NCBI GenBank assembly: GCA_016195085.1
Contig: JACQAG010000043.1
Location: 1 to 64,000 of the forward strand
Length of the DNA stretch: 64,000 nt
Source: Pseudomonadota bacterium
GTDB lineage: Bacteria; Pseudomonadota; Alphaproteobacteria; SHVZ01
Direction: 5' to 3'
Of this stretch, positions 1-64,000 are shown one piece after another. Positions within the stretch are counted from its first letter, which is position 1, and every line of letters starts with the position of its first letter. The notes under the pieces were generated by a model. The model did no database searches and was not told the DNA's origin. It saw only the letters and a list, made by a program, of their open reading frames with translations. A program made the translations under genes and the position numbers.

Positions 1-30
1 ATGAACGCTGTGAAATACGCTATTCTGGTG

Positions 31-106
31 GCGCATGACGTTGGTCCCTTCCGTGTTCAGAAACGTTGCCAGACGTTCCAGACGCAGATGAATCAACGTC
101 ATGCGC
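31..106. repeat. 13-bp perfect inverted repeat with 50-nt loop
   Basis: GCGCATGACGTTG at 31-43 pairs exactly with CAACGTCATGCGC at 94-106. No gene is seen around it. It could be a dispersed palindromic element cut by the window edge or an mRNA hairpin; no T-run follows, so it is not a typical terminator. Confidence 0.4.
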
Positions 107-119
107 CCTGTCTACAAAA

Positions 120-163
120 ACTAAACCGGACAGCCGTGGATCAAGTCCGGGCATGACGATAAT
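120..163. repeat. dispersed intergenic repeat, copy 1
   Basis: The stretch CTAAACCGGACAGCC followed by a GATCAAGTCCGGGCATGACG-like segment resembles 11022-11070, where a CCGGACAGCCGCGGGTCAAG segment occurs. Short hairpin repeats of this kind are frequent between genes of alphaproteobacteria. It adds nothing codable. Confidence 0.45.
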
Positions 164-174
164 CGAAGAAAGAT

Positions 175-280
175 CCACCACGGAGACACGGAGGGCACGG
201 AGGAGAAAGAAGGATCTCGCGCGCGAAGCGCGCAGAAATCATTCTCGTCTCCGTGTCCTCTGTGTCTCCGTGGTGAACCT
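175..280. repeat. palindromic 'CACGGAG' repeat, copy 1
   Basis: The left arm, rich in CACGGAG units (175-205), is matched by a right arm with CTCCGTG units (244-279) around a centre containing CGCGCGCGAAGCGCGC. It is the same class as 21352-21465, where the repeat supplies the end of rsmB. The arms are imperfect. It sits just upstream of the binding-protein gene and may end transcripts or be a decayed mobile palindrome. Confidence 0.5.
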
Positions 281-368
281 CGTAATGCTGAAGCGTCCAC
301 ACGAATGCATTGCGCCCAACGGCGATACGACTACCATGGGCTCAAACAAGGCACCAAGGGAGGAAGCC

Positions 369-1439
369 ATGATGGGATCCGACCGCATCGGCGCAGCCGC
401 GAGCCTCCGGCGCCTCGCGCTTGCCGCAGGTTTCATGCTCGCGGCGGAGCCGGCTCTGGCCGCGGCACCGGCGCCGGCGCCGATCACGCCGGCGCTCATC
501 GAGGCGGCGAAGAAGGAAGGCAAGGTCGTCTTCTACACCTCGATCGACGTGCAGGTGATCGAGAACCTGGCCAAGTCCTTCGAGGCGGCCTATCCCGGCG
601 TTTCCGTCCAGGTCGAGCGCAACGGCGCCGAGCGCATCTTCCAGCGCCTGGCGCAGGAGCGCGGCAGCAGCATCTACGCCGCCGACGTGCTCGAATCCTC
701 CGACCAGACGCATTTCCTCGCCTGGAAGCGCCAGGGCTGGCTCGAGCCGTTCCTGCCGACCGAGGTGGCGGAGAAGTGGCCTGCCGCCGAGCGCGACCCC
801 GATGGCTGCTTTGCCAGCGTCCGCTACACGCTCTCGGCCATGGGCTACAACACCAAGCAGGTGAAGCCGGAAGACGCGCCCAAGAGCTATGCCGATCTTC
901 TCGACAAGAAATGGAGCGGCAAGATCGTCAAGGCGCATCCGGGCTATAGCGGCATCATCATGACCGCCACCTTCGCCATCAGCCAGGCACTCGGCTGGGA
1001 GTATTTCGAGAAGCTGGGCAAGCAGCGGGTCATGCAGCTGCAATCGGCGACCGAGCCGCCGAAGAAGATCGCCTTGGGCGAGCGGGCGATCATGGCCGAC
1101 GGCTCGGAGTACCTGGTCCTGCAGATGAAGGAGAGCGGCAGCCCGGTCGACGTGATCTATCCGAGCGAGGGCACGCCCATTGCCATCGGCGGCTTGGCCA
1201 TCGCCAAGAACATGCCGCATCCGAACGCGGCCAAGCTGTTCGTCAGCTACTTCTTTTCCCGCGAGGGCCAGCAGCTGATGAGCGACGTCGCGGCTCTGCG
1301 GTCCTTCCACCCCGAGGTCAAGCTGAAGGCCGGCCGCAAGCCCCTCTCCGAGATCAAGATCCTGCGCTCCGACCCGGCGGAGCAGGAGAAGGCCATGGAG
1401 ACCATCAAGCAGAAGTACGCGCAGTATTTCGGGATTTGA
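369..1439 (+). CDS. ABC transporter periplasmic binding protein, Fe3+/thiamine-type
   Basis: A 356-aa extracellular solute-binding protein (SBP_bac_1/FbpA-like). The N-terminus has a Sec signal peptide (hydrophobic LALAAGFMLAAEPALAAA) followed by the classic opening LIEAAKKEGKVVFYTS. Later segments GYNTKQVKPEDAP, KSYADLLDKKWSGKI and the ending PNAAKLFVSYFFSREGQQ are typical of periplasmic iron(III), putrescine or 2-aminoethylphosphonate binders. I chose ATG 369 (a second ATG lies at 372) because the upstream in-frame stretch is repeat sequence with no coding character and the signal peptide starts here. No permease or ATPase gene is adjacent, so it is an orphan binder or belongs to a remote operon. 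Substrate is unknown. Confidence 0.85.
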   Translation: MMGSDRIGAAASLRRLALAAGFMLAAEPALAAAPAPAPITPALIEAAKKEGKVVFYTSIDVQVIENLAKSFEAAYPGVSVQVERNGAERIFQRLAQERGSSIYAADVLESSDQTHFLAWKRQGWLEPFLPTEVAEKWPAAERDPDGCFASVRYTLSAMGYNTKQVKPEDAPKSYADLLDKKWSGKIVKAHPGYSGIIMTATFAISQALGWEYFEKLGKQRVMQLQSATEPPKKIALGERAIMADGSEYLVLQMKESGSPVDVIYPSEGTPIAIGGLAIAKNMPHPNAAKLFVSYFFSREGQQLMSDVAALRSFHPEVKLKAGRKPLSEIKILRSDPAEQEKAMETIKQKYAQYFGI

Positions 1440-1476
1440 CCGGCGAAGGGCTCGTCTCCGAAAGCGGATCCTGCCG

Positions 1477-1812
1477 ATGGCGAGCGATTTTCCGGAGCGG
1501 GATTGGAGGGTTCTGAGAGAGCTCCATCCGATCGCACTCGATCGCCTTTGCCGCCGTATCCTCGATGAGATCGGGAGCATCGGTGCCGATACGAGCCGGA
1601 GCAACCATGAACGATATCTCGCGATCTTCCGTCTGATTAAGGATCGCGACGACGAGATCGCCGACGCATTCAACGACATGCGGAGATCGAGAGCCGTGAT
1701 GCGGCTTTGCGTCATACAGCGCCTCGACCTGCTCACCGAAGCGGAGTTTGCGCGTTTCACCGAGGGGACGCAGAGGACGGTACGAAGCGTTCTCGGGATT
1801 GACCGGGGGTAG
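1477..1812 (+). CDS. conserved hypothetical small helical protein
   Basis: An 111-aa soluble protein with no signal peptide or membrane segment. It is predicted mostly helical and charged (RVLRELHPIALDRLCRRIL, NHERYLAIFRLIKDRD, EIADAFNDMRRSRA). The pattern resembles a widespread uncharacterised alphaproteobacterial family in which an SRSxHERYL motif is followed by an AFNDxRRS motif. That family memory is from general reading, not from a search. It starts 37 bases after the upstream binding-protein gene and could be co-transcribed. The final codons (VLGIDRG) end just before a non-coding spacer. Function unknown. Confidence 0.6.
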   Translation: MASDFPERDWRVLRELHPIALDRLCRRILDEIGSIGADTSRSNHERYLAIFRLIKDRDDEIADAFNDMRRSRAVMRLCVIQRLDLLTEAEFARFTEGTQRTVRSVLGIDRG

Positions 1813-1972
1813 CCCGCTCGGACCCAACTCAGCCGTCCTGGCGCCAGCCTGCCTAGAGCCCGTTGCGTATTGGCGGGCAAATGCAGCATCGGGCGTTGTG
1901 CTTGAGGCATCGAGCCGATGAATATCTATGGTATCTATCAAGTAGTTTGAGAACCAGCGCTGGGGTGCTGCG

Positions 1973-2236
1973 ATGGCTGAAACCGGCACCGCAAAATTGT
2001 TCAAGTACGGCCGCAGCCAGGCGGTGCGGCTGCCCAAATCCTTTCGGTTGCCCGGCAAGGAAGTACGCGTCCGGCGCGTCGGGCGCGGCGTCCTGCTGGA
2101 GCCCGTGGAGCGGGACCTGCGGGACATCGAGGCAGTCTTCGCCGAGATCGACCGCTTGGGCGGCGCCGATTTCCTCACCGAGCGACGGCCGGGGCAGCCA
2201 TCGATACCGCCTGCGCGTCCCGTGTTCGAGGAATAG
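1973..2236 (+). CDS. vapB: VapB-type antitoxin (AbrB/MazE fold), orphan
   Basis: An 87-aa protein with the swapped-hairpin AbrB DNA-binding pattern: AKLFKYGRSQAVRLPKSFRLPGKEVRVRR, a typical VapB N-terminus. The C-terminal half (EPVERDLRDIEAVFAEIDRLGG) would normally bind the VapC toxin. In intact modules vapC follows immediately; here only about the first 15 codons of a PIN-domain gene remain (2236-2283) before the amidase gene. The antitoxin is therefore an orphan that could still repress its promoter or neutralise toxins encoded elsewhere. The upstream spacer 1925-1950 holds AT-rich GATA/TATC words that could be its operator. Confidence 0.8.
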   Translation: MAETGTAKLFKYGRSQAVRLPKSFRLPGKEVRVRRVGRGVLLEPVERDLRDIEAVFAEIDRLGGADFLTERRPGQPSIPPARPVFEE

Positions 2237-2328
2237 TCGGGCTCGACACCGACACCGTGATCGCGGCCATCAACGGGCGCGCGCTCCGCAACAACACCAT
2301 CCTGAACCGCGCCTTTGAAGAGAGTGAG
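2236..2328 (+). pseudogene. vapC: vapC toxin 5' remnant joined in frame to the amidase start
   Basis: The frame after the vapB stop reads VGLDTDTVIAAINGR, matching the start of VapC PIN domains (LLDTNTVIAAI-type, with the first catalytic Asp). Homology fades after about 15 codons into RALRNNTILNRAFEESE, which runs without a stop into the amidase ATG at 2329. No other PIN catalytic residues are present, so the toxin is lost. A GTG at 2257 could start translation of an extended amidase, but this is not a natural amidase N-terminus. Confidence 0.65.
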
Positions 2329-3834
2329 ATGACCGAGCCCTGTGACCTCTCCGCCGTCGAAGCGCGCCGTCTCATCGGCGCCAAGCAATTGTCGCCGGTC
2401 GAGCTCCTGCGGAGCTGCCGCCGCCGCATCGATCGGGTGAACCATGCGGTCAAGGCGGTGACCGACACGATCTGGGGCCGCGCCATGCGGGAGGCGAAGG
2501 CGGCGGAGAAAGCCGTTATGGCCGGCGACGACTTGAAGGCGCTGCATGGCCTGCCCCTGGGCGTGAAGGATCTTGACGATGCCCAAGGGCTGATCAACAG
2601 CTTCGGCTCGCCGATTTTCGCCAACAACCTCGTGAAAGAGGACGACCGGATGGTCCGGCGCTGCCGTGCGGCGGGCGCCATCGTGGTGGGGAAGACCAAC
2701 GTGCCGGAGTTCGGCGCCGGTGCCAATTCCAACAACCCGGTCTACGGACCCACGGGCAATCCCTTCGACCCCAGGCGCACCCCCGGCGGCTCGTCCGGCG
2801 GCTCGGCGGTGGCGCTGGCGACCTCCATGCTGCCGCTCTGCACCGGCTCCGATGGCGGCGGCTCGCTGCGCATTCCAGCGGCGTTCTGCGGCATCGTCGG
2901 CTTTCGTCCATCGCCGGGCCTGGTGCCGACCGACACGCGCGCCCAGGGCTGGAACATGATCCCGACCCAGGGGCCGATGGGCCGCAGCGTCGCCGACACC
3001 TGCCTCTTGCTCTCGGCGCAGGCGGCGTTCGACGAACTCGATCCCCTGTCGCGGCCGATCGATGGCGAGGTGTTCCTCGATCCCGCTGCCATGGATCTGT
3101 CTCGGCTCAGGGTCGGCTACACCGTAGATTGGGGTGTGTGCCCGGTCGACAAGGCGATCGCCGAGACGTTCCGCCGGCGTATCGGGAAGCTCGGATCGCT
3201 GTTCAGGGCGTGCGACCGCATCACGCCGGGCATGGGTCGCGCGCACGAGGCCTTCGGCGTGCTCCGCGCGACGGGGATGCTGAACGCCCAGCGTGCCAAT
3301 TATGCCAAACACCGCAATCTGCTCGGGCCCAACATGATCGCCAACTACGAGGAGGGCTTGCGCTACTCGGCCGCCGACGTCGCCTGGGCGCAAGCCGAGC
3401 AGACACGCATCTACCGCGCGGTCCAGGCAGTCTACGAGGACTACGATCTGATCTTGTCGCCGACGGTCGCCATCCCGCCGTTCCCGTGGAGCCAGCTCTA
3501 CATGAACGAGATCAACGGCAAGCGGCTGAATACGTATTACCATTGGTTCTCGCTCACCTACATGATCTCGCTGACCGGCAACCCCAGCCTGTCATTGCCG
3601 ATGGGCCTCGAGCCGACGGGAACACCGTTCGGCCTGATGATCACGGGGCCCGCCGCGGCCGATCTCTTCACGCTCTCGGCCGCGCATTCGATCGAGCAGG
3701 CCGTCGCCGGCGACAAAGAGCTCTGCCGCCCGGTACCGGATTTGAAGAAGCTGGCGAAGGCCGCCCCGATCACCCGTGACTACAAGGTGACCACACCCCC
3801 GCTCGACCGGAAGCCGTGGCGGGGGATCGGCTAA
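2329..3834 (+). CDS. amidase signature (AS) family hydrolase
   Basis: A 501-aa cytoplasmic amidase. The AS-family Ser-cisSer-Lys triad is visible: Lys in GLPLGVKDLDDAQ (about residue 80), the glycine/serine-rich core GGSSGGSAVALA (about 150), and the nucleophile region GSDGGGSLRIPAAFCG (about 175). The family hydrolyses C-N amide bonds in aliphatic, aromatic or peptide amides; GatA, urea amidolyase and catabolic amidases share the fold. Absence of gatB/gatC neighbours and its place among transporter and catabolic genes favour a catabolic amidase. Start chosen at ATG 2329 (MTEPCDLSAVEARRLI), because the in-frame upstream codons derive from a vapC remnant. The stop overlaps the first base of a tRNA-Gln-like fragment. 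Confidence 0.88.
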   Translation: MTEPCDLSAVEARRLIGAKQLSPVELLRSCRRRIDRVNHAVKAVTDTIWGRAMREAKAAEKAVMAGDDLKALHGLPLGVKDLDDAQGLINSFGSPIFANNLVKEDDRMVRRCRAAGAIVVGKTNVPEFGAGANSNNPVYGPTGNPFDPRRTPGGSSGGSAVALATSMLPLCTGSDGGGSLRIPAAFCGIVGFRPSPGLVPTDTRAQGWNMIPTQGPMGRSVADTCLLLSAQAAFDELDPLSRPIDGEVFLDPAAMDLSRLRVGYTVDWGVCPVDKAIAETFRRRIGKLGSLFRACDRITPGMGRAHEAFGVLRATGMLNAQRANYAKHRNLLGPNMIANYEEGLRYSAADVAWAQAEQTRIYRAVQAVYEDYDLILSPTVAIPPFPWSQLYMNEINGKRLNTYYHWFSLTYMISLTGNPSLSLPMGLEPTGTPFGLMITGPAAADLFTLSAAHSIEQAVAGDKELCRPVPDLKKLAKAAPITRDYKVTTPPLDRKPWRGIG

Positions 3835-3878
3835 TGCAAGCTGGTTGCGGGACTGGTATTCGGACCTAGGCGGGCGGA
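3834..3878 (-). other. degenerate tRNA-Gln 3' fragment with flank (att-like scar)
   Basis: This stretch matches 15885-15929, the 3' half of the tRNA-Gln gene plus its immediate downstream ATGCAAG, at 38 of 45 positions by hand count. It has the T-arm and acceptor end (TGGTTGCGGGACTGGTATTC on the plus strand) but no anticodon arm. It lies in the same orientation as the real tRNA, which fits the far end of an integration at that gene. Point changes in the T-arm show it is decayed. Confidence 0.65.
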
Positions 3879-4054
3879 GGTCGAGATCGCTACAATCCGA
3901 CCGATTTCAGCAGCTTAGCGATCGTGTGTGGTGCCCGCGTTGCAATCGCCGACGAGGGACACCGCTCGCTTGTGCCGGCCCATGGCCGGGTCTACCGTTG
4001 CCGGAAAGGAAATAAGTTTCCGACAGGTAAGGCTCACCAAAGAGGAGATCGGCC

Positions 4055-5641
4055 ATGACACTCAGGGGAAATCGCGGCTTGACGTGGCTCCTGGCCTCGG
4101 TCGCCGGGCTGGCGTTTGCCGGCGGCGATGCCGTGGCCCAGCAATTCACCTGCCCGAAGAAGGGCGGCGAGTTCGTCTTCGGCCAGGAAGCCAAGGTCAA
4201 CAGCCTTGACATGCATACCTCCTCGGCGATCTCGACCCGCAACGTCGCCATGAACATCTTCGAGTCCCTGATGACCCGGGACAACAATTTTAGCCCGATA
4301 CTCGAGCTGGCGCAGTCGGTGGACATGAGCCAGGACGGCAAGACCTACGTCTTCAAGCTGAGGCAGGGAGTCAAGTTCCACAACGGCAAGCCCATGACCG
4401 CCGCCGATGTGGTTGCCTCCTTCGACCGCTACAAGCCGATCGGCATCGACCGCGGCATCCTCGACATCGTCGAGGGCTGGGATGCGCCCGATGCGTCCAC
4501 CTTCGTCATCCATATGAAGGCGCCGCAGCCGACCTTCCTCGACAATCTGAGCTCGTTCCTGGTGCCGATCGTGATCGTTCCGGCAGAGAACGCCAAGGCG
4601 CCGGTGATGCAGCTCGAGCCGGTGGGCACCGGCCCGTGGCAATTCGTCGAGTTCGTGCCCGACAGCCACGTGAAGCTGAAGCGGTTCGACGCCTATACGC
4701 CGGATAGCCGCTTCAAGGACATCGACGGCTTCGGCGGCTACAAGCTCGCCTGCGTCGACAGCGTCAGTTTCCGCATCGTGACCGAGCCCGGTGCCCGCGT
4801 CGCCGGCATCGAGACCGGCGAGCTGCAAGGTGTGGAGGACGTGCCGACGAAGTCCCAGGAGCGTTTGAAGCAGAACAAGGACGTGGTGCTGAAGCCGCTC
4901 TACAATTGGTGGATTCAGATCGCCATGGCCAACGTCTCGGCACCGCCCACCGACAATCTCAAGTTCCGCCAGGCGGTGCAGGCCGCCCTCGACATGGACG
5001 AGATCATGGAGGCGGCCTCCGACGGCGCCTACAAGCTCAATGTCGGCTACCAGTATCCGGGCCAAGCCGCTTACACCGACGCCGGCAAGGAGACCTACAA
5101 CCAGAAGAACCCGGCGAAGGCGAAGCAGCTCCTGGCCGAGGCCGGCTACAAGGGCGAGGAGATGGTCCTCTTGACCAACCGCGACTACACCAGCATGTAC
5201 AATGCCGCCCTGGTCATGTCCGAGCAGCTCAAAGCCATCGGCGTCAATGCGAAGCTCTTGGTGCTGGATTGGCCGGCGACCATTGCGATGCGGACGACGA
5301 GCAGCACCGGCTGGAACTGGTTCTTCACCGGCCTCGGCACCGACCCGGTGCTGGGCCCGGTTGCCGGCATCCGCACCTTCGCCGCTCCCAACAGCGTCTA
5401 TAAGCCGAAGTCCCCCGAGGAGGCCGACAAGCCGTTCAACGCCGCCTTCGGCGAAATGGTGAACGGCGCCACGCCGGAGATCCGCAAGGCCGCCTTCGCC
5501 ACCGCGCAAAAGCGTCTCCTGGAGCAAGTCTATGCGCTGCCCTTCGGCTCCTTGACCAAGGTGCAGGCGGTCAGGGCGAACGTGCAGAACTATCGTCCCT
5601 ACCGCATCCCGCGCGCAGCCAACGTCTACTTCTCGGGATGA
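4055..5641 (+). CDS. ABC transporter binding protein, dipeptide/oligopeptide (SBP_bac_5) type
   Basis: A 528-aa periplasmic protein. A signal peptide covers about residues 1-30 (WLLASVAGLAFAGGDAVAQQ). The SBP_bac_5 signature region appears as SVDMSQDGKTYVFKLRQGVKFHNGKPMTAADVVASFDRY (about 90-125, with the KFHNGKPMTAADV core), followed by the family's PQPTFLDNLSS and GTGPWQFVEF segments. Relatives bind di- and oligopeptides, nickel, opines or glutathione. ATG 4055 is preceded by AAAGAGGAGATCGGCC, giving a good Shine-Dalgarno site. No permease or ATPase genes follow, so it is another orphan binder. The tRNA-Gln fragments at 3834 and 5840 bracket this gene, suggesting it came in as one inserted unit. 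Confidence 0.88.
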   Translation: MTLRGNRGLTWLLASVAGLAFAGGDAVAQQFTCPKKGGEFVFGQEAKVNSLDMHTSSAISTRNVAMNIFESLMTRDNNFSPILELAQSVDMSQDGKTYVFKLRQGVKFHNGKPMTAADVVASFDRYKPIGIDRGILDIVEGWDAPDASTFVIHMKAPQPTFLDNLSSFLVPIVIVPAENAKAPVMQLEPVGTGPWQFVEFVPDSHVKLKRFDAYTPDSRFKDIDGFGGYKLACVDSVSFRIVTEPGARVAGIETGELQGVEDVPTKSQERLKQNKDVVLKPLYNWWIQIAMANVSAPPTDNLKFRQAVQAALDMDEIMEAASDGAYKLNVGYQYPGQAAYTDAGKETYNQKNPAKAKQLLAEAGYKGEEMVLLTNRDYTSMYNAALVMSEQLKAIGVNAKLLVLDWPATIAMRTTSSTGWNWFFTGLGTDPVLGPVAGIRTFAAPNSVYKPKSPEEADKPFNAAFGEMVNGATPEIRKAAFATAQKRLLEQVYALPFGSLTKVQAVRANVQNYRPYRIPRAANVYFSG

Positions 5642-5942
5642 GCAGAGCTGTTCTACCCTCCCCGTCGCTTGCGCGGCGGGGAGTGGTCACGCTTTCGAGA
5701 AGGTAGACATACTTCATCGGACAGCCCGTCTTCGCTAAAGCTTCGACGGGCAGCCTTCGCCGCCTTGCGGCATCTCGCAACGGGAAATAGCCGACTTCTT
5801 AAGCTGGCTTGCCAGCCGTAGCCGCGAAGCGGCGAAGGCTGGTTGGGGGACGCGGATTCGAACCTAGGCTGGCGCTCCGGCGGGCACCCTCATGCCCGGC
5901 GGCAATAGTCCTCAGGCGAAAGCCCGCGACACATGAGCCTCC
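5642..5942. other. intergenic spacer with repeat segments, no gene seen
   Basis: The spacer contains GC-rich palindromic pieces: a hairpin around 5656-5682 (CCTCCCCGTCGCTTGCGCGG), inverted words GCCCGTCTTCG/CGACGGGC near 5726-5754, and 5819-5839 with CCGCGAAGCGGCGAAGG. It ends with the tRNA-Gln-like fragment 5840-5874. No open frame with coding character was recognised on either strand. Confidence 0.5.
5840..5874 (-). other. second tRNA-Gln 3' fragment (att-like scar)
   Basis: TGGTTGGGGGAC, two changed bases and GGATTCGAACCTAG match the tRNA-Gln acceptor/T-arm at 15892-15926 in 32 of 35 positions. It keeps the exact T-loop GGATTCGAACC but not the D-arm or anticodon arm. Orientation matches the intact tRNA on the minus strand. 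It is better preserved than the 3834 copy, which suggests a younger insertion event. Confidence 0.7.
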
Positions 5943-7046
5943 TCAGCCGGCGTCGTAGCGCTTGAGCGCCGCCTGATCGAACTCCAGGCTGAGCCCGGGC
6001 TTCGACGGCATCGTGAGCTCGCCGTTCTGCTGCACCGGCACTTCCTTGAACAGCGGCGTCAGCCACGGCATGTACTCCACCGTCAGCCCGTTCGGGATGG
6101 CGCCGATCAGGTGCACATGCACCTCGGGGATCAGGTGGCTCACGACCGGTAGGTTGAAGGCCTCGGCCATGCCGGCGACCTTCATCCATTGGGTGATGCC
6201 GCCGACCCTGACCAGGTCGATCATCGGAATGTCGACCGAGTGCCTTTCCATCATGTGGCGGAACGGCACGATGCCCCAGACATATTCGCCGCCGGCAACC
6301 GGGGTCGCGAGCGCATCGGCGACCCTGGCGAGGCCGGCGAAATCGTCGGCGGCGGTGACGTCTTCGAGCCAGAACAACCCGACACCGGCGTCTTCGATGC
6401 GGCGGCCGATATCCATCGCCTGCTCCGGCCGCCAGCGCTGATTGATGTCGCACATGAGCTTGATGTCGGGGCCGATCGCTTCGCGGATCAACCGCATGCG
6501 CTCGACCTCCTTTTCCGGTGTGGTCTCACCGGGGAGAGCCAGCTGGGTCTTCATCTGGCACCAGCCCTTGTCCTTGAGCGTGGCGGCGGCCTTGACCACC
6601 CGGTCGAGTGGCAAGCCCCGCATCAAGGCGCCGCTGGCATAGGTCGGCACCCGGTCGCGCAAGCCGCCGAGCAATTTCCAAAGCGGCAGGCCCAAGGACT
6701 TGCCGCGAATGTCCCACAGCGCCATGTCGAGCGCCGACAACGCCAGGTGATAGATCCCGCCCGGCCCGGCCGAGCTGCCCGCGGCGTCGCGCAATTTCTG
6801 GTGGACCGCCTCGAGCCTGATGGGGTCCTCGCCGAGGCAGAGCTGGCCCAGCGCGTCGATGGCGTGACGCAACGTGCCGGTCAAGGCGGCGCCGAAATAG
6901 GTGACACCCAGGCCTTCCGCCCCGGCATCGGTCGCCACAGTGAGCCAGACGATCGGCCGTTTGCCGCTCGGGTTGTCGGGTGCATTGGCAAGCGGCTCGT
7001 CTGCCGGCAGGTTGACGATGCCGGTGCGGATACGGGTGATCTTCAT
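5943..7046 (-). CDS. mandelate racemase/muconate lactonizing enzyme family protein
   Basis: A 367-aa enolase-superfamily enzyme. The N-terminal capping domain is KITRIRTGIVNLPADEP to about residue 125, followed by a (beta/alpha)7-beta barrel. The barrel contains CQMKTQLALPG (KxK-type acid/base lysine region), metal ligands in LMCDINQRW and FWLEDVTAADD, and GGEYVWGIVPF, then the C-terminal HLIPEVHVHLIGAIPNG with a candidate His. The superfamily abstracts a proton alpha to a carboxylate (sugar acid dehydratases, racemases, dipeptide epimerases); the exact substrate cannot be read. It is divergent from the dipeptidase gene with about 70 bases between starts, so both may share control. A dipeptide or amino-acid derivative role is a guess from that neighbour. 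Confidence 0.85.
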   Translation of the reverse strand: MKITRIRTGIVNLPADEPLANAPDNPSGKRPIVWLTVATDAGAEGLGVTYFGAALTGTLRHAIDALGQLCLGEDPIRLEAVHQKLRDAAGSSAGPGGIYHLALSALDMALWDIRGKSLGLPLWKLLGGLRDRVPTYASGALMRGLPLDRVVKAAATLKDKGWCQMKTQLALPGETTPEKEVERMRLIREAIGPDIKLMCDINQRWRPEQAMDIGRRIEDAGVGLFWLEDVTAADDFAGLARVADALATPVAGGEYVWGIVPFRHMMERHSVDIPMIDLVRVGGITQWMKVAGMAEAFNLPVVSHLIPEVHVHLIGAIPNGLTVEYMPWLTPLFKEVPVQQNGELTMPSKPGLSLEFDQAALKRYDAG

Positions 7047-7115
7047 CGCGGGGTTCCGGAAGAGAGAGATGTGCTACCGTCCCTGATGTTTGGGTCAAGG
7101 GCAAGGAGGCTCATG

Positions 7116-8132
7116 ATGCCGCTCGACAATACCGCCAGCTGGGGCGTGTCCGAGCGCGCCGCGCGGCTGCACGCCGAGTCGCTGGTCTGGGACGAGCATG
7201 GCGGCTTCGGCTACACCACTGCATCAGTCCTGAAGGACCTGGAACGCTGGGGCTCATCCGGCATCGACTATCTCTCGATCAATGCCGGCTATGACGTGAT
7301 GCCCTGGACCAAAACCTTGGAAGCCACCTCGCAGTATCGCCACTGGATCCGCACCCATCCCGAGATCGTGCTGCAGGTCGAGACCGTCGCCGACATCCAC
7401 CGCGCCCGCAAGGAAGGCAAGCTCGCAGTCACCTTCGATCTCGAAGGCATGGACGCGCTCAATGGCGACATCGGCATGGTCGACCTCTACTACCGGCTCG
7501 GCGTGCGCCACATGCTGTTCGCCTACAACCGCAACAACTTGGCCGGCGGCGGCTGCCACGACGAGGACATCGGCTTGACCGAGTTCGGCCGCCAGGTGGT
7601 GCGCGAGATGAACCGGGTCGGCATGGTCGTCGATTGCTCGCATTGCTCCTACAAGACCTCGATGGAGGCGATCGGGCTGTCCGAGGCGCCGGTCATCTAT
7701 AGCCATGCCAATGCGCGCAAGCTCTGCGACCACGAGCGCAACATCTGGGACGACCAGATCAAGGCCTGTGCGGCGACCGGCGGCGTCATCGGCGTCACCG
7801 GTGTCGGCCGCTTCCTCGGGCCCGACGGGCCGACGGTCGAGCACCTGGCCCAGCACATCGACTACATGGTCGAGCTCGTGGGCCCGGATCACGTCGGCTT
7901 CGGCATGGACAGCGTGCTGCATGCCCACAAGCCGAACCAGCCCTGGCCCTCCTCCCGCTCGCGCGAATACTGGCCCGAGCGGCAATATCCCGACAGCGGA
8001 TCCGGCTATGTGCCGCCCGAGGAGGCGCCGCGCCTGACCCAAGCTCTCCTGGAGCGCGGCTATGGCGAGACCGACATCCGCAATATCCTAGGCGGCAACT
8101 TCCTCAGGGTGGCGGAGACGGTTTGGAAATAG
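7116..8132 (+). CDS. membrane dipeptidase (peptidase M19/renal dipeptidase) family protein
   Basis: A 338-aa barrel protein. Family landmarks are present: the FDLEGMDAL glutamate (bridging metal ligand), VVDCSHCSYKT and VIYSHANARKLCDH (the two downstream His ligands), and GFGMDSV (catalytic Asp region). The usual first HxD pair of M19 enzymes (GHND) reads DEHGG here, so the His is kept but the Asp is Gly. This suggests changed metal binding or a non-peptidase branch. No signal peptide is visible. Two ATGs exist at 7113 and 7116; AAGGAGG at 7103-7109 is 3 and 6 bases away respectively, so 7116 is favoured. It is transcribed divergently from the enolase-family gene. Confidence 0.82.
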   Translation: MPLDNTASWGVSERAARLHAESLVWDEHGGFGYTTASVLKDLERWGSSGIDYLSINAGYDVMPWTKTLEATSQYRHWIRTHPEIVLQVETVADIHRARKEGKLAVTFDLEGMDALNGDIGMVDLYYRLGVRHMLFAYNRNNLAGGGCHDEDIGLTEFGRQVVREMNRVGMVVDCSHCSYKTSMEAIGLSEAPVIYSHANARKLCDHERNIWDDQIKACAATGGVIGVTGVGRFLGPDGPTVEHLAQHIDYMVELVGPDHVGFGMDSVLHAHKPNQPWPSSRSREYWPERQYPDSGSGYVPPEEAPRLTQALLERGYGETDIRNILGGNFLRVAETVWK

Positions 8133-8169
8133 GCCCCCTGGAAATGGGCTCGTTGGAGGTAGGCTAGCG

Positions 8170-8304
8170 TCTGATCCGACGAGGTTCGATCACCCCCTCA
8201 CCCTACCCTCTCCCCCAATGGGGGAGAGGGTTGCGAAGGCTTGGCGAGGCGAAGCCGAGCCTAGCCGAAGCTGGGTGAGGGGGATTCCACGCCATCGGAT
8301 CAGA
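8170..8304. repeat. 135-bp palindromic repeat bounded by inverted TCTGATCCGA
   Basis: TCTGATCCGA (8170-8179) and TCGGATCAGA (8295-8304) form perfect 10-bp ends. Inside are CACCCCCTCACCCTACCCTC and a matching GGGTGAGGGGG arm, plus a central hairpin CCCCCAATGGGGG. It belongs to the same C-rich palindrome class as the repeats around guaB. It fills most of the spacer between the dipeptidase and methyltransferase genes. Confidence 0.6.
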
Positions 8305-8356
8305 CTATAGGCGGCGCTCAAACTGCGACCGTCTTCGAACCAGGGGGGTGCCCGCC

Positions 8357-9292
8357 ATGGCTAGACCGGATATTCGTGAGCGTCTCGCGACCGGAGCGCC
8401 GCTGGTGCTCGACGGCGCCATGGGATCGGAGCTGCAGCGGCGCCGGGTCTGGGTCTCCCATGGCGCCACCGCGGACAAGCTCGGCGCCTGGTCGGCCACC
8501 GCCATGCGCGATGCCCCCGAGACTGTGCGCGAGATCCATGAGGATTATTTCAAGGCCGGCGCCGACATCGCCACCACCAACAGCTTCTGGACCAACTCGC
8601 TCAAGCTGGGCCTCGTCGGCCTCGGCGACAAGGCGGCGGAGTATACCCGCCAAGCCGGCGAGATCGCCGTCGAGGCGCGCGATCGGTTGCGTCCGGACGC
8701 CTATGTCGCCGGCGGCATGGCGCCGCCCCGTGGCGGTCGCGTGCCGGTCGATCCCATCGATCTGCCCAGGGAGTTCGCCATGCAGGCGCGCGCCCTCAAG
8801 GAGGGTGGGGTCGATTTGCTGCTGGTCGAATATATCGGCTATGTCGACGATATCGTCGCCGCTATCGACGCGGTCAAGCCGGTCGGTCTGCCGATCATGA
8901 TCGGGATCCGGCACGTCACCCCGGAGGGCAACATGCAATTGGGCGAAACCTACGATCAGCTCGTGGCCGCCCTCGGCCCGCGCAAAGTCGACGCCATGCT
9001 GCTCATGTGCAGCAGCCCCGGGTCCATCTCGGCCGGCCTGCCGAAGCTGCGCCGGGCCTACTCGGGTCCCATCGGCGCCTACCCCAACATCGGCTACCGC
9101 CGCGCCAGCGAGGCGTTCGATCAGGGCCGTCAGTGGCACCAGCTCGATACCACGACCTATACGCCTCAAAATCTCGCCCAGGATGGCGCCACCTGGCTCG
9201 CCATGGGCGCCCAGATCGTCGGTGGCTGCTGTGCCACGACACCCGACCATATCGCAGCCCTTCGCGCCGTGGTTCCAAGGAGCGCGCCATGA
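8357..9292 (+). CDS. homocysteine S-methyltransferase family protein
   Basis: A 311-aa zinc-dependent methyltransferase barrel. Visible landmarks are the opening VLDGAMGSELQRR, ADIATTNSFWTNSLKLG, a Cys in MLLMCSSPGS and the C-terminal GGCCATTPDHIAALR, giving the family's three zinc thiolates. Relatives (MmuM, the MetH N-terminal module, betaine-homocysteine methyltransferases) move a methyl group from S-methylmethionine, methylfolate or betaine to homocysteine. ATG 8357 follows a GGGGGG run at a better distance than the in-frame GTG at 8348. The last 35 codons recur at 12406-12510 beyond the amino-acid transporter genes. The donor is uncertain; no cobalamin-binding domain is present. Confidence 0.85.
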   Translation: MARPDIRERLATGAPLVLDGAMGSELQRRRVWVSHGATADKLGAWSATAMRDAPETVREIHEDYFKAGADIATTNSFWTNSLKLGLVGLGDKAAEYTRQAGEIAVEARDRLRPDAYVAGGMAPPRGGRVPVDPIDLPREFAMQARALKEGGVDLLLVEYIGYVDDIVAAIDAVKPVGLPIMIGIRHVTPEGNMQLGETYDQLVAALGPRKVDAMLLMCSSPGSISAGLPKLRRAYSGPIGAYPNIGYRRASEAFDQGRQWHQLDTTTYTPQNLAQDGATWLAMGAQIVGGCCATTPDHIAALRAVVPRSAP

Positions 9293-9315
9293 GGCGGCTC
9301 GAGTAGGCGCGTCCC

Positions 9316-10119
9316 TTACGCCTGCCGCTCGGACAGGAAGCGGCTGAGGAACGCTTGCAGGCGTGGGTTCTGCGGCCGGACGAGCATCGCCTCGGGCGTC
9401 CCCATCTCGCTGATCGCCCCGGAATCCATGAAGCACACGGTGTCGGCGATGTCGCGCGCGAACGCCATCTCGTGGGTGACCACGACCATGGTGGTGCCGT
9501 CGACGGCGAGCCGCTTGATCACGTTCAGCACCTCGCTCACCAGTTCGGGGTCGAGCGCCGAGGTCACCTCGTCGAACAGCATGACGTTCGGTTGCATGGC
9601 GAGCGCGCGGGCGATCGCCACTCGCTGCGCCTGGCCGCCCGAGAGCTGCGAGGGATAGACGCCGGCCTTTTCCGCCAAGCCGACCTTGCGCAAGAGGTCG
9701 ATGGCGAGATCGCGCGCCTCCGCGAGCTTGGTGCCTTTCACCACGACCGGACCCTCCATGACGTTCTCGATCGCCGTCTTGTGGGGGAACAGATTGAATT
9801 GCTGAAACACCATGCCGACATGGGAGCGGTATCGGGCCAGCACGCGGCCCGGCGGCATTCGGTGGCCGGGTCCAAAGCGCATCACGTCGTCGCCGACCTC
9901 GATTGATCCGCTGGAAGGATCCTCGAGCAGATTGATGCAGCGGAGCAGCGTCGACTTGCCGCAGCCCGATGGTCCGATGACAAAGCACTTGCCGCCCTTG
10001 GGCACCTGCAATGACACGCCTTTGAGCGCGTGCAGATCGCCATAGTGTTTATGCAGCTCGGTGATGCGGATCATCGGCTTGGCGCTGGTTATCGGCACGC
10101 CAGCCTCAGCCGTCGACAC
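9316..10119 (-). CDS. polar amino acid ABC transporter ATP-binding protein
   Basis: A 267-aa cytoplasmic ATPase of the GlnQ/HisP class. Walker A is [13 protein letters not shown], the Q-loop [13 protein letters not shown], the signature [15 protein letters not shown], Walker [15 protein letters not shown] and the H-loop [12 protein letters not shown]. The phrase [10 protein letters not shown] is diagnostic for the polar amino-acid group. The long form starts with GTG at 10119 and overlaps the permease 3' end by 14 bases; ATG 10074 ([11 protein letters not shown]) is a plausible shorter start. It completes an operon with the downstream-numbered permease and binding-protein genes, all on the minus strand. 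Confidence 0.92.
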
Positions 10120-10759
10120 GGGTTTCGAGCCGGCGCGCCAACTGGGTCATCGGGTACAAGAGCAGGAAATAGAGAATCGCGGCGAATGTATAGACTTCGA
10201 GCGGCCGGTAGGTGCTGGACGTGATCTGCGAGCTCACATACATGATGTCGGGGACCGCGACGACGTAGAGAAGGGAGGTGTTCTTCAGCTGCAGCACCGA
10301 CTGGTTGACGAAGGGCGGCACCATCCGCCGCGTCGCTTGCGGCAGGATGATGCGGCGCATCAGCTGCAGATAGGTCATGCCCAGCGCGCGCGCCGCCTGC
10401 CACTGTCCCTTGTCGATCGACATGACGCCGGCCCGGAAGATCTCGGCGCAGAACGACCCCATGTAGAGTGTCAGCCCGAGCCCCGCCGCCGCCCACGCCG
10501 GCAGATTGAAATTGATGACGATGGGGAGCGCGTAGAAGAACCACACGATCTGGATCAGGAGCGGGGTGCAGCGGAAGAACTGGACGTAGACGTTGATCGG
10601 AATGGTGATCCAGCGATAAGGCAGCAGCAGTGCGACGCCGCAGAGAACGCCGATGAGGAGGCCGCCGACGACCGTGCCGACGGCGTAGGTGAGCGTCATC
10701 AGCACGGCCTCGAACCAAGCCGATTTGAGGACTACGCCGAAATCATATTGGTAACCCAT
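10106..10759 (-). CDS. amino acid ABC transporter permease (HisM/GlnP family)
   Basis: A 217-aa inner-membrane permease with about five hydrophobic segments, starting near [20 protein letters not shown]. The N-terminal [18 protein letters not shown] and the cytoplasmic EAA loop [19 protein letters not shown] are typical of polar amino-acid permeases. Only one permease gene is present, so the channel would be a homodimer unless a partner lies elsewhere. It lies upstream of the ATPase (overlap) and is separated from the binding-protein gene by a repeat-filled 341-base gap, which may give it separate expression. Confidence 0.92.
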
Positions 10760-11100
10760 GGAAGCCTCATCTCACTTTCCGCCCGCCGCGCCCCGAAACC
10801 GGTGCGAGGCAAAATCCTATCTAAAAGCGTCATCGCCGGGCTTGTCCCGGCGATCCACGCCTTTGATCGTGCAACGCCACGACGTCGATGGCCGGGGGAG
10901 GGTCGGGGCGGGGGTGATCCTCCCGTCGGTCCGCTCTTCGCGGCCCCGACCCCAAAGTCCACCCCCGACAAGCACGGCCATGACGATTCAGAGTTGGGCT
11001 TGTCTGGCGATGATGCCGCCGGTTTAGTTCCACCGGACAGCCGCGGGTCAAGTCCGCCAGTGACGAGTCAAAAAATGACTCCACCGTCGCGGAACCTGTT
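10760..11100. other. spacer with two dispersed repeats between transporter genes
   Basis: Positions 10828-10860 hold CGTCATCGCCGGGCTTGTCC and its pairing CCCGGCG, a well-known alphaproteobacterial hairpin repeat. Positions 11022-11070 resemble the repeat at 120-163 (GGACAGCC followed by GTCAAGTCCG). Short open frames across them are repeat artefacts. No gene is seen. Confidence 0.6.
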
Positions 11101-11952
11101 CTAGAAGCTAAACCCAGCCGGCAACTGAGTCGGGTCGAGGCCGTTCTTGATGATGGCTTCGGTCATGACGGCCTTCACCGTGCCATCGGCGCGCGACCGC
11201 GCGGCCCATTCGTCGACGAATTTGAAGAACCGGCCGTCGCCATCCTTGCGCACGCCGCCGGCCGAAGGCAGGCTGCGGACCGGCGTCGGCACCACGATTT
11301 CCCCGAACACGGTCGGGCTTTCCTTGAGGATCCTGAGGCAGGACAGCACGTTGGTGACGTAGCCATCGGCACGGCCCGACTGCACCGCGAGGATGGCGGC
11401 GGCGTTGTCCTTGAAAGACATGTTGGCGGCCTTCGGCGCCATCTCCTGAAGCGCTTTCTCGTCGCTGGTGCCGGTGGCCGAGGAGATCTTGATCTCGGGC
11501 TTGCTGTAATCCTCCCAGGTCTTCAAGGCGCCCATGCCCTTGCGCTGCACGACGCAGTGCGCGAGGTCGTATAGCGGGCCCGTCATGTCGAGCGCCTTCT
11601 TGCGCTCTTCAGTGGCGCTCATGCCGGCCCAGAGATCGATCTTTCCCGACTGCAGATCGAGTACCACGTTGGCAAAGGTCGTCTCGTAGAAGTCGAGCTT
11701 GATCGGCTTGCCCATCGCCTTGGTGAGCTCTTTGACCAGCTCACGGCAGAATCCGATCGAATAGCCTTCGTACCGGACCGGACCGTCGACCTTCCATGAA
11801 TTCATCGGAACCGCGGCCATGGCCCCGCAGGTGAGCGTCCCGCTCTCCGAGATCTTGTTCCAAAGGTTCTTGGTCTGGGCGTTCGCCGGACCGCTCATCG
11901 AAGCCGCGGCGGCCAATCCGAGAGCAGCGCCGAGCATCACCATCACCTTCAT
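11101..11952 (-). CDS. amino acid ABC transporter periplasmic binding protein
   Basis: A 283-aa SBP_bac_3 family protein. The signal peptide is MKVMVMLGAALGLAAAASMS ending near GPANAQ. The mature part opens with NLWNKISESGTLTCGAM and carries YEGYSIGFCRELVKELTKAM and GKIDLWAGMSATEERKKALD, the ligand-cleft signatures for polar amino acids. ATG 11952 is chosen because GGAGGA stands 7-8 bases upstream; an in-frame ATG at 11970 lacks a site. It is the first gene of the transporter group with the permease and ATPase at 9316-10759. The exact amino acid is not readable. Confidence 0.9.
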   Translation of the reverse strand: MKVMVMLGAALGLAAAASMSGPANAQTKNLWNKISESGTLTCGAMAAVPMNSWKVDGPVRYEGYSIGFCRELVKELTKAMGKPIKLDFYETTFANVVLDLQSGKIDLWAGMSATEERKKALDMTGPLYDLAHCVVQRKGMGALKTWEDYSKPEIKISSATGTSDEKALQEMAPKAANMSFKDNAAAILAVQSGRADGYVTNVLSCLRILKESPTVFGEIVVPTPVRSLPSAGGVRKDGDGRFFKFVDEWAARSRADGTVKAVMTEAIIKNGLDPTQLPAGFSF

Positions 11953-12405
11953 CGTCGGTTTCCTCCGCATTGACCGTATTCGCCGATCGGGGACTTCCGG
12001 CAGGAGAGACATTGGTCGGCTGTGCGCGGGCTTCGGATCACTCCGCTGCCGGCTTCGTCCTGTTGCCTTGCAGCACACTCCACTTGCCCAGAACCGTTGC
12101 GCAGCTTGCCCATCTGCTTTGCAGAATTCGGCTTCAGAGGTGAGCACAGGGGCCCGGTCGGCAGGCTGCCTTGGGAGCCGCATGAACTCTTGCGGCAACC
12201 GGCGCCCGAGAACCGCGAAGGTAGGCCCCTGGTCGTTGAACTGTCAATTATCCGGCCGTTGGCGGATGCGTGCATTGACCCCCTTGCGGATCGGCGGTTG
12301 CTGCCGAAAGCCGCGTCAGGAGCGGTCATGCCTGGCGCTCTGAACGAGATCTGCGTCAACACGGGCTGACGGCGAGGGCACGACGACAAAGGTCTCCCGC
12401 ACGCC
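11953..12405. other. spacer with no recognisable gene
   Basis: About 450 bases upstream of the binding-protein gene. Several short frames exist on both strands but none shows a family motif or a Shine-Dalgarno site. The stretch probably includes the transporter promoter and decayed coding DNA, because it leads straight into the methyltransferase tail remnant at 12406. Confidence 0.4.
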
Positions 12406-12510
12406 GCCGCATGGCTCGGCATGGGTGCCCAGATCGTCGGTGGCTGCTGTGCGACGACGCCCGAGCATATCGCAGCATTTCGCGCCGTGGTTCCAAGGAG
12501 CGCGCCGTGA
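12406..12510 (+). pseudogene. 3' tail remnant of a homocysteine S-methyltransferase gene
   Basis: This 35-codon tail reads AAWLGMGAQIVGGCCATTPE and continues to the same RAVVPRSAP ending and TGA as the intact gene (9188-9292). Identity is 95 of 105 bases by hand count, and most differences are synonymous. Upstream coding similarity fades within about ten codons. It keeps two of the zinc cysteines but cannot fold alone. It forms a direct repeat that brackets the whole amino-acid transporter group. Confidence 0.8.
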
Positions 12511-12544
12511 GGCGACGCAACGAGGCGTGGCTGGCCTTTGGTGC

Positions 12545-12602
12545 TTGTGGCGTTTGCGCCCTAATACCGACTTGCATCGGTATTAGGGCGCAAACGCCAC
12601 AA
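12545..12602. repeat. 26-bp-arm perfect palindrome: two element ends head to head
   Basis: The left arm (12545-12570) pairs with the right arm (12577-12602) around CTTGCA. The core of each arm is GTTTGCGCCCTAATACCGA or its complement. The right arm is also the left terminal repeat of the IS1595-type element ending at 15891, so the left arm looks like the surviving end of a second copy. No T-run follows, so it is unlikely to be a simple terminator. Confidence 0.7.
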
Positions 12603-12677
12603 AGGCGAGCCCGAGGCTTCGCACGCAACATTATTGTTCAGTTTGCCCGTTTCCCGGACTCGCGATAGGAGTCTGAG

Positions 12678-14066
12678 ATGCGGTGGGACTTCGTTCTATT
12701 TTTCGCCAGCCTCGTCATGATCTACGTCGGGGACTGGGCGCTATATATTGGCGTCGGTGGGTTAGTTCTCAGCATGGCCCACGGCACGCTCAAGCGCATT
12801 ACCGACCGAAAGGCCCGGCGAATGGCGGTCACAATTGGCCTTGTGATCTCAGGGATTGGTTTTCTAGGGCTCAGCGCATTTGCGTTAAGGCCGAATTGGT
12901 TTGGCTTAGCCCAAGAGGGAGGATTCCAGACCGCCGAGTCTGACACCACAACCATCGCGCGGCTCGCAGGACTGGGGTGGGCGGTGAGGCCAACGTCCGA
13001 TGGAATCTCATTTGAAATCGCCGGCCGTTCATTACCCCCGATGGAAGAATCGGCGGCATTTTTTCGAATGCTAAAGAGGCCGTTTTCGCTCCAGCTTGGG
13101 CAGATGAATGGGATTGCCGGCCTTCACTATCTCGCGGACGCACCAAACTGCACAAACATCGTAATCAGTGCCGGACAATTCACGGACATCTCTGAGCTTC
13201 GCGGGTTCACCCACCTTGTCAGCCTCACGATCTCGCAATTACCGCTCAACGGAAGCGGGACGGTGGACCCCGCTGTCCTTTCATCACTCACAAGCCTGCA
13301 AGATCTTCGATTGGGCATGACAAAGATCAGGAACGCGGATTTTGTTGCTGCCCTCCCTCACTTGAAGGTGCTCAATCTGGGGCAAACATTTGTCGATGAT
13401 GTATCGGCGGTGGCCGGTCTGGCTTCCCTTGAGACATTGGACGTCCGAGGAACGCGGGTAACTGATTTGCTCCCGATTGCTCAGAACAAGAATCTGAATG
13501 ATTTAACGATTGATGGAATGCAGGTTCCGGGACTTTCGCATTTAAGGAGTCTGGCGAACCTAAAAAAGCTCACCATTATCGACCAACGAGCCATCGATCT
13601 ATCGCGAGTAGGCGATTTAACTAATCTAGAAACGTTAACCATCTTAGGGGGCACCCAACAGTACGACATCGCGCCACTTCAGAGGCTCGCTAAGCTACGC
13701 CAGCTTATGATCTCGGCGCTCGGGTTCGGAACCCAGGCGCCGGTAAAAGATGCACAAGTGATAGGCGACTTAACAGAGCTAAGGACGCTCACCTTGGGGA
13801 GCCTTCTTATCGCGGATGTCACGTTCATTGAAAATCTCAAGAACCTCACTGAACTCAATCTTCGTGAGCTTCCTATCTTCTCGGTCGAGCCGTTGCGTAA
13901 ACTAAAACTCCTCAAAAAAATGGCCCTGACTGGCCTTATGGTATTCGATATCTCGCCGTTGCTGGATCTTCCGGCACTCGCTGATCTCACAGTTGGACGC
14001 ACCCCCGTAAGGGCCGACGTGCTTGCAGTGTTAGAGCAGCGCGGCGTGAAGGTTTCCAGCTTCTAA
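12678..14066 (+). CDS. membrane-anchored leucine-rich-repeat protein
   Basis: A 462-aa protein. Two or three hydrophobic stretches lie in the first 80 residues (FVLFFASLVMIYVGDWALYI, then IGVGGLVLSM, then a third with TIGLVISGIGFLGLSAF). A linker follows, then from about residue 150 to the end there are about a dozen 20-24-residue LRRs of the SDS22/internalin-like type (LTSLQDLRLGMTKI, LPHLKVLNLGQTFVDDVSAV, LASLETLDVRGTRVTDLLPI). No catalytic domain is visible. LRRs usually bind protein partners. GC content and codon use are clearly lower than the flanking core genes, and the gene lies inside the IS1595-type element, so it is acquired cargo. Function unknown; a surface or sensing role is a guess. 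Confidence 0.75.
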   Translation: MRWDFVLFFASLVMIYVGDWALYIGVGGLVLSMAHGTLKRITDRKARRMAVTIGLVISGIGFLGLSAFALRPNWFGLAQEGGFQTAESDTTTIARLAGLGWAVRPTSDGISFEIAGRSLPPMEESAAFFRMLKRPFSLQLGQMNGIAGLHYLADAPNCTNIVISAGQFTDISELRGFTHLVSLTISQLPLNGSGTVDPAVLSSLTSLQDLRLGMTKIRNADFVAALPHLKVLNLGQTFVDDVSAVAGLASLETLDVRGTRVTDLLPIAQNKNLNDLTIDGMQVPGLSHLRSLANLKKLTIIDQRAIDLSRVGDLTNLETLTILGGTQQYDIAPLQRLAKLRQLMISALGFGTQAPVKDAQVIGDLTELRTLTLGSLLIADVTFIENLKNLTELNLRELPIFSVEPLRKLKLLKKMALTGLMVFDISPLLDLPALADLTVGRTPVRADVLAVLEQRGVKVSSF

Positions 14067-14069
14067 CGC

Positions 14070-14312
14070 CTATAGATCCTCCAACCTCACGCCTTCCAAT
14101 TCGAGGGCCGCTAGGCACGCCAGCAGGAACGTGGCTGCGAACGTTCCCCGCATGAGCTTGGCCTTGATCGAGTCTTTCGTCTCGGTTGGCAGGCCATGCT
14201 TTTTCAATCTCTTGGCCAACTCCTCATAGGTCACGTCGGCCCGCTTTAGTTCGGCCTTCAGAAACCGTGACGCTCGCTCCCCAATCTCTGCCTCTGTCTT
14301 TGCAAGTCCCAT
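14070..14312 (-). CDS. DUF6471-like small protein
   Basis: An 80-aa protein: helices SRFLKAELKRADVTYEELAKRL, then LPTETKDSIKAKLMRGTFAATFLLACLAALELEGVRLEDL. The pattern (LKAELKRxxVTYxxLAxxL, then a RGxFxAxFxLxCLxAL segment) matches what is known of DUF6471, a family with a helix-turn-helix-like look. A good GGAGGTAA site precedes ATG 14312. It is divergent from the transposase gene across a 100-base region that holds a perfect 10-bp inverted repeat and a sigma70-like promoter. This makes it a candidate repressor of the transposase, by inference only. Its stop lies three bases from the end of the convergent LRR gene. Confidence 0.65.
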   Translation of the reverse strand: MGLAKTEAEIGERASRFLKAELKRADVTYEELAKRLKKHGLPTETKDSIKAKLMRGTFAATFLLACLAALELEGVRLEDL

Positions 14313-14330
14313 GGGATTACCTCCGTTCTT

Positions 14331-14394
14331 TAGGTATCATATTTGACCTTTTTGGTGTTGACAAGGGCCAAGAAAGGATTATAAATGATACCTA
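14331..14394. promoter_or_regulatory. divergent promoter region with 10-bp inverted operator-like repeat
   Basis: TAGGTATCAT (14331-14340) and ATGATACCTA (14385-14394) are perfect inverted copies. Between them a -35 TTGACA (14358-14363) and a -10 TATAAA (14380-14385) with 16-bp spacing point to the transposase. The second arm overlaps the -10, so binding there would block it. The DUF6471-like protein next door is the obvious candidate binder. Confidence 0.5.
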
Positions 14395-14412
14395 GAGGCC
14401 GCAAACAATCCC

Positions 14413-15402
14413 ATGACCCAGCACTTCCTCCTATCATCGAAAGCCAAGACGCTCACGCTAGCGTCGGTCTTTCGCATGACGGATGCGGAGGCCGAGGCCA
14501 TGTTCCGCCAGATCCGCTGGCCCGAAACCAATGGCGCCCCGTTCTGCCCGAGCTGCGGCACATTGAACGCCTATGAGTGCCGCCGGCATACGGGCGCCCT
14601 ACGGTTCCGCTGCCGGGGTTGCCGGAAAGACTTCAGCATCACGTCCGGGACGCTGTTCGCCTCCCATAAGCTGCCGCTCCGGGCCTATCTGGCGGCCATC
14701 GCCATCTTCTGCAACGAAGTGAAGGGCAAGAGCGCGCTCGCCCTCTCCCGCGACCTCGGCATGTCTTACAAGGCCGCGTTCGTCTTGACCCACAAGTTGC
14801 GGGAAGCGATGGCCGAAGAGATGAAGGGCCGCACGGTCGGCGGCGCTGGCAAGGTCGCGGAGATCGATGGCGGGTACTTCGGCGGCTATATCAAGCCGGC
14901 CAACTGGCGCGAGCATCGGCGCGATCGGCGGCTGGCCCGTAACCAGAATGGCAAGCGCAAGGCCGTTGTGATCGTCCGTGAGCGCAACGGGAACTCCGTC
15001 CCCGCCGTGTTCTCGACCGAGAGCCAGGCCCTCTCCTGGATCACGTCTCGCATTCAGCCGGGCACGGTCGTGAATGCCGACGAAGCGGCCGGGTGGGATA
15101 GCCTCAACAAGCGCTTTGAAATGCGCCGCATCAATCACCAAGACGCCTATAGCGACGGCGAAGCCTGCACTAACATGGCCGAGGAATACTTCTCGCGGTT
15201 GCGCCGCGCGGAGATCGGGCACCACCACCATATCGCGGGCGTCTATCTCCTGCGATACGCGCAAGAGGCGTCTTGGCGGGAAGACAACCGCCGGGTGACC
15301 AATGGCGAGCAAACCGAGCGCGTCGCCCACCTAGCGATGCGGCGCGGGCCGTCCGTGGACTTCACAGGCTATTGGCAGCGTCATGTTGACCGGCCGGTCT
15401 GA
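14413..15402 (+). CDS. IS1595 family transposase (ISXO2-like)
   Basis: A 329-aa transposase. The N-terminus has an IS1595-type zinc ribbon (FCPSCGTLNAYECRRHTGAL, then FRCRGCRKDFSITSGTLF). The core ISXO2-like DDE-type domain begins with VAEIDGGYFGGYIKP (first Asp), continues with TVVNADEAAGWDSL (second Asp) and NMAEEYFSRLRRAEIGHHHH (the N-x-x-E region of this family). It appears full length with no frameshift. A sigma70-like promoter lies about 28 bases upstream. The last 24 codons overlap the 3' end of the convergent 164-aa gene. Start at ATG 14413 is assumed. Confidence 0.9.
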   Translation: MTQHFLLSSKAKTLTLASVFRMTDAEAEAMFRQIRWPETNGAPFCPSCGTLNAYECRRHTGALRFRCRGCRKDFSITSGTLFASHKLPLRAYLAAIAIFCNEVKGKSALALSRDLGMSYKAAFVLTHKLREAMAEEMKGRTVGGAGKVAEIDGGYFGGYIKPANWREHRRDRRLARNQNGKRKAVVIVRERNGNSVPAVFSTESQALSWITSRIQPGTVVNADEAAGWDSLNKRFEMRRINHQDAYSDGEACTNMAEEYFSRLRRAEIGHHHHIAGVYLLRYAQEASWREDNRRVTNGEQTERVAHLAMRRGPSVDFTGYWQRHVDRPV

Positions 15403-15825
15403 GGGCAAGCGCCAGACGCAGACGCCCTTGGTCCGCGTCACGCTTTCGACCTTGCCTCGCCTCGCTCGCATCCTGAGCGTCTGAACCACTCGCAGCGCCA
15501 CGGTCTGCGCTAGCACCTTGTCACTCTCGGAGAGGCCCTTGGCGCGGACGACCCGGAGCGCGAGCTGGCGGGTATCTAGCGGCCCTTCGTTCGCCAAGGC
15601 GTCCATGCAGATCTTGGTCGTCTCTCCGCGCCGCAGAACCCGGTTGAGGTCTACGTAGGGCGGCAGGTCTTGCGCTTCGCCCGTGGCTTCAAACAGCCGG
15701 AGGGCTGCATTGATATGCGCCAGGTCGTGCTCTGCCTCGCGGATGAGTCGCTCATAGTGCGCAATGGTGCCCGAGATCAGGTCACGCTTGCGCTTCAACG
15801 CCATCACGGCAATCGGTTCGGCCAT
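15331..15825 (-). CDS. IS1595-associated hypothetical protein
   Basis: A 164-aa protein overlapping the transposase 3' end by 72 bases on the opposite strand. The N-terminal half is a coiled-coil-like helix (KRKRDLISGTIAHYERLIRE, then AEHDLAHINAALRLFE). Then YVDLNRVLRRGETTKICMDA and a winged-helix-like region (GPLDTRQLALRVVRAKGLSE, then VALRVVQTLRMRARRGKVES). Proteins with this layout are often found next to IS1595-type transposases in alphaproteobacteria; I rely on general memory for this. It may assist transposition or regulation. The start faces the right end of the element, about 35 bases from the terminal repeat. Confidence 0.6.
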   Translation of the reverse strand: MAEPIAVMALKRKRDLISGTIAHYERLIREAEHDLAHINAALRLFEATGEAQDLPPYVDLNRVLRRGETTKICMDALANEGPLDTRQLALRVVRAKGLSESDKVLAQTVALRVVQTLRMRARRGKVESVTRTKGVCVWRLPSDRPVNMTLPIACEVHGRPAPHR

Positions 15826-15891
15826 GCCGAGAATCTAGGGACGTGCTAGACTTCTGGCTTGTGGTGTTTGCGCCCTAATACCGATGCAAGT

Positions 15892-15965
15892 TGGTTGGGG
15901 GACTAGGATTCGAACCTAGACTGGCGGAGTCAGAGTCCGCTGTCCTACCGTTAGACGATCCCCCA
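15892..15965 (-). tRNA. tRNA-Gln (anticodon CTG)
   Basis: The minus strand folds as a 74-nt cloverleaf: acceptor TGGGGGA/TCCCCCA, D-arm with GTCTAACGGTAGGAC, anticodon arm GCGGA-CTCTGAC-TCCGC with CTG at 34-36, T-arm TAGGTTCGAATCCTA, discriminator A and an encoded CCA. The T1-A72 pair is usual for Gln. Its 3' end abuts the IS1595-type element. Partial 3' copies at 5840 and 3834 mark it as an integration site. Confidence 0.93.
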
Positions 15966-16176
15966 ACGGGGACGCGTGGGCCGCGTCAGCCGGGCTTCTA
16001 GCATAGCATCCCAGGCCTGCCAAGGCGCGGGCCGGCGAGATGCCCGAGCCCGCTCCTGCGCCCGCCGCCGGTTTCATCTGCTCCCGCGCTCCTGTACACT
16101 CGGCCGCAAGGCTCATGGGATCGCTGCCGCCTCGTGCGCGGTGCGGACGGAAGCCGGCGTTGAACAGGGGTGTGGG

Positions 16177-17241
16177 ATGGCGCGAACCGAGATCGATCGC
16201 GGCCGAGAGGCTGTGTTCGCCCAGCTTGATGGCCTGGACGGCAGCCGTCCGCCGGACCGTTCCGCCCCCGCTTGGCGGCCGAGCTACGCCGCCCTCGACC
16301 TCGGCACCAACAACTGCCGGCTCCTGGTGGCCGAAGCAGGCGAGGGCGGCGGCTTTCGCGTCGTCGATGCGTTCTCGCGCATCGTCCGGCTGGGCGAGGG
16401 CGTCGCCGCCAGCGGCCGGCTGTCGGAGCGGGCGATGGCGCGGACCATCGATGCGCTCCGGGTGTGCGCGACCAAGATCCGCCGCCGGCGCGTGGCCGGC
16501 GCTCGCACGGTGGCGACCGAGGCCTGCCGGCGGGCGGTGAATTGCGAGGACTTCCTCCAGCGCGTCGAGGCCTCGACCGGGCTCGCTCTCGAAATCATCT
16601 CCAGCCGCGAGGAGGCGCGGCTCAGCCTCGCCGGCTGTTCGGCGTTGCTCGATCCGGGCATCCCCCGCGCCATCGTCTTCGACATCGGCGGCGGCTCGAC
16701 CGAACTCAGCTGGGTCGACCTCACCTCAGGCGGGCCGGTGACCGAAGCCTCGATCTCGCTCCCCTTGGGCGTGGTGACCCTGGGCGAGCGCCATCCGGCC
16801 GAAGCGATGGATGCCGATACCTATCATCTTATGGTGGCCGAAATCGGCCAGCATTTGACCCAGTTCGATGCGGCCCATGGGATCGCCGCCAAGGTCGAGC
16901 TCGGCCGCACTCAGATGCTGGGCTCCTCGGGCACCGTCACCACGCTCGCCGGCATCCATCTCGGGCTCCCCCGCTATGACCGCACCCAGGTCGACGGCTA
17001 CACCCTCGGCTTTGAGGCCATCCGCGAGGTCACCAGCCGGCTCTTGGCCCTCGACGTCGCCGGCCGCGCCCGCCAACCCTGCGTCGGCCGCGACCGGGCT
17101 GATCTGGTGATGGCCGGCTGCGCCATCCTGGAGGCGATCTGCCGGCGCTGGCCGGTGGGGTGCGTGCGCGTCGCCGATCGTGGCGTGCGCGAAGGCATCC
17201 TGATCAGCCTCATCGGCGAGGCCCGGTCACGCGTCGTATAA
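16177..17241 (+). CDS. ppx: Ppx/GppA family phosphatase
   Basis: A 354-aa member of the exopolyphosphatase/pppGpp phosphohydrolase family (ASKHA fold). Phosphate-1 motif YAALDLGTNNCRLLVAE, phosphate-2 AIVFDIGGGSTELSWVD, and the LGSSGTVTTLAG adenosine/phosphate-like loop are all present. The length matches the short alphaproteobacterial form without the C-terminal HD domain. The family removes phosphate from polyphosphate or converts pppGpp to ppGpp. ATG 16177 (MARTEIDRG) is chosen after a GGGG site; longer in-frame starts run back across the tRNA spacer. It is followed by rlmE, a common alphaproteobacterial order. Confidence 0.88.
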   Translation: MARTEIDRGREAVFAQLDGLDGSRPPDRSAPAWRPSYAALDLGTNNCRLLVAEAGEGGGFRVVDAFSRIVRLGEGVAASGRLSERAMARTIDALRVCATKIRRRRVAGARTVATEACRRAVNCEDFLQRVEASTGLALEIISSREEARLSLAGCSALLDPGIPRAIVFDIGGGSTELSWVDLTSGGPVTEASISLPLGVVTLGERHPAEAMDADTYHLMVAEIGQHLTQFDAAHGIAAKVELGRTQMLGSSGTVTTLAGIHLGLPRYDRTQVDGYTLGFEAIREVTSRLLALDVAGRARQPCVGRDRADLVMAGCAILEAICRRWPVGCVRVADRGVREGILISLIGEARSRVV

Positions 17242-17254
17242 ACGCTGATGGCGT

Positions 17255-17432
17255 ACTCGACCATGCGATACCCCCCACCCTCACCCTCCCCCGCAAGGGG
17301 AGAGGGAACAAGAGAAGTGCCGGCAGCGCTCCTCTTCCAGCTCCCGCCCCCGGGGGGTGGGTTTTGGAAGGGGGTGATCCTCACCCCTTTCCAGGCCCTC
17401 CCTGCGCGGGGGAGAGTTGGGGAGGGGGGTGC
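17255..17432. repeat. C-rich palindromic repeat between ppx and rlmE
   Basis: The spacer holds CCCCCCACCCTCACCCTCCC, a CCCCGCAAGGGG hairpin, a CCCCCGGGGGG centre and a closing GGGGGAGAGTTGGGGAGGGG arm. It belongs to the same class as the elements at 8170, 18211 and 19908. Open frames across it are artefacts. The rlmE ATG lies 19 bases beyond it. Confidence 0.55.
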
Positions 17433-17450
17433 TCGTGGTCGTCGCCGACC

Positions 17451-18158
17451 ATGACCGGGCGCACGCCATCGGGGGGCGGACCGTCGGGCGGCAGGCGGCG
17501 GGCGGCCGAGCGCCTGCGCACCGCCCGGCGGCACAAGCCGTCTTCGCAGCGCTGGCTCGCCCGCCAGCTCAACGATCCCTACGTCGCCGAGGCGAAGCGC
17601 CAGGGTTGGCGCAGCCGTGCGGCCTTCAAGCTGATCGAGCTGGACCAGCGCTTCCACCTATTGAAACCCGGGCAGAAGATCGTCGATCTCGGCGCCGCCC
17701 CGGGTGGCTGGACCCAGGTGGCCGCCCAGCGGAGCAAGGCCGGCGAGGGGCGGGGACGGGTGGTGGCCCTCGATGTGAGCCCCATGGACCCGGTGCCGGG
17801 CGCCCGCCTCATCACTCTCGACTTCCTCGCTGCGGCAGCACCCGAGCGGATCAAGGCGGAGCTTGCGGGCCCGGCCGATGTCGTGCTGTCCGACATGGCG
17901 CAGCCGACGACCGGGCATGAGCCCACCGACCATCTCCGCATCATCGCCTTGGCCGAGGCGGCGCTGGCCTTCGCCCTGGAGGTGCTGGCGCCCGGCGGCA
18001 GCTTCGTCTGCAAGCTGTTTCAGGGCGGGGCGGAGCGCGCCATGCTGGTGACCTTGAAGCGCCATTTCGCCCGGGTGCGCCACGCCAAGCCGCCGGCAAG
18101 CCGCAAGGAATCGGCCGAAACCTATCTGGTGGCCCAGGGCTTCCGCTCTAAACCCTAG
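17451..18158 (+). CDS. rlmE: 23S rRNA (uridine-2'-O)-methyltransferase RlmE (FtsJ/RrmJ)
   Basis: A 235-aa Rossmann methyltransferase that modifies U2552 of 23S rRNA on the large subunit. The SAM motif is KIVDLGAAPGGWTQVA (about residue 80). The KDKE tetrad is consistent with the R-SRAAFKLIELD Lys, the SDMAQPTTG Asp, SFVCKLFQG Lys and RKESAETYLVA Glu. A basic, Ser/Arg/Gly-rich extension covers the first 40 residues. The start is ATG 17451; upstream in-frame sequence is repeat DNA. It sits between ppx and guaB. Confidence 0.93.
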   Translation: MTGRTPSGGGPSGGRRRAAERLRTARRHKPSSQRWLARQLNDPYVAEAKRQGWRSRAAFKLIELDQRFHLLKPGQKIVDLGAAPGGWTQVAAQRSKAGEGRGRVVALDVSPMDPVPGARLITLDFLAAAAPERIKAELAGPADVVLSDMAQPTTGHEPTDHLRIIALAEAALAFALEVLAPGGSFVCKLFQGGAERAMLVTLKRHFARVRHAKPPASRKESAETYLVAQGFRSKP

Positions 18159-18210
18159 CTGTCCCAGCGTCCCAGTCCCGGGCACGCCCGCCCTGGGACA
18201 CGAGAGGAAT

Positions 18211-18311
18211 GCCCCCACCCCAGCCCTCCCCCACGCTGCGCATGGGGGAGGGAGTAGAACGCCTTTCTACCCCCTCCCTCGCCGAAGGCGGGGGAGGGTT
18301 GGGGTGGGGGC
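18211..18311. repeat. 101-bp double-hairpin palindromic element, copy 1
   Basis: The ends begin GCCCCCACCCCAGCCC and close with its near-complement GGTTGGGGTGGGGGC. Inside are two opposite hairpins (ACGCTGCGCATGGGGG side and CGCCGAAGGCGGGGG side) around AGTAGAACGCCTTTCTAC. Copy 2 (19908-20008) has the same length and the reverse orientation. The pair flanks guaB. Confidence 0.75.
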
Positions 18312-18398
18312 GCGCGCGTCGTTTGAAGCCACAACCCAGCCATGCGGACGAATTCCGCGGCCGGCCCTTCCCATCGGCCGGGATTGCGTGGTATCTAG

Positions 18399-19889
<1,491 letters not shown>

Positions 19890-19907
19890 AGCGATCGCCG
19901 CCGACAT

Positions 19908-20008
19908 GCCCCCACCCCAGCCCTCCCCCGCCTTTGGCGAGGGAGGGAGCAAAGAGGCGTTCTACTCCCTCCCCCATGCGCAGCGTGGGGGAGGGCTGGG
20001 GTGGGGGC
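19908..20008. repeat. 101-bp double-hairpin palindromic element, copy 2 (inverted)
   Basis: It has the same length as copy 1 at 18211 but the opposite internal orientation: the GCCTTTGGCGAGGG hairpin comes first and CATGCGCAGCGTGGGGG last. The outer arms are a perfect 22-bp inverted repeat. It ends 10 bases before the rsmB start, so its hairpin could affect rsmB translation. Confidence 0.75.
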
Positions 20009-20018
20009 AATTGCCGCA

Positions 20019-21389
20019 ATGACCCCCGCCGCGCGGCTCGCCGCCGCGATCGAGGCCTTGCAGGAGGTTTGGGCGGCATCCGGGGCCGATGCGCCGCCCG
20101 CCGATCGGGTGCTCGATCGCTATTTCCGCTCCCGGCGCTACATCGGCTCGAAGGACCGGGTCGCGATCGCCGAGCGCGTCTTCGGCGTGCTCCGCCGCCG
20201 CGCCAGGCTGGATTGGTGGCTGGCCCGCGAAGGCATTCGGAGCGCCGCCTCGGCCCGCGCCCGCGCGCTGGCCGATCTCATGCTGGCCGATGGGCTCACC
20301 CTCGAGGCAGCGGCGTCCCTCTTCCCCGGCGGCCAGTACGCGCCCCAACCCCTCGCCGCCGAAGAGCGGGCGCTGGCGGCTAGGCTGGCGGGCCGGCCGC
20401 TCGAGCCTCCCGACATGCCGGCGGAGGTGCGCGCCGAATGCCCGGCTTATCTCGCCGAACGCCTGCACGCCGTCTTCGGGCCGCGGTTCGCCCAGGAGAT
20501 GACCGCTCTCAATTTGACCGCGCCCTTCGATCTCCGGGTGAACCCGCTGAAGGCGGCCGGCCGCGACCAGGCTCTGGCGGCACTCGCCCAGGGCGGTATC
20601 GAAGGCCAGCCGACCCGGCTCTCGCCCCTGGGCATCCGCCTCGACCGGCGCCGCCCGGTGGATCGCATGGAGGCCTTTCGCCAAGGGCTGATCGAGGTGC
20701 AGGACGAAGGCTCGCAGCTGGTGGCGCTGGTCTTGGGCGCCAAGCCCGGCCAGAAGGTCTTGGACTGGTGTGCGGGCGCCGGCGGCAAGACCCTGGCGAT
20801 CGCCGGCGCCATGGCGAACAAGGGCCGGCTCATCGCCTGCGATGTGTTGCCGCTCCGCCTGAAGCGGGCCGCCGAACGCTTGAAGCGCGCCGGTGCCTTC
20901 AATGTCGAGACGCATGTCTTGGGCACCGCCGGCGACAAATGGGCAAAGCGGCATCGCGGCTTCTTCGATCGCGTGCTGGTCGATGCGCCCTGCAGCGGGT
21001 CCGGCACCTGGCGGCGCAACCCCGACTCGCGCTGGCGCTATGGCGAGGCGGATATCGAGCGGCTGGTTGGCTTGCAGGCGGGGATCCTGGCCGATGCGGC
21101 GAGGCTGGTGGCGCCGGGCGGCCGGCTCGTCTATGCGACCTGCGCGCTGTTGCCGGAAGAGAACGAGCGCCAGGCAGAGAATTTCCTCGCCGCTCACCCG
21201 GATTTCACCTTGGTCCCGATCGGCGATGCCTGGCGGGAGACGATCGGCACCGGCTGTCCGGTCGCCGGCCCCTATCTGGCGCTCACCCCGGCCCAGCACG
21301 GCACCGACGGCTTCTTCGCCGCCGTCTTCGAGCGGGCGAAGCCCTCGAAGGAACCGCAGAGGGCGCAGAGGATACACGGAGGGCGCTAA
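20019..21389 (+). CDS. rsmB: 16S rRNA m5C967 methyltransferase RsmB/NOL1-NOP2-sun family
   Basis: A 456-aa RNA methyltransferase. A NusB-like N-terminal domain (VLDRYFRSRRYIGSKDRVAI) precedes the catalytic Rossmann domain. That domain contains DEGSQLVALVLGAKPG, SAM motif VLDWCAGAGGKTLAIAG, catalytic VDAPCSGSGTWRRNPD, and the release Cys in LVYATCALLPEEN. ATG 20019 lies just after a palindromic repeat and has no strong Shine-Dalgarno site; a start at 20001 lies within the repeat. The last 15 or so codons (KEPQRAQRIHGGR) are translated from a CACGGAG-class repeat, so the C-terminus has been replaced or extended. Confidence 0.92.
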   Translation: MTPAARLAAAIEALQEVWAASGADAPPADRVLDRYFRSRRYIGSKDRVAIAERVFGVLRRRARLDWWLAREGIRSAASARARALADLMLADGLTLEAAASLFPGGQYAPQPLAAEERALAARLAGRPLEPPDMPAEVRAECPAYLAERLHAVFGPRFAQEMTALNLTAPFDLRVNPLKAAGRDQALAALAQGGIEGQPTRLSPLGIRLDRRRPVDRMEAFRQGLIEVQDEGSQLVALVLGAKPGQKVLDWCAGAGGKTLAIAGAMANKGRLIACDVLPLRLKRAAERLKRAGAFNVETHVLGTAGDKWAKRHRGFFDRVLVDAPCSGSGTWRRNPDSRWRYGEADIERLVGLQAGILADAARLVAPGGRLVYATCALLPEENERQAENFLAAHPDFTLVPIGDAWRETIGTGCPVAGPYLALTPAQHGTDGFFAAVFERAKPSKEPQRAQRIHGGR

Positions 21390-21465
21390 GTTTTTTCGAG
21401 GGCCGCTTCGCGCGAATTGTGGTCTCTGCGACCTCGGCGCTCCTCCGCGTTCTCAGCGGTTATTC
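21352..21465. repeat. palindromic 'CGCAGAGG/CACGGAG' repeat, copy 2
   Basis: ACCGCAGAGGGCGCAGAGG at the left pairs loosely with CCTCCGCG...TCTCAGCGGTT at the right around CGAGGGCCGCTTCGCGCGAA. It is the same style as 175-280. It provides the final codons and stop of rsmB. A TTTTTT run at 21391-21396 could act as a terminator part. Confidence 0.5.
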
Positions 21466-21487
21466 TTGATAGCTCGCGCTTCGCTGG

Positions 21488-22051
21488 ATGCGCTATGACA
21501 GGCAGGCGATGCAAGAAGCGATCGACATCAGAGAGGCGGAGTTCGACGAGGCGGCGGCAATCGCGCGCGTGCAGGTGGAGACCTGGCGGGCGGCCTACCG
21601 GGAGATCATGTCGTCCCGCATCCTGGAGGGGCTCAACGAGGTGCGGGTCGCCGCGTTCTGGGCGCAAGTGCTCTCGCAGGACGAAGGACGCAGCTTCATT
21701 CTGGTCGCCACCGTGGGCGAGCGGGTCATCGCGTTCGCCAGCTGCGGCCCGCGGCAGAATGCGCGGGCGGCCAGCGAAGGCGAGGTCTATGCGCTCTACG
21801 TGGTGGAGACCATGCAAAAGCAGGGCATCGGCCAGCGTCTGGTGGAGGCATCCTTCGCCCGGCTGGCGGAGCTCGGCATGACCTCGGCCAGGATCTGGAC
21901 GCTCCGCGACAACCGCGCGGCCCGACTCTTCTACGAGCGGTTGGGCGGGCTCCTGGCCGGCGAGGGCTCGACCGACATCGGCGGCGAGAGCTATGTCGAG
22001 GTCGCCTATGACTGGCCGGATTTGCGCCGCCGACTAAAGCCGAAGATGTGA
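21488..22051 (+). CDS. GNAT family N-acetyltransferase
   Basis: A 187-aa acyl-CoA transferase of the RimI-like GNAT fold. The opening [22 protein letters not shown] is typical, and the acetyl-CoA loop is in [20 protein letters not shown] (Q/RxxGxG/A). The closing helix-strand is [13 protein letters not shown]. The family acetylates protein N-termini, antibiotics or small amines; the substrate is unknown. ATG 21488 is given; ATG 21509 ([12 protein letters not shown]) is an equally likely start. It sits between rsmB and guaA with no obvious link to either. Confidence 0.88.
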
Positions 22052-22202
22052 GGCTCGGGCCGGATCGCCGCCGTCCCTATGGCACGCCCGCCCGACCCCT
22101 GCCGATTCGCGAGGCCGGCGATTCCGGCATGGCTCCTATGCCGGCCTGCGACAAACCGGCGGACTGACAATTCGCCGCCGATCGGATATGGTCCGCCGCT
22201 CC

Positions 22203-23750
22203 ATGACCGACCGCGTGCTCATTCTCGATTTCGGCAGCCAGGTGACCCAGCTCATCGCGCGCCGAGTGCGGGAGAGCGGCGTCTATTCCGAGATCCTGCC
22301 CTTCAACGTCGCAGAGGATCGGGTGCGCGAGTTCGCGCCGAAGGCGATCATCCTCTCCGGCGGCCCGGCCTCGGTTGCAGCATCCGACACGCCCAGGGCG
22401 CCCGAGGTGGTGTTCAAGCTGGGCGTGCCGGTCTTGGGCATCTGCTATGGCGAGATGACCATCTGCGGGCAGCTCGGCGGCGCGGTCGAGGCCGGCCATG
22501 CGCGCGAGTTCGGCCGCACCGAGGTCGAGGTCACGGACAGCTGCGGGCTGTTCGACGGAGTCTGGCCGAAGGGCACGCGCCATACCGTGTGGATGAGCCA
22601 CGGCGACAAGATCACCGCCATCCCGCCCGCCTTCCGCACCGTCGCCATCAGCGAGAACGCGCCCTTCGCCGCCATCGCCGACGACAAGCGGCGCATCTAC
22701 GGCGTGCAATTCCATCCCGAGGTCGCCCACACCCCCGACGGCGCCAAGCTGTTGCGCGCCTTCACCCACGGTGTCGCCGGCTGCTCCGGGGATTGGAGCA
22801 TGAAGGCGTTCCGCCTTGAGGCGATCCGCCGGATCCGGGAGCGCGTCGGCAAGGACCGCGTCATTTGCGGGCTCTCGGGTGGTGTGGACTCCTCGGTCGC
22901 CGCCGTGCTGCTGCACGAGGCGATCGGCGAGCAGCTCACCTGCGTGTTCATCGATCACGGGCTCCTGCGCGCCGGGGAAGCGGAGGAGGTGGTGGAGCTG
23001 TTTCGCGGCCACTACAACATTCCCTTGGTGCACAAGGATGCGAGCCAGCTCTTCTTGGGCCGGCTCCAGGGTGTCACCGACCCCGAGACCAAGCGCAAGA
23101 GCATCGGCGCCACCTTCATCGAGGTATTCGAGGCAGAGGCCAAGCGCATCGGCGATGCGCGCTACCTGGCGCAAGGCACGCTCTATCCCGACGTCATCGA
23201 GTCCGTCAGCTTCACCGGCGGTCCCAGCGTCACCATCAAGTCGCACCACAATGTGGGCGGTCTGCCCGAGCGCATGAAGCTGCTTCTGGTCGAGCCGTTG
23301 CGCGAGCTGTTCAAGGACGAGGTGCGCTTGCTCGGACGCGAGCTGGGCCTGCCCGAGCGCCTTATCGGCCGCCATCCGTTTCCCGGGCCCGGGCTCGCCA
23401 TCCGCATCCCGGGCGAGGTGACGCCGGAGAAGCTCGATCTCCTGCGCCGCGCCGACCGCGTCTATCTGGACGAGATCCGCGCCGCCGGGCTCTACGACAA
23501 GATCTGGCAGGCCTTCGCCGTGCTGCTGCCGGTCAAGACCGTCGGCGTCATGGGCGATGCCCGCTCCTACGACTATGCCCTGGCGCTCCGCGCCGTCACC
23601 TCCAGCGACGGCATGACTGCCGACTCCTATCCCTTCGAGCACGCCTTCCTCGCGCGCGTGGCAACCCGCATCATCAACGAGGTCAAGGGCATCAACCGGG
23701 TCACCTACGACGTCACCTCGAAGCCGCCCGGCACGATCGAGTGGGAGTAG
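22203..23750 (+). CDS. guaA: GMP synthase (glutamine-hydrolysing)
   Basis: A 515-aa enzyme converting XMP to GMP with glutamine and ATP. The N-terminal class-I amidotransferase has the opening [20 protein letters not shown], nucleophile GICYGEM and the GVQFHPE His-Glu. The ATP-pyrophosphatase P-loop is [15 protein letters not shown], and the dimerisation C-terminus ends [12 protein letters not shown]. Note that the nucleophile motif has Cys-Tyr-Gly as in normal GuaA. ATG 22203 (MTDRVLIL) is preferred to 22188. The last 41 codons are the source or target of the tail copies at 24667 and 25864, making its 3' end an island attachment site. Confidence 0.97.
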
Positions 23751-23985
23751 GGGCGGCGACGTCTCTCTACGCAATTAGAGGGGTTGCGCGACGCGATCAG
23801 ACTTAGAGATCGGCCCGGTGCCGCAGGATCCCGCCGTCTCGCTCGCCGCGGCGCTGCTTGGGCGTTTGAAGGCGGATCGGCCTGCGGCCGGCCGAGGGGC
23901 CAAGTTCGGCTGGAGCCGCGGCCTTGAACGCTGATGATATCCTGCCTATGATATCTTATTACCGTAGGATATCATCGAGGGCGCC
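23751..23985. other. spacer with a short decayed coding-like stretch
   Basis: From about 23810 to 23935 one plus frame stays open and reads a coding-like string ending AKFGWSRGLER before TGA. It has no start codon or recognised family, so I treat it as a gene remnant at the left edge of the guaA island. The vapBC operator follows. Confidence 0.35.
23933..23976. promoter_or_regulatory. vapBC operator-like inverted repeat
   Basis: GATGATATCCT (23933-23943) and AGGATATCATC (23966-23976) are perfect 11-bp inverted arms, with a third TGATATC word between them (23949-23955). They end 9 bases before the vapB ATG. VapBC complexes are known to repress their own promoters by binding such palindromes. 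Confidence 0.6.
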
Positions 23986-24216
23986 ATGCAGGTTTCGAAA
24001 TGGGGTAACAGCCTCGCCGTGAGGCTGCCAAAAAGAGTAGTCGAGGAGCTTGAACTGCGCCCCGGCGACGAGCTCCTCATCATCGCGGCGTCAAAGGGCA
24101 AGATCGAGGTCGAAAAGGTCGATCGGCGCGGGGAGTTCCTGAGGCGCCTGGAGCGATTCCGCTGGCGCGTTCCGGAAGGCTACAAGTTCGACCGGGACGA
24201 GGCGAACGAGCGTTGA
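23986..24216 (+). CDS. vapB: VapB-type antitoxin (AbrB family)
   Basis: A 76-aa antitoxin with the N-terminal AbrB/MazE motif MQVSKWGNSLAVRLPKRVVE, then LELRPGDELLI, and a C-terminal toxin-binding tail (FLRRLERFRWRVPEGYKFDR). It has its own palindromic operator and is followed with overlap by vapC, so this is an intact type II module. In the family the antitoxin covers the PIN-domain active site and represses transcription. It is the first gene after guaA and lies between guaA and its first duplicated tail, so it was probably carried in by an island. Confidence 0.88.
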   Translation: MQVSKWGNSLAVRLPKRVVEELELRPGDELLIIAASKGKIEVEKVDRRGEFLRRLERFRWRVPEGYKFDRDEANER

Positions 24217-24617
24217 CTCGGTTTTTCGACACGAACGTTTTCGTCTACGCCTTTCTCGACGTCACGAAGCGTGGACGCGCGATCGATGTCCTTGCCGATG
24301 GCGGCATGATCAGCGTTCAGGTGTTGAACGAATTCGCCAATGTCGCACGCAAGAAGTATCGGCGCGAATGGCCGGAAGTCGAAGCTGCGCTCGCGGTCAT
24401 TTGCGACCGGTTCCCTGACATCGTACCGATCACCGCTGCGATTCATATGAGTGCGGTGGCGCTCGCCCGCGATCATGGCTTCGCCTTCTATGACGCCCTG
24501 ATCGTTGCCGCCGCGCTCGAAGCCGGCTGCGCCACGCTCTACAGCGAGGACATGCAGCACGGTGGAAGCGTCGGCGGGCTGACCATCGTCAATCCCTTCG
24601 CGGACGCGCCCGCATGA
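24213..24617 (+). CDS. vapC: VapC-type toxin, PIN-domain ribonuclease
   Basis: A 134-aa PIN-domain protein. Acidic residues expected for Mg-dependent RNase activity are visible: Asp in [12 protein letters not shown], Glu in [15 protein letters not shown], and Asp in [17 protein letters not shown] plus the downstream YSEDMQHG. The start is TTG 24213, overlapping the vapB stop by four bases (TTGA), a coupling arrangement typical of TA pairs; no ATG is available. VapC toxins cut tRNA or rRNA. The TGA stop overlaps the ATG of an hsdM remnant, showing the original next gene was a type I methyltransferase. Confidence 0.87.
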
Positions 24618-24666
24618 ACTCCCAAACTCTCGTCGCCAAGGTCTGGAACTTCGCGCATGTGCTGCG

Positions 24667-24667
<1 letters not shown>
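24614..24667 (+). pseudogene. hsdM: hsdM N-terminal stub (type I restriction-modification)
   Basis: The frame from ATG 24614 reads [18 protein letters not shown], closely matching the start of HsdM methyltransferase subunits (xxLVxKVWNxAxVLRDDG). After residue 18 it runs directly into the duplicated guaA tail at 24667. The rest of hsdM and any hsdS/hsdR are gone. The ATG overlaps the vapC stop (ATGA). Confidence 0.6.
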
Positions 24668-24762
<95 letters not shown>

Positions 24763-24980
24763 GGGAGTCACACGATAGTCGTCGGGATTTGGTCGGTTAA
24801 GCAGGGGTTTGGAGTGCCATCCCGGGAAAAGTAAGCGTCGCACCAACCGCATCACCTTGGTGGAAAGCTGAATTCGGCTTGTAAGGACGTTCCGCCACCT
24901 CGGAGATGCGTGCCTTTTTGGCTGTGGCCGCGCTATAGACGTCTAGAAGCAACTATGATCCCGCTCTGGGCCCACATGCC

Positions 24981-25862
24981 ATGACGGCGTATTTCACCGA
25001 CCGGGAGTATGGGGCACGCCCACGGACGGTCGATACCATTGATGCTCGGCTGTGGGGAGGGCTGTACAGCCTGATTATGGCACGCTTGGGCGATGGCTCG
25101 TTCGGCCAGCGCTTTCCCGAACAGTGCCCGGACGGCAATGGACCCTGCGGCTGCGATGAACAGGCATTTCGGCTCGTAGCTAACGCCGAGGTACCTTACG
25201 TTGACTGGCCTCTGTCACCTGATCAGTTGCCGGTCGCGCCCCGTATCCTGGACTTACTGGAGTTCTGCGCGGCCGCGGTCGGCCAGCCGATCGAAGGCGG
25301 TTACCACTCCTATTATGGGCACCATCATTTAAGTTGGGATCGTGACGTCGGCCTACAGCGCTTTGTGGCGGACGTTAATCTCTTGTTTGCCCGCAATGGC
25401 GTCGCATATGAACTGACACCGGCAGGTCAGGCGCGTCGCCTTCTGCCGCAGCCACTTGCTGAGGCTCTTGCTTGGGCCGTATCTGCGACAGGGGACGGCG
25501 AGACCGACCGCCTGCTTGAGGTGGCGCGCCTCCGAATCGTTTCGCCGAAGACCGATGATCGCCAGGATGCGCTAGAAAAGCTATGGGACGCGTTTGAGCG
25601 CCTGAAGACTCTGGGGTCGGGGGAGAACAAGAGAGCACAGGCGGACGCCCTGCTCGATCGCGTAGCGCAGCCTGGCTCGAAACTTCGGGAGGTGCTCGGC
25701 GATGAGGCCGTCGCACTCACCAAAATCGGGAATACGTTCAGAATCCGACACTCCGAGACGGATCAGGTATTACTAACCGCCGCGGAGCAGATCGATTTCC
25801 TATTCTTCCGCATGTACGCGTTCATCCACATCGTGTTGAAGGCGACAGCACGAGGCGGGTAG
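24981..25862 (+). CDS. hypothetical protein, candidate HEPN/abortive-infection type
   Basis: A 293-aa protein of unknown function. The N-terminal two-thirds holds CPDGNGPCGCDEQAF, then FRLVANAEVPYVDWPLSPD and GGYHSYYGHHHLSWDRDVGL. The C-terminal 100 residues (DDRQDALEKLWDAFERLKTL, then EAVALTKIGNTFRIRHSETD and FLFFRMYAFIHIVLK) resemble, from memory, the C-terminal domain of Abi-like proteins related to HEPN RNases. It has lower GC than guaA and sits alone between two guaA tail copies; its stop is one base from copy 3. An RNase or phage-defence role is inference from context and weak resemblance. Confidence 0.5.
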   Translation: MTAYFTDREYGARPRTVDTIDARLWGGLYSLIMARLGDGSFGQRFPEQCPDGNGPCGCDEQAFRLVANAEVPYVDWPLSPDQLPVAPRILDLLEFCAAAVGQPIEGGYHSYYGHHHLSWDRDVGLQRFVADVNLLFARNGVAYELTPAGQARRLLPQPLAEALAWAVSATGDGETDRLLEVARLRIVSPKTDDRQDALEKLWDAFERLKTLGSGENKRAQADALLDRVAQPGSKLREVLGDEAVALTKIGNTFRIRHSETDQVLLTAAEQIDFLFFRMYAFIHIVLKATARGG

Positions 25863-25863
25863 T

Positions 25864-25986
<123 letters not shown>

Positions 25987-26211
25987 GGGGCAGAGATACT
26001 CTGCCGTGCTCTTGCGAGGAATATCCTTGAACGAGTAGAGAGTTGAGCGCGGTTTCGTTAACGATCGCCGTCCGAATCGCGAGCGGCATCACGATCCAAT
26101 CAAGCCGCATAGTCATTGCGCTTCGTGACCCTGTGTTTGCCCCTTGGGACATAAAGTTTGGATTTCAGCCCGTCATTTGACGGCGCCAGGCAGCGTGCCT
26201 AACCTCGATGC
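25987..26211. other. spacer upstream of the 1267-aa gene; promoter not identified
   Basis: No gene is seen. Base composition is lower in GC than the core genes. Inverted words near 26020-26060 are weak. The 1267-aa gene probably has its own promoter here, but no clear -35/-10 pair could be assigned. Confidence 0.35.
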
Positions 26212-29200
26212 ATGTTTGAAATCACCGGTGACGACATTGCCGCGTTGAACGACGAAGATTTGCGCACGCTCGTCGGTAATCTTTGCGAGGCAGAGCTGCG
26301 CCGTCGGAACCTTCCTTCGTCGGCCGTCACATGGGGTGGTGACCAAACGGCGAAGGACGGCGGCATCGACGTTCGCGTGGCTCTCGCATTGGGGACGAGC
26401 ATCGATGGCTTCATTCCGAAGGCCAACACGGGTTACCAGATCAAGAAGCAGTATATGCCGCCCTCAGAGATCAACGGCGAAATGAGGCCAAAGGGTGTCG
26501 TACGGCCGGTCATCGGCGAACTGGCTATGGCATCGGGTGCGTATATCATTGTGAGCTCAGCGGACTCGACGTCGGACTCGGCGCTCAAGGACCGCAGGGT
26601 CGCGATGGCGGAATCGGTGCGGGATATTGCCGGCGCCGAAAACCTCATCCTGGATTTTTATGACTGCAACCGCATCGCGACCTGGGTGCGCGGTCACGCG
26701 GGCTTGATACCGTGGACTCGTTCAAGAATTGGCAAGTCAATTCCAGGTTGGCGACCCTACGGTTCGTGGTCGTATGCGCCTGATGGTGCTGACCCCACCT
26801 ATCTGGTCGACGAGGCGGCCCGCATCAAGACGGGTGACGAGAAAGAAGGAGATGGCCTCACCGCAACGAACGGGATAAACAAGATTCGAGATGTGCTTCG
26901 CACACCGGGCCATGTCGTGCGGCTTGTCGGACTTTCAGGCGTCGGAAAGACGCGGTTGGTCGAAGCGCTCTTCGACTCGGCTGTTGGCTCAGGCAGCCTC
27001 GACCCATCTCTCGCCATCTACACGAATATTGCCGAAGGGCCCGATCCTCAGCCTGCCGGCCTCGCCTCCGATCTGATCGCAGGACGCACGCGTGCGATCC
27101 TTGTCATCGACAATTGCCCGCCAGACATCCATCGCCAGCTGTCCGACATCGCCCGATCGGCTCGCACGACGATAAGCGTCATTACGGTCGAGTACGACAT
27201 CCGCGAAGACCAGCCCGAAGGCACAGAGGTCTTCGTGCTGGACACATCTTCGGTAATCCTAATCGAAACGTTGATTTCGAAGCGGTTTCCCAACCTTTCT
27301 CAGATCGATGCCCGAACGATTGCTGAGTTCTCGGGTGGGAACGCGCGTGTCGCCTTGGCGCTGGCCGGTACGGTGGCGAAGAACGAAACGATTGCGGGGT
27401 TGAGCGATGCCGACTTGTTCCGTCGGCTCTTTCAACAGCGGCATGATCCCGACGCTTCGCTCCAGTCAATCGCGCAAGTGTGCTCGCTCGTTTACTCATT
27501 TGAAGGAGAGAAAGTCTCGGGCGACGGAGCCGAGTTGCCGATCCTCGGCGGCCTGATTGGAAAATCTGCTGAAGAAGTATTCCGTGCGGTTGCCGAATTG
27601 AAGCGGCGCGATCTGGTTCAGCAACGCGGGCCATGGCGGGCGGTACTGCCACACGCCATTGCGAACCGCCTTGCAGCCATTGGGCTTGAGAATATTCCTC
27701 GTTCCAAGCTGTTGTCGGTGTTTATAGAGAGCGCGCCTGAGCGCCTCCTTCGGTCCTTCTCGCGTCGCCTTGGCTATCTCGATGGCAGCAGGGAAGCGCA
27801 GGCCATTGTTCAAAGCTGGCTGGCGCCGGGCGGAATATTGAGTGATGTCACCAACCTCACCGAGCTAGGCCGCGCCATGTTCGACAATGTCGCGCCGGTG
27901 ATGCCGGATGCCGTACTTTCGGTACTGGAGAAGGTCTTCGTGGAATCGGATGAGGCCACTCTTAGAAAATGCACCCACTTCCTTAGGCTCCTGCGCTCGC
28001 TTGCTTTCGATCCGGTGCACTTCGAGCGCGCTGTTTCACTTCTCGTTGCGTTTGCCCGGCTGCCCAGTAGTGACCTGTCTAACAGCGATGCGGCGAATAT
28101 CATTGAGTCACTCTTCTACATCGTTCTGTCCGGCACGCACGCACCACTTAAATTGCGTCTTTCCCTCGTTGAACGTTTGCTGCGCTCCTCGGACCCTGTT
28201 GAGCAAGGCTTGGGAGTCAAGGCGCTGCAAGCAATGCTCAAGACAAGTCATTTCTCGTCCACGTATGAATTCGAGTTTGGCGCGCGGTCACGCGACTACG
28301 GGTATTACCCTCCAACTCGCCAGGACGTACGAGATTGGTTCACGTCTGTTTTGAGGCTCGCGGAACCATTCGCGCTGTTGGAAAATCCGGTCGCTGAACT
28401 GGTGCGAAAAGCTATCGCACGTGAATTTCGCGGGCTTTGGACAGATACGGAGGCGGCCGATGAACTGGAGCGGTTGGCATATGCTGTCGCCACCGAGAAG
28501 TTCTGGCGCGAAGGCTGGATCGCCGCGCGTCACACTCGAATTTATGAGGGCAAAGGTCTTCCACCAAAATTACTGGCGCGGCTCACGGCCCTTGAAAAAT
28601 CTCTAAAGCCTGAGAATCTGATCGACAAGGTTCGTGGTCTTGTCCTTGGCTCGAACGGCGGCGGCGTCGATCTCGACGAATTGAACGAGGTTGAAAATGA
28701 CGGCTACGATGCGGCGGCCTCGCGCGTGGCTACGGCGGTCGAAAACCTTGGTCGGGATGTGGCCACCGACGAGCAAGCGTTCAAGGTATTGCTACCTGAG
28801 CTGATCGACGCGTATGGCAAAGTCGTTGGCTTTGGCCAAGGCATGGCGCTTGAAGCCGAACAGCCGCGTGAGATGTGGAGTGCCATGGTCGCACAGGTAA
28901 CTGAGACGGGGAAGCCGGGCATCGACCTCTTGTGTGGTTTTCTCGACGGCCTTCAGAAGCGGGATGGCGCTCTCGCCAATGCCCTGCTGGATGAAGCGTT
29001 GGACGATCCGACGCTCGCCGCGTGGCTTCCCACCTTGCAAGCCGGCGTCCGCATCGATGAAGATGGGCTGCGTCGGCTGCATCGCGCGCTTGAGCTTGGC
29101 AAGGCGCCGATCGATCGATTTTTTGGTCTTGCTTACGGGCGTACCTGTGATGTCATCCCTGGGTCCGAGTTTAAGCGTCTCATGCTGTCGATCGGACAGA

Positions 29201-30015
29201 AACCTGGCGGAGTTCCAGTTGCCATGGATATTCTTGCCATGCGCATGCACTCTGACCGCAGCGGCAAGAAAGCGTTCGTGCCGGAGGTTGCTGAAGCGGG
29301 CCGTGAGCTTCTTAGAGCCTATGAGTTTCATCGCAAGGATAACCGCGCAACGCGCGAAGATTACGAGATAGGCGTGATCGTCCGGGTTTCGCTCGCTGGA
29401 GAGGAAGGAAAGGCGATTGCGCAGCAGTTGTGCCGTAATCTGATGGCCGCAGCTGCGCGGTATGAAGTGCATGCCTACGACCACGACGACCTCTTGAAAG
29501 CACTTTTTCAGGTCCACCCGGTCGACGTGCTCGATGAGCTATTCTCAGGGGACAGGAAGTCCCAGGACAACAGTATCCGGTTGCTGAATGATGTTCTGCG
29601 TTTTGGCAAGACTCCGATTGACGCGGTATCCGACGAGGTCATGCTCGGCTGGTGCGATCGCGAGCCGAAAGACCGGTACCGGTTGGCAGCTGCTGTTGCT
29701 TTGCTGTTCAAACGGCCTAATGACAACGCCCCACATGAATGGACGAGCCTGACGCACCAGCTTCTTATGAAGGCACCTGATCCGGAAGCCGTCTTCAAGG
29801 AAGTCGTCAAGCGCCTGCGTCCCACGGGCTGGAGCGGATCGCTAGCGACGAAGCTTGAATCCCGCCTTACGCTGCTCATTCAACTTGATGTCAGCGCAAT
29901 CCCGACGCTAGCGGCGCCTCTCGATAGTGCCAAGTCAATGCTGAAGCAATGCATAGAAATAGAGCGCCGTCGCGAGACAGAAGAAGACAAGGCCCGCAGC
30001 GGGCGATTTGAATAA
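26212..30015 (+). CDS. candidate nuclease-STAND defence protein (Avs-like architecture)
   Basis: A 1267-aa protein with no signal peptide or membrane segment. Residues 1-130 resemble a PD-(D/E)xK (Mrr-like) nuclease: KDGGIDVRVAL with Asp53, then GYQIKKQ with Gln76-Ile-Lys78, and Glu28 in a preceding helix. A P-loop NTPase follows: Walker A GLSGVGKTRLVEALF (240-247) and Walker B RAILVIDNCP (Asp300). From about 400 to the end are many helical segments (KALQAMLKTSHFSS, LLDEALDDPTLAAWLPTLQA) suggesting a TPR/HEAT-like sensor. Nuclease-NTPase-helical repeats is the layout of Avs/STAND phage-sensing proteins. No such search was run. It is island-borne and lower in GC. The stop is 78 bases before a core GST gene. 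Confidence 0.6.
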   Translation: MFEITGDDIAALNDEDLRTLVGNLCEAELRRRNLPSSAVTWGGDQTAKDGGIDVRVALALGTSIDGFIPKANTGYQIKKQYMPPSEINGEMRPKGVVRPVIGELAMASGAYIIVSSADSTSDSALKDRRVAMAESVRDIAGAENLILDFYDCNRIATWVRGHAGLIPWTRSRIGKSIPGWRPYGSWSYAPDGADPTYLVDEAARIKTGDEKEGDGLTATNGINKIRDVLRTPGHVVRLVGLSGVGKTRLVEALFDSAVGSGSLDPSLAIYTNIAEGPDPQPAGLASDLIAGRTRAILVIDNCPPDIHRQLSDIARSARTTISVITVEYDIREDQPEGTEVFVLDTSSVILIETLISKRFPNLSQIDARTIAEFSGGNARVALALAGTVAKNETIAGLSDADLFRRLFQQRHDPDASLQSIAQVCSLVYSFEGEKVSGDGAELPILGGLIGKSAEEVFRAVAELKRRDLVQQRGPWRAVLPHAIANRLAAIGLENIPRSKLLSVFIESAPERLLRSFSRRLGYLDGSREAQAIVQSWLAPGGILSDVTNLTELGRAMFDNVAPVMPDAVLSVLEKVFVESDEATLRKCTHFLRLLRSLAFDPVHFERAVSLLVAFARLPSSDLSNSDAANIIESLFYIVLSGTHAPLKLRLSLVERLLRSSDPVEQGLGVKALQAMLKTSHFSSTYEFEFGARSRDYGYYPPTRQDVRDWFTSVLRLAEPFALLENPVAELVRKAIAREFRGLWTDTEAADELERLAYAVATEKFWREGWIAARHTRIYEGKGLPPKLLARLTALEKSLKPENLIDKVRGLVLGSNGGGVDLDELNEVENDGYDAAASRVATAVENLGRDVATDEQAFKVLLPELIDAYGKVVGFGQGMALEAEQPREMWSAMVAQVTETGKPGIDLLCGFLDGLQKRDGALANALLDEALDDPTLAAWLPTLQAGVRIDEDGLRRLHRALELGKAPIDRFFGLAYGRTCDVIPGSEFKRLMLSIGQKPGGVPVAMDILAMRMHSDRSGKKAFVPEVAEAGRELLRAYEFHRKDNRATREDYEIGVIVRVSLAGEEGKAIAQQLCRNLMAAAARYEVHAYDHDDLLKALFQVHPVDVLDELFSGDRKSQDNSIRLLNDVLRFGKTPIDAVSDEVMLGWCDREPKDRYRLAAAVALLFKRPNDNAPHEWTSLTHQLLMKAPDPEAVFKEVVKRLRPTGWSGSLATKLESRLTLLIQLDVSAIPTLAAPLDSAKSMLKQCIEIERRRETEEDKARSGRFE

Positions 30016-30093
30016 GAGTAACATTGATTCGCATCGGCGAACGTGGTGCGAGTTGCACGGCGCTTAGCAAGGGGAGGCGAGCAGGTCTGACTA

Positions 30094-30798
30094 ATGCCCG
30101 ATCTATCCCACTTCCCCATCACCAAGCGCTGGCCGGCCAAGCATCCCGACCGTCTGCAGCTCTATTCCCTGCCGACGCCGAACGGCGTCAAGGTGTCGAT
30201 CGCACTGGAGGAGATCGGGCTTGCCTATGAGCCGCACCGGATCGACATCGGCGCCAACGAGACCTGGACGCCGGAATTCCTGTCGCTCAATCCGAACGGC
30301 AAGATCCCGGCGATCATCGATCCGGACGGGCCAGGCGGCACCCCCTTCGGGCTGTTCGAATCCGGAGCGATCCTGCTCTATCTGGCCGAGAAGGTCGGCA
30401 AGCTGCTGCCGAAGGATGCGGCGCTCCGCTACGAGACCATTCAATGGGTGTTCTTTCAGATGGCAGCGGTCGGGCCGATGTTCGGCCAGGTCGGCTATTT
30501 CTACAAATTCGCTGGAAAGGAGATCGCCGACAAGCGTCCGCTCGAACGCTATCGCGCGGAGTCTCAAAGATTGCTTGGTGTCATGGAGACGCGCCTCGAC
30601 GATCGGCACTGGATCATGGGCGATGACTACACCATCGCCGATATCGCTCTCCTCGGCTGGGTCCGCAATCTGATCGGCTTCTACGGCGCGCGCGAGCTCG
30701 TCGCGTTCGATAGCCTGAAGTATGTTCCGGCCTGGCTGGAGCGCGGTTTGGCACGACCGGCGGTGCAACGGGGTCTGGAGATTCCCAAGCGAGCGTGA
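30094..30798 (+). CDS. glutathione S-transferase, YfcG/nu-class-like
   Basis: A 234-aa GST. The thioredoxin-fold N-terminus reads LQLYSLPTPNGVKVSIALEE, the glutathione-binding loop SLNPNGKIPAIIDPDGPGG, with FESGAILLYLAEK completing the G-site. The alpha-helical C-terminal domain includes HWIMGDDYTIADIALLGWV. The Thr-Pro-Asn-Gly N-terminal motif in place of a catalytic Ser/Cys/Tyr is characteristic of the YfcG/Ure2p-like disulphide-bond oxidoreductase group. It is the first core-like gene after the guaA island. Confidence 0.88.
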   Translation: MPDLSHFPITKRWPAKHPDRLQLYSLPTPNGVKVSIALEEIGLAYEPHRIDIGANETWTPEFLSLNPNGKIPAIIDPDGPGGTPFGLFESGAILLYLAEKVGKLLPKDAALRYETIQWVFFQMAAVGPMFGQVGYFYKFAGKEIADKRPLERYRAESQRLLGVMETRLDDRHWIMGDDYTIADIALLGWVRNLIGFYGARELVAFDSLKYVPAWLERGLARPAVQRGLEIPKRA

Positions 30799-30952
30799 AG
30801 AGGCGCCGCGGCTTGCTCGCAGTCTTCAAGCCTCGCATAAATACCTGACGGCAGGTGGCAAGTATAACTCCCTACAACAGCCTCTATCGTCGCCAGGGAG
30901 ATGGTCGTGACGGAATCCCCGGGGCGTTTCGGGCTGACGGTCGAGGTGAGAG

Positions 30953-31465
30953 ATGAGTAGGGCGACATCCGAGGGGTCTGCAAAAGCACCCGCAGGCATC
31001 GCAGCGGGACAGTGTCTTTGCGGCAAGGTCAGGTTCGAGATCGACATCCCGGCGCGATGGGCGTGGCATGACCATTCCCGCAAGACGCAGCATGCACAGG
31101 GTGCTGCCTACGCGACCTATGTGGGCAGTTGGCGGAGCCGCTTCCGCTTTACCAAGGGGGCTGCGAACGTCACCCGTTTCAACGATGCGGCTGCGGGTAA
31201 GGCCCGAAGCTTTTGTGCTCGATGCGGTACCCCCGTCCTTTATGAGCGCGCTCACTCGCCTGAGATGGTGAACATACCCCGGGCGCTGTTCGACGGCCGG
31301 ACCGGCAGGGAACCGCTCTATCACATCGCCATCGGGGAGTCGCCCGAATGGGCCTATCGAGGCCAGCCGTTGCGTCCGCTCAAGGGATTCCCCGGCGTCG
31401 TGTGGGAGCGTCCGCGACGGAAAAGGCAATCCGAAACCGCCAAAGACTTGTCGTTCGAGCCGTGA
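30953..31465 (+). CDS. GFA-family (CENP-V/formaldehyde-activating-like) zinc protein
   Basis: A 170-aa protein with the GFA zinc-binding pattern: AGQCLCGKVRFEID (CxC near residue 20) and ARSFCARCGTPVLY (CxxC near residue 83), plus RGQPLRPLKGFPGVVWERPR. Family members include glutathione-dependent formaldehyde-activating enzyme, but most homologues have no known activity. In the usual middle CxxC position a WHDHSRKTQHAQGAA stretch stands instead, suggesting loss or replacement of one zinc site. It may be linked to the adjacent GST by glutathione chemistry, which is inference. Start at ATG 30953. Confidence 0.75.
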   Translation: MSRATSEGSAKAPAGIAAGQCLCGKVRFEIDIPARWAWHDHSRKTQHAQGAAYATYVGSWRSRFRFTKGAANVTRFNDAAAGKARSFCARCGTPVLYERAHSPEMVNIPRALFDGRTGREPLYHIAIGESPEWAYRGQPLRPLKGFPGVVWERPRRKRQSETAKDLSFEP

Positions 31466-31628
31466 CGCGTTTCTCGCCGTACCGGCGTTCTCTTCGCGTG
31501 GCGACCGTCGCCGTGCGGGGCCTGGCATGGGGCGGCGCTGTGGCGCTATCCTAACCGATCGATCGCTCGTCGTTGCATCTTCGCCCCCGATTGCGGCATC
31601 GGCCAATCAACCCCCAGCGGGAGACAGC

Positions 31629-32381
31629 ATGGACCTCAAGCTCAAGGGTCGCACCGCGCTCGTGACCGGCGCCAGCCAGGGCATCGGGCGCGCCATCGCA
31701 ATCGGCCTCGCGGCCGAAGGGGCACGGATTGCGCTCGTCGCCCGCCGCAAGGAGCTGCTGGAAGAGGTCGCCAAGGGCATCGAGGCCGCCGGCGGCATCA
31801 AGCCGTCACTGATCGTGGCCGACGTCATGCAGCCGGAGTCGCCTTCCCGCATCCGCGACGAGGCGGTCCGTGCGCTCGGCCGGATCGATATCCTGGTCAA
31901 CAGCGCCGGCGGCAGCCGTCCGATCCCCGTGGAAGCGCCCGACGCCGCCTGGGACGAGGCGCTGATGCTCAACTTCACCCGGCTCCGCCAGATCACCCAC
32001 GCCGTCTTGCCCGGCATGATCCAGGGCAAGTGGGGCCGCATCATCAACATCACCGGCAAGTCCGAGCCGGATCGGATCAACGCCGCCTTCGCCGCCAAGG
32101 CGGCGGTGCATGCCTGGGCCAAGGGCTTGTCCCGCGAGATCGGCAAGCACGGCATCACCGTCAACTCGATCGCGCCCGGCCGGATCATGTCCGAGCAGAT
32201 CCGGCGCCTCTATCCCGAAGCCGAGCGCCGCGAATTCGCGGAGCGGGAGATTCCGGTGGGCGAGTACGGTGAGCCCGAAGACCTCGCCGTCCTCGCCGTC
32301 TTCCTCGCCTCGCCTTTGGCCCGCTACATGACCGGGACGGTCATTCCGGTCGACGGCGGGCTCCGGCGCTATCAGTACTAG
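31629..32381 (+). CDS. SDR family oxidoreductase lacking the usual Tyr
   Basis: A 250-aa short-chain dehydrogenase/reductase. The cofactor loop TALVTGASQGIGRAIAIG and NSAGGS (NNAG-like) are intact. At the active site the usual YxxxK reads AFAAK in NAAFAAKAAVHAW, so the catalytic Tyr position is Ala, while the Lys is kept; the Ser region is IINITGKSEP. The end VDGGLRRYQY matches 3-oxoacyl-reductase-like members. ATG 31629 is chosen because upstream frames lack SDR sequence. Chemistry may be altered or substrate-assisted. It is followed 11 bases later by the Tam-type gene, so they may be co-transcribed. Confidence 0.85.
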   Translation: MDLKLKGRTALVTGASQGIGRAIAIGLAAEGARIALVARRKELLEEVAKGIEAAGGIKPSLIVADVMQPESPSRIRDEAVRALGRIDILVNSAGGSRPIPVEAPDAAWDEALMLNFTRLRQITHAVLPGMIQGKWGRIINITGKSEPDRINAAFAAKAAVHAWAKGLSREIGKHGITVNSIAPGRIMSEQIRRLYPEAERREFAEREIPVGEYGEPEDLAVLAVFLASPLARYMTGTVIPVDGGLRRYQY

Positions 32382-32392
32382 GGACTGAACCG

Positions 32393-33163
32393 ATGTCCGA
32401 CTGGAACGCCAAGCAGTATCTCAAATTCGAAGACGAGCGCACGCGGCCGCCGCGCGACCTCCTGGCGCAGGTGCCGCTCGGCAGCGTCAGGCGCGCGGTC
32501 GATCTCGGCTGCGGACCGGGGAACTCGACGGAGCTCCTGGTCGAGCGATTCCCCGCGGCCGAGGTCATCGGCATGGATTCCTCGCCGAACATGCTGCAGA
32601 AGGCGCGGGAAAGGCTGCCGAAGTGCCGCTTCATGCAAGCCGAGATCGAGAGCTGGGTCCCGGACGCCGGCACCGATCTCTTGTTCGCCAATGCGGTCTT
32701 CCAATGGCTACCGGAACATCCGGCGGTGCTGCAGCGCTTGCTGCAAACCCTGCCTGAGGGCGGCGTGCTGGCGGTGCAGATGCCCGACAATACCGAGGAG
32801 CCGGCCATCGCCCTCATGCGCGAGGTGGCGTCGCGCGAGCCCTGGGCCAGCAACAAGGCGCTGTCCGGCGCGGCGCGCACCGCCCTTCTCGCGCCCGAGG
32901 GTTACTATGACCGCCTCAAGCCGCACGCATCCCGCCTGGACATCTGGCACACCGTCTACAACCACGTCATGGCCGGGCCCGAGGGCATCGTCGAATGGTT
33001 CAAGGGATCGTCCCTGCAGCCTTATCTGGCAGCGCTCGAAGGCCGGACCCGCGAGGACTATATCGCGGCCTATACCGCGGAGCTGGCCCGGCACTACAAG
33101 CCCCGCACCGACGGAAGGGTCCTGCTGGCGTTCCCGCGGCTGTTCATTCTCGCCATGCGCTAG
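32393..33163 (+). CDS. tam: trans-aconitate 2-methyltransferase
   Basis: A 256-aa SAM-dependent enzyme of the usual Tam length. The N-terminus MSDWNAKQYLKFEDERTRPP is diagnostic for Tam, SAM motif I is AVDLGCGPGNSTELL, motif II EVIGMDSSPNML, and LLFANAVFQWLPEHPAVL follows. The family methylates trans-aconitate, a by-product inhibitor of aconitase. It starts 11 bases after the SDR gene and may share its transcript. It ends before the TRAP operon. Confidence 0.93.
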   Translation: MSDWNAKQYLKFEDERTRPPRDLLAQVPLGSVRRAVDLGCGPGNSTELLVERFPAAEVIGMDSSPNMLQKARERLPKCRFMQAEIESWVPDAGTDLLFANAVFQWLPEHPAVLQRLLQTLPEGGVLAVQMPDNTEEPAIALMREVASREPWASNKALSGAARTALLAPEGYYDRLKPHASRLDIWHTVYNHVMAGPEGIVEWFKGSSLQPYLAALEGRTREDYIAAYTAELARHYKPRTDGRVLLAFPRLFILAMR

Positions 33164-33309
33164 CAACCCACGCGCCTATGCCTAGGATTTGGGCAGACTC
33201 CTAGCCGGCAGCCCTTGCTTGTCTGCCGCCGGTGAACTTCCTAGTATGTGGAAATCAACGATAAGCGCGAACCAATGCGCAGCGCAGCCTTAGGGAGGAG
33301 CTAGCCGCC

Positions 33310-34317
33310 ATGACCATTTCCCGGCGTCGATTCGGAACGATCACGGGTGCTGCCGCGCTCGCCACCGTGTTGCCTCGGCGGAGCCGGGCGCAGCAAACGA
33401 TCATGATCAAGTTCAGCCATGTCGTCGCCGACGACACGCCGAAGGGCAAGGGCTCGCTCAAGTTCAGGGAACTTGCCGAGAAGTACACGAACGGCAAAGC
33501 CAAGATCGAGGTCTATCCGAATTCGCAGCTCTACAAGGACAAGGAGGAGGTCGAGGCCCTCCAGCTCGGCGCCGTCCAGATGCTGGCCCCCTCGACCGCG
33601 AAGTTCGCGCCGTTGGGAGCGAAGGAATTCGAGGCGATGGACCTCCCCTTCGTGTTCGCCGACGACGCCAACTACGACAAGGTCGTGAAGGGCGAGGTCG
33701 GCAAATACCTGATGGCCAAGCTGAAGCCCGCCGGCATCACCGGCCTGGCATTCTGGGACAACGGCTTCCACATGGTCTCGGCCAACAAGCCCTTGCTCCT
33801 GCCGGCCGACTTCCAGGGCCTGAAGATCCGCATCTCCGGCTCGAAGATCGCCGACATGTATTTCCGCAAGATGGGCGCCCAACCGCAGATCATGGCGTTC
33901 TCGGAGGTCTACCAGGCCCTCCAGACGGGTGTGGTGGACGCCTGCGAAAACACGCCGTCCAACTACCTTACCCAGCGCTTCCACGAGGTGCAGAAGCACA
34001 TCACCAACTCCCAGCACGCGCATCTGCAATATGCGGTGATCGTCAATACGAAATTCTGGGAGGGCCTGCCGGCCGACATCCGCGGCCAGCTCGAGAAGGC
34101 CATGAACGACGCGACCGACTACACCAACTCGATCGCCCAGAAGGAGAACGCCGACGCCTTGAAGGAGATCCAGGCCAGCGGCAAGACCCAGATCCACGAG
34201 CTCACCGCCGATCAGCGCAAGGCCTGGGTCGCGGCGCTGATGCCGGTCTACAAGACGGCGGAATCGCGGGTCGGCGGCGAGATCCTGGCGCTGCTCGAGC
34301 GCAATCGTAGCGGCTGA
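33310..34317 (+). CDS. dctP: TRAP transporter periplasmic binding protein DctP
   Basis: A 335-aa binding protein. The signal peptide begins MTISRRRFGTITGAAALATV with a twin-arginine-like SRRRF. Mature landmarks are FSHVVADDTPKGKGSLKFRE, EALQLGAVQMLAPSTAKFAP and GLKIRISGSKIADMY, the last carrying the Arg that clamps carboxylates in DctP proteins. A GGGAGGAG site sits before ATG 33310. It feeds the fused permease gene 40 bases downstream. Substrate is probably an organic acid; the exact one is unknown. Confidence 0.93.
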   Translation: MTISRRRFGTITGAAALATVLPRRSRAQQTIMIKFSHVVADDTPKGKGSLKFRELAEKYTNGKAKIEVYPNSQLYKDKEEVEALQLGAVQMLAPSTAKFAPLGAKEFEAMDLPFVFADDANYDKVVKGEVGKYLMAKLKPAGITGLAFWDNGFHMVSANKPLLLPADFQGLKIRISGSKIADMYFRKMGAQPQIMAFSEVYQALQTGVVDACENTPSNYLTQRFHEVQKHITNSQHAHLQYAVIVNTKFWEGLPADIRGQLEKAMNDATDYTNSIAQKENADALKEIQASGKTQIHELTADQRKAWVAALMPVYKTAESRVGGEILALLERNRSG

Positions 34318-34357
34318 GGCGAGTCCGACAGCACCTCCTCGAGGAGCAAGCGCAGGC

Positions 34358-36415
34358 ATGGCGGTCGCCGGCGTTTCCGCAAAGCGCGCCCTAGCCGGTC
34401 CGCTGCTCCGTTCGCTCGACCATCTCGAGGAATGGCTCATCACCTTCCTCATCGCGGCGGCGACCGTGATCATCTTCGTCGCGGTCGTTCACCGCTACGG
34501 TACCTCGGGCGCGATCGACGTGTCGAAATGGGCGGCCGCCCATGGCTGGCTGTCGCTCGCGGCGGCCCTCGAGCGCCTTTTCGTCTGGCTCGCCGATTGG
34601 GATCTCTCCTGGGCGCAAGAGCTCTGCATCTACATGTTCATTTGGATGGCGAAGTTCGGCGCCGCCTACGGTGTGCGCACCGGCATCCATGTCGGCGTCG
34701 ACGTGCTCGTCAACCGCCTGCCGGAGGAGCGGCGAAAGAACGTCGTCCTGTTCGGCTTGCTGAGCGGCGCCGTGTTCACCGGCGTCGTGGCGGGGCTCGG
34801 CGCCAGCTTCGTCCACGGCATGTATCTGACCGGGCAGACCTCGAACGATCTGGAAGCGCCGATGTGGATCGTCTATCTGGCGATTCCGCTGGGCTCGGGG
34901 CTCATGTGCTTCCGGTTCCTGCAGGTCGCCTGGTCGTTCGCCCAGACCGGCATGCTCCCGCATCACGACCACGCCCATGTCGAGGGCATCGAGAGCGATG
35001 CGACCGCGGCCGACGCCAAGACTCCCTGGCGGCGCGGCGAGGCGATCGGCTGGGCCATGATGCTGGCGCCGATCCTCATTTTCCTCTTGTGCCTGGCGCA
35101 GCATACGGGCGTGGTCGAATTTCCCCAGGGCGTGCGCGCCGCGCTCGTATTCCTGCTGCTGATCTCCCTCATGCTTACCGGCATGCCGATCTCCATTGCG
35201 CTCGGCATGACCGTGCTCGTCTTCCTGTTCACCTTGACCGACGTGCCGCTCGCCTCGGTGGCGCTCAAGCTTTTTACCGGCATCGAGCGATTCGAGATCA
35301 TGGCCGTGCCGTTCTTCATCCTCGCCGGCAACTTCCTCACCCATGGCGGTGTGGCGCGGCGCATGATCGACTTCGCGACCTCGATGGTCGGGCATCACCA
35401 TGGCGGCCTCGGCCTCGGTGCGGTTCTGGCCTGCGCGCTGTTTGCGGCGGTATCCGGCTCCTCGCCGGCGACGGTGGTCGCGATCGGCTCGGTGATGTTG
35501 CCGGCGATGGTGGCGCAGGGCTTCCCCAAGCGCTTCGGCGCGGGCGTGGTCACCACCGCCGGGGCGCTTGGAATTCTCATTCCGCCGTCGATCGCCATGG
35601 TGCTCTACGCGGTCTCCACCAACACCTCGATCGGCAAGCTCTTCATCGCCGGGATCGTTCCGGGCATCGTGCTGGCGACCATGCTGGGCGTCACCACCTG
35701 GTACCGCGCCTGGCGCGCCGGCTACCCCAGGTCCGCCAAGGCAACCTTCAGCCGCCGCTTTCGGACGTTTCGCGATTCCGCCTGGGGGCTGCTGCTGATC
35801 GTCATCGTCATCGGCGGCATCTATTCGGGCGTGTTCACGCCCACCGAAGCCGCCGCGATGAGTGCCGTCTACGCGTTCGTCATCGCCGTCTACGTCTATA
35901 AGGACCTCAAGCTCAGCGAAGTGCCGCGGGTCCTGCTCGCCTCGGCGAACATGAGCGCGATGCTGCTCTACATCATCACCAACGCCGTGCTGTTCTCGTT
36001 CCTGATGACCTACGAGAACATCCCGCAAATCATGGCGCAGTGGATGATCGATCAGGGGCTGGGTTGGGTCAGCTTCCTGCTCGTGGTCAACGTCCTGCTG
36101 CTGCTTGCCGGCAACGTGATGGAGCCGTCATCCATCATCCTGATCATGGCGCCGATCCTGTTTCCGGTGGCGATGAAGCTCGGCATCGACCCGATCCATT
36201 TCGGCATCATCATCACCGTGAACATGGAGATCGGCTTGTGCCATCCGCCGGTCGGCCTCAATCTCTATGTCGCCTCGGGCATCGCCCGGATGGGGATCAC
36301 CGAGCTCACCATCGCGGTCCTGCCGTGGCTCGCGACCATGCTGGTGTTCCTCGTGCTGGTGACCTATTGGCCGGGTCTGACGCTGTTTCTACCGGCGCTG
36401 CTCGGGATGCGATGA
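34358..36415 (+). CDS. dctQM: TRAP transporter fused permease DctQM
   Basis: A 685-aa inner-membrane protein. Residues 1-205 form the small DctQ module with four hydrophobic helices (WLITFLIAAATVIIFVAVVH), followed by a linker. From about 235 the large DctM module has about 12 helices with the conserved core AVSGSSPATVVAIGSVMLPAM and PPSIAMVLYAVSTNTSIGKLF. Fusion of small and large subunits occurs in some TRAP systems. It works with the upstream dctP and uses the sodium gradient to drive organic acid uptake. The start at ATG 34358 follows GAGGAGCAAG. Confidence 0.93.
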   Translation: MAVAGVSAKRALAGPLLRSLDHLEEWLITFLIAAATVIIFVAVVHRYGTSGAIDVSKWAAAHGWLSLAAALERLFVWLADWDLSWAQELCIYMFIWMAKFGAAYGVRTGIHVGVDVLVNRLPEERRKNVVLFGLLSGAVFTGVVAGLGASFVHGMYLTGQTSNDLEAPMWIVYLAIPLGSGLMCFRFLQVAWSFAQTGMLPHHDHAHVEGIESDATAADAKTPWRRGEAIGWAMMLAPILIFLLCLAQHTGVVEFPQGVRAALVFLLLISLMLTGMPISIALGMTVLVFLFTLTDVPLASVALKLFTGIERFEIMAVPFFILAGNFLTHGGVARRMIDFATSMVGHHHGGLGLGAVLACALFAAVSGSSPATVVAIGSVMLPAMVAQGFPKRFGAGVVTTAGALGILIPPSIAMVLYAVSTNTSIGKLFIAGIVPGIVLATMLGVTTWYRAWRAGYPRSAKATFSRRFRTFRDSAWGLLLIVIVIGGIYSGVFTPTEAAAMSAVYAFVIAVYVYKDLKLSEVPRVLLASANMSAMLLYIITNAVLFSFLMTYENIPQIMAQWMIDQGLGWVSFLLVVNVLLLLAGNVMEPSSIILIMAPILFPVAMKLGIDPIHFGIIITVNMEIGLCHPPVGLNLYVASGIARMGITELTIAVLPWLATMLVFLVLVTYWPGLTLFLPALLGMR

Positions 36416-36527
36416 GACGCGCGCCGTCCTCGGCGTAGACCGACCCCCTTGCAGATTGTCGAACCGATAGCGAGGTCCCTCTGCGGTTCCCCTCGGCGGA
36501 TTGCGAGACTGATGAGAGGCAGGCCAG

Positions 36528-37166
36528 ATGCAGCAGGACACACCGGTCGAGGTCCGCGATGTGGCGCCGGGCCTGTGGATATGGAGCCTCCATCATCCTG
36601 ATTGGAAACCGAATCAGGGCTGGGAGCCGCGCGTGGCGTCGACCTGCGTCGAGTCGGGGGGCGAGATCCTGGTCCTGGATCCGCTGGCACCGCCCGCTGG
36701 CACTGTTGCGGTGTGGGAGCGGCTTGACGCGCGCCCGCCGACGGTCGCCATCGTTCTCAAGCCGGATCACGTCCGCCACGTCGATCAATTTGTACGCCGC
36801 TACAAGGCCCGGGCCTTCGGCCCGGATCGCTTCGATCGCGACGACATCCCAGAGACCCGGTTGGAGCCCATCTACCCCGGTAGCCGACTTCCCGGAGGGA
36901 TCATCGCCCAATACGATGGACGGGGCCGTAACGAGACGCCTCTGTGGCTGCCGGAGCAGCGCACCCTCGTCTTCGCCGACGCGCTGACGGCACCGGGGGG
37001 AGAGCTCAGGGTCTGGGCGACACCGTGGCATCGGGAACGAGCCTTGCCGGCGCTCCGCGCCCTGCTCGAGCTCCCCTTCGAGCTGGTGATCGTCTCGCAT
37101 GGCGAGCCCGTGCACACCCGTGCGGACTATGAGCGCGCCCTCGAACGCACGCCGTGGAGCGGATAG
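36528..37166 (+). CDS. metallo-beta-lactamase-fold-like protein with degenerate metal site
   Basis: A 212-aa protein with an MBL-like plan: opening [33 protein letters not shown], then the loop [13 protein letters not shown] in the place of THxHxDH, then [12 protein letters not shown] and [19 protein letters not shown]. Only some His positions of the loop remain (Pro and Arg replace His and Asp), so a normal two-zinc site is unlikely. It may be a binding protein or use another chemistry. It follows the TRAP operon by about 110 bases. Function unknown. Confidence 0.65.
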
Positions 37167-37199
37167 CCCCCGGTCGGACGAGGCTGCCGTCGACGGATT

Positions 37200-37345
37200 C
37201 GCGATCGTCTCGCCAAAGCATGAGGCGCACCGTCTGCTGGTGCGGCAATACATGCTGACCGTGCCGGACGATCTCCTGGAGGCGGCACGGCTCGACGGCG
37301 CCGGAGAATTCCGGATCTTCTGGAGCGTCGTCCTGCCGATCGCCT
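37200..37345 (+). pseudogene. sugar ABC transporter permease fragment (EAA loop)
   Basis: A frame here reads [20 protein letters not shown] and continues [17 protein letters not shown], the EAA coupling loop of MalG/CUT1-type permeases. Transmembrane segments on either side are missing; the fragment stops where a 29-bp-arm inverted repeat begins. It is a decayed piece with no start codon. Confidence 0.7.
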
Positions 37346-37373
37346 TGGATCGCCGCCATGGGTGCTTCGGCAA

Positions 37374-37457
37374 CCTCATCCTTCGACACGCTCAGGATGA
37401 GGTTTTTCCTTTGTTCCACGCACACCACCCTCATCCTGAGCGTGTCGAAGGATGAGG
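37374..37457. repeat. 29-bp perfect inverted repeat pair
   Basis: CCTCATCCTTCGACACGCTC (37374-37393 of a 29-base arm) recurs as its exact complement at 37429-37457 with a 26-base loop. Each arm is itself a hairpin (CCTCATCCT/AGGATGAGG), and a TTTTT follows the first. The word TTCGACACGCTCAGGATGAG is a common dispersed repeat in proteobacteria. It interrupts the sugar permease fragment. Confidence 0.7.
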
Positions 37458-37565
37458 GCGACCCGTGGGCGAAGACGGCACTGGCGGTAAGGAACTTCCG
37501 GGACACGACACTACCCCGCCTTCTCGAGAGAGGCGAAAGCCAGCGAATCGTCGCTGCAAGTCAGC

Positions 37566-37844
37566 CTAAGCGCTCGAGCGCTCACGTTCCCGGACAGAGA
37601 AGGCATGATCGCCGGCGTCGCGCTCGGGCCTCCGCACGGGCGGCCAGTAGTCCTTTCGCCGCTCCAATGCGTGAACCAACACCTCGCGCGCGCTGAGCAA
37701 GGCCGTGCGACAGCGAGGCGTGAGCCAGGCGCTTTGGCTCTCCAGCATCCGGTCGATTTCGACGATCTCGGCCTCGAGCTCCGCATCCGCCCGGACGATC
37801 GCCGCAAAATTGCCTGCGGGCGGGCTTGCGCTCGCGAGGCTCAT
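37566..37844 (-). CDS. small hypothetical protein
   Basis: A 92-aa protein: FAAIVRADAELEAEIVEIDR, then MLESQSAWLTPRCRTALLSAREVLVHALERRKDYWPP, predicted helical and acidic then basic. No family recognised. The ATG at 37844 overlaps the TGA of the upstream minus-strand frame (37841-38131) as ATGA, a coupling arrangement that supports both being genes. It lies divergent from the response-regulator-like gene. Unknown function. Confidence 0.4.
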   Translation of the reverse strand: MSLASASPPAGNFAAIVRADAELEAEIVEIDRMLESQSAWLTPRCRTALLSAREVLVHALERRKDYWPPVRRPERDAGDHAFSVRERERSSA

Positions 37845-38131
37845 CGGGAGCCCCCGACCGACCGCATCCCGGCAAGCGTTATTTGCCGGTTCGTGCGGGC
37901 GCGTCGCGGTTGGGCCGGTCGTCGCGCATAGGCGCTGCGCTGACCCATGAGGTTGAGAAGCGCGAAGCGTTCCGCGACTTCGAGCAGCATCGCCGGCTCC
38001 GGTTCCTTGGGAGAAACCGCCTGGACGATGCGGAGTTTCGACGCCCCGAGACCGGGACGCTCGTCTGGTGCCCTGCCTTCGCGCGGCTGTGAATGGGACC
38101 TTGATGTGAGACCGCTCATGCCACCCGCCAA
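37841..38131 (-). CDS. possible small gene upstream of the 92-aa protein
   Basis: A 96-aa frame. Only the middle, VSPKEPEPAMLLEVAERFALLNLMGQRSAY, has a natural-protein look; the start MAGGMSGLTS is weak and an internal start is likely. It ends in the ATGA overlap with the next gene. No family is recognised. It could be a short regulatory partner, or spurious. Confidence 0.3.
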   Translation of the reverse strand: MAGGMSGLTSRSHSQPREGRAPDERPGLGASKLRIVQAVSPKEPEPAMLLEVAERFALLNLMGQRSAYARRPAQPRRARTNRQITLAGMRSVGGSR

Positions 38132-38317
38132 CCATGTTCGCAGGCATAAGCATCGATGCTGGCCGCAACGACCGTCAATGAGGCCGTCAGCAACAAAAAT
38201 TCAAATTGTTCATGCGACAAGATCGGATTATTCTTCGCTCCGCCCTTGCCAAACGAAAGATCCGGGCGAAGGCCGCGATTTCAACGTCTTGCCAGAGAAT
38301 TACCTGGAAGAAGATCC

Positions 38318-39352
38318 ATGGTGCAACCATTCCGGATCCTGGTCGTCGATCCGGATCCGCCATCCGTTGAGCTCATAACGCGAACCGCAAGCGCGCTCAG
38401 AGCGACCGAGATCGTATCGGTGGCCACGGCCGAGGCGGCGCCGCCGAAGCTTTCCGACCCGGAACGGCCCTTCGACCTCGTCTTCACCGCGTTGGACCTG
38501 CCCGACATGGACGCACCGACGCTGGTCAAGTGGACTCGCGCCTACGGCGACAGCCAAAGGCCGAACGTGCCCATGGTTGTGATGCATGAGGGGCCGCTGC
38601 CCTCGACCGCCGCGACCGAGATCGTCAATGCCGGCACGCGGCTGCTGCTGCAAAAGCCGCTGACCCAAAGGCGCATAGCGGCGTTCATCGACGGTGCGGG
38701 GAGCGCCTATCATAACTTCATCATCAGTCCGACCTATATCGGCCCGGAGCGCCGAGGAGCGAAGCGGCCGATCCGGGATGAGCGACGGATCACGGCGTCA
38801 AGCGCGGTACTCATCGTCGAGGACGCGACCAATTATGAGCTCGGCGACGACACAATGGTCGTCATCTTCGATTATCTCAGACTCCGCGTGTCCGGCGCCG
38901 ATCTCGTCAGCTTTCGCGACTTTCTCACGCGCGAGCATCTGCAAGCCGCCCTGCGGAACCGGGCCTCGGTGCAGCGGAGAACCTTCCGCAAGGTCGAGCG
39001 GCAGCAGGGGGTCTTGGAAGCGTCGCTTGCCGCTCTGGAGCAGGAAGCGACCGGCGAGCACCTCAAGCGGATGAATCGCGCCGCGTGGACTATCGCGGCC
39101 GATTGCGCCAGCGCCGGGTGGACCCTCATGGCGTCGGTCGCGAAGTCGCTGCACCATTACACCTCCGGCGCCTATCGGCCCTCGCAGCGGCTCGTGCGCT
39201 TTCTGGCCTCGCACGTCTTGGCGCTAAAGACGGCGCTGACCGGCCGCATTTTCGACGATGGCGGCCGTATCGGCCAAACGATCGTGGCGACGGTTCGCAG
39301 CGCCGAGCTCATGTTTCGCCGCGACGCAACCAGCCCTTCCTCCGGCGTGTGA
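38318..39352 (+). CDS. response-regulator-like protein with an apparently inactive receiver domain
   Basis: A 344-aa protein. Residues 1-125 form a REC-like domain: acidic pocket FRILVVDPDPPSVELI and conserved Lys in LLLQKPLTQRRI. The phospho-acceptor position reads Ala (TALDLPDMDAP in place of a TDLDMPDMDG-type motif). Phosphorylation in the usual way is therefore doubtful. The second half (FIISPTYIGPERRGAKRPIR, then a long helical part) is unknown. A ProGluArgArg element after REC is seen in some alphaproteobacterial regulators, from memory. ATG 38318 lies after GGAAGAAG. It is divergent from the two small genes. Confidence 0.6.
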   Translation: MVQPFRILVVDPDPPSVELITRTASALRATEIVSVATAEAAPPKLSDPERPFDLVFTALDLPDMDAPTLVKWTRAYGDSQRPNVPMVVMHEGPLPSTAATEIVNAGTRLLLQKPLTQRRIAAFIDGAGSAYHNFIISPTYIGPERRGAKRPIRDERRITASSAVLIVEDATNYELGDDTMVVIFDYLRLRVSGADLVSFRDFLTREHLQAALRNRASVQRRTFRKVERQQGVLEASLAALEQEATGEHLKRMNRAAWTIAADCASAGWTLMASVAKSLHHYTSGAYRPSQRLVRFLASHVLALKTALTGRIFDDGGRIGQTIVATVRSAELMFRRDATSPSSGV

Positions 39353-39360
39353 AGCGGCAC

Positions 39361-40182
39361 ATGCGCGTTGCGAGCACACCCGAAACAGTCACCCCGGCCG
39401 ACAAGGTCGAGCTGGACGCCCGCGAGCTGGCGCTGGCCGGCGTCATCCGCGAAGCCGGACGCTTGGCGCGGACTTATTTCTACGACCGGGCCTCTCTCGG
39501 GCTCACCTTCAAGGGACCCCAGGACTATCTGACCGTGGCCGATGGTGCGGTCGAGCGCGCCATCATCGAGCGCCTCGGCCGGGCCTTTCCCGGCGACGGC
39601 TTCCTGGGCGAGGAGGGCGGCGGCCGGCCGGCCCCGTCGCTCTGGGTGATCGATCCGATCGACGGTACCGCCAACTTCGCGCGCGGCGTGCCGCATTTCT
39701 GCATCTCCATCGCCTATATGCGGAACGGCAAGGTCGAGCTCGGCGCCATCTATCAGCCGATCACCGACGAGCTTTTCGCCGCCCGCCGCGGCGCCGGCGC
39801 CGCCTGCAACGGCCGCAAGATGCAAGTGAGCGCCACCAAGGACATGGCCCAGGCGATCGTCGAGCTCGGATGGTCGAAGCGCCGGCCGATGCAAACCTAC
39901 ACGGCAGTCATGGAGCGGGTGGTGACGGCGGGCGGCAGCTTCCGGCGCGCCGGTTCCGGTGCGCTCGGTCTCGCCTATGTCGCCGACGGCCGCTCGGACG
40001 GCTATGCCGAGCTCCACATCAACTCCTGGGATTGCTTGGCTGGCCTGATCATGATCGAGGAAGCCGGCGGCTGGACCAACGACTTCCTCGCCGGCAATGG
40101 GCTGACGGAAGGCAACCCGGTGCTGGCGGCCACACCCGCCCTGGCCGCGGCCATGCAGAAGGCGACCGGCATCGAGCGCTAG
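39361..40182 (+). CDS. inositol monophosphatase family protein
   Basis: A 273-aa Mg-dependent, Li-sensitive-type phosphatase. The metal-binding Glu appears in FLGEEGGG, the signature WVIDPIDGTANFARGVPHF (about residue 95) and the C-terminal NSWDCLAGLIMIEEAGG. The family acts on inositol-1-phosphate, fructose-1,6-bisphosphate, 3'-phosphoadenosine-5'-phosphate and others; no specificity can be read. ATG 39361 is nine bases after the previous stop. Given the iolD/iolG pair at 46-49 kb, an inositol link is tempting but unproven. Confidence 0.9.
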   Translation: MRVASTPETVTPADKVELDARELALAGVIREAGRLARTYFYDRASLGLTFKGPQDYLTVADGAVERAIIERLGRAFPGDGFLGEEGGGRPAPSLWVIDPIDGTANFARGVPHFCISIAYMRNGKVELGAIYQPITDELFAARRGAGAACNGRKMQVSATKDMAQAIVELGWSKRRPMQTYTAVMERVVTAGGSFRRAGSGALGLAYVADGRSDGYAELHINSWDCLAGLIMIEEAGGWTNDFLAGNGLTEGNPVLAATPALAAAMQKATGIER

Positions 40183-40399
40183 TCACCGTCTTCCTCCCTC
40201 GCCCATGGGGAGAGGTGAAGGTTCGCGACGACGCCGGCTTCGCCATCTTGTCCCACGCGGAGAGGCCTGGGATGAGACGCCTTCCCCGCGTCGTCCGCTT
40301 CTGGACCGCTGCGGTGCTGCGGTGCTAGCCTCCCTGTCATAAAATTGAAACACGCGGCCTCGGATCAGGGGCGGCTCGTGACGGGAGGATTTGAGGGCC

Positions 40400-41446
40400 A
40401 TGACACGATCGCGTTCGCAATTCCGCCGCTGCTGCGGCTTGGCGCTGCTGGCCGCTGGGTTGGCGCTCCCGACGACGCAAGCGCGCGCCCAAGGCGATCT
40501 CACCGTTTATTGCGGTGTGCAGGAGGAGTGGTGCCGGCCGATGGTCGCCGCCTTCGAGCGCGCGACCGGCGTCAAGGTGGCGATGACCCGCAAGAGCTCC
40601 GGGGAGATCTATGCCCAGCTCAAGGCGGAAGCCGCCAATCCGCGCGGCGATGTCTGGTGGGGCGGCACCGGCGATCCGCATCTGCAAGCCGCCGAAGAGG
40701 GGCTGACCGAGGAATATCACTCCGCGATGCTGAGCCAGCTGCAGGATTGGGCGGTGCGTCAGGCCGAGCAGGCGAAGTTCCGCACCGTCGGCATCTATTC
40801 CGGCGCCCTCGGCTTCAGCTTCAACACCGAGCTCTTGAAGAAGAAGGCCGCGCCCGAGCCGAAATGCTGGGCCGATCTCTTGAACCCCGCATTCAAGGAC
40901 GAGGTGCAGGTCGCCGACCCGAACTCCTCGGGAACCTCCTATACGATGCTGGCGACCATGGTGCAGCTCATGGGCGAGGAGCCGGCCTTCGACTACATGA
41001 AGAAGCTGCATCGCAACATCAATCAATACACCAAGTCCGGCGCGGCTCCGGCCCGGGCCGCGGCCACCGGCGAGAGCTTGATCGGCATCACCTTCATGCA
41101 TGACGGCGTGACCGAAGCCGTTGCCGGCGCGCCGCTCAAAGTGGTGGCCCCTTGCGAGGGCACCGGCTACGAGATCGGCTCGATGAGCATCGTCAAAGGG
41201 GCCCGCAACCTCGCCAACGCGAAGAAGTGGTACGACTGGGCCTTGACCCCCGAGGCGCAAGGGATCGGCGCCGAGGCCAAGGCCTATCAGGTGCCGTCGA
41301 ACAAGAACGCCAAGACCCCGCCGCAGGCGCCGAAATTCTCCGAGATCAAGCTCATCGCCTACGATTTCGCCAAATACGGCTCCTCGGCGGTGCGCGGCGG
41401 CTTGCTGGCGCGCTGGGACAAAGAGGTGAAGTCGCTGCCGAAGTGA
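40400..41446 (+). CDS. ABC transporter periplasmic binding protein, iron(III)/putrescine-type
   Basis: A 348-aa extracellular solute-binding protein. The signal peptide is CGLALLAAGLALPTTQARAQ. The mature start DLTVYCGVQEEWCRPMVAAF, then RGDVWWGGTGDPHLQAAEEG, and GARNLANAKKWYDWALTPEAQ match the FbpA/AfuA-like class; a Tyr-Tyr iron site is not clear. ATG 40400 is chosen because the GGGAGGA element (40383-40389) is about 10 bases upstream; the TTG at 40391 is too close. It heads an operon with the double permease and ATPase genes that follow. Confidence 0.9.
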   Translation: MTRSRSQFRRCCGLALLAAGLALPTTQARAQGDLTVYCGVQEEWCRPMVAAFERATGVKVAMTRKSSGEIYAQLKAEAANPRGDVWWGGTGDPHLQAAEEGLTEEYHSAMLSQLQDWAVRQAEQAKFRTVGIYSGALGFSFNTELLKKKAAPEPKCWADLLNPAFKDEVQVADPNSSGTSYTMLATMVQLMGEEPAFDYMKKLHRNINQYTKSGAAPARAAATGESLIGITFMHDGVTEAVAGAPLKVVAPCEGTGYEIGSMSIVKGARNLANAKKWYDWALTPEAQGIGAEAKAYQVPSNKNAKTPPQAPKFSEIKLIAYDFAKYGSSAVRGGLLARWDKEVKSLPK

Positions 41447-41465
41447 CGGGCCGCCCGCGCTCGAC

Positions 41466-43667
41466 GTGAACCGTCGGCATTTTTTATGGTGCCTCGCGGG
41501 CTGGATCGGCTTTGCGGTCCTGCCATGGCACATGCTCGACGCGGGCTTCTGGAGCTTCCGCTGGCTCGGGCAGTATCCCCAGCCTGCTGAAGCGATGCCG
41601 GCGCTCGGGCTGGGGCTCCTCGAGGGGCATGGCTGGCTTCTGCCGATCGGGCTCGCCCTCTTGGCGCCGCTCCTGGTCATGCGGCGCCCGGCCGGCGACC
41701 GCATCCTCGCCAGCACGCTCGCCTGGTCGGGCGGGCTCGGGCTCCTCTGGACCTTCGGCCAGGGCTTCCTCATCGGCCTCAAGGGCCCGCTCATCGGCGT
41801 GCTGGCGGGTCTGGGCGGGCCGATCGCCCAAGGCCAGGCCGGGCTCGGCTGGGGTGCGGTCGTCGTCGTCGCTTCCTTGTTGGCCTTCCTCGCCTACGGG
41901 CTTGCCCAGCACGGCGCCTGCCGGGGCGACGGCTTCGTCGTCGGCGCCATCCTCGCCGCGGTGCTGCTGATCGGCCTCTTCGTGTTCTTTCCCGTGGGCC
42001 GCGCGCTGGCGAGCGCGCTCCAGGACAATGACGGAAATTTCGTGCCGGGCCTGTTCGTCCGGCGCATTCTCGTCCGCGACATCTGGGGCATGGACTGCCT
42101 CTACAGCGAGCTCCGCTGCGGGGTCGCGTTCAACACGGTGGTGCTGGCGATCCTGGCCGGGCTCGGCTCGACCTTGCTCGGCCTCGCCTTCGCCTTGGTC
42201 GCCGTCCGCTCGGCGTTTCGCTACAAGCGACTGCTGAGGGCGATGACGGTGCTGCCGATCATCACCCCACCCTTCGTCATCAGCCTCGCCATCATCGTGC
42301 TGTTCGGCCGCACCGGGCTCGTCACCGGCTGGCTCGATGCCTTGTTCGGGCTCGGGCGCTCGCGCTGGATCTATGGCCTGCCGGGCGTGCTCATCTCTCA
42401 GCTCCTCTCCCAGACCCCGCTCGCCTTCCTGGTGCTGATCGGCGTGCTCGAAGGCGTCGGCCCGTCGCTCGAGGAGGCGACGCAGACTTTGGGCGCCAGC
42501 CGCTGGCACTGCTTCCGCACCGTCACCTGGCCGCTCATCCGCCCCGGGGTTGCCAATGCGGCGCTGCTGGGCTTCGTCGAGAGCATGGCGGATTTCGGCA
42601 ATCCCTTGGTGCTCGGCGGCAATTTCGACGTGCTCTCGGTCAAGATCTTCTTCGCCGTGGTCGGCGCCCAGCACGATCCCGGACGCGCCGCGGTGCTGGC
42701 CGTCGTGCTCTTGTGCTTTACCCTTGGCGCTTTTTGGCTGCAGAACCAGTGGCTGGGCAAGCGCGTCTACGTGACCGTGACCGGCAAGGGCGATTCCGGC
42801 CTGCCGACGCCGCTGCCCCGCGGCATCTCCTGGGCGTGCTATCTGACCACGCTCCCCTGGGTCGCCTTCACCCTCGTCGTCTACGCGATCATCCTCATCG
42901 GCGGCTTCGTGCGCGACATCGGGCGGGCCGACTACACCGTCACCTGGCGGCATTTCATCACCGCCTTCAATGTCGAGACGACGGAGCGCGGCCTGTTGTT
43001 CTCGGGCTCGGCCTGGGATTCGTTCTGGACCACGCTCGAGGTCTCCGCCATCTCCGCCCCGCTCACCGCCGCCATGGGGCTATTGACCGCCTATCTCCTC
43101 TCCCGCCAGCGCTTCGCCGGGCAGCGTTTCTTCGAGTTCGGCACCATGCTGAGCTTCGCCATTCCCGGCACCGTCATCGGCGTCAGCTACATCATCGCCT
43201 TCAATGTGCCGCCGATCGAGATCACCGGCACCGCGCTCATCCTCGTCATCTGCTTCGTGTTCCGGAACATGCCCGTGGGCGTGCGCGCCGGGCTCGCCGC
43301 CTTGAGCCAGATCGACCGCAGCCTGGATGAGGCCTCGCTCACCTTGGGCGCCCGCACCACGATGACCTTGCGGCGGGTGATCCTGCCGCTCCTGCGTCCG
43401 GCGGTGGTGGCGACCTTGGTGTTCAGCTTCGTGCACGCCATGACCGCGGTCAGCGCCATCATCTTCCTGGTGAGCGCCCGCTACAACATGGCGACCTCCT
43501 ACATCGTCAATCGCGTGGAGGCGGGCGAGATCGCGCTGGCGATCGCCTACTCCTCGGTCTTGATCCTGGTCATGGCCTTGGCGATCGTGGTGATCCAGCT
43601 TGTGGTGGGCAAGCGGCGTCTGGGCCGGCGCGGCCTCGGCGATCTCGGCCTGGCAGGTGCAGCATGA
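41466..43667 (+). CDS. ABC transporter permease, FbpB/AfuB-type with two BPD domains
   Basis: A 733-aa inner-membrane protein. The first 200 residues form hydrophobic helices before the first permease domain (helices at VVLAILAGLGSTLLGLAFAL, EAA loop TLGASRWHCFRTVTWPLIRP). The second domain has EAA loop TLGARTTMTLRRVILPLLRP. Two EAA loops in one chain are typical of iron(III) ABC permeases. It starts with GTG 41466, 20 bases after the binding-protein gene, and is followed by the ATPase after 13 bases. Together they form a complete uptake system. Confidence 0.92.
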   Translation: MNRRHFLWCLAGWIGFAVLPWHMLDAGFWSFRWLGQYPQPAEAMPALGLGLLEGHGWLLPIGLALLAPLLVMRRPAGDRILASTLAWSGGLGLLWTFGQGFLIGLKGPLIGVLAGLGGPIAQGQAGLGWGAVVVVASLLAFLAYGLAQHGACRGDGFVVGAILAAVLLIGLFVFFPVGRALASALQDNDGNFVPGLFVRRILVRDIWGMDCLYSELRCGVAFNTVVLAILAGLGSTLLGLAFALVAVRSAFRYKRLLRAMTVLPIITPPFVISLAIIVLFGRTGLVTGWLDALFGLGRSRWIYGLPGVLISQLLSQTPLAFLVLIGVLEGVGPSLEEATQTLGASRWHCFRTVTWPLIRPGVANAALLGFVESMADFGNPLVLGGNFDVLSVKIFFAVVGAQHDPGRAAVLAVVLLCFTLGAFWLQNQWLGKRVYVTVTGKGDSGLPTPLPRGISWACYLTTLPWVAFTLVVYAIILIGGFVRDIGRADYTVTWRHFITAFNVETTERGLLFSGSAWDSFWTTLEVSAISAPLTAAMGLLTAYLLSRQRFAGQRFFEFGTMLSFAIPGTVIGVSYIIAFNVPPIEITGTALILVICFVFRNMPVGVRAGLAALSQIDRSLDEASLTLGARTTMTLRRVILPLLRPAVVATLVFSFVHAMTAVSAIIFLVSARYNMATSYIVNRVEAGEIALAIAYSSVLILVMALAIVVIQLVVGKRRLGRRGLGDLGLAGAA

Positions 43668-43680
43668 GCGCAGGTGCGGC

Positions 43681-44751
43681 ATGAGCAAATCGGGACCGGC
43701 ATCGGTCGAGTTTCGTGGCGTCACCAAGCGCTACGGGCAGATCGTCGCGGTGAACGCCGTATCGTTCACGGTCGAGCCCGGCAGTTTGGCGACGCTCCTG
43801 GGACCGTCGGGCTGCGGCAAGACCACCACCCTGCGCCTGGTCGCCGGCCTAGAGATCGCCAGCGAGGGCCAGATCCTGATCGGCGGCCGCGACGTGACGC
43901 GGCTTTCGGCCGCCGAGCGCGACGTCAGCATGGTGTTCCAGTCCTACGCGCTGTTTCCCCATATGAGCGTGCTGGAGAACGTCGCCTACGGGCCGATCGC
44001 GTCCGGCGAGCGCAAGGCCAAGGCGCACGACATGGCGCTGGAGAAGCTCGAGCTGGTGGGCTTGTCCGGGCTCGAGCGGCGCATGCCTTCCGAGCTGTCG
44101 GGCGGCCAGCAGCAGCGCGTCGCGGTCGCCCGCGCGCTGGTCTTGGAGCCGCAGGTCCTCTTGTTCGACGAACCGCTCTCCAATCTCGATGCCAAGCTCC
44201 GGCGCCAAGTGCGCGAAGACATCCGTGCCTTGCAGCGGAGCCTCGATCTGACCGTGGTCTATGTCACCCACGACCAGCAGGAGGCGCTCGCGGTCTCCGA
44301 CCAGGTGATCGTCATGTCGAACGCCGCCATCGCCCAGCATGGCTCTCCTCGGGAGCTCTATGAGGAGCCGGCCAATCTGTTCGTCGCCGACTTCATCGGC
44401 GATGCCAACATCATCGCCGTGGAGATCGAAGCGATCGTCGGCAATCAGGCGCGGGTTCGCCTCGGGCCGATCGAGCTCGAATTGCCGGCGCGCGGCGCCA
44501 GGAACGGCAAAGCCCACATCGCGGTTCGGCCGGAGTCGCTGCTGCTCGCCGTCGACCAACCCAATGAGGACGCGCTCCGGGGCCGCATCGCCAAGGCCGC
44601 CTATCTCGGGACCCACATGGAGTATTCGGTCGAGACCGCGCTGGGCGAGCTATTCGTGATCGACCGCCGCATCGCCCATCCGTTCGCCACCGGCACGGAT
44701 CTTTGGCTCTCTTTCGCCGATCACGGCATGACCCTGGTGCCGGAGCGGTAG
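43681..44751 (+). CDS. ABC transporter ATP-binding protein, FbpC/PotA-type
   Basis: A 356-aa cytoplasmic ATPase. Walker A LLGPSGCGKTTTLRL, Q-loop VFQSYALFPHMS, signature ELSGGQQQRVAVARAL, Walker B VLLFDEPLSNLDAKLR and H-loop VYVTHDQQEAL. A C-terminal TOBE-like domain follows (VRLGPIELELPARG, then IAVRPESLLLAV), as in iron, putrescine and sulfate ATPases. It is the third gene of the operon. ATG 43681 has the GCGCAGGTGCGGC upstream region in place of a strong site. Confidence 0.95.
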   Translation: MSKSGPASVEFRGVTKRYGQIVAVNAVSFTVEPGSLATLLGPSGCGKTTTLRLVAGLEIASEGQILIGGRDVTRLSAAERDVSMVFQSYALFPHMSVLENVAYGPIASGERKAKAHDMALEKLELVGLSGLERRMPSELSGGQQQRVAVARALVLEPQVLLFDEPLSNLDAKLRRQVREDIRALQRSLDLTVVYVTHDQQEALAVSDQVIVMSNAAIAQHGSPRELYEEPANLFVADFIGDANIIAVEIEAIVGNQARVRLGPIELELPARGARNGKAHIAVRPESLLLAVDQPNEDALRGRIAKAAYLGTHMEYSVETALGELFVIDRRIAHPFATGTDLWLSFADHGMTLVPER

Positions 44752-44761
44752 GCAGCGGCGC

Positions 44762-45079
44762 CTAGACTCTGACTGGTGCCAATGCGGTGCTTGGCCGGGA
44801 GCGTGATCGCAACCGGCGCTGCACGCCGCCTGTCGCGCACGGTGACGCAAATTGGCTGGGCACGGTCCCGCCCGCAGTGCCGGAGGCACCCGATCCCCGG
44901 CCGGCGTCCTGGGTCGCCTGCATCGCAGCCCGTTCCGTCAAGCCCAGCCAGGCTTGGCGAAGAAAGCCCCACAAGGCCTCCTCAGTGACACGGTCGCGCA
45001 GCATCACCGCCTGCATGACAGGGTCGGCAATCATCTCCGCGAGGCTAGGCTCCGGTCCCGCATCGGCATAGTCGCTCAT
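44762..45079 (-). CDS. small hypothetical protein with a conserved-looking N-terminus
   Basis: A 105-aa frame whose first 45 residues (EPSLAEMIADPVMQAVMLRD, then RVTEEALWGFLRQAWLGLT) look like a short family seen in alphaproteobacteria with a SLAELxADPxxQAVMxxDGV pattern, remembered and not searched. The C-terminal half is low-complexity and may be a frameshifted extension; a shorter product is possible. It is convergent with the iron ABC operon. Unknown function. Confidence 0.45.
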   Translation of the reverse strand: MSDYADAGPEPSLAEMIADPVMQAVMLRDRVTEEALWGFLRQAWLGLTERAAMQATQDAGRGSGASGTAGGTVPSQFASPCATGGVQRRLRSRSRPSTALAPVRV

Positions 45080-45254
45080 CGCTCATGCTCCCGGTTTCGG
45101 GTGCCCTCTCCATCACACGAGCCATGCTAGTCGCTCTAGAGGTGTCTAGTCCGACGCACAAAGGTGAAATCTTCCTTAATGAAACATGTCCATTCCGCCG
45201 CATTTGAGCGGTGATCGCAGATTTATTTAAGCATCCAGTGGGACGGCTGCGCTT
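45080..45254. other. spacer between small gene and GST, no gene seen
   Basis: Contains an AT-richer stretch (45150-45220, GAAATCTTCCTTAATGAAAC) that could hold the promoter of the small minus-strand gene at 44762-45079. No repeat or RNA is recognised. Confidence 0.4.
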
Positions 45255-45836
45255 CTAAGCCGGCAGCTCGTAGCCGATCGCCGCTTCGATCTCGCAGGTG
45301 CGTTGTACGGCAGGGCGGGCCATCATGCGCTCGTAGTGGCGGGAGAGGTTGGTGAACTCGCCTTGCGCCGGATTGAGCGAGTTGCGGAAGCGCCAATACA
45401 GGCGAAAGAGGTGGATGTCGGCGATCGAGTAGCGCCCGAGCGCCCACTCCCGGTTCCCCAAGCGCTGGTCGGCCATGGCGTACACGGCGCGGGCATGGTC
45501 GATCCCCTGTCGTCGCGCCGGATGGACCGCGGCGGCAAGGAACGACATCCACGAAATCGCCTGCGCTTCCGCTTCGCTATCGCCTTCGGGCAGCAAAGCC
45601 GCCGCGGGGTAGCGCTTCGCCAGATAGAACAGGATCGCGGCGACTTCGGTCAGCGGGCGTTCATCGATCAGCAGGGTCGGGACCTTGCCTTCCGGATTGA
45701 GCGCCAGATAGGCGGGCGCGCGGTTCTCCTTCTTCGCAAGCGAGATCGGCCGGCGCTCGAACGGTTGGCCGATCTCGTTGAGCGCGATGTGCGGCGCCAT
45801 CGAGCTCGTTCCCGGATCGAAGTAGAGCGTCAGCAT
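45255..45836 (-). CDS. glutathione S-transferase family protein
   Basis: A 193-aa GST. The thioredoxin-like N-terminal domain reads MLTLYFDPGTSSMAPHIALN, with the G-site LALNPEGKVPTLLIDERPLTE and EVAAILFYLAKR. The C-terminal helical domain ends RHYERMMARPAVQRTCEIEA. The Ser-Ser-Met arrangement near the start is seen in beta-class-like GSTs. ATG 45836 is chosen because GGAGGA is well placed upstream. It lies 36 bases from iolD on the same strand and might be co-transcribed with it. Substrate unknown. Confidence 0.88.
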   Translation of the reverse strand: MLTLYFDPGTSSMAPHIALNEIGQPFERRPISLAKKENRAPAYLALNPEGKVPTLLIDERPLTEVAAILFYLAKRYPAAALLPEGDSEAEAQAISWMSFLAAAVHPARRQGIDHARAVYAMADQRLGNREWALGRYSIADIHLFRLYWRFRNSLNPAQGEFTNLSRHYERMMARPAVQRTCEIEAAIGYELPA

Positions 45837-45871
45837 TGGCGTTCCTCCGATTGAGGTCCCACAGTACGGAT

Positions 45872-47686
45872 CTACGCGAGCCGCTGCCGCTTGCGCGCCC
45901 GTCGATAGTCGCTGGCTGCCCGCGTGCGCTCGCCGACCGGAACGTCCCACCAGGCTCCACCCTCGGCGGTGCCGCGATGGGGATCGGTATCGATCACGAT
46001 CACGCTCGTCCGCTTGGCCCGCTTGGCGCGGGCGAGGGCCGCCTCCAGCGCCGCGATGTCGGCGACCTTCTCGGATTGGGCACCCAGGCTTCGCGCATGC
46101 AGCACGAAATCGATATCGGGATCGGCCGCACCCAGGAGGTTGTTGAAGCGGGCGCCGCCGGTTGCCTGCTGCAGGCGGTGGATGCAGCCGAAGCCGCGAT
46201 TGTCGAGGAGCACGATGATGAGCTTAGCGCCGAGCGCCACTGAGGTGGCGATCTCGGAGTTGAGCATGAGGTAGCTGCCGTCGCCCACCAGCACATAGAC
46301 CTCGCGCTCGGGTGCCGCGAGCTTGGCGCCGAGACCGCCGGCGATCTCGTAGCCCATGCAGGAGAAACCGTATTCCAGGTGGTACTGCTTGGCGTCCTCG
46401 GCACGCCAGAGCTTGTGCAGCTCGCCCGGCAAGCCGCCCGCGGCGCACACCATGATGCTGGCGCGGCCGGCGGCCCGATTGACCGCCCCCAGAACCTGGC
46501 CGTCGCTGGGCAGGCCTCGGCTCGGCGGTTGCGTCAGCCGGGCGACATCCCTCCACCAGGCACGGGCGAGGCGGCGCGCGCGCGCCGTCCATCCCGACGG
46601 CGCCTTCCAGCGACCGAGACCCCTGCCCAAGGCGGCGATGCCCCGCTCGGCATCCGCGACCAGCGGCAAGGCACCGTGCTTGGCTGAATCGAAGCTGCCG
46701 ACATTGAGCTGGATGAGGCGCATGTTCGGATTGCGAAAGAGTGCCCGCGAGCCGGTGGTGAAATCGCTCAGCCGCGTGCCGACGGCAAGCACCACGTCGG
46801 CCTCCGCGGCGAGCTGATTGGCGGAAGCCGCACCGGTGACGCCGATGGCGCCGACATTGGCGGGGTCGTCCCAGGCGAGGCTGCCCTTGCCGGCCTGGGT
46901 CTCGCCCACCGGGAGTCCCCGAGACGCTGCGAGGTCGGCGAGACGGCGCTCAGCCTGGGAGTATTTGACCCCGCCGCCGGCGATCACCAGAGGCCGGCGC
47001 GCCGCCTTGAGGAGCATCAGCGCGTCGGCGAGCTCGCCGCGATCGGGCTCGGGCCGGCGCAACCGATGCAGCCGGGGCCGGAAGAATTCGCGGGGATAGT
47101 CGTAGCTTTCCGCCTGCACGTCCTGGGGCAAGGCGAGCGTGACCGGGCCGCAATCGACCGGGTCGGTGAGCACGCGGATGGCTTGCGGCAGGCATTCCAG
47201 GATCTGCTCCGGCCGGGTCAGCCGATCCCAATAGCGCGACACCGGCTTGAAGCAATCATTGGCGCTGATCGTCCCATCGCCGAAATCCTCGACCTGCTGC
47301 AGGACCGGGTCGGGTCGGCGCGAGGCGAAGATGTCGCCGGGCAGGAACAAGACGGGGAGCCGGTCGAGATGGGCGACGGCGGCGGCGGTGACCATGTTGG
47401 TGGCGCCGGGCCCGACCGAGCTGGTGCAGGCCATCATCCGGCGCCTGGCATGGGTCTTGGCATAGGCGATGGCGGCCATCGCCATCGCCTGCTCGTTGTG
47501 CGCGCGCAAGGTCGGCAGACTCTGCCGGTTGGCGTGGAGCGCCGGCCCCATGCCGGCGACATTGCCGTGACCGAAGATGGCAAAGACGCCGCCGAACAGC
47601 GGCACCCTGCTGCGCCCGATCTCCACCTGCTGCTGGGCCAGGTAGCGTAGGATGGCTTCCGCCATGGTGAGCCGGATGGTCGGCAT
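45872..47686 (-). CDS. iolD: 3D-(3,5/4)-trihydroxycyclohexane-1,2-dione acylhydrolase IolD
   Basis: A 604-aa thiamine-diphosphate enzyme. N-terminal MPTIRLTMAEAILRYLAQQQ with pyrimidine-binding NEQAMAMAAIAYAKTHARRR and SSVGPGATNM, a central domain, and the C-terminal TPP motif region VGDGSYLMLNSEIATSVALG with LIIVLLDNRGFGCIHRLQQA. Length and N-terminus match IolD, which hydrolyses the ring diketone in the myo-inositol pathway, better than acetolactate synthase. ATG 47686 follows GGGAGGGAT. It is divergent from iolG with a 116-base spacer. Confidence 0.92.
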   Translation of the reverse strand: MPTIRLTMAEAILRYLAQQQVEIGRSRVPLFGGVFAIFGHGNVAGMGPALHANRQSLPTLRAHNEQAMAMAAIAYAKTHARRRMMACTSSVGPGATNMVTAAAVAHLDRLPVLFLPGDIFASRRPDPVLQQVEDFGDGTISANDCFKPVSRYWDRLTRPEQILECLPQAIRVLTDPVDCGPVTLALPQDVQAESYDYPREFFRPRLHRLRRPEPDRGELADALMLLKAARRPLVIAGGGVKYSQAERRLADLAASRGLPVGETQAGKGSLAWDDPANVGAIGVTGAASANQLAAEADVVLAVGTRLSDFTTGSRALFRNPNMRLIQLNVGSFDSAKHGALPLVADAERGIAALGRGLGRWKAPSGWTARARRLARAWWRDVARLTQPPSRGLPSDGQVLGAVNRAAGRASIMVCAAGGLPGELHKLWRAEDAKQYHLEYGFSCMGYEIAGGLGAKLAAPEREVYVLVGDGSYLMLNSEIATSVALGAKLIIVLLDNRGFGCIHRLQQATGGARFNNLLGAADPDIDFVLHARSLGAQSEKVADIAALEAALARAKRAKRTSVIVIDTDPHRGTAEGGAWWDVPVGERTRAASDYRRARKRQRLA

Positions 47687-47802
47687 GAATGATCCCTCCC
47701 CTTGGGGCCGGTGATTGCTGGCGCCCGGCCGACGCAACCCTTATATACCGCAGCTTCACTGCACGATGCCGTTCCCTTGGTGAGGGGAGGCGAGGGGGGA
47801 AA

Positions 47803-48804
47803 ATGCTCGATTTTGCCCAGTTCGGCGCGGGCCGCATCGGCGCCATCCATGCCGGAAACATCGCCCGCAGCGACCGGGCGCGGCTGCGCTATGTCGTCGA
47901 CGTCAATCGCGTCGCGGCGGAGCGGCTGGCCGAGCGGCACGGCGCGAAGGCGACCGATGTGGAGACCGCACTCGCCGATCCCAGGGTGAAGGCCGTGCTG
48001 ATCGCCTCCTCGACCGACACGCACGCGGATTTGGCGATGGCGGCGGCGCGTGCCGGCAAGGCGATCTTCTGCGAGAAGCCGATCGACTTATCCTTGAAGC
48101 GTGTGGACCAGTGCCTCGCCGTGCTGAAGCGCACCGGCGCGCCCATGCATGTGGGTTTCAATCGCCGGTTCGATCCCAGCTTCAAGGCGGTGCATGATCG
48201 CATCGCCGCCGGCGCCATCGGCACGGTCGAGCAGGTGATCATCACCAGCCGCGACCCCGGCCTGCCGCCGGTCGAGTACATCAAGGTCTCCGGCGGCCAG
48301 TTTCGCGACATGACCATCCATGACTTCGACATGGCGCGCTGGCTCCTGGGCGAGGAGCCGAGCGAGGTCTATGCCACCGGGTCATGCCTGGTCGATCCCA
48401 AGCTGGCGAAGCTCGGGGATACCGACTCGGTGATGGTGGTGATGCGCACGGCCTCCGGCCGGCTCTGCCACATCAACAACAGCCGGCGAGCCGCCTACGG
48501 GTACGATCAAAGGATCGAGGTGCACGGCTCGATGGGCATGCTTCAGGCCGGCAACCAGACCCCGACCATGGTGACCTTGGCCGACGCCAATGCGGTCAGC
48601 GCCGACAAGCCGCTGCATTTCTTCCTGGAGCGCTATGTCGATGCCTACCGCCACGAGCTGGACGCGGTCATCGATGCGATCCTGGCCAAGCGGAAGATGC
48701 CGGTCGGTCCCGAGAACGGAAGGCAGGCCCTGGTCCTGGCCGAGGCCGCGATCAAATCCCTGCAGAGCGGCAAGCCGGTCAAGGTGGCGCCGCCGCGACT
48801 GTAG
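47803..48804 (+). CDS. iolG: inositol 2-dehydrogenase IolG
   Basis: A 333-aa GFO/IDH/MocA oxidoreductase. The NAD-binding motif is FAQFGAGRIGAIHAGNIA, with EKPIDLSLK and the catalytic region GGQFRDMTIHDFDMARWLLG (the conserved Lys-Pro, Asp and His). The family oxidises myo-inositol to scyllo-inosose, the first step before IolE/IolD. ATG 47803 (MLDFAQFGAG) sits 6 bases after GGGGGGA. The divergent arrangement with iolD implies a shared control region at 47687-47802, which may bind an RpiR-type regulator (inference). Confidence 0.9.
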   Translation: MLDFAQFGAGRIGAIHAGNIARSDRARLRYVVDVNRVAAERLAERHGAKATDVETALADPRVKAVLIASSTDTHADLAMAAARAGKAIFCEKPIDLSLKRVDQCLAVLKRTGAPMHVGFNRRFDPSFKAVHDRIAAGAIGTVEQVIITSRDPGLPPVEYIKVSGGQFRDMTIHDFDMARWLLGEEPSEVYATGSCLVDPKLAKLGDTDSVMVVMRTASGRLCHINNSRRAAYGYDQRIEVHGSMGMLQAGNQTPTMVTLADANAVSADKPLHFFLERYVDAYRHELDAVIDAILAKRKMPVGPENGRQALVLAEAAIKSLQSGKPVKVAPPRL

Positions 48805-49049
48805 GTCTGTAGCGCTCGCTCGCTGGCGAAACGCACTCAGACAAGATAGGGACTACATTTGTATACGGTAGTTGATGTTGCAGTTACTATCGAATTTTAT
48901 TTCCGCATAGTATTAGTGCCCAACTGCAAATATCGAGACAAATTATTAATTCAGAGGAGTGCGCAGCATTACCATTTAAAATTGTTGCGAGCATGGTAGC
49001 ATGAGGCGCCGCTAATGAACCTGAGCGAAGCGATTGGTGGAAGATCGCA
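48805..49049. other. AT-rich spacer upstream of the small-protein/ImmA pair
   Basis: It is strikingly AT-rich next to its neighbours (TGTATACGGTAGTTGATGTT, then AATTTTATTTCCGCATAG, AAATTATTAATTC). It probably marks the edge of an inserted segment and holds the promoter. An ATG at 49015 opens a different frame and is not the gene start. Confidence 0.45.
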
Positions 49050-49466
49050 TTGGCGAGCCGGGACGAAACTCAGCCGCTTCGGGTCTATGATGCTGGAGAG
49101 CGGCGCTTTAAGCATAAGGGGCAATCCTCCAAGGCCGAGATTCGCTTTGACCCTCGAAGTCCTAAACGCGCAATTGGCATTTGCCCGAACAACATTTCCG
49201 ATGCGCAAAAGGTGGAGCTGCTCAATGGGGCGATAGAAGTCGAAAGCGACCTGCGTGAAGGGCAGTGGCCGTCCCGGCTGTACAACGTTCACCGAGGAGC
49301 TATTTACGAGGCGCGGACCACGACGGCGGGAAGGTCGTACCATGGTTACCCTTATCGTGGTCGGCTAAGACGAGAATTGATTGATCTCTTACGGCAGATT
49401 GCTGCGAACAAGGATTGTCTCGATGAATTCGAGAAATGGGTCGATGAGCATATAAGCCAGTCATGA
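49050..49466 (+). CDS. small protein partner of ImmA/IrrE-type protease
   Basis: A 138-aa protein. The visible natural region includes QPLRVYDAGERRFKHKGQSS, then AIGICPNNISDAQKVELLNG, WPSRLYNVHRGAIYEARTTT and YHGYPYRGRLRRELIDLLRQ. The only available start is TTG 49050; codons between 49005 and 49049 also look coding, so the true start may be non-canonical or the gene 5' end damaged. Its TGA overlaps the ATG of the next gene (ATGA), so they are translated together. A recurring pairing of such proteins with ImmA/IrrE proteins is remembered, not verified. Function unknown. Confidence 0.6.
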   Translation: MASRDETQPLRVYDAGERRFKHKGQSSKAEIRFDPRSPKRAIGICPNNISDAQKVELLNGAIEVESDLREGQWPSRLYNVHRGAIYEARTTTAGRSYHGYPYRGRLRRELIDLLRQIAANKDCLDEFEKWVDEHISQS

Positions 49467-50932
49467 TCCCTACGATCCGTAACGCTCGCGCTTTGTCATT
49501 TGCTATCCGGTGGCGACCTATTGACGCTCCGGGGAAGGCAAGCAATCACGCCGATATCGAACTCAGAATCGACGATACACGCATTTGGCCCTCGGGTCAG
49601 GTTGATGACAGTTTTGCATGGTTTGCCGACGAGCTACTTGCGCATTTGACGGAGTATTGGAAGGCACTGGTGTTGCAACAGACCTATCCTGGTTCGTTGC
49701 AACCACCCTATCCTTCGGCTTTGCGGCACGAAGCGAACATCAGCTCCGTGTCAGCTAGCCAGGAGATCGCTCGAAAGCTTGCTCAGGAAGTCGACGATTT
49801 TGAGACGGCGCACAATCTGGCGTCGGCCTTCGGAGGTATTTCAGGGATCCCCTCCCTATGGTTGGTACGCGAAGAAATGGCAATGGTTGTCGAACCAGAA
49901 GGGCGCAATCCATATCGTGTGCCTCTTAGCGGCGCGATCACGGCACTCAACAATGTTGGTGACGAAATATGCGTCCGCCTTCGCGACAGCGGTGATAGCA
50001 GATGGAGTGCAATAATTGCTGCGTGGGAGTCCAGAAACGGAGGCGATTCGGTTCGGATTCAGTCGTTCGCAATAGGGCAAGATTTGGAGACCACTCGTGC
50101 GTTGATTCACGACCGCTTTCTCGCTTCGCCTAACTCAGTCATTGATGCGAGCAATGACAACGACGAACTCAAGATCGCGGCGCGCATGTCAGGCATCCTC
50201 ACAATTGCGGAAATAGAAGCTATTTTGAGGGAAGTCAGGTCTTGTGGACTTCGGCAAACGGACACTCTCGACCGACTTTCTCAAGAAGCACTCGACTTTG
50301 CTGATGATGACAGAACGGATAGCCTAATTCATGAGGCCGGCATTCGTGCGGCGAAATGGTTGCGTCAGAAGCTCGTGCTGCGGCCGGTGGACATAAGTGA
50401 TCCATTCAAATTTCTGGCAGATCACAATGTCGATGTTAGAGAGCGATCACTCAATTCGCCGGAGGTCGACGCAATTGCTTGTTGGGGACCACGCCACGGT
50501 CCGGCGATTATCATCAACCGAACGTCGCGGCGTCACAAGACACCGTATACAGGTCCGATGGCGCGTGCCGGTGCGATTCGCGCGACTGCTGCTCATGAAA
50601 TCTGTCACCTGTTGTTCGATCGCGGGCACACACTTCCTGCGGCAGAGGTGCTTGGTGGTCGAGTAGCTCATTGGGTGGAGCAGCGTGCTCGTGCCTTCGC
50701 TGCTGCGTTCCTATTGCTGCCCTCAGTTGCTGCGGATAAGTGGCACGCGCATGGACGCCCCATGGATGAAGAAGGTGTAAACAAAGCTCTAACGGCTCTC
50801 TGTGCACGCTATCAAGTTACTAAGAGCATCGCGGCGTGGCAGCTCGAGCATGGTCTCGGCTCGGAGGTTAATCCTCAATTGAAACGAATTCTCGACCGCG
50901 TCGCACCAAATCGGTACGCGGCTCTGCCCTAA
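49463..50932 (+). CDS. ImmA/IrrE family metallo-endopeptidase
   Basis: A 489-aa protein. The HExxH zinc motif is AAHEICHLLFDRG (about residue 377), followed by EQRARAFAAAFLLLPS, the ImmA/IrrE third-ligand region. The 330-residue N-terminal part (IEAILREVRSCGLRQTDTLD) is unknown. ImmA-type peptidases cut repressors of mobile elements; IrrE controls the DNA-damage response. No repressor gene is adjacent, but the coupled small protein at 49050 could be the substrate or partner. GC is lower than in neighbours, indicating acquisition. Its stop overlaps the convergent stop of the Na/Pi gene by four bases. Confidence 0.8.
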   Translation: MIPTIRNARALSFAIRWRPIDAPGKASNHADIELRIDDTRIWPSGQVDDSFAWFADELLAHLTEYWKALVLQQTYPGSLQPPYPSALRHEANISSVSASQEIARKLAQEVDDFETAHNLASAFGGISGIPSLWLVREEMAMVVEPEGRNPYRVPLSGAITALNNVGDEICVRLRDSGDSRWSAIIAAWESRNGGDSVRIQSFAIGQDLETTRALIHDRFLASPNSVIDASNDNDELKIAARMSGILTIAEIEAILREVRSCGLRQTDTLDRLSQEALDFADDDRTDSLIHEAGIRAAKWLRQKLVLRPVDISDPFKFLADHNVDVRERSLNSPEVDAIACWGPRHGPAIIINRTSRRHKTPYTGPMARAGAIRATAAHEICHLLFDRGHTLPAAEVLGGRVAHWVEQRARAFAAAFLLLPSVAADKWHAHGRPMDEEGVNKALTALCARYQVTKSIAAWQLEHGLGSEVNPQLKRILDRVAPNRYAALP

Positions 50933-52590
50933 GCCTGGGGCGCGGGCTCGGTTGCGAGCCGACTTTGGCGGAGCTCGCCCGTCTGCTCGAGGATGGGATA
51001 GGCGACCGAGGTCAGATGCGAGTGGATGCGCTTCAGGTCGCGCAGGATGTCGAGATGCAAGGAGCTCGTCTCGATGCTCTCGATCCGCCCGCTCCGGAGC
51101 CGCTCCAGATGCCGCTCGGCGGCGGCGCGCTCGCGCTCGCGGAACTGCACCTTCTCCTCCAGAAGCTGGCGCGCCATCTTGACGTCGCCCCCCATGAAGA
51201 GCGCCAGCGATAGCCTGAGCGTGTTCAGGACCGAGGCATGCAGGTCTTCGATTTCCCGCAGGCCCTCATCGGAGAAGCTGAGGCGGTGCTTCATCTTCTT
51301 GACCGCGAGCTCTATCAGGTTCTTGTCGATGATGTCGCCGATATGCTCGAGGTTGGTGGTGAAGGCGATGATCTCCATGCAGCGTCTGCCGTCGGTATCG
51401 CCCATGGCCTCGCGGCTCACCTGGGTCAGATAGAGCTTGATCGCCTCGTGCAGGCTGTCGACCACATCGTCCCGCCGCGAGATCTCGTCGGCGAGCTTGC
51501 GGTCGGCGCTCTTGAAGACCTTGAGCGTGTCGCGCAGCATGCCTTCCAGAGTATCGCCCATGCGCAAGGTCTCGCGCGCCGCCGCGGCGATCGCGAGCGG
51601 CGGGCTGTCGATCGCCATCGGATCGAGGTAGCGCGGCTTACGCGGGTCATCCGGGTGCGGCGTGGCCGGCAGGAGACGCGTCGCAAGGCGCGCCGCAATC
51701 GGCAACAGCGGCAGGAAGACGATGGCCAGGGTTACGTTGAATAGCGTGTGGAAATTGACGACCTGGCGGCCGATATCGGGCTCGAGCAGCGCGACCCACG
51801 GCCCGATGGTGTCGAGCAAGGGCATGGCGACGAGGACGCCTGCGGTCCGGAATCCGAGATTGCCGACGGTGACGCGGCGTGCCTGCACGTCGCCGCCCCA
51901 GGTCGCCAGCACGGCGGGCAAGGCGCCGCCGAGATTAGCGCCCAGCACCAGCACGAAGGCGAGCCCGATGGGCACCAGACCCACCTGGGCCAAGGTCATC
52001 ACCAGGAGGATGATGGCGAGGCTGGAATGGGCGAGCCAGGTCAGGCCGATGGCGACGATGAGCGCCAGCAGCGGCTCGCCGCCGAGGGCCTGCAGCACGT
52101 CCTGCAGCACCTCGGAATGGCGGACCGGCTCCGAGGCGGCGACGATGAGACGGAGGGCCAGCAGCATGAGGCCAAGCCCGATCACCGCCCGGCCGAGGTC
52201 GCGCCAGCGGGTGGACGAGCTGACCATGAAGGCGGCGACGCCGGCCAAAACCAGAAGCGGCGACAGCCAGCCGAGGTCGATCGACAAGGCCTGGGCCACG
52301 AGCGAGGTGCCGACATCGGCCCCCAGCATCACCGCCAAGGCCGGGGCGGTCGCCACCAAGCCGCGCTCGGCGAAGGAGGCGGTCATCAGCGCGGTGGCCG
52401 TGCTGCTCTGCAGGAGGCCGGTCACCGCAAAGCCGGCGCCGAAGGCGGACAGGCGATTGCGCAAGCCGACGCCGACCGCCCGTCTCAGATCCGCCCCGAA
52501 GGCTCTAAGCACGCCGGTGCGGACCATCCTCAGGCCCCACAACAGGAGGGCGACACCGCCCAGGAGATGGATCAGAACCGAAGTGCCCAA
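50929..52590 (-). CDS. Na/Pi-cotransporter family protein with PhoU-like C-terminus
   Basis: A 553-aa membrane protein. Two inverted Na/Pi (NptA/PNaS) repeats hold the QSSTATALM motif (GLLQSSTATALMTAS) and a second segment HSSLAIILLVMTLA. About nine hydrophobic helices cover residues 1-300. The C-terminal 200 residues are helical and PhoU-like (DTLKVFKSADRKLADEISRR, then EIIAFTTNLEHIGDIIDKNL). The family moves phosphate with sodium in or out. ATG 52590 is the likely start. It is convergent with the ImmA/IrrE gene. Confidence 0.9.
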   Translation of the reverse strand: MGTSVLIHLLGGVALLLWGLRMVRTGVLRAFGADLRRAVGVGLRNRLSAFGAGFAVTGLLQSSTATALMTASFAERGLVATAPALAVMLGADVGTSLVAQALSIDLGWLSPLLVLAGVAAFMVSSSTRWRDLGRAVIGLGLMLLALRLIVAASEPVRHSEVLQDVLQALGGEPLLALIVAIGLTWLAHSSLAIILLVMTLAQVGLVPIGLAFVLVLGANLGGALPAVLATWGGDVQARRVTVGNLGFRTAGVLVAMPLLDTIGPWVALLEPDIGRQVVNFHTLFNVTLAIVFLPLLPIAARLATRLLPATPHPDDPRKPRYLDPMAIDSPPLAIAAAARETLRMGDTLEGMLRDTLKVFKSADRKLADEISRRDDVVDSLHEAIKLYLTQVSREAMGDTDGRRCMEIIAFTTNLEHIGDIIDKNLIELAVKKMKHRLSFSDEGLREIEDLHASVLNTLRLSLALFMGGDVKMARQLLEEKVQFRERERAAAERHLERLRSGRIESIETSSLHLDILRDLKRIHSHLTSVAYPILEQTGELRQSRLATEPAPQA

Positions 52591-52669
52591 GGACCGATAA
52601 CCTCGCCGGAAAAGTTATCCACAATGACTTGTTGGCAGTTTTTCATAAATCTGTAACAATAAGAATATC

Positions 52670-53146
52670 ATGGCCCGATTCTCCGCGAATGCAACGGCAA
52701 AGGACCTGCCGAGAACTCGGACGCCGCTGGCGGCGGTGGAAGCGGTGCCCGCGCTGAATTCGGCGGGCGCACGGACGGCCGTGGAGGCGGAGCTTCTAGC
52801 GCATCCCCTGGCGCGGTTGCATCTGGCAATCGAAGCCTGCCGGGGGGCCGACCCGAACGCGTCTCGCACTGCCCGGCTCATCGGCAGCGGTCGCACCAAG
52901 ATGGCGAAGAAGCTTTGCGAGGAAGCGGCCGAGGTGGCGATCGCGGCGGTCAAGAGCAAGCGCGAGGGCGTCATCGCCGAAAGCGCCGATCTCCTCTATC
53001 ACCTGGCGGTCCTGTGGTCGGCGATCGGCATCAAGCCCGGCGACGTGTGGGCGGAGATGGATCGCCGCGAAGCGCTCCTCGGCATCGCCGAGAAGCGCCC
53101 CAAGTCAGTAATCAGAATTCAAAAGCCAGAAGCCGCGAAGGAATAG
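52670..53146 (+). CDS. hisE: phosphoribosyl-ATP pyrophosphatase HisE
   Basis: A 158-aa enzyme of histidine synthesis converting phosphoribosyl-ATP to phosphoribosyl-AMP. The MazG-like core is TKMAKKLCEEAAEVAIAAVK with EESADLLYHL-type ESADLLYHLAVLW, the Mg-binding Glu/Asp set. The first 45 residues (MARFSANATAKDLPRTRTPL) are an extra N-terminal extension compared with the usual about 105-aa enzyme, so a later start may be used. No other his genes are nearby. Confidence 0.85.
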   Translation: MARFSANATAKDLPRTRTPLAAVEAVPALNSAGARTAVEAELLAHPLARLHLAIEACRGADPNASRTARLIGSGRTKMAKKLCEEAAEVAIAAVKSKREGVIAESADLLYHLAVLWSAIGIKPGDVWAEMDRREALLGIAEKRPKSVIRIQKPEAAKE

Positions 53147-53200
53147 CGAGCCCCTGGCGACCGCGTTCCGGTTTCTGACCTTCTGACTTCCGATTTCTGT

Positions 53201-54652
53201 CTACGGCAAGGTGTAGGCGGTCTTCACCGTGGTGTAGAACTCGGCCGCGTAGCGGCCCTGCTCGCGGGGGCCGTAGCTCGAGCCTTTGCGGCCGCCGAAC
53301 GGCACGTGGTAGTCGACGCCCGCGGTCGGCAGGTTGACCATGACCATGCCGGCCTGGGCGTGCCGCTTGTAGTGGCTCGCATGCTTGAGCGAGGTGGTGC
53401 AGATGCCCGAGGAGAGGCCGAAAGGCGTATCGTTGGCGGTCGCCAGCGCCTCCTCGTAGGATTTGACCCGGATCACGCTCGCCACCGGCCCGAACACCTC
53501 CTCGCGATTGATGCGCATGGCATTCGAGGTCTCGCTGATCAAGGCAGGGGCCATATAGAAGCCCTCGGTCTCGCGGTTCAAGCGCTCGCCGCCGGCGACC
53601 AGCTTGCCGCCCTCCTTCTGCGCGACCGCGACATAGTCCATGTCCTGCTTCAGCTGCTTGGCGTCCACCACCGGGCCGATATCGGTGCCGGGCTTGACCG
53701 CGTCGTCGACCTTGAGCGCCTTGATCTTGGCGGCCACCGCATCGACGAAGCGGTCATGGATCTTTTCGGTCACGATCAGCCTGGAGGAGGCGGTGCAGCG
53801 CTGGCCGGTAGAATAGAACGCACCTTGCACGGCACAATTGACGGCGATGTCGAGCTCGGCGTCGTCGAGCACCACCAGCGGGTTCTTGCCGCCCATCTCC
53901 AGCTGCACCTTGGCCATGCGGCCGACCGCCACCTGGGCGATGCGCCGGCCGGTCTCGACCGAGCCGGTGAAGCTGATGGCGGCGACCTTCGTTGAGTTGA
54001 GGATCGTCTCGCCGACGACGCTGCCGCGGCCCATCGCCAGGTTGAACACGCCTTTAGGCGCGCCGGCGCGCTGGATGATGTCGGCGATCGCCCAGCCGCA
54101 ACCGGGCACCAGATCGGCCGGCTTGAAGACCACGGTGTTGCCGTAGGCGAGCGCCGGCGCGATTTTCCAGGCCGGGATGGCGATCGGGAAATTCCAGGGC
54201 GTGATCAGGCCGACGACGCCCACCGGTTCGCGGGTGATCTCGACGTCGATCCCCGGCCGTATCGAGGCGATCTTCTCACCTTGGATGCGCACGGTTTCGC
54301 CGGCGAAGAACTTGAAGATCTGGCCGGCGCGCGTCGCCTCGCCGATGCCTTCGGGCAGGGTCTTGCCTTCTTCGCGCGCGAGCAGCCGGCCGAGCTCATC
54401 CTTGCGGGCGATGATTTCGGTGCCGATCTTGTCCAAGAGGTCGGCGCGGGCCTGGATCGAGCCGGTGGACCAGGCCGGGAAGGCGGCGGCGGCGGCATCG
54501 ATCGCCTCGGCCGCATCCTTGGCGCTGGCCCGGGCGTAGAGGCCGACGATGTCGGCCAGGTTCGAGGGATTGACGTTCTCCGCCGCTTCGCCGGAAGGCC
54601 GCCATTCGCCGCCGATGAGATTGGGGTGCAGATCCTTGACTGCGGTCGCCAT
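53201..54652 (-). CDS. aldehyde dehydrogenase family protein
   Basis: A 483-aa NAD(P)-dependent enzyme. The catalytic region shows VQLEMGGKNPLVVLDDA (Glu), YSTGQRCTASSRLIV (Cys nucleophile), Asn in TPWNFPIAIPAWK and the coenzyme loop SFTGSVETGRRIA. The GQRCTASSR sequence is typical of the alpha-ketoglutaric semialdehyde/2,5-dioxopentanoate dehydrogenase group, so a sugar or hydroxyproline degradation role is possible. ATG 54652 follows GGAGGAAGC. It is divergent from the tryptophan 2,3-dioxygenase gene by about 155 bases. Confidence 0.92.
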   Translation of the reverse strand: MATAVKDLHPNLIGGEWRPSGEAAENVNPSNLADIVGLYARASAKDAAEAIDAAAAAFPAWSTGSIQARADLLDKIGTEIIARKDELGRLLAREEGKTLPEGIGEATRAGQIFKFFAGETVRIQGEKIASIRPGIDVEITREPVGVVGLITPWNFPIAIPAWKIAPALAYGNTVVFKPADLVPGCGWAIADIIQRAGAPKGVFNLAMGRGSVVGETILNSTKVAAISFTGSVETGRRIAQVAVGRMAKVQLEMGGKNPLVVLDDAELDIAVNCAVQGAFYSTGQRCTASSRLIVTEKIHDRFVDAVAAKIKALKVDDAVKPGTDIGPVVDAKQLKQDMDYVAVAQKEGGKLVAGGERLNRETEGFYMAPALISETSNAMRINREEVFGPVASVIRVKSYEEALATANDTPFGLSSGICTTSLKHASHYKRHAQAGMVMVNLPTAGVDYHVPFGGRKGSSYGPREQGRYAAEFYTTVKTAYTLP

Positions 54653-54807
54653 GACGCTTCCTCCGATGATCCTGTTGCCGGCCATCATAGCCAATCGATG
54701 TCGGTGCGCCACCCCGGCCCGTCAGGGGTCATGGTCCGGCCCGGGCGTTGTTGCTACAACAGCGGCAAGAGTGAGCACAAGGAGCGAGACGCCATGGCTC
54801 TCGATCG

Positions 54808-55659
54808 ATGCAAATGAGCGGGTCTTCCGCCTCCGGGTCGCCGGCCGAGAGCGGCGCGCATACGGATTTCGCCAAGGAGATGAGCTATGGCGACTATCTC
54901 CAGCTGGATCAGCTCCTATCGGCGCAGCGGCTGGTCTCCGGCAGCCATGACGAGCTGCTGTTCATCACCATCCATCAGGCAACCGAGCTCTGGCTGAAGC
55001 TGGCGCTGCATGAGCTCAAGGCTGCGATCGACCGGATCCGCGCCGACGATCTGTCGCCGTCCTTCAAGATGTTGGCCAGGGTCGGGCGTATCCTCTCGCA
55101 GCTCATCCAATCCTGGGACGTGCTGTCGACGATGACGCCCGCCGACTATCTGTCCTTCCGCGATCAGCTCGGCCACTCATCGGGTTTTCAGTCCTACCAG
55201 TACCGGCTGGTCGAGTTCGTTCTCGGCAACAAGAACCGGGCGATGCTGGCCCCGCATATCCACCGCCCGGACATTCATGGGCAGCTGCAGAGCGCGCTCG
55301 AAAGCCCCAGCCTCTATGACGAGGCGATCCGGCTCCTGGGCCGCCGCGGCCTCGGCATCGCCAAGGAGTGTCTCGAGCGCGATTGGAGCCTGCCACGCGA
55401 GCCGCATGCTTCGGTCAGCGACGCCTGGCTCAAGGTCTACCGGGACACGACCCGCTACTGGGATCTGTACGAGCTGGCCGAGGAGCTCGTCGACCTCGAG
55501 GACAGCGTGCAACAATGGCGCTTCCGCCATGCCACTACGGTCAAGCGCGTCATCGGCTTCAAGCGCGGCACTGGCGGCACTGCGGGCGTTCCCTATCTTT
55601 ATAGCCGGCTCGAGCACGTGTTCTTTCCCGAGCTCTGGCAGGTGCGTACCGAACTCTAA
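54808..55659 (+). CDS. kynA: tryptophan 2,3-dioxygenase
   Basis: A 283-aa haem enzyme opening the indole ring of tryptophan to N-formylkynurenine. Landmarks: [40 protein letters not shown] (His and substrate residues), [20 protein letters not shown], and [20 protein letters not shown] with the haem-ligand His. Length is typical of bacterial TDO. ATG 54808 (MQMSGSS) and 54814 are both available. kynB/kynU are not in view. It sits downstream of an unrelated region. Confidence 0.95.
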
Positions 55660-55677
55660 GATCGCCGACACCTCGGC

Positions 55678-56535
55678 TCAGCGTCCAAGCGACAAATTCA
55701 TCAACAAGAGGCCGGCGACGACCACGCCGGCGGCAACGACGCGCCGGAGGCCGAAGCGCTCGCCCAGAAGTCGCGTGCCGAGCACCGCGGCAAACAGAAC
55801 CGAGGTCTCGCGCAACGCCGCCACATGCGCCATGGCCCCCACGCTCAAGGCCCAGATGGCGATGGCGTAGCCGAGTGTGGCGATGATCCCGCCGGCCACA
55901 CCGCGCCGCCAGTGACGCCGGAGATAGGGAAGGAGCGCGCGGCCCCTGAAGAAGAGCGCCACGGCGATCACCCACGGTCCCTCCAGGATGTTGAGCCAGA
56001 CGATGTAGCTGAAGACGTCGCCCGCGCTGCGTCCGCCGATCCCATCCACCACGGTGTAGCCGGCGATGGTGAAGCCGGTGAGCACGGCAAAGGCGGTCCC
56101 CCGCCAATCGGCGCGCCAGGACGTGCCACGGGCAAAGGCGAGGCTGGCGATGCCGAGGGAAACCAGGGCCACGCCCGCTGCTTCCGACCAGCTCAGCTCC
56201 TCATGCACCAGCCGACCGGCGAACATCGCCACCAGCAAGGGGCCGAGTCCGCGGGCGATCGGATAGACGTGGCTGAGATCGCCGTGGGCGTAGGCGCGAA
56301 GCAGCGCGAAGTAATAGCCGGCGTGGATGGTCACCGAGCCAACCAGATAGGGCCAGGCGGCCCGGTCAGGGATTGCCACGAACGGAAACGCGAACAGCCC
56401 AATGACCGATCCGGTCGCCATCACCAATCCCATCGAGACCAGCCGGTCGGAATCGGATTTGACCACCGCATTCCAGCTCGCATGCATGACGGCGGCGAGC
56501 AACACCAGGCCGACGACGGTCGGGTCGAGCTTCAT
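55678..56535 (-). CDS. EamA/DMT-superfamily transporter
   Basis: A 285-aa ten-helix membrane protein formed by two EamA repeats (helices VGLVLLAAVMHASWNAVV, GRLVHEELSWSEAAGVALVS, then AGGIIATLGYAIAIWALSVG and GVVVAGLLLMNLS). The pattern AxxHAxWNAxxK near the start and the GERFGLRR loop fit the DMT superfamily, which exports or imports amino acids, nucleotide derivatives or polyamines. ATG 56535 is chosen (upstream in-frame residues lack membrane character). It lies convergent with kynA. Confidence 0.88.
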   Translation of the reverse strand: MKLDPTVVGLVLLAAVMHASWNAVVKSDSDRLVSMGLVMATGSVIGLFAFPFVAIPDRAAWPYLVGSVTIHAGYYFALLRAYAHGDLSHVYPIARGLGPLLVAMFAGRLVHEELSWSEAAGVALVSLGIASLAFARGTSWRADWRGTAFAVLTGFTIAGYTVVDGIGGRSAGDVFSYIVWLNILEGPWVIAVALFFRGRALLPYLRRHWRRGVAGGIIATLGYAIAIWALSVGAMAHVAALRETSVLFAAVLGTRLLGERFGLRRVVAAGVVVAGLLLMNLSLGR

Positions 56536-56739
56536 GGATTGGCCGGGGAGCCGAGGGAGGAAATATGACAGTTCCATGAAAGCCCTGCCGGCGTCGAGGG
56601 GACATTCCAGCGGGGCGGCGCTCCCGTCCCCCGGGGCGAAACGCCGCTGGCGTCCGGCCGTCGAGCGGGGCAGCCGAGGGCGTCGCGTCGCCCGGGGCGG
56701 CGGTGCTACGATGCAAGGGATTTGGCCTAAAGGTAATCC

Positions 56740-57174
56740 ATGAGCGCGCCCTTCTCGATCCGTACGACCATCCGTTTCTCCGATTGCAATGCCGGCGGGG
56801 TCGTCAGCCACCCGAACTATTTCGTCATGGCCGAGGGCCTGATCGAAGACTGGTTCGCGCAGCTTCTGGCGTTGCCGTTCGGCGAGCTTTTGAGCCATCG
56901 CAAGATCGGGCTTGCAACCGTGCACCTCACCGTCGATATCGAGCGGCAGAGCCGGTTGGGCGAGGCCTTGACCTGGAGCCTGCTGGTCCAGGAGATCGGG
57001 CGGAGCACGATCCGGCTGAAGATTTCCGCCGCGGCGGAAGCAGCCGAGCGGATCAGCATTCAGCAAGTGCTGATGACGGTCGAGCCGGGCTCGGGAAAGT
57101 CGGTGGCGCTTCCGGCCGATCTCCGCGTGAAGGTCGCGAACTACCAGACCGCAACCGCCGCCAAGAAGGCCTGA
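56740..57174 (+). CDS. acyl-CoA thioesterase, 4-hydroxybenzoyl-CoA thioesterase-like hotdog
   Basis: A 144-aa hotdog protein. The catalytic loop RFSDCNAGGVVSHPNYFVMA matches the DxDxxGxVxxxNYF pattern of the 4HBT/YbgC group, with Asp in FSD as candidate nucleophile. The long helix LIEDWFAQLLALPFGELLSH and strand VHLTVDIERQSRLGEALTWS complete the fold. It would release free acids from acyl-CoA esters. It precedes the fad-type cluster by 190 bases and may relate to acyl-CoA balance. No operon link is certain. Confidence 0.85.
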   Translation: MSAPFSIRTTIRFSDCNAGGVVSHPNYFVMAEGLIEDWFAQLLALPFGELLSHRKIGLATVHLTVDIERQSRLGEALTWSLLVQEIGRSTIRLKISAAAEAAERISIQQVLMTVEPGSGKSVALPADLRVKVANYQTATAAKKA

Positions 57175-57360
57175 CCGACCGGCCATCGAACCGGCTGGCG
57201 GGGAGGGCGGCGGCCATGGGCGCAAGCCTGCCCAACGCCGCCAAATCGTGTTATGTAATCTTCATATAAGGGACCCATCGCGCGAGCGATGGCAGTCCCG
57301 GGATCGCTGCCTGAGGGTCGGGTTTCGTGCCGGACCAGCGGCACGACAGCGGGAGGGGAT

Positions 57361-58710
57361 ATGGTCACCAAGCACATCGCGTGGACTCGTTTGGCGTCGG
57401 TTGCGACGGCTCTCATGGTGCTCGGCGCCGCCGCAGGCGCCAAGGGCGCCGGCTTCGCCTTGAAGGAGCAGAGCGCGAGCGGCCTCGGCACGGCGTTCGC
57501 GGGTGCGACTGCGGCCGCGGAAGACGCCACAACGCTCTTCTTCAACCCGGCCGGCATGGCCGAGCTCAGCGGCAACCAATTCTATGTCTCCGGCAGCTTC
57601 ATCATGCCCTCGGCCGTGCCGACCAACCAAGGCTCCACCGGCCTTCTCGGCGGCTCGATCGCCGGCTCGGTCGGCGGCGACGCCGGCCGGAACGCGTTGG
57701 TGCCGGCGCTCTATGGCGTCTGGGATTTCCGGCCCGATCTGAAGTTCGGCCTGGCGCTCACCACACCCTTCGGCCTCACCACCGACTATAATGACAATTG
57801 GTACGGTCGCTATTCGGCGATCAACTCGCATCTGCGCACCACCAACATCCAGCCGACGGTCTCATACCGCGTGAGCAGCCAGTTCACCGTCGGCGCCGGC
57901 ATCCAGGCGCAAAACGCCGCCGCCGACCTGTCGAACGCCATCGATTTCGGCACCATCTGCTTCGGCAGCCTGCCGGCCGCCACCTGCGGCGCGCTCGGCC
58001 TGTCGCCGCGCGGCAATGACGGCAATGTGCGCTTGACGGGCGATGATTGGGCCGTGGGCGGCAACGTCGGCCTGCAGTTCACGCCGGCCCCGGGCACGCG
58101 TCTCGGCTTGGACTACCGCTCCCAGATCAGCCACACGATCACCGGCAATGCGATCTTCCAGGTGCCGGCCGCGGCCACGCCCTTGCGCGCCACCGGCGCC
58201 TTTGCCAACACCGGCGCCCAAGGCAAGATCACCACGCCGGACAGCATCAATTTCGGCCTGCGCCACGAGCTGAACCCGCAATGGGCGCTGTTGAGCGATG
58301 CGTCGTGGACGCGCTGGAGCGTCTTCAAGCAGCTGCAGTTCACCTTCACCAACCCGGCGCAGGCGACCAGCACCAAGCCTGAGAATTGGCAGGACGCGCT
58401 GTTCGTCTCCGGCGGCGCCACCTTCAAGCCCGCACCCTTGTGGACGCTGCGTGCCGGCCTCGCCTACGACCAATCGCCGATCAAGGCGCAGTTCCGCACG
58501 CCGCGCATTCCCGATACGGACCGCTACTGGATTACCGTCGGCGCCAGCTACGATTTGACCCCGGGTGCCCGCATCGACGCCGGCTATGCACACATTTTCC
58601 TGAATGACGGCTCGATCGCCGATCCCGATTCCACCGGCGTCAACGTGACCAGAGCGAGCTACAAGCTCTCCATCGACATTGTTTCCCTCGGCTTGAGCAT
58701 TAAGTTCTAG
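57361..58710 (+). CDS. fadL: OmpP1/FadL-family outer-membrane long-chain fatty acid porin
   Basis: A 449-aa beta-barrel protein. Signal peptide: ASVATALMVLGAAAGAKGAG. The mature N-terminus FALKEQSASGLGTAFAGATA and TTLFFNPAGMAELSGNQFYV are the FadL hatch signature (NPAGMA). The barrel ends with a C-terminal Phe (LSIKF), a sorting signal for the outer membrane. ATG 57361 follows GGGAGGGGAT. It opens the fatty-acid cluster (thiolase, bifunctional enzyme, acyl-CoA dehydrogenase), making import of fatty acids its likely role. Confidence 0.93.
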   Translation: MVTKHIAWTRLASVATALMVLGAAAGAKGAGFALKEQSASGLGTAFAGATAAAEDATTLFFNPAGMAELSGNQFYVSGSFIMPSAVPTNQGSTGLLGGSIAGSVGGDAGRNALVPALYGVWDFRPDLKFGLALTTPFGLTTDYNDNWYGRYSAINSHLRTTNIQPTVSYRVSSQFTVGAGIQAQNAAADLSNAIDFGTICFGSLPAATCGALGLSPRGNDGNVRLTGDDWAVGGNVGLQFTPAPGTRLGLDYRSQISHTITGNAIFQVPAAATPLRATGAFANTGAQGKITTPDSINFGLRHELNPQWALLSDASWTRWSVFKQLQFTFTNPAQATSTKPENWQDALFVSGGATFKPAPLWTLRAGLAYDQSPIKAQFRTPRIPDTDRYWITVGASYDLTPGARIDAGYAHIFLNDGSIADPDSTGVNVTRASYKLSIDIVSLGLSIKF

Positions 58711-58822
58711 TAGGCGGGATCCGGCCGCTCGAGGCCGGCCGCCGCCGCCCTATCGCTTGTCGCCTTCGGAGCCCCGGGCTCCGGGGGCGCAGGCGCATCC
58801 CTGCCATCGGGAGTGCTCCGAT

Positions 58823-59947
58823 ATGCGCAATGTCGTCATCGCCGGCTATGCCCGCTCGCCTTTCACCTTCGCCAACAAGGGCGAGCTGAGGAAGGTCCGC
58901 CCCGACGAGCTCGCCGCCAAGGTGGTTGCCGGGCTCCTCGAGCGGATCGGCGTGCCACCCGAGGACATCGAGGACCTGATCGTGGGCTGCGCTTTCCCCG
59001 AGGGCGAGCAGGGCATGAACGTGGCGCGCCTCATCGGCTTTCTCGCCCATCTGCCGCTGAGCGTCGCCGGCACCACCGTCAACCGCTTCTGCGGCTCCTC
59101 CATGCAGGCGATCCACATGGCCGCGGGCGCCATTCAATTGGGCGCCGGCGAGGCCTTCATTTGCGCCGGCGTGGAGTCGATGAGCCGCGTGCCGATGATG
59201 GGCTTCAACCCGATGCCGAACCCGACGCTCGCCAAGGACTATCCGGCCGCCTACGTGTCCATGGGCATCACCGCCGAGAATCTCGCGCGCAAATACCAGA
59301 TCACCCGCGCCGACCAGCAGGAGTTTTCCGTCGCCTCGCATGCCAAGGCGGCGGCGGCGCAAGCCTCCGGCAAGCTCAAGGACGAGATCGTGCCGATCGG
59401 TGCCGCCGCCGAGGATGGCTGCATCCGCCCAGGCACCACCTTGGAGGTGCTGGCCGAACTGAAGCCCGCCTTCGAGGAGACCGGGACGGTGACCGCCGGA
59501 ACCTCCTCGCCCTTGACCGACGGGGCTGCGGCCTGCCTCGTCACCTCCGAGGACTACGCCAAGGCGCATGGGCTGAAGCCGCTTGCCCGGCTCAAATCCG
59601 TGGCGGTCGCCGGCTGCGCCCCGGAGATCATGGGCATCGGCCCGGTCGCCGCCACGCAGAAAGCCTTGAAGCGCGCCGGGCTTGAGGTCTCCGACCTGGG
59701 CGTGATCGAGATCAACGAGGCTTTCGCCGCTCAGGCGCTGGCCTGCATGCGCGATCTGGCGATTCCCTTGGAGAAGGTGAACCTCGACGGCGGCGCCATC
59801 GCGCTCGGCCATCCCTTGGGCGCCACCGGCGCTCGCATCACCGGCAAGGTGGCCCAGCTCCTCAAGCGCGAAGGCAAGCAGTACGCGCTCTCCACCCAGT
59901 GCATCGGCGGCGGACAAGGCATCGCGACCATCCTCGAGGCGGTCTGA
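58823..59947 (+). CDS. fadA: acetyl-CoA acyltransferase (3-ketoacyl-CoA thiolase)
   Basis: A 374-aa thiolase. The nucleophile Cys lies in TTVNRFCGSSMQAIHMAAGA, the His in EINEAFAAQALACMRD/GGAIALGHPLGATGARI and the second Cys in TQCIGGGQGIATILEA. It cleaves 3-ketoacyl-CoA in beta-oxidation. ATG 58823 (MRNVVIAGYARSPFTF) lacks a strong Shine-Dalgarno site. The next gene (bifunctional FadB-type) begins 7 bases after its stop, so the two are translationally linked and probably form the trifunctional complex. Confidence 0.94.
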   Translation: MRNVVIAGYARSPFTFANKGELRKVRPDELAAKVVAGLLERIGVPPEDIEDLIVGCAFPEGEQGMNVARLIGFLAHLPLSVAGTTVNRFCGSSMQAIHMAAGAIQLGAGEAFICAGVESMSRVPMMGFNPMPNPTLAKDYPAAYVSMGITAENLARKYQITRADQQEFSVASHAKAAAAQASGKLKDEIVPIGAAAEDGCIRPGTTLEVLAELKPAFEETGTVTAGTSSPLTDGAAACLVTSEDYAKAHGLKPLARLKSVAVAGCAPEIMGIGPVAATQKALKRAGLEVSDLGVIEINEAFAAQALACMRDLAIPLEKVNLDGGAIALGHPLGATGARITGKVAQLLKREGKQYALSTQCIGGGQGIATILEAV

Positions 59948-59953
59948 ACGGTC

Positions 59954-62290
59954 ATGGCCAAGCCAGAGATCCGTCGCGCCGCGGTGATCGGCGCTGGGGT
60001 AATGGGCAGCGGCATCGCCGCGCATATCGCCAATGCCGGGGTGGCCGTCGACCTTCTCGACATCGTTCCGTCCGGCGCCGCCAACCGCAACGCGGTTGCC
60101 GAAGGGGCGCTCCAGCGCCTCGCCAAAGCCGATCCCGCCGCCTTCATGCACCCCTCGGCGCAGCGTTTGGTGACGGCGGGAAATATCGAGGATCATCTGG
60201 GACGGCTAGCCGAAGCGGATTGGATCATCGAAGCGGTCTCGGAGAAGGTTGCCCTCAAGCGCGACCTCTATGCCCGCATCGATCCCTTGCGCAAGAAAGG
60301 CTCGATCGTCTCCTCCAACACCTCGACGATCCCCTTGGCCGATCTCCTGGCCGGCGCCGGCAAAGGCTTTGCCCGCGATTTCCTCATCACCCACTTCTTC
60401 AATCCGCCGCGCTACATGCGTTTGCTGGAGGTGGTGGCGGGGCCGAAGACGCGGGCGCAGGCGCTCGAGACCATTCGCCGCTTCGCCGATGAGCGTCTCG
60501 GCAAGGGCGTGGTCGACTGCAACGACACGCCGGGCTTCATCGCCAATCGCATCGGCACGCTGTGGATCCAGTCGGCGGTCAACCACGCCACGGATCTCGG
60601 CCTTGCGGTGGAAGAGGCCGATGCGGTGGTCGGCCGGCCGATGGGCATCCCCAAGACCGGCGTCTTCGGCTTGATGGATCTCGTCGGCCTCGATCTCATG
60701 CCCCATGTCAGCCAGAGCCTGCTCGCCACGCTGCCGGCCGGCGACGACTATCGCCGGCTCTATCGCGAGCTGCCGCTCTTCACCAGGATGATCGCCGAGG
60801 GCTATACCGGCCGCAAAGGCAAGGGCGGCTTCTACCGCCTGGCGCGGGGTGCGGATGGCGCGCGGGTGAAGGAGGCGATCGATCTTAAGACCGGTCTCTA
60901 CGCCCCGGCGGCGACGCCGCGGCTGGAGAGTGTCGAGGCCGGGCGGAAGGGCCTGAAGGCTCTGGTCGAGCACCCGGACAAGGGTGGCCGCTATGCCTGG
61001 GCGGTGCTTGCCGACACGCTCGCCTATGCCGCGGGACTGGTACCCGAGATCGCTCAATCGATCGTCGCCGTCGATGAGGCGATGCGGCTCGGCTACAACT
61101 GGAAGCGCGGGCCCTTCCAGATGATCGACCAGCTGGGTGCCGCGTGGTTTGCCGCAAAGCTGGCCGAGTCCGGCCGGACGGTGCCGGAGCTCTTGAGCAA
61201 GGCCGCCGCCGCTGGCGGCTTCTATCGCACGGTGGAGGGCCAGCTCGAATATCTGTCGGTGGCCGGCGCGTGGGAGAAGGTGGTGCGGCGCGCGGGCGTG
61301 CTCCTGCTGGAAGACGTGAAGCGCGCTCAGAAGCCGGTCGCCCGCAGCGCGGCCGCCAGCTTGTGGGATATCGGCGACGGCGTTCTCTGCCTCGAGTTCC
61401 ACACCAAGATGAACGCCTTCGATCCCGAGCTTCTCGGCATGATCGGCAAGTCGCTCGGCATCGTCGAGAAGGGCCACAAAGCGCTCGTCCTCTACAACGA
61501 AGCCGACAACTTTTCGGTCGGAGCCAATCTCGGCTTGGCGCTGTTCGCGGCCAATGTGGCGCTGTGGCCGTCCATCGAGCAGATGATCGAGCAGGGCCAG
61601 GCGGTGTTCAAGCAGATGAAGTATGCGCGCTTCCCGATCGTGGGGGCACCGTCCGGCATGGCGCTCGGCGGCGGCTGCGAGGTGCTCTTGCATTGCGCCC
61701 ATGTGCAGGCCCATGCCGAGAGCTATATCGGGCTGGTGGAGGTCGGTGTCGGTCTGGTGCCCGGGTGGGGCGGGACCAAGGAGCTCTTGGCGCGCTGGTC
61801 GGCCGAGCCGGCGCTGCCGAAGGGACCGATGCCGCCGGTCGCCAAGACCTTCGAGACCGTGGCGGTGGCCAAGGTGGCGAAGTCCGCGGCCGAGGCGCGG
61901 GATCTGGGCTTCCTCAGGGCCGGCGACGGGATCAGCATGAATCGCGACCGACTGCTCGCCGATGCGAAAGCGGTCGCGCTCAAGCTCGCCCGCCGCTACA
62001 AGCCGCCGGCAGCACCCATGCTGCGCCTGCCGGGACCCGCGGCGAAGGCGGCGCTCGACCTCGTCGTCGACGGCCTGGCGCATCAAGGCAAGGTGACGGC
62101 GCATGACCGTGTGGTGGTCAGTGCGCTGGCCGAGGTGGTGAGCGGCGGCGGCGCAGATTGGACCGAGCCGGTCGGCGAAGATCACGTGACGGCGCTGGAG
62201 CGCGCCGCCTTCATGCGCCTCGTTAGGACGCAAGGGACGCTTGCCCGCATGGAGCACATGCTGGAAACGGGCAAGCCGCTCAGGAACTGA
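59954..62290 (+). CDS. fadB: 3-hydroxyacyl-CoA dehydrogenase/enoyl-CoA hydratase (FadN-type order)
   Basis: A 778-aa beta-oxidation enzyme. The N-terminal 3-hydroxyacyl-CoA dehydrogenase has the NAD motif AAVIGAGVMGSGIAAHIANAG and the HFFNPPRYMRLLEVV catalytic His region. The enoyl-CoA hydratase lies at the C-terminal side (NFSVGANLGLALFAANVALW, then GMALGGGCEVLLHCAHVQAH with oxyanion glycine set, and YIGLVEVGVGLVPGWGGTKE). This order (dehydrogenase first, hydratase last) matches FadN rather than E. coli FadB. It is joined to the thiolase gene and followed by an acyl-CoA dehydrogenase. Confidence 0.93.
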   Translation: MAKPEIRRAAVIGAGVMGSGIAAHIANAGVAVDLLDIVPSGAANRNAVAEGALQRLAKADPAAFMHPSAQRLVTAGNIEDHLGRLAEADWIIEAVSEKVALKRDLYARIDPLRKKGSIVSSNTSTIPLADLLAGAGKGFARDFLITHFFNPPRYMRLLEVVAGPKTRAQALETIRRFADERLGKGVVDCNDTPGFIANRIGTLWIQSAVNHATDLGLAVEEADAVVGRPMGIPKTGVFGLMDLVGLDLMPHVSQSLLATLPAGDDYRRLYRELPLFTRMIAEGYTGRKGKGGFYRLARGADGARVKEAIDLKTGLYAPAATPRLESVEAGRKGLKALVEHPDKGGRYAWAVLADTLAYAAGLVPEIAQSIVAVDEAMRLGYNWKRGPFQMIDQLGAAWFAAKLAESGRTVPELLSKAAAAGGFYRTVEGQLEYLSVAGAWEKVVRRAGVLLLEDVKRAQKPVARSAAASLWDIGDGVLCLEFHTKMNAFDPELLGMIGKSLGIVEKGHKALVLYNEADNFSVGANLGLALFAANVALWPSIEQMIEQGQAVFKQMKYARFPIVGAPSGMALGGGCEVLLHCAHVQAHAESYIGLVEVGVGLVPGWGGTKELLARWSAEPALPKGPMPPVAKTFETVAVAKVAKSAAEARDLGFLRAGDGISMNRDRLLADAKAVALKLARRYKPPAAPMLRLPGPAAKAALDLVVDGLAHQGKVTAHDRVVVSALAEVVSGGGADWTEPVGEDHVTALERAAFMRLVRTQGTLARMEHMLETGKPLRN

Positions 62291-62310
62291 GAAGAGAAAG
62301 GCCCCGCGCC

Positions 62311-64000
62311 ATGCCCAGCTACAAGGCTCCCCTGCGCGATATCCGCTTCGTCATGGATGAGCTGCTCGAGCTCGACCAGCGTCCGCGGCTCCCCGGACAT
62401 GAGGAGATCACGCCCGACACCGTCAATGCGGTCCTCGAGGCGGCCGCAACGCTCTCAGAGGAGGTGCTGTTTCCCTTGAACCGCAGCGGTGATGAGGAGG
62501 GATCGGTCTTCGAGAACGGCGTCGTGCGCACGCCTAAGGGATTCAAGAAGGCCTACGAGGCCTTCACCGCCGGCGGCTGGACCGGGCTTGCCTGCGATCC
62601 GGCCTATGGCGGTCAAGGATTGCCGCACCTCCTGCAGTTCGTGGTCGAAGAGATGCTGTGCTCGGCCAACCTGTCCTTCGCCATGTTCCCGGGCCTGTCG
62701 CAGGGCGCCTACGCGGCGATCGAGCGGCATGCGACGCCGGAGCTGAAGGCCACATATCTGCCGCATCTGGCGAAAGGCGACTGGTCGGGCACCATGTGCC
62801 TGACCGAGCCGCACTGCGGCACCGATCTCGGCCTCATTCGCACCCGCGCCCAACCGAAGGAGGACGGCAAGTACGCGATCACCGGCACCAAGATCTTCAT
62901 CTCCGCCGGCGAGCACGACCTGACCGACAACATCATTCATCTCGTGCTGGCGCGGCTGCCGGACGCCCCACCCGGAATCAGGGGCATCAGCCTCTTTCTG
63001 GTGCCGAAGATCCTGGTCAAGGACAGGGCCGGCGAGCTCGGTCCGCGCAATGGCGTGCGCTGCGGCTCGATCGAGCACAAGATGGGGATCAAGGCCTCGC
63101 CCACCTGCGTGCTCAATTTCGATGAGGCCGAGGGCTATCTCGTCGGCGAGAAACATCGCGGCATGCGCTGCATGTTCACGATGATGAACGCCGCCCGGCT
63201 CGGCGTCGGCATGCAGGGCCTGGCGCTGGCCGAGGTCAGCTACCAGAACGCCCGCGACTATGCCCGAGACCGGCTGCAGGGGCGCTCGCTGAAAGGCGCG
63301 CAATATCCCGACAAGCCCGCCGATCCGATCATCGTGCACCCGGACGTGCGCAAGAACCTGCTGACGATCAAGGCCTTCACCGAGGGGGCGCGCGCGCTCG
63401 CCTACTGGATCGGCGCCGCCATCGACGAGGCCGAGCGTCACCCCGATGCCGGACAGCGCGAGGCGGCGGAGGATCTGGTGGCGCTGATGACGCCGGTGAT
63501 CAAAGCCTACTTCACCGACCAAGGCTTCGCGTCCACCGTGTTCGGCCAGCAGGTCCTGGGCGGCCATGGCTACATTCGCGAATGGGGCATGGAGCAGTAT
63601 GTGCGCGACGCGCGCATCGCCCAGATCTACGAGGGCGCCAACGGCATTCAGGCTCTCGATCTCGTCGGCCGCAAGCTGCCCCAGCACATGGGCCGTCTCC
63701 TGCGTCGGTTCTTCCACCCGGTCGACGCCTTCATCCAGGAGCACGGCACCGATCCGGCCCTGGCCGAATTCGTGCTGCCGCTCGCCAAAGCCTTCGCCCG
63801 CCTGCAGCAAGCAACCGCGCAGGTGGCCGAGAAGGGGCTCAAGGATCCCGATGAGGCGGGTGCAGCGGCGAGCGATTATCTCCGTCTCTTCGCCCTGGTG
63901 GCGCTTGCCTTCATGTGGGCCCGCATGGTCAAGGTGGCGCATGCGAAGCTGGGCGCCGATCCGGAAGGGTTCTATAAGGCGAAGATCGCCACGGCGCGGT
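62311..64000 (+). CDS. acyl-CoA dehydrogenase, 3' end beyond the window
   Basis: At least 563 residues of a long acyl-CoA dehydrogenase with a C-terminal extension. FAD/acyl motifs: GTMCLTEPHCGTDLGLIRTR, YAITGTKIFISAGEHDLTDN, and the catalytic Glu region YVRDARIAQIYEGANGIQAL. The N-terminal MPSYKAPLRDIRFVMDELLE is typical of the about 590-600-aa group. It starts 20 bases after the bifunctional enzyme gene, so it completes a fadL-fadA-fadB-fadE set. The frame is open to the window edge, so the stop is not seen. Confidence 0.93.
   Translation, partial: MPSYKAPLRDIRFVMDELLELDQRPRLPGHEEITPDTVNAVLEAAATLSEEVLFPLNRSGDEEGSVFENGVVRTPKGFKKAYEAFTAGGWTGLACDPAYGGQGLPHLLQFVVEEMLCSANLSFAMFPGLSQGAYAAIERHATPELKATYLPHLAKGDWSGTMCLTEPHCGTDLGLIRTRAQPKEDGKYAITGTKIFISAGEHDLTDNIIHLVLARLPDAPPGIRGISLFLVPKILVKDRAGELGPRNGVRCGSIEHKMGIKASPTCVLNFDEAEGYLVGEKHRGMRCMFTMMNAARLGVGMQGLALAEVSYQNARDYARDRLQGRSLKGAQYPDKPADPIIVHPDVRKNLLTIKAFTEGARALAYWIGAAIDEAERHPDAGQREAAEDLVALMTPVIKAYFTDQGFASTVFGQQVLGGHGYIREWGMEQYVRDARIAQIYEGANGIQALDLVGRKLPQHMGRLLRRFFHPVDAFIQEHGTDPALAEFVLPLAKAFARLQQATAQVAEKGLKDPDEAGAAASDYLRLFALVALAFMWARMVKVAHAKLGADPEGFYKAKIATAR

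Follow-up and report, generated by a model that had tools for sequence, protein, structure and literature searches.

A PD-λ-4A homologue with a predicted nuclease effector, a STAND NTPase and a helical-repeat region at the 3' end of guaA

The gene at 26212..30015 (forward strand) of the 64-kb stretch of DNA analysed here, which we call the window, is by sequence a member of an already described, little studied phage-defence family, PD-λ-4A, and it probably works, without the partner gene B, as a single-protein NLR-like phage sensor. Its family membership, domain order, invariant residues, exchange of effectors among homologues, patchy distribution and location in a defence hotspot are supported directly. 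The reading frame opens with ATG and is uninterrupted over 1267 aa, and the intact protein matches the PADLOC model PDLC03991 (PD-Lambda-4_A) with E=0 and 1032.5 bits, aligning model positions 3-1283 of 1283 with residues 1-1267. BLASTP aligned it end to end and collinearly with the A protein of the Escherichia coli PD-λ-4 locus (31% identity), a locus reached through its distant DNA similarity to a copy on an Enterobacter plasmid. That E. coli protein (1283 aa) itself covers all 1283 positions of PDLC03991 with 2524 bits, and its gene is followed, after a 45 bp gap, by a gene matching PD-Lambda-4_B. The match to PDLC03991 and the alignment with E. coli A thus place the window protein, a full-length homologue of protein A, in a reported family. 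The two proteins also share the nuclease motif, the Walker motifs, their length and a C-terminal RFE ending.

The PD-λ systems of E. coli were obtained by functional selection with phage, and each cloned E. coli system reduced plating efficiency (Vassallo et al. 2022, PMC9519451), where the PD-λ systems are dealt with as one group. The system is entered with a P-loop NTPase in a review, and there is hardly any literature under the name PD-λ-4. A preliminary description of this DNA had suggested a possible unreported Avs/STAND defence system, of either a known or a new Avs subfamily. The nuclease-STAND-helical plan and the defence setting stand, on the evidence of conservation, fold searches and genomic context. 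The system is not unreported, as an experimental selection in E. coli brought out the PD-λ-4 A family in 2022 and PADLOC includes it, and an Avs assignment has no support from sequence: among the PADLOC models, the window protein matched those of PD-Lambda-4_A only, with no Avs model matching at E ≤ 1. Searches of PDB sequences with the protein, or with profiles of residues 1-560, 480-1267 and 1-193, returned no related entry, and NCBIfam and PHROGs gave nothing useful.

The N-terminal region (residues 1-175, 26212..26736) is predicted to be a PD-(D/E)xK-type nuclease effector. None of the residues D49, G50, G51, D53, Q76, K78 and E90 varies among the 17 aligned nuclease-type sequences, and the Asp53 and Gln76-Lys78 pattern of the preliminary description lies at the positions given there. 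In an AlphaFold2 model of residues 1-560 (pLDDT 79), for which an alignment of homologues was supplied as input, the N-terminal core has the order αβββαβ; D53 lies at the start of strand 2 and Q76-x-K78 at the end of strand 3, as in the layout of PD-(D/E)xK folds. The nuclease prediction is based on motif, topology and invariance, because residues 1-175 gave no nuclease profile or sequence match in Pfam, PADLOC or PDB sequences. DUF4365 gave a sub-threshold match in the nuclease region of one homologue, the result list of a structure search with residues 1-560 was filled by the NTPase domain, and the Cap4 nuclease (PF14130), sought as a reference, had no match in 115 genomes, nor in the controls.

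Comparison of homologues points to the N-terminal region as an exchangeable module. Alignments of the window protein with copies from Shewanella, Kangiellaceae, Lelliottia and Enterobacter roggenkampii begin only at residue ~165, and the N-termini of these copies are α/β-hydrolases (Abhydrolase_6, DUF676, PGAP1). HGLxG is present in the hydrolase copies and GHSxG in 4 of 5, and those scanned match PADLOC DUF626_VIII. The copies from Lelliottia (L035), E. roggenkampii (L036) and Shewanella (L014/L016) share the STAND and C-terminal region with the window protein but carry a DUF676-like α/β-hydrolase where the window protein has the predicted nuclease. A tree of the common STAND and C-terminal part, which took in four hydrolase copies (Shewanella, Lelliottia and Enterobacter) and left out that of Kangiellaceae, grouped the four as a clade (support 0.998) lying among members of the nuclease type. 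Replacement of residues ~1-165 with retention of the remainder fits the expectation for an exchangeable effector at residues 1-175; judged from these alignments, the effector is swappable on a common STAND-sensor chassis. Further domains precede the nuclease in two other loci. One contig of the viral collection (L075, 9761-13780) carries a LexA DNA-binding domain in frame with a complete nuclease-STAND PD-λ-4A, near a serine-recombinase-like gene, while a further copy (L067, 484-5256, genome G590) has an additional N-terminus of ~330 aa bearing an Xre-type HTH.

Residues ~217-480 (26860..27651) form a predicted STAND NTPase followed by a winged-helix-like region. The Walker A motif GLSGVGKTR occupies residues 240-248 (26929-26955) and the Walker B Asp300 lies at 27109-27111, both where the preliminary description had placed them. 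G240, S242, G243, G245, K246, T247 and R248 are invariant in 23 sequences comprising both effector types, as are D300, C302, H307 and R379. Such invariance, here and in the nuclease region, exceeds what chance would give. Pfam matches to AAA_16 and nSTAND3 were both below the cut-offs. Foldseek searches of the PDB with residues 1-560 were headed by an NRC3 complex, a STAND-TPR protein, NRC4 and Avs3 with terminase (8dgc, rank 4, E 2.3e-6), with E values of 8e-7 to about 2e-6; Apaf-1, NLRP3, NOD2 and NLRC4 followed at lower ranks, with some ORC and clamp-loader chains interspersed. The matches to NLRC4, Apaf-1, NRC and STAND-TPR proteins fall within residues 159-560. VIA-align gave Z 11.4 for NLRC4 (4kxf; rmsd 6.3 over 323 residues) and Z 9.9 for AVAST5 (9nc9), but clamp-loader AAA+ structures equal the STAND structures by Z, so that fold comparison alone cannot separate the two. 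The STAND assignment of this modelled region draws jointly on the ranked fold matches, the motifs and the domain architecture.

The remaining residues, 480-1267 (27649..30012), were modelled by AlphaFold2, using the alignment of homologues, as an all-helical HEAT/ARM-like solenoid (pLDDT 85.8), in agreement with the long helical C-terminal region noted in the preliminary description, here ~790 residues. This is the presumed sensor. Its best structure matches, karyopherins and the PP2A-A scaffold, may reflect only a common HEAT/ARM-like repeat arrangement. The predicted protein thus combines an exchangeable N-terminal effector, a nuclease or in homologues an α/β-hydrolase, with a central NTPase and a C-terminal repeat sensor. 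An N-terminal nuclease, a central STAND NTPase and a helical-repeat C-terminus are also found in Avs1-Avs4 (AVAST), and Avs3 is among the best fold matches, although the window protein has no sequence match to Avs models and is shorter (1267 aa, compared with about 2000 for Avs3 in 8dgc). Avs5 (AVAST type 5) has the STAND chassis in common with the window protein but uses a SIR2 NADase as effector in place of the predicted nuclease.

PD-λ-4A matches were found in 8 of 385 genomes of the class, in 43 plasmid records and in 7 predicted viral contigs of a viral collection, while no record of the phage collection matched. Neighbourhoods vary among genomes, and several copies are frame-shifted or truncated. 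Such a sporadic, plasmid-borne and sometimes decayed occurrence is typical of accessory, mobile genes, and not of a housekeeping gene with conserved neighbours, the outcome against which the preliminary description had asked to check. We considered one copy (G028) as a natural split of the nuclease and STAND parts into two genes and rejected this, as its two ORFs overlap in different frames and the gene lacks its beginning and its end, which we take as signs of a decayed copy.

In the window, the gene lies downstream of guaA (22188..23750, identified by translation), a host gene with the insertion site at its 3' end; all features of this region are on the forward strand. The guaA 3' end occurs three times within 23628-25989, as the true end and two copies detected by blastn at 24664..24765 (93% identical) and 25864..25989 (88% identical). 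The sequence GAGTGGGA is present in each of the three ends (at 23739-23746, 24751 and 25975) and absent elsewhere in the 64 kb; three matches are not unusual by count in 64 kb, but their positions are. Integration of the element GIsul2 into guaA is reported to take place at this sequence (PMC9376610). The guaA-tail copies part the interval into modules. The module after the true end holds a VapBC-like pair (23986..24617) made up of a MazE/AbrB-fold antitoxin (23986-24216; PF04014, E 2.6e-13) and a PIN toxin (24213-24617; PF01850, E 2.6e-14). A short ORF start read from the sequence (24614..24667), which presumably resembles the 5' end of hsdM and the N-termini of HsdM proteins, is ended after 18 residues by the first guaA-tail copy. 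Between the copies lies a separate module, a PDC-S32/AbiJ_NTD4-like candidate defence gene (24981..25862, 293 aa; PDLC04995, E 3.1e-47; PF18863, sub-threshold), and PD-λ-4A follows the second copy.

No gene of the PDC-S32/AbiJ_NTD4-like type was found near other PD-λ-4A genes; the PDC-S32 protein was considered as a stand-in for protein B and rejected, having no similarity to B and no linkage with PD-λ-4A elsewhere. A glutathione S-transferase (GST) gene (30094..30798; PF02798) probably bounds the variable interval on the right, a GST orthologue also following guaA in a relative (G351). No integrase was seen between guaA and the GST gene, and an upstream scan of the PD-λ-4A gene found no sigma-70-like promoter. 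The preliminary description had pictured a low-GC stretch beside a guaA-tail island with vapBC and a candidate Abi protein, and this picture is borne out by the blastn and profile matches above and by a GC content of 57.9% for the PD-λ-4A gene against 64.8% for the window. Low GC also marks two further places in the window. At 49050-50932 there is a gene pair with weak matches to the RmrA and capP models; one product is 138 aa long, and the other, of 489 aa, has an IrrE-like (M78) peptidase domain at its C-terminus. The gene at 12678-14066 encodes a leucine-rich-repeat protein of 462 aa and lies upstream of an IS1595-family transposase (14413-15402).

The same position carries varied genes in related bacteria. 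guaA is present in 7 of 7 genomes of the bacterial family, and in one of them (G385) PD-λ-4A lies 98 bp downstream. An ABC-F-like gene, a label given from translation alone, follows guaA in three relatives: in G056 genes for a SIR2-type protein associated with pAgo and for a short pAgo come next, in G274 a guaA-tail copy and then the start of a Dsr1-like gene, and G386 has the arrangement of G274 with an EVE/type II REase-like protein. The pAgo locus of G056 (L087, 3851-8108) consists of a SIR2-PNTD Aga protein and then the short pAgo. In G351, a 299-aa unclassified protein is followed by the GST gene ~2.9 kb from guaA, and in G178 the contig ends ~2.4 kb after guaA. GST orthologues of three relatives lie on fetched stretches that do not contain guaA. 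The guaA 3' end is a defence-gene insertion hotspot with guaA-tail boundaries, and PD-λ-4A is one of the exchangeable cargo modules found there.

The window gene differs from E. coli PD-λ-4 in having no B, in its alphaproteobacterial branch and in its position at the guaA 3'-end hotspot. PD-Lambda-4_B (PDLC03992) had no match in the whole genome from which the window comes, and no B-like ORF was seen in the 64-kb window. With A full length and B absent, the gene encodes a PD-λ-4A protein and does not form a complete two-gene PD-λ-4 system. In a sample of the phylum, A was found in 7 genomes, 6 of which have no B; the exception is the E. coli-type genome G657, where B adjoins A, and B was also found without A. 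A profile of three B proteins detected none in any other fetched A locus beyond the E. coli type, and the A copy of an Enterobacter mori plasmid is 55% identical to E. coli A, yet without B. In E. coli EC71 (L042, 11898-12810), the PD-Lambda-4_B match is spread over two overlapping ORFs (248 and 59 aa), which together span the 303 positions of the model, and B there may be broken beside an intact A. The catalytic residues of A are invariant in copies without B, which suggests that A is functional, and may act alone, without B. Every homologue looked at beyond the E. coli type is without an adjacent B, so that A normally stands as a unit of one gene.

From this architecture, and by analogy with Avs proteins, the helical solenoid (480-1267) would bind a phage component, and binding would free the STAND NTPase (217-480) for nucleotide binding and oligomerisation. 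The oligomer would bring the PD-(D/E)xK domains (1-175) together to cleave DNA, ending the infection and probably costing the cell. That the protein represents an incomplete system seems unlikely. On this reading PD-λ-4 needs B, and A is either inactive here or uses an unlinked partner, in keeping with the order A then B in E. coli, with the separate PADLOC model for B and with the absence of B from the whole genome; however, B adjoins A only in loci of the E. coli type, each gene occurs without the other in the phylum sample, and A keeps its catalytic residues where B is missing.

We consider it improbable that the protein belongs to Avs1-4 proper, whose triggers are terminase or portal (PMC12931631), and senses one of these: the domain order is identical and 8dgc ranks fourth for residues 1-560, but no Avs model matches where PD-Lambda-4_A does so with E=0, other STAND proteins match equally well, and the C-terminal region resembles generic HEAT/ARM scaffolds. 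A non-immune STAND-type regulator or DNA-repair protein, acting for example in stress-dependent gene control, is a most improbable reading. The LexA-type and Xre-type domains of L075 and L067 hint that some lineages may use the protein for control of transcription or of DNA damage, but λvir was the phage used in selecting the related E. coli locus, the gene is sporadic, with copies on plasmids and predicted viral contigs and some frame-shifted, and the local slot carries defence genes in relatives. Returning to the single-protein phage sensor, a wider proposal that we put forward tentatively is that PD-λ-4A could be an Avs-like family of its own, a single-gene NLR with swappable effectors (nuclease, α/β-hydrolase, LexA- or HTH-extended nuclease) whose classification as a two-gene system would stem from the presence of B beside the E. 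coli copy, and whose trigger would be a phage component new to Avs.

Beyond family membership, the comparison adds the exchange of effectors, the absent partner gene and the guaA hotspot. These observations suggest that detection rules requiring A plus B likely miss most PD-λ-4A members, and they mark the 3' end of guaA and the GAGTGGGA core in it as a place to seek more defence genes in this bacterial family. The comparison makes PD-λ-4 a testable NLR-like family, with a constant chassis, exchanged effectors, a dispensable-looking partner and defined, predicted catalytic residues.

Follow-up and report, generated by a model that had tools for sequence, protein, structure and literature searches.

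In the window analysed here, i.e. the whole stretch of 64,000 nucleotides taken from contig JACQAG010000043.1 of a Pseudomonadota bacterium, two adjacent genes, hereafter A and B, form a pair whose features are collected in Table 1. The two reading frames described by the first-pass annotation, one of 138 aa and one of 489 aa with an HExxH motif, are both present and tied by an ATGA overlap. The low-GC insert that it had placed between iolG and a phosphate transporter gene is likewise found: the GC content is 0.534-0.557 over the pair (four windows of 1 kb) against about 0.64-0.71 farther away, and GC3 is 0.57 for A and 0.53 for B against 0.835-0.905 for six neighbouring genes. Read by eye, the flanking genes are metabolic and transport genes (an IolG-like dehydrogenase and a Na/Pi transporter). 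No tRNA gene was detected at the insert, and the only repeats flanking it are imperfect direct repeats of 14-16 nt, none of which frames it and none of which is convincing; neither a promoter-like site on the + strand nor a terminator-like site was found at the pair.

Table 1. Features of the A-B locus, in positions of the window
Feature	Position	Strand	Basis and remarks
AT-rich insert	48805..50932	.	GC, GC3; limits approximate; flanked by the iolG-like dehydrogenase and Na/Pi cotransporter-like genes
Gene A, 138-aa small protein, proposed toxin	49050..49466	+	TTG start; 61-member family alignment; AlphaFold2 model
A His22 codon	49113..49115	+	present in at least 90% of 61 family members
A Cys45 codon	49182..49184	+	invariant, 61 members
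A His98 codon	49341..49343	+	invariant, 61 members
ATGA overlap, stop of A / start of B	49463..49466	+	sequence
Gene B, 489 aa, proposed antitoxin with M78 peptidase domain	49463..50932	+	ATG start; 74-row alignment
B residues 1-195, N-terminal half, proposed A-neutralising (immunity-like) domain	49463..50047	+	without Pfam family
B residues 313-450, ImmA/IrrE (M78) peptidase domain	50399..50812	+	Pfam, profile, structure
HExxH (HEICH), B residues 378-382	50594..50608	+	H378, E379 and H382 invariant, 74 rows
B Glu406, candidate third zinc ligand	50678..50680	+	invariant, 74 rows

A and B each occur once in the genome (E ≤ 0.001). Among six other genomes of the same family (77-97% complete) only one, G712, gave matches to B, which are weak (E 5.7e-5 and 7.0e-4) and do not extend beyond the peptidase region. 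In relatives of this family the iolG-like and Na/Pi-like genes lie far apart or on different contigs, so that no clean example of an empty site can be demonstrated. Going by the B matches in the six genomes, the host lineage appears to have gained the pair.

GGAAG stands before the TTG start of A. Farther upstream the frame remains open back to 49005 (15 codons), and this extension contains no other ATG, GTG or TTG. The nearly invariant residues of the 61-member family are Tyr13, Lys21, His22, Gly43, Ala54, Leu58, Pro74, Gly83, Tyr86, Ala88, Pro101, Ala118 and Trp130. Pfam matched no family in A, and no helix-turn-helix (HTH) or repressor domain is detectable in it by Pfam; the outer neighbours being by eye a dehydrogenase and a transporter, the earlier observation that no HTH gene lies at the pair is maintained. 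The dN/dS of A could be measured in three pairs of relatives, two further pairs being saturated: it is 0.18 (L064/L066, dS 0.03), 0.09 (L084/L091, dS 0.48) and 0.05 (L083/L084, dS 2.3, near saturation), values similar to those of B in the same pairs (0.20, 0.12 and 0.11). The small protein might have been the 3' piece of a longer gene, a case that the first-pass annotation had named as fatal to its proposal; because its relatives are similar in size and its dN/dS is low, A is, as judged from the sequences, a gene under purifying selection and not a fragment.

The AlphaFold2 model of A (mean pLDDT 89.9) predicts an alpha+beta fold made of two strands, a helix, a beta meander and then two helices. 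Its best structural match by VIA-align, among 994 chains, is 5t87_G (Z 4.6, rmsd 3.5, 69 residues aligned of 75), the 75-residue chain G of a Cupriavidus contact-dependent inhibition (CDI) complex, whose identity as the toxin we assumed from its length. The next matches are RelE-, ParE- and HigB-type toxin chains (Z 2.0-2.8), and no other match above Z 2.8 is listed. A could thus perhaps be an RNase of BECR-like fold; the resemblances to BECR and CDI proteins are middling structural matches, that is a lead and not a result. Foldseek returned nothing below E 0.1 for A in the PDB or among viral models. Such empty lists are no sign of a novel fold, since Foldseek also missed the likeness of B to IrrE, which was found by sequence and by VIA-align.

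B is also modelled with high scores (mean pLDDT 92.0). Its sole Pfam match is Peptidase_M78, at residues 373-459, with 23 bits for a cut-off of 22; a sequence profile matches IrrE (3dte, E 2.2e-7), and by VIA-align residues ~280-486 resemble CapP (7t5t; Z 12.3, rmsd 3.9, 170 aligned) and IrrE (3dti; Z 9.9, rmsd 3.5, 158 aligned). With its HExxH and a Glu406 that, from what is known of the M78 family, is a candidate for the third zinc ligand, the zinc site appears intact within a predicted IrrE-like fold. The N-terminal half (hereafter N-half) is of another nature. Pfam found no match to it in this protein and no recurring family in 53 rows; no HTH was found by Pfam in B (E ≤ 1), nor among the families matched by the 53 N-half rows. 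Of the 618 chains compared, a single one matches the N-half in structure above Z 3.5, CdiI of Burkholderia dolosa, an immunity protein (5ffp; Z 7.2, rmsd 3.7, 132 aligned of 155, 6% identity). That A and the N-half of B both point to CDI proteins is suggestive, both Z values being possibly fortuitous; by sequence search no relation to CDI was found for either.

The first-pass annotation had named the co-occurrence of the two families as a check of its proposal. Named genomes were scanned with the B alignment, and the 79 loci retained are the best of 207 stretches encoding a relative; because a peptide pattern in B was used to gather them, they cannot give a number for A genes lacking B. They were scored with family models, apart from L044 and L054, which have long open frames and were placed by hand. 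A complete A and a complete B are found together at 58 of the 79 loci, also under a looser rule on the model span. A complete B accompanies an incomplete A at eight loci (L038, L047, L054, L057, L060, L070, L089 and L101), and at seven the model detects no A: L073 lies at the edge of a contig, L034 and L043 have a different gene upstream, the B of L088 is extended at its N-terminus, and the remaining three are L040, L068 and L074. One locus has a complete A and a frameshifted B (L104). At five others B is incomplete and no complete A is present (L032, L086, L099, L102 and L107); on account of this incomplete B they were left out of the argument on orientation given below; in L102, A is nearly complete and B frameshifted. 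In this count the A of L060, which carries an internal deletion, is incomplete, and that of L050, which ends at model position 105 of 134, is complete; L048 has two B genes, one of which is paired with A.

According to the record titles, complete pairs occur in Alpha-, Beta- and Gammaproteobacteria, Magnetococcales, deltaproteobacterial lineages and Myxococcota, and besides in Acidimicrobiia (L033, L044), Nocardioides (L087), Hydrogenedentota (L080), Planctomycetaceae (L092) and Fimbriimonadaceae (L079, L103). The commonest A-B spacing is -4 (20 of 68), and overlaps of 4-34 bases are found in 55 of 68, the start of B being taken as the in-frame start closest to a 4-base overlap, a rule that favours -4. 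Pairs are carried by two Agrobacterium plasmids and one Thiodictyon plasmid; the two Agrobacterium sequences, at 99.98% identity from a point 545 bases ahead of A onward, were counted once. No relative of B was confirmed in viral contigs, and none of A was found in phage records.

The reciprocal search, through A, covered 398 genomes of the phylum (14 matched), 385 of the class (4 matched) and 48 of one class reached through G069 (14 matched), these sets overlapping each other. It gave 15 distinct strong matches (E ≤ 1e-24), 12 of them full-length. A full-length B with HExxH follows A in nine of these 12; in the other three the B downstream is damaged. In L023, whose A is intact, the alignment shows a B from which the HExxH segment is deleted; in L015 a B of 220 codons has kept the N-half (162 bits) and lost the C-half (-2.7 bits), other sequence following; in L131 the B frame has 273 codons and includes the N-half (95 bits, model positions 4-187). 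At least the N-half of B thus lies directly downstream of every full-length A (12 of 12). The three broken A genes are followed by an intact B (L119), by no B in a 3.3-kb locus (L118) and by a B remnant (L120). Among weaker A matches (E 8e-4 to 5e-8), eight of nine have a B homologue directly downstream, the A frame being broken in L121; the ninth, L122, has none, and this match is probably due to chance. The two families are thus strongly coupled across phyla, as the first-pass annotation required.

We consider that A and B probably, although by no means surely, form a two-gene module of toxin-antitoxin type, in which A would be the toxin, the N-half of B its inhibitor and the IrrE half a switch. 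A would act on the cell perhaps as an RNase; the N-half of B would bind A and hold it inactive, and the C-terminal zinc-peptidase half would be the regulatory part, a sensor or a release device. The peptidases IrrE and CapP are engaged after DNA damage, and for this reason it is natural to guess that inhibition is withdrawn when damage or infection occurs: once DNA damage or infection is sensed, the peptidase half would be engaged and A released, by self-cleavage of B or by a change of its shape. Such a module would most likely serve as a growth-arrest or phage-defence device. We infer each of these elements, toxicity, binding, RNase activity, trigger and release alike. As some relatives have a dead peptidase half, the switch, if it is general, cannot always be operated by proteolysis.

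These relatives also bear on the part of B that faces A. HExxH is absent from all nine distant B relatives examined (L121, L125, L126, L128, L129, L130, L132, L142 and L143); an A-family frame adjoins each of them, broken in L121 only, and the motif RAFA[AS]E[FL]LxP is kept in seven of the nine. Two remote pairs, L127 and L133, have retained HExxH. The loss of the peptidase site in L023 and of the domain in L015, each beside an intact A, together with these nine relatives, suggests that the neutralisation of A probably needs no proteolysis.

A second indication comes from three loci where the gene upstream of B is not A, in Azospirillum ramasamyi (L028), an Acetobacteraceae MAG (L034) and Acetobacter fallax (L043). 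Their upstream proteins are mutually homologous and have plasmid relatives partly annotated as GNAT acetyltransferases; Pfam detects GNAT weakly in two of the three plasmid relatives examined (0.0065 and 0.015) and not in the three upstream proteins themselves. The corresponding B proteins score 177-199 bits with their C-half, within the range of the other B proteins or slightly below it, and only 21-98 bits with their N-half. Their N/C ratio is thus 0.11-0.51, against a median of 0.83 and a 5th percentile of 0.64 for 68 other rows, which were scored with close relatives left out and some of which have no intact A; a single one of these rows is at or below 0.51, L108 (0.32), as divergent as the GNAT-paired three and with a weak A of its own. 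This comparison rests on three related loci. Among the B proteins that carry an extra N-terminal region and stand without A, L010, L011 and L020 have ratios of 0.45, 0.57 and 0.38, with C scores that are low too, and L088 has a normal N-half (ratio 0.83); DUF6575 is matched weakly in L010 and L020, and L088 is DUF6575-like by its similarity to these, without a match itself. The correlation of evolutionary distances did not single out the N-half over the C part: the distances of A correlate equally with both (r 0.62 and 0.62; partial 0.41 and 0.40). We nevertheless favour the N-half as the partner-specific part of B that would face A, because the peptidase appears dispensable, because the N-half diverges when the partner is GNAT-like, and because every full-length A reached through A has an N-half behind it.

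The same data weigh against the reading of B as a protease with A as its substrate, whose cleavage would activate or remove A. CapP and IrrE cleave partner repressors, and the C-half of B, with its HExxH and Glu406 conserved in all 74 rows, is like theirs. ImmA acts on ImmR in the same way (PMC10440598). However, A has no HTH or repressor domain that Pfam could detect, and A-family partners stand beside the nine B relatives devoid of HExxH, as intact A genes do beside the B without site and the B without domain. This reading is therefore rather improbable. The proposal that the small protein is the partner of B is thus strengthened by the coupling of the families, as far as a simple protease substrate is not meant by it.

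Returning to the toxin-antitoxin reading, the closest tested relative in kind, by analogy, is RipAB (Spr1630/Spr1629) of Streptococcus pneumoniae, and likewise the RosmerTA group (RmrT/RmrA) to which it belongs, where as in A-B a toxin gene adjoins the gene of an antitoxin with an ImmA/IrrE domain. RipB, an ImmA-homologous antitoxin, counters RipA, whose proposed target is the sliding clamp (PMC12795458); RosmerTA brings one ImmA-type antitoxin domain together with many toxins (PMC10440598). The best match of B to the PADLOC RmrA models is 4e-6, over residues 274-421; that to the NCBIfam spr1629 antitoxin is weak (0.0017; 17.5 bits for a cut-off of 335), the Agrobacterium relative of B reaching 9.4e-12. 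By contrast, an N-terminal Xre HTH is common, though not universal, in the RosmerTA antitoxins (frequent in NetFlax, and present in RipB), whereas B has instead its 195-residue N-half without Pfam family. No RmrT model matched A (PADLOC, E ≤ 1) and none is listed for the 61 members (E ≤ 0.1), which weighs little, RmrTs being diverse. CapH/CapP of CBASS and IrrE/DdrO share with B the fold of its C-half and the intact HExxH; however these systems, like ImmR/ImmA, have an HTH repressor as partner, while the pair has A in its place and the N-half in addition.

Another likeness concerns NsnC, of NsnABC, which we take to be Menshen. With the PADLOC NsnC models (E ≤ 0.1), 11 of the 61 A members match PDLC03898 (best 2.6e-6) and six match a second model (best 1.3e-6); the A relative of L127 aligns with positions 180-260 of 263 (E 1.7e-9). 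For the A of this locus NsnC is the sole PADLOC match at E ≤ 1 (0.015-0.018), so that the correspondence with the C-terminal part of NsnC (~180-260 of 263) is one of the family level only. In Menshen, OLD-nuclease-like and DUF262 proteins stand alongside (PMC10952713), whereas A is free-standing and paired with an IrrE protein.

These likenesses raise a different possibility, that A-B is not a toxin-antitoxin pair but part of a larger defence or regulatory device, where B would be a CapP-like sensor and A an effector needing other genes. The C-half of B is indeed structurally closest to CapP, the A domain resembles the C-terminus of a Menshen component, and GNAT-like relatives stand with HTH and ImmA/IrrE genes at eight of the 10 plasmid loci inspected (hand-chosen from 52 records), which adjoin ubiquitin-like (7) or CBASS (1) genes. 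The neighbourhood of A-B was sampled from 269 script-picked neighbours, 243 of them shorter than 700 aa, by a random draw of 146; 24 were removed by hand, being spurious in appearance or overlapping either the pair or another pick, and 122 were used. Against PADLOC (E ≤ 1e-10) they matched 38 models, 25 of which are listed with one member each, including PglX, a Pycsar cyclase, DarT and helicases. This defence-island context is no more than suggestive; on the other hand no third gene recurs near A-B, the commonest Pfam family being found in five of the 122 neighbours and each listed PADLOC model in a single one. A larger device thus seems a little less probable still than the protease-substrate scheme.

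The toxin-antitoxin reading may be carried further. The CDI toxin and immunity proteins (5T87; CdiI, 5FFP) are the best structural matches of A and of the N-half among the chains compared, with Z values possibly fortuitous as said above; A and its aligned relatives are free-standing genes without secretion or CdiA context. A CDI-type toxin and its immunity domain might have been internalised as a two-gene switch responding to stress or phages, the fusion to an IrrE-type peptidase making the immunity withdrawable on DNA damage; the toxin domain would be common to Menshen NsnC, and the immunity half would be exchanged according to the partner, A or GNAT-like. We hold this scenario for speculative and on balance unlikely. 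As to GNAT toxin systems, the likeness lies in the three B proteins encoded behind a GNAT-like gene, the small partners and the N-terminal regions being different.

The pair had been announced as a module not yet described. This is so for A-B as such, which is absent from Pfam, NCBIfam and PADLOC and of which no description was found in the literature searched, including the portions available of PMC9111745, PMC9086364 and PMC3482391; it is not so for its general kind, since ImmA/IrrE-domain antitoxins with diverse toxins are known from RosmerTA, RipAB and NetFlax node D25 (PMC12795458 and PMC10440598). At the level of sequence, what is new in A-B is the lack of an HTH, the N-half and a toxin-like domain shared with NsnC. 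If the proposal is true, an unnamed toxin domain exists both free-standing and in Menshen, the antitoxin is modular, with an exchangeable partner-binding part and a conserved IrrE part, and the naturally dead or missing peptidase halves are ready controls for the role of the ImmA/IrrE domain in antitoxins.

Which of the two genes is the toxin can be approached through the losses. A complete B stands without a complete A at 15 of the 79 loci, against a single case of the opposite; as the set was collected through B, only the former figure is informative on orientation. The clearest single example comes from two Marinobacter loci: L074 and L098 share 97.3% identity across 1507 bases, reaching from the final part of A through B; in L074 the rest of A is missing and B is still open. 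The complete B genes without complete A and the survival of B in L074 favour A as the toxin, and together with the coupling make the pair look like the toxin-antitoxin-like or defence module that had been suggested from the sequence. A full or nearly full-length A does occur beside a damaged B (L015, L023, L102, L104 and L131), and this makes a strict antitoxin reading less convincing, unless the N-half is enough by itself. The reversed roles, B a toxic protease and A its inhibitor, would account for these five loci and have a precedent in PD-lambda-2, where an Xre-peptidase protein was toxic alone and rescued by an upstream HigB-like protein (PMC9519451). However, complete HExxH-bearing B genes stand without A (L040, L068) or with an incomplete A (eight loci), and L074 has lost most of A and kept B intact, none of which a toxic B should tolerate; this is the least probable of the readings considered.

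PD-lambda-2 resembles A-B by the association of a toxin-like gene with an Xre-peptidase protein, and differs from it by the small partner and the N-terminal region; it stands as a published counterexample (PMC9519451) to the rule that the small partner is the toxin.

Plasmid-borne relatives of the GNAT-like gene, which takes the place of A (the proposed toxin gene) upstream of some relatives of B, belong to a GNAT-HTH-IrrE cassette that is found repeatedly at defence operons. In eight of the ten plasmid loci inspected, the GNAT-like gene is flanked by a small regulator, of RHH/CopG type or other, and by an HTH and ImmA/IrrE pair; multiubiquitin and ThiF genes adjoin the cassette in seven of the ten loci (L164-L167, L170, L171 and L173), and at an eighth, L172, a CBASS cyclase lies alongside it.

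One branch of A-B pairs (L121, L125, L126, L128, L129, L130, L132, L142 and L143) has lost the HExxH motif from the peptidase half of B; on a Massilia plasmid (L128) such a pair immediately follows the dptG-dptH phosphorothioation restriction genes. Other relatives of B (L010, L011, L020 and L088) bear an additional N-terminal region, and A was looked for upstream of these four and not found. In L010 and L020 the added region weakly matches DUF6575, a domain also reported for a phage-defence system from an E. coli pangenome screen (PMC9519451).

Between two Pseudomonas/Stutzerimonas loci, L084 and L091, A is more diverged (90.9% identity, dS 0.48) than B (98.5%, dS 0.06); an allelic exchange confined to A may have taken place.

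The window holds other low-GC stretches, whose genes were judged by eye. The 1267-aa ORF includes a segment like a P-loop NTPase, its N-terminal region resembles a domain of the restriction type, and the whole has the appearance of a STAND-type defence gene. The leucine-rich-repeat-like gene and the transposase-like ORF next to it are likely a further insert.

Features of the other low-GC stretches, assigned by eye
Feature	Position	Strand	Remarks
1267-aa ORF	26212-30015	+	second low-GC stretch, GC 0.57-0.59
Leucine-rich-repeat-like protein, 462 aa	12678-14066	+	GC about 0.52
IS1595-type transposase-like ORF	14413-15402	+	adjoins the leucine-rich-repeat-like gene
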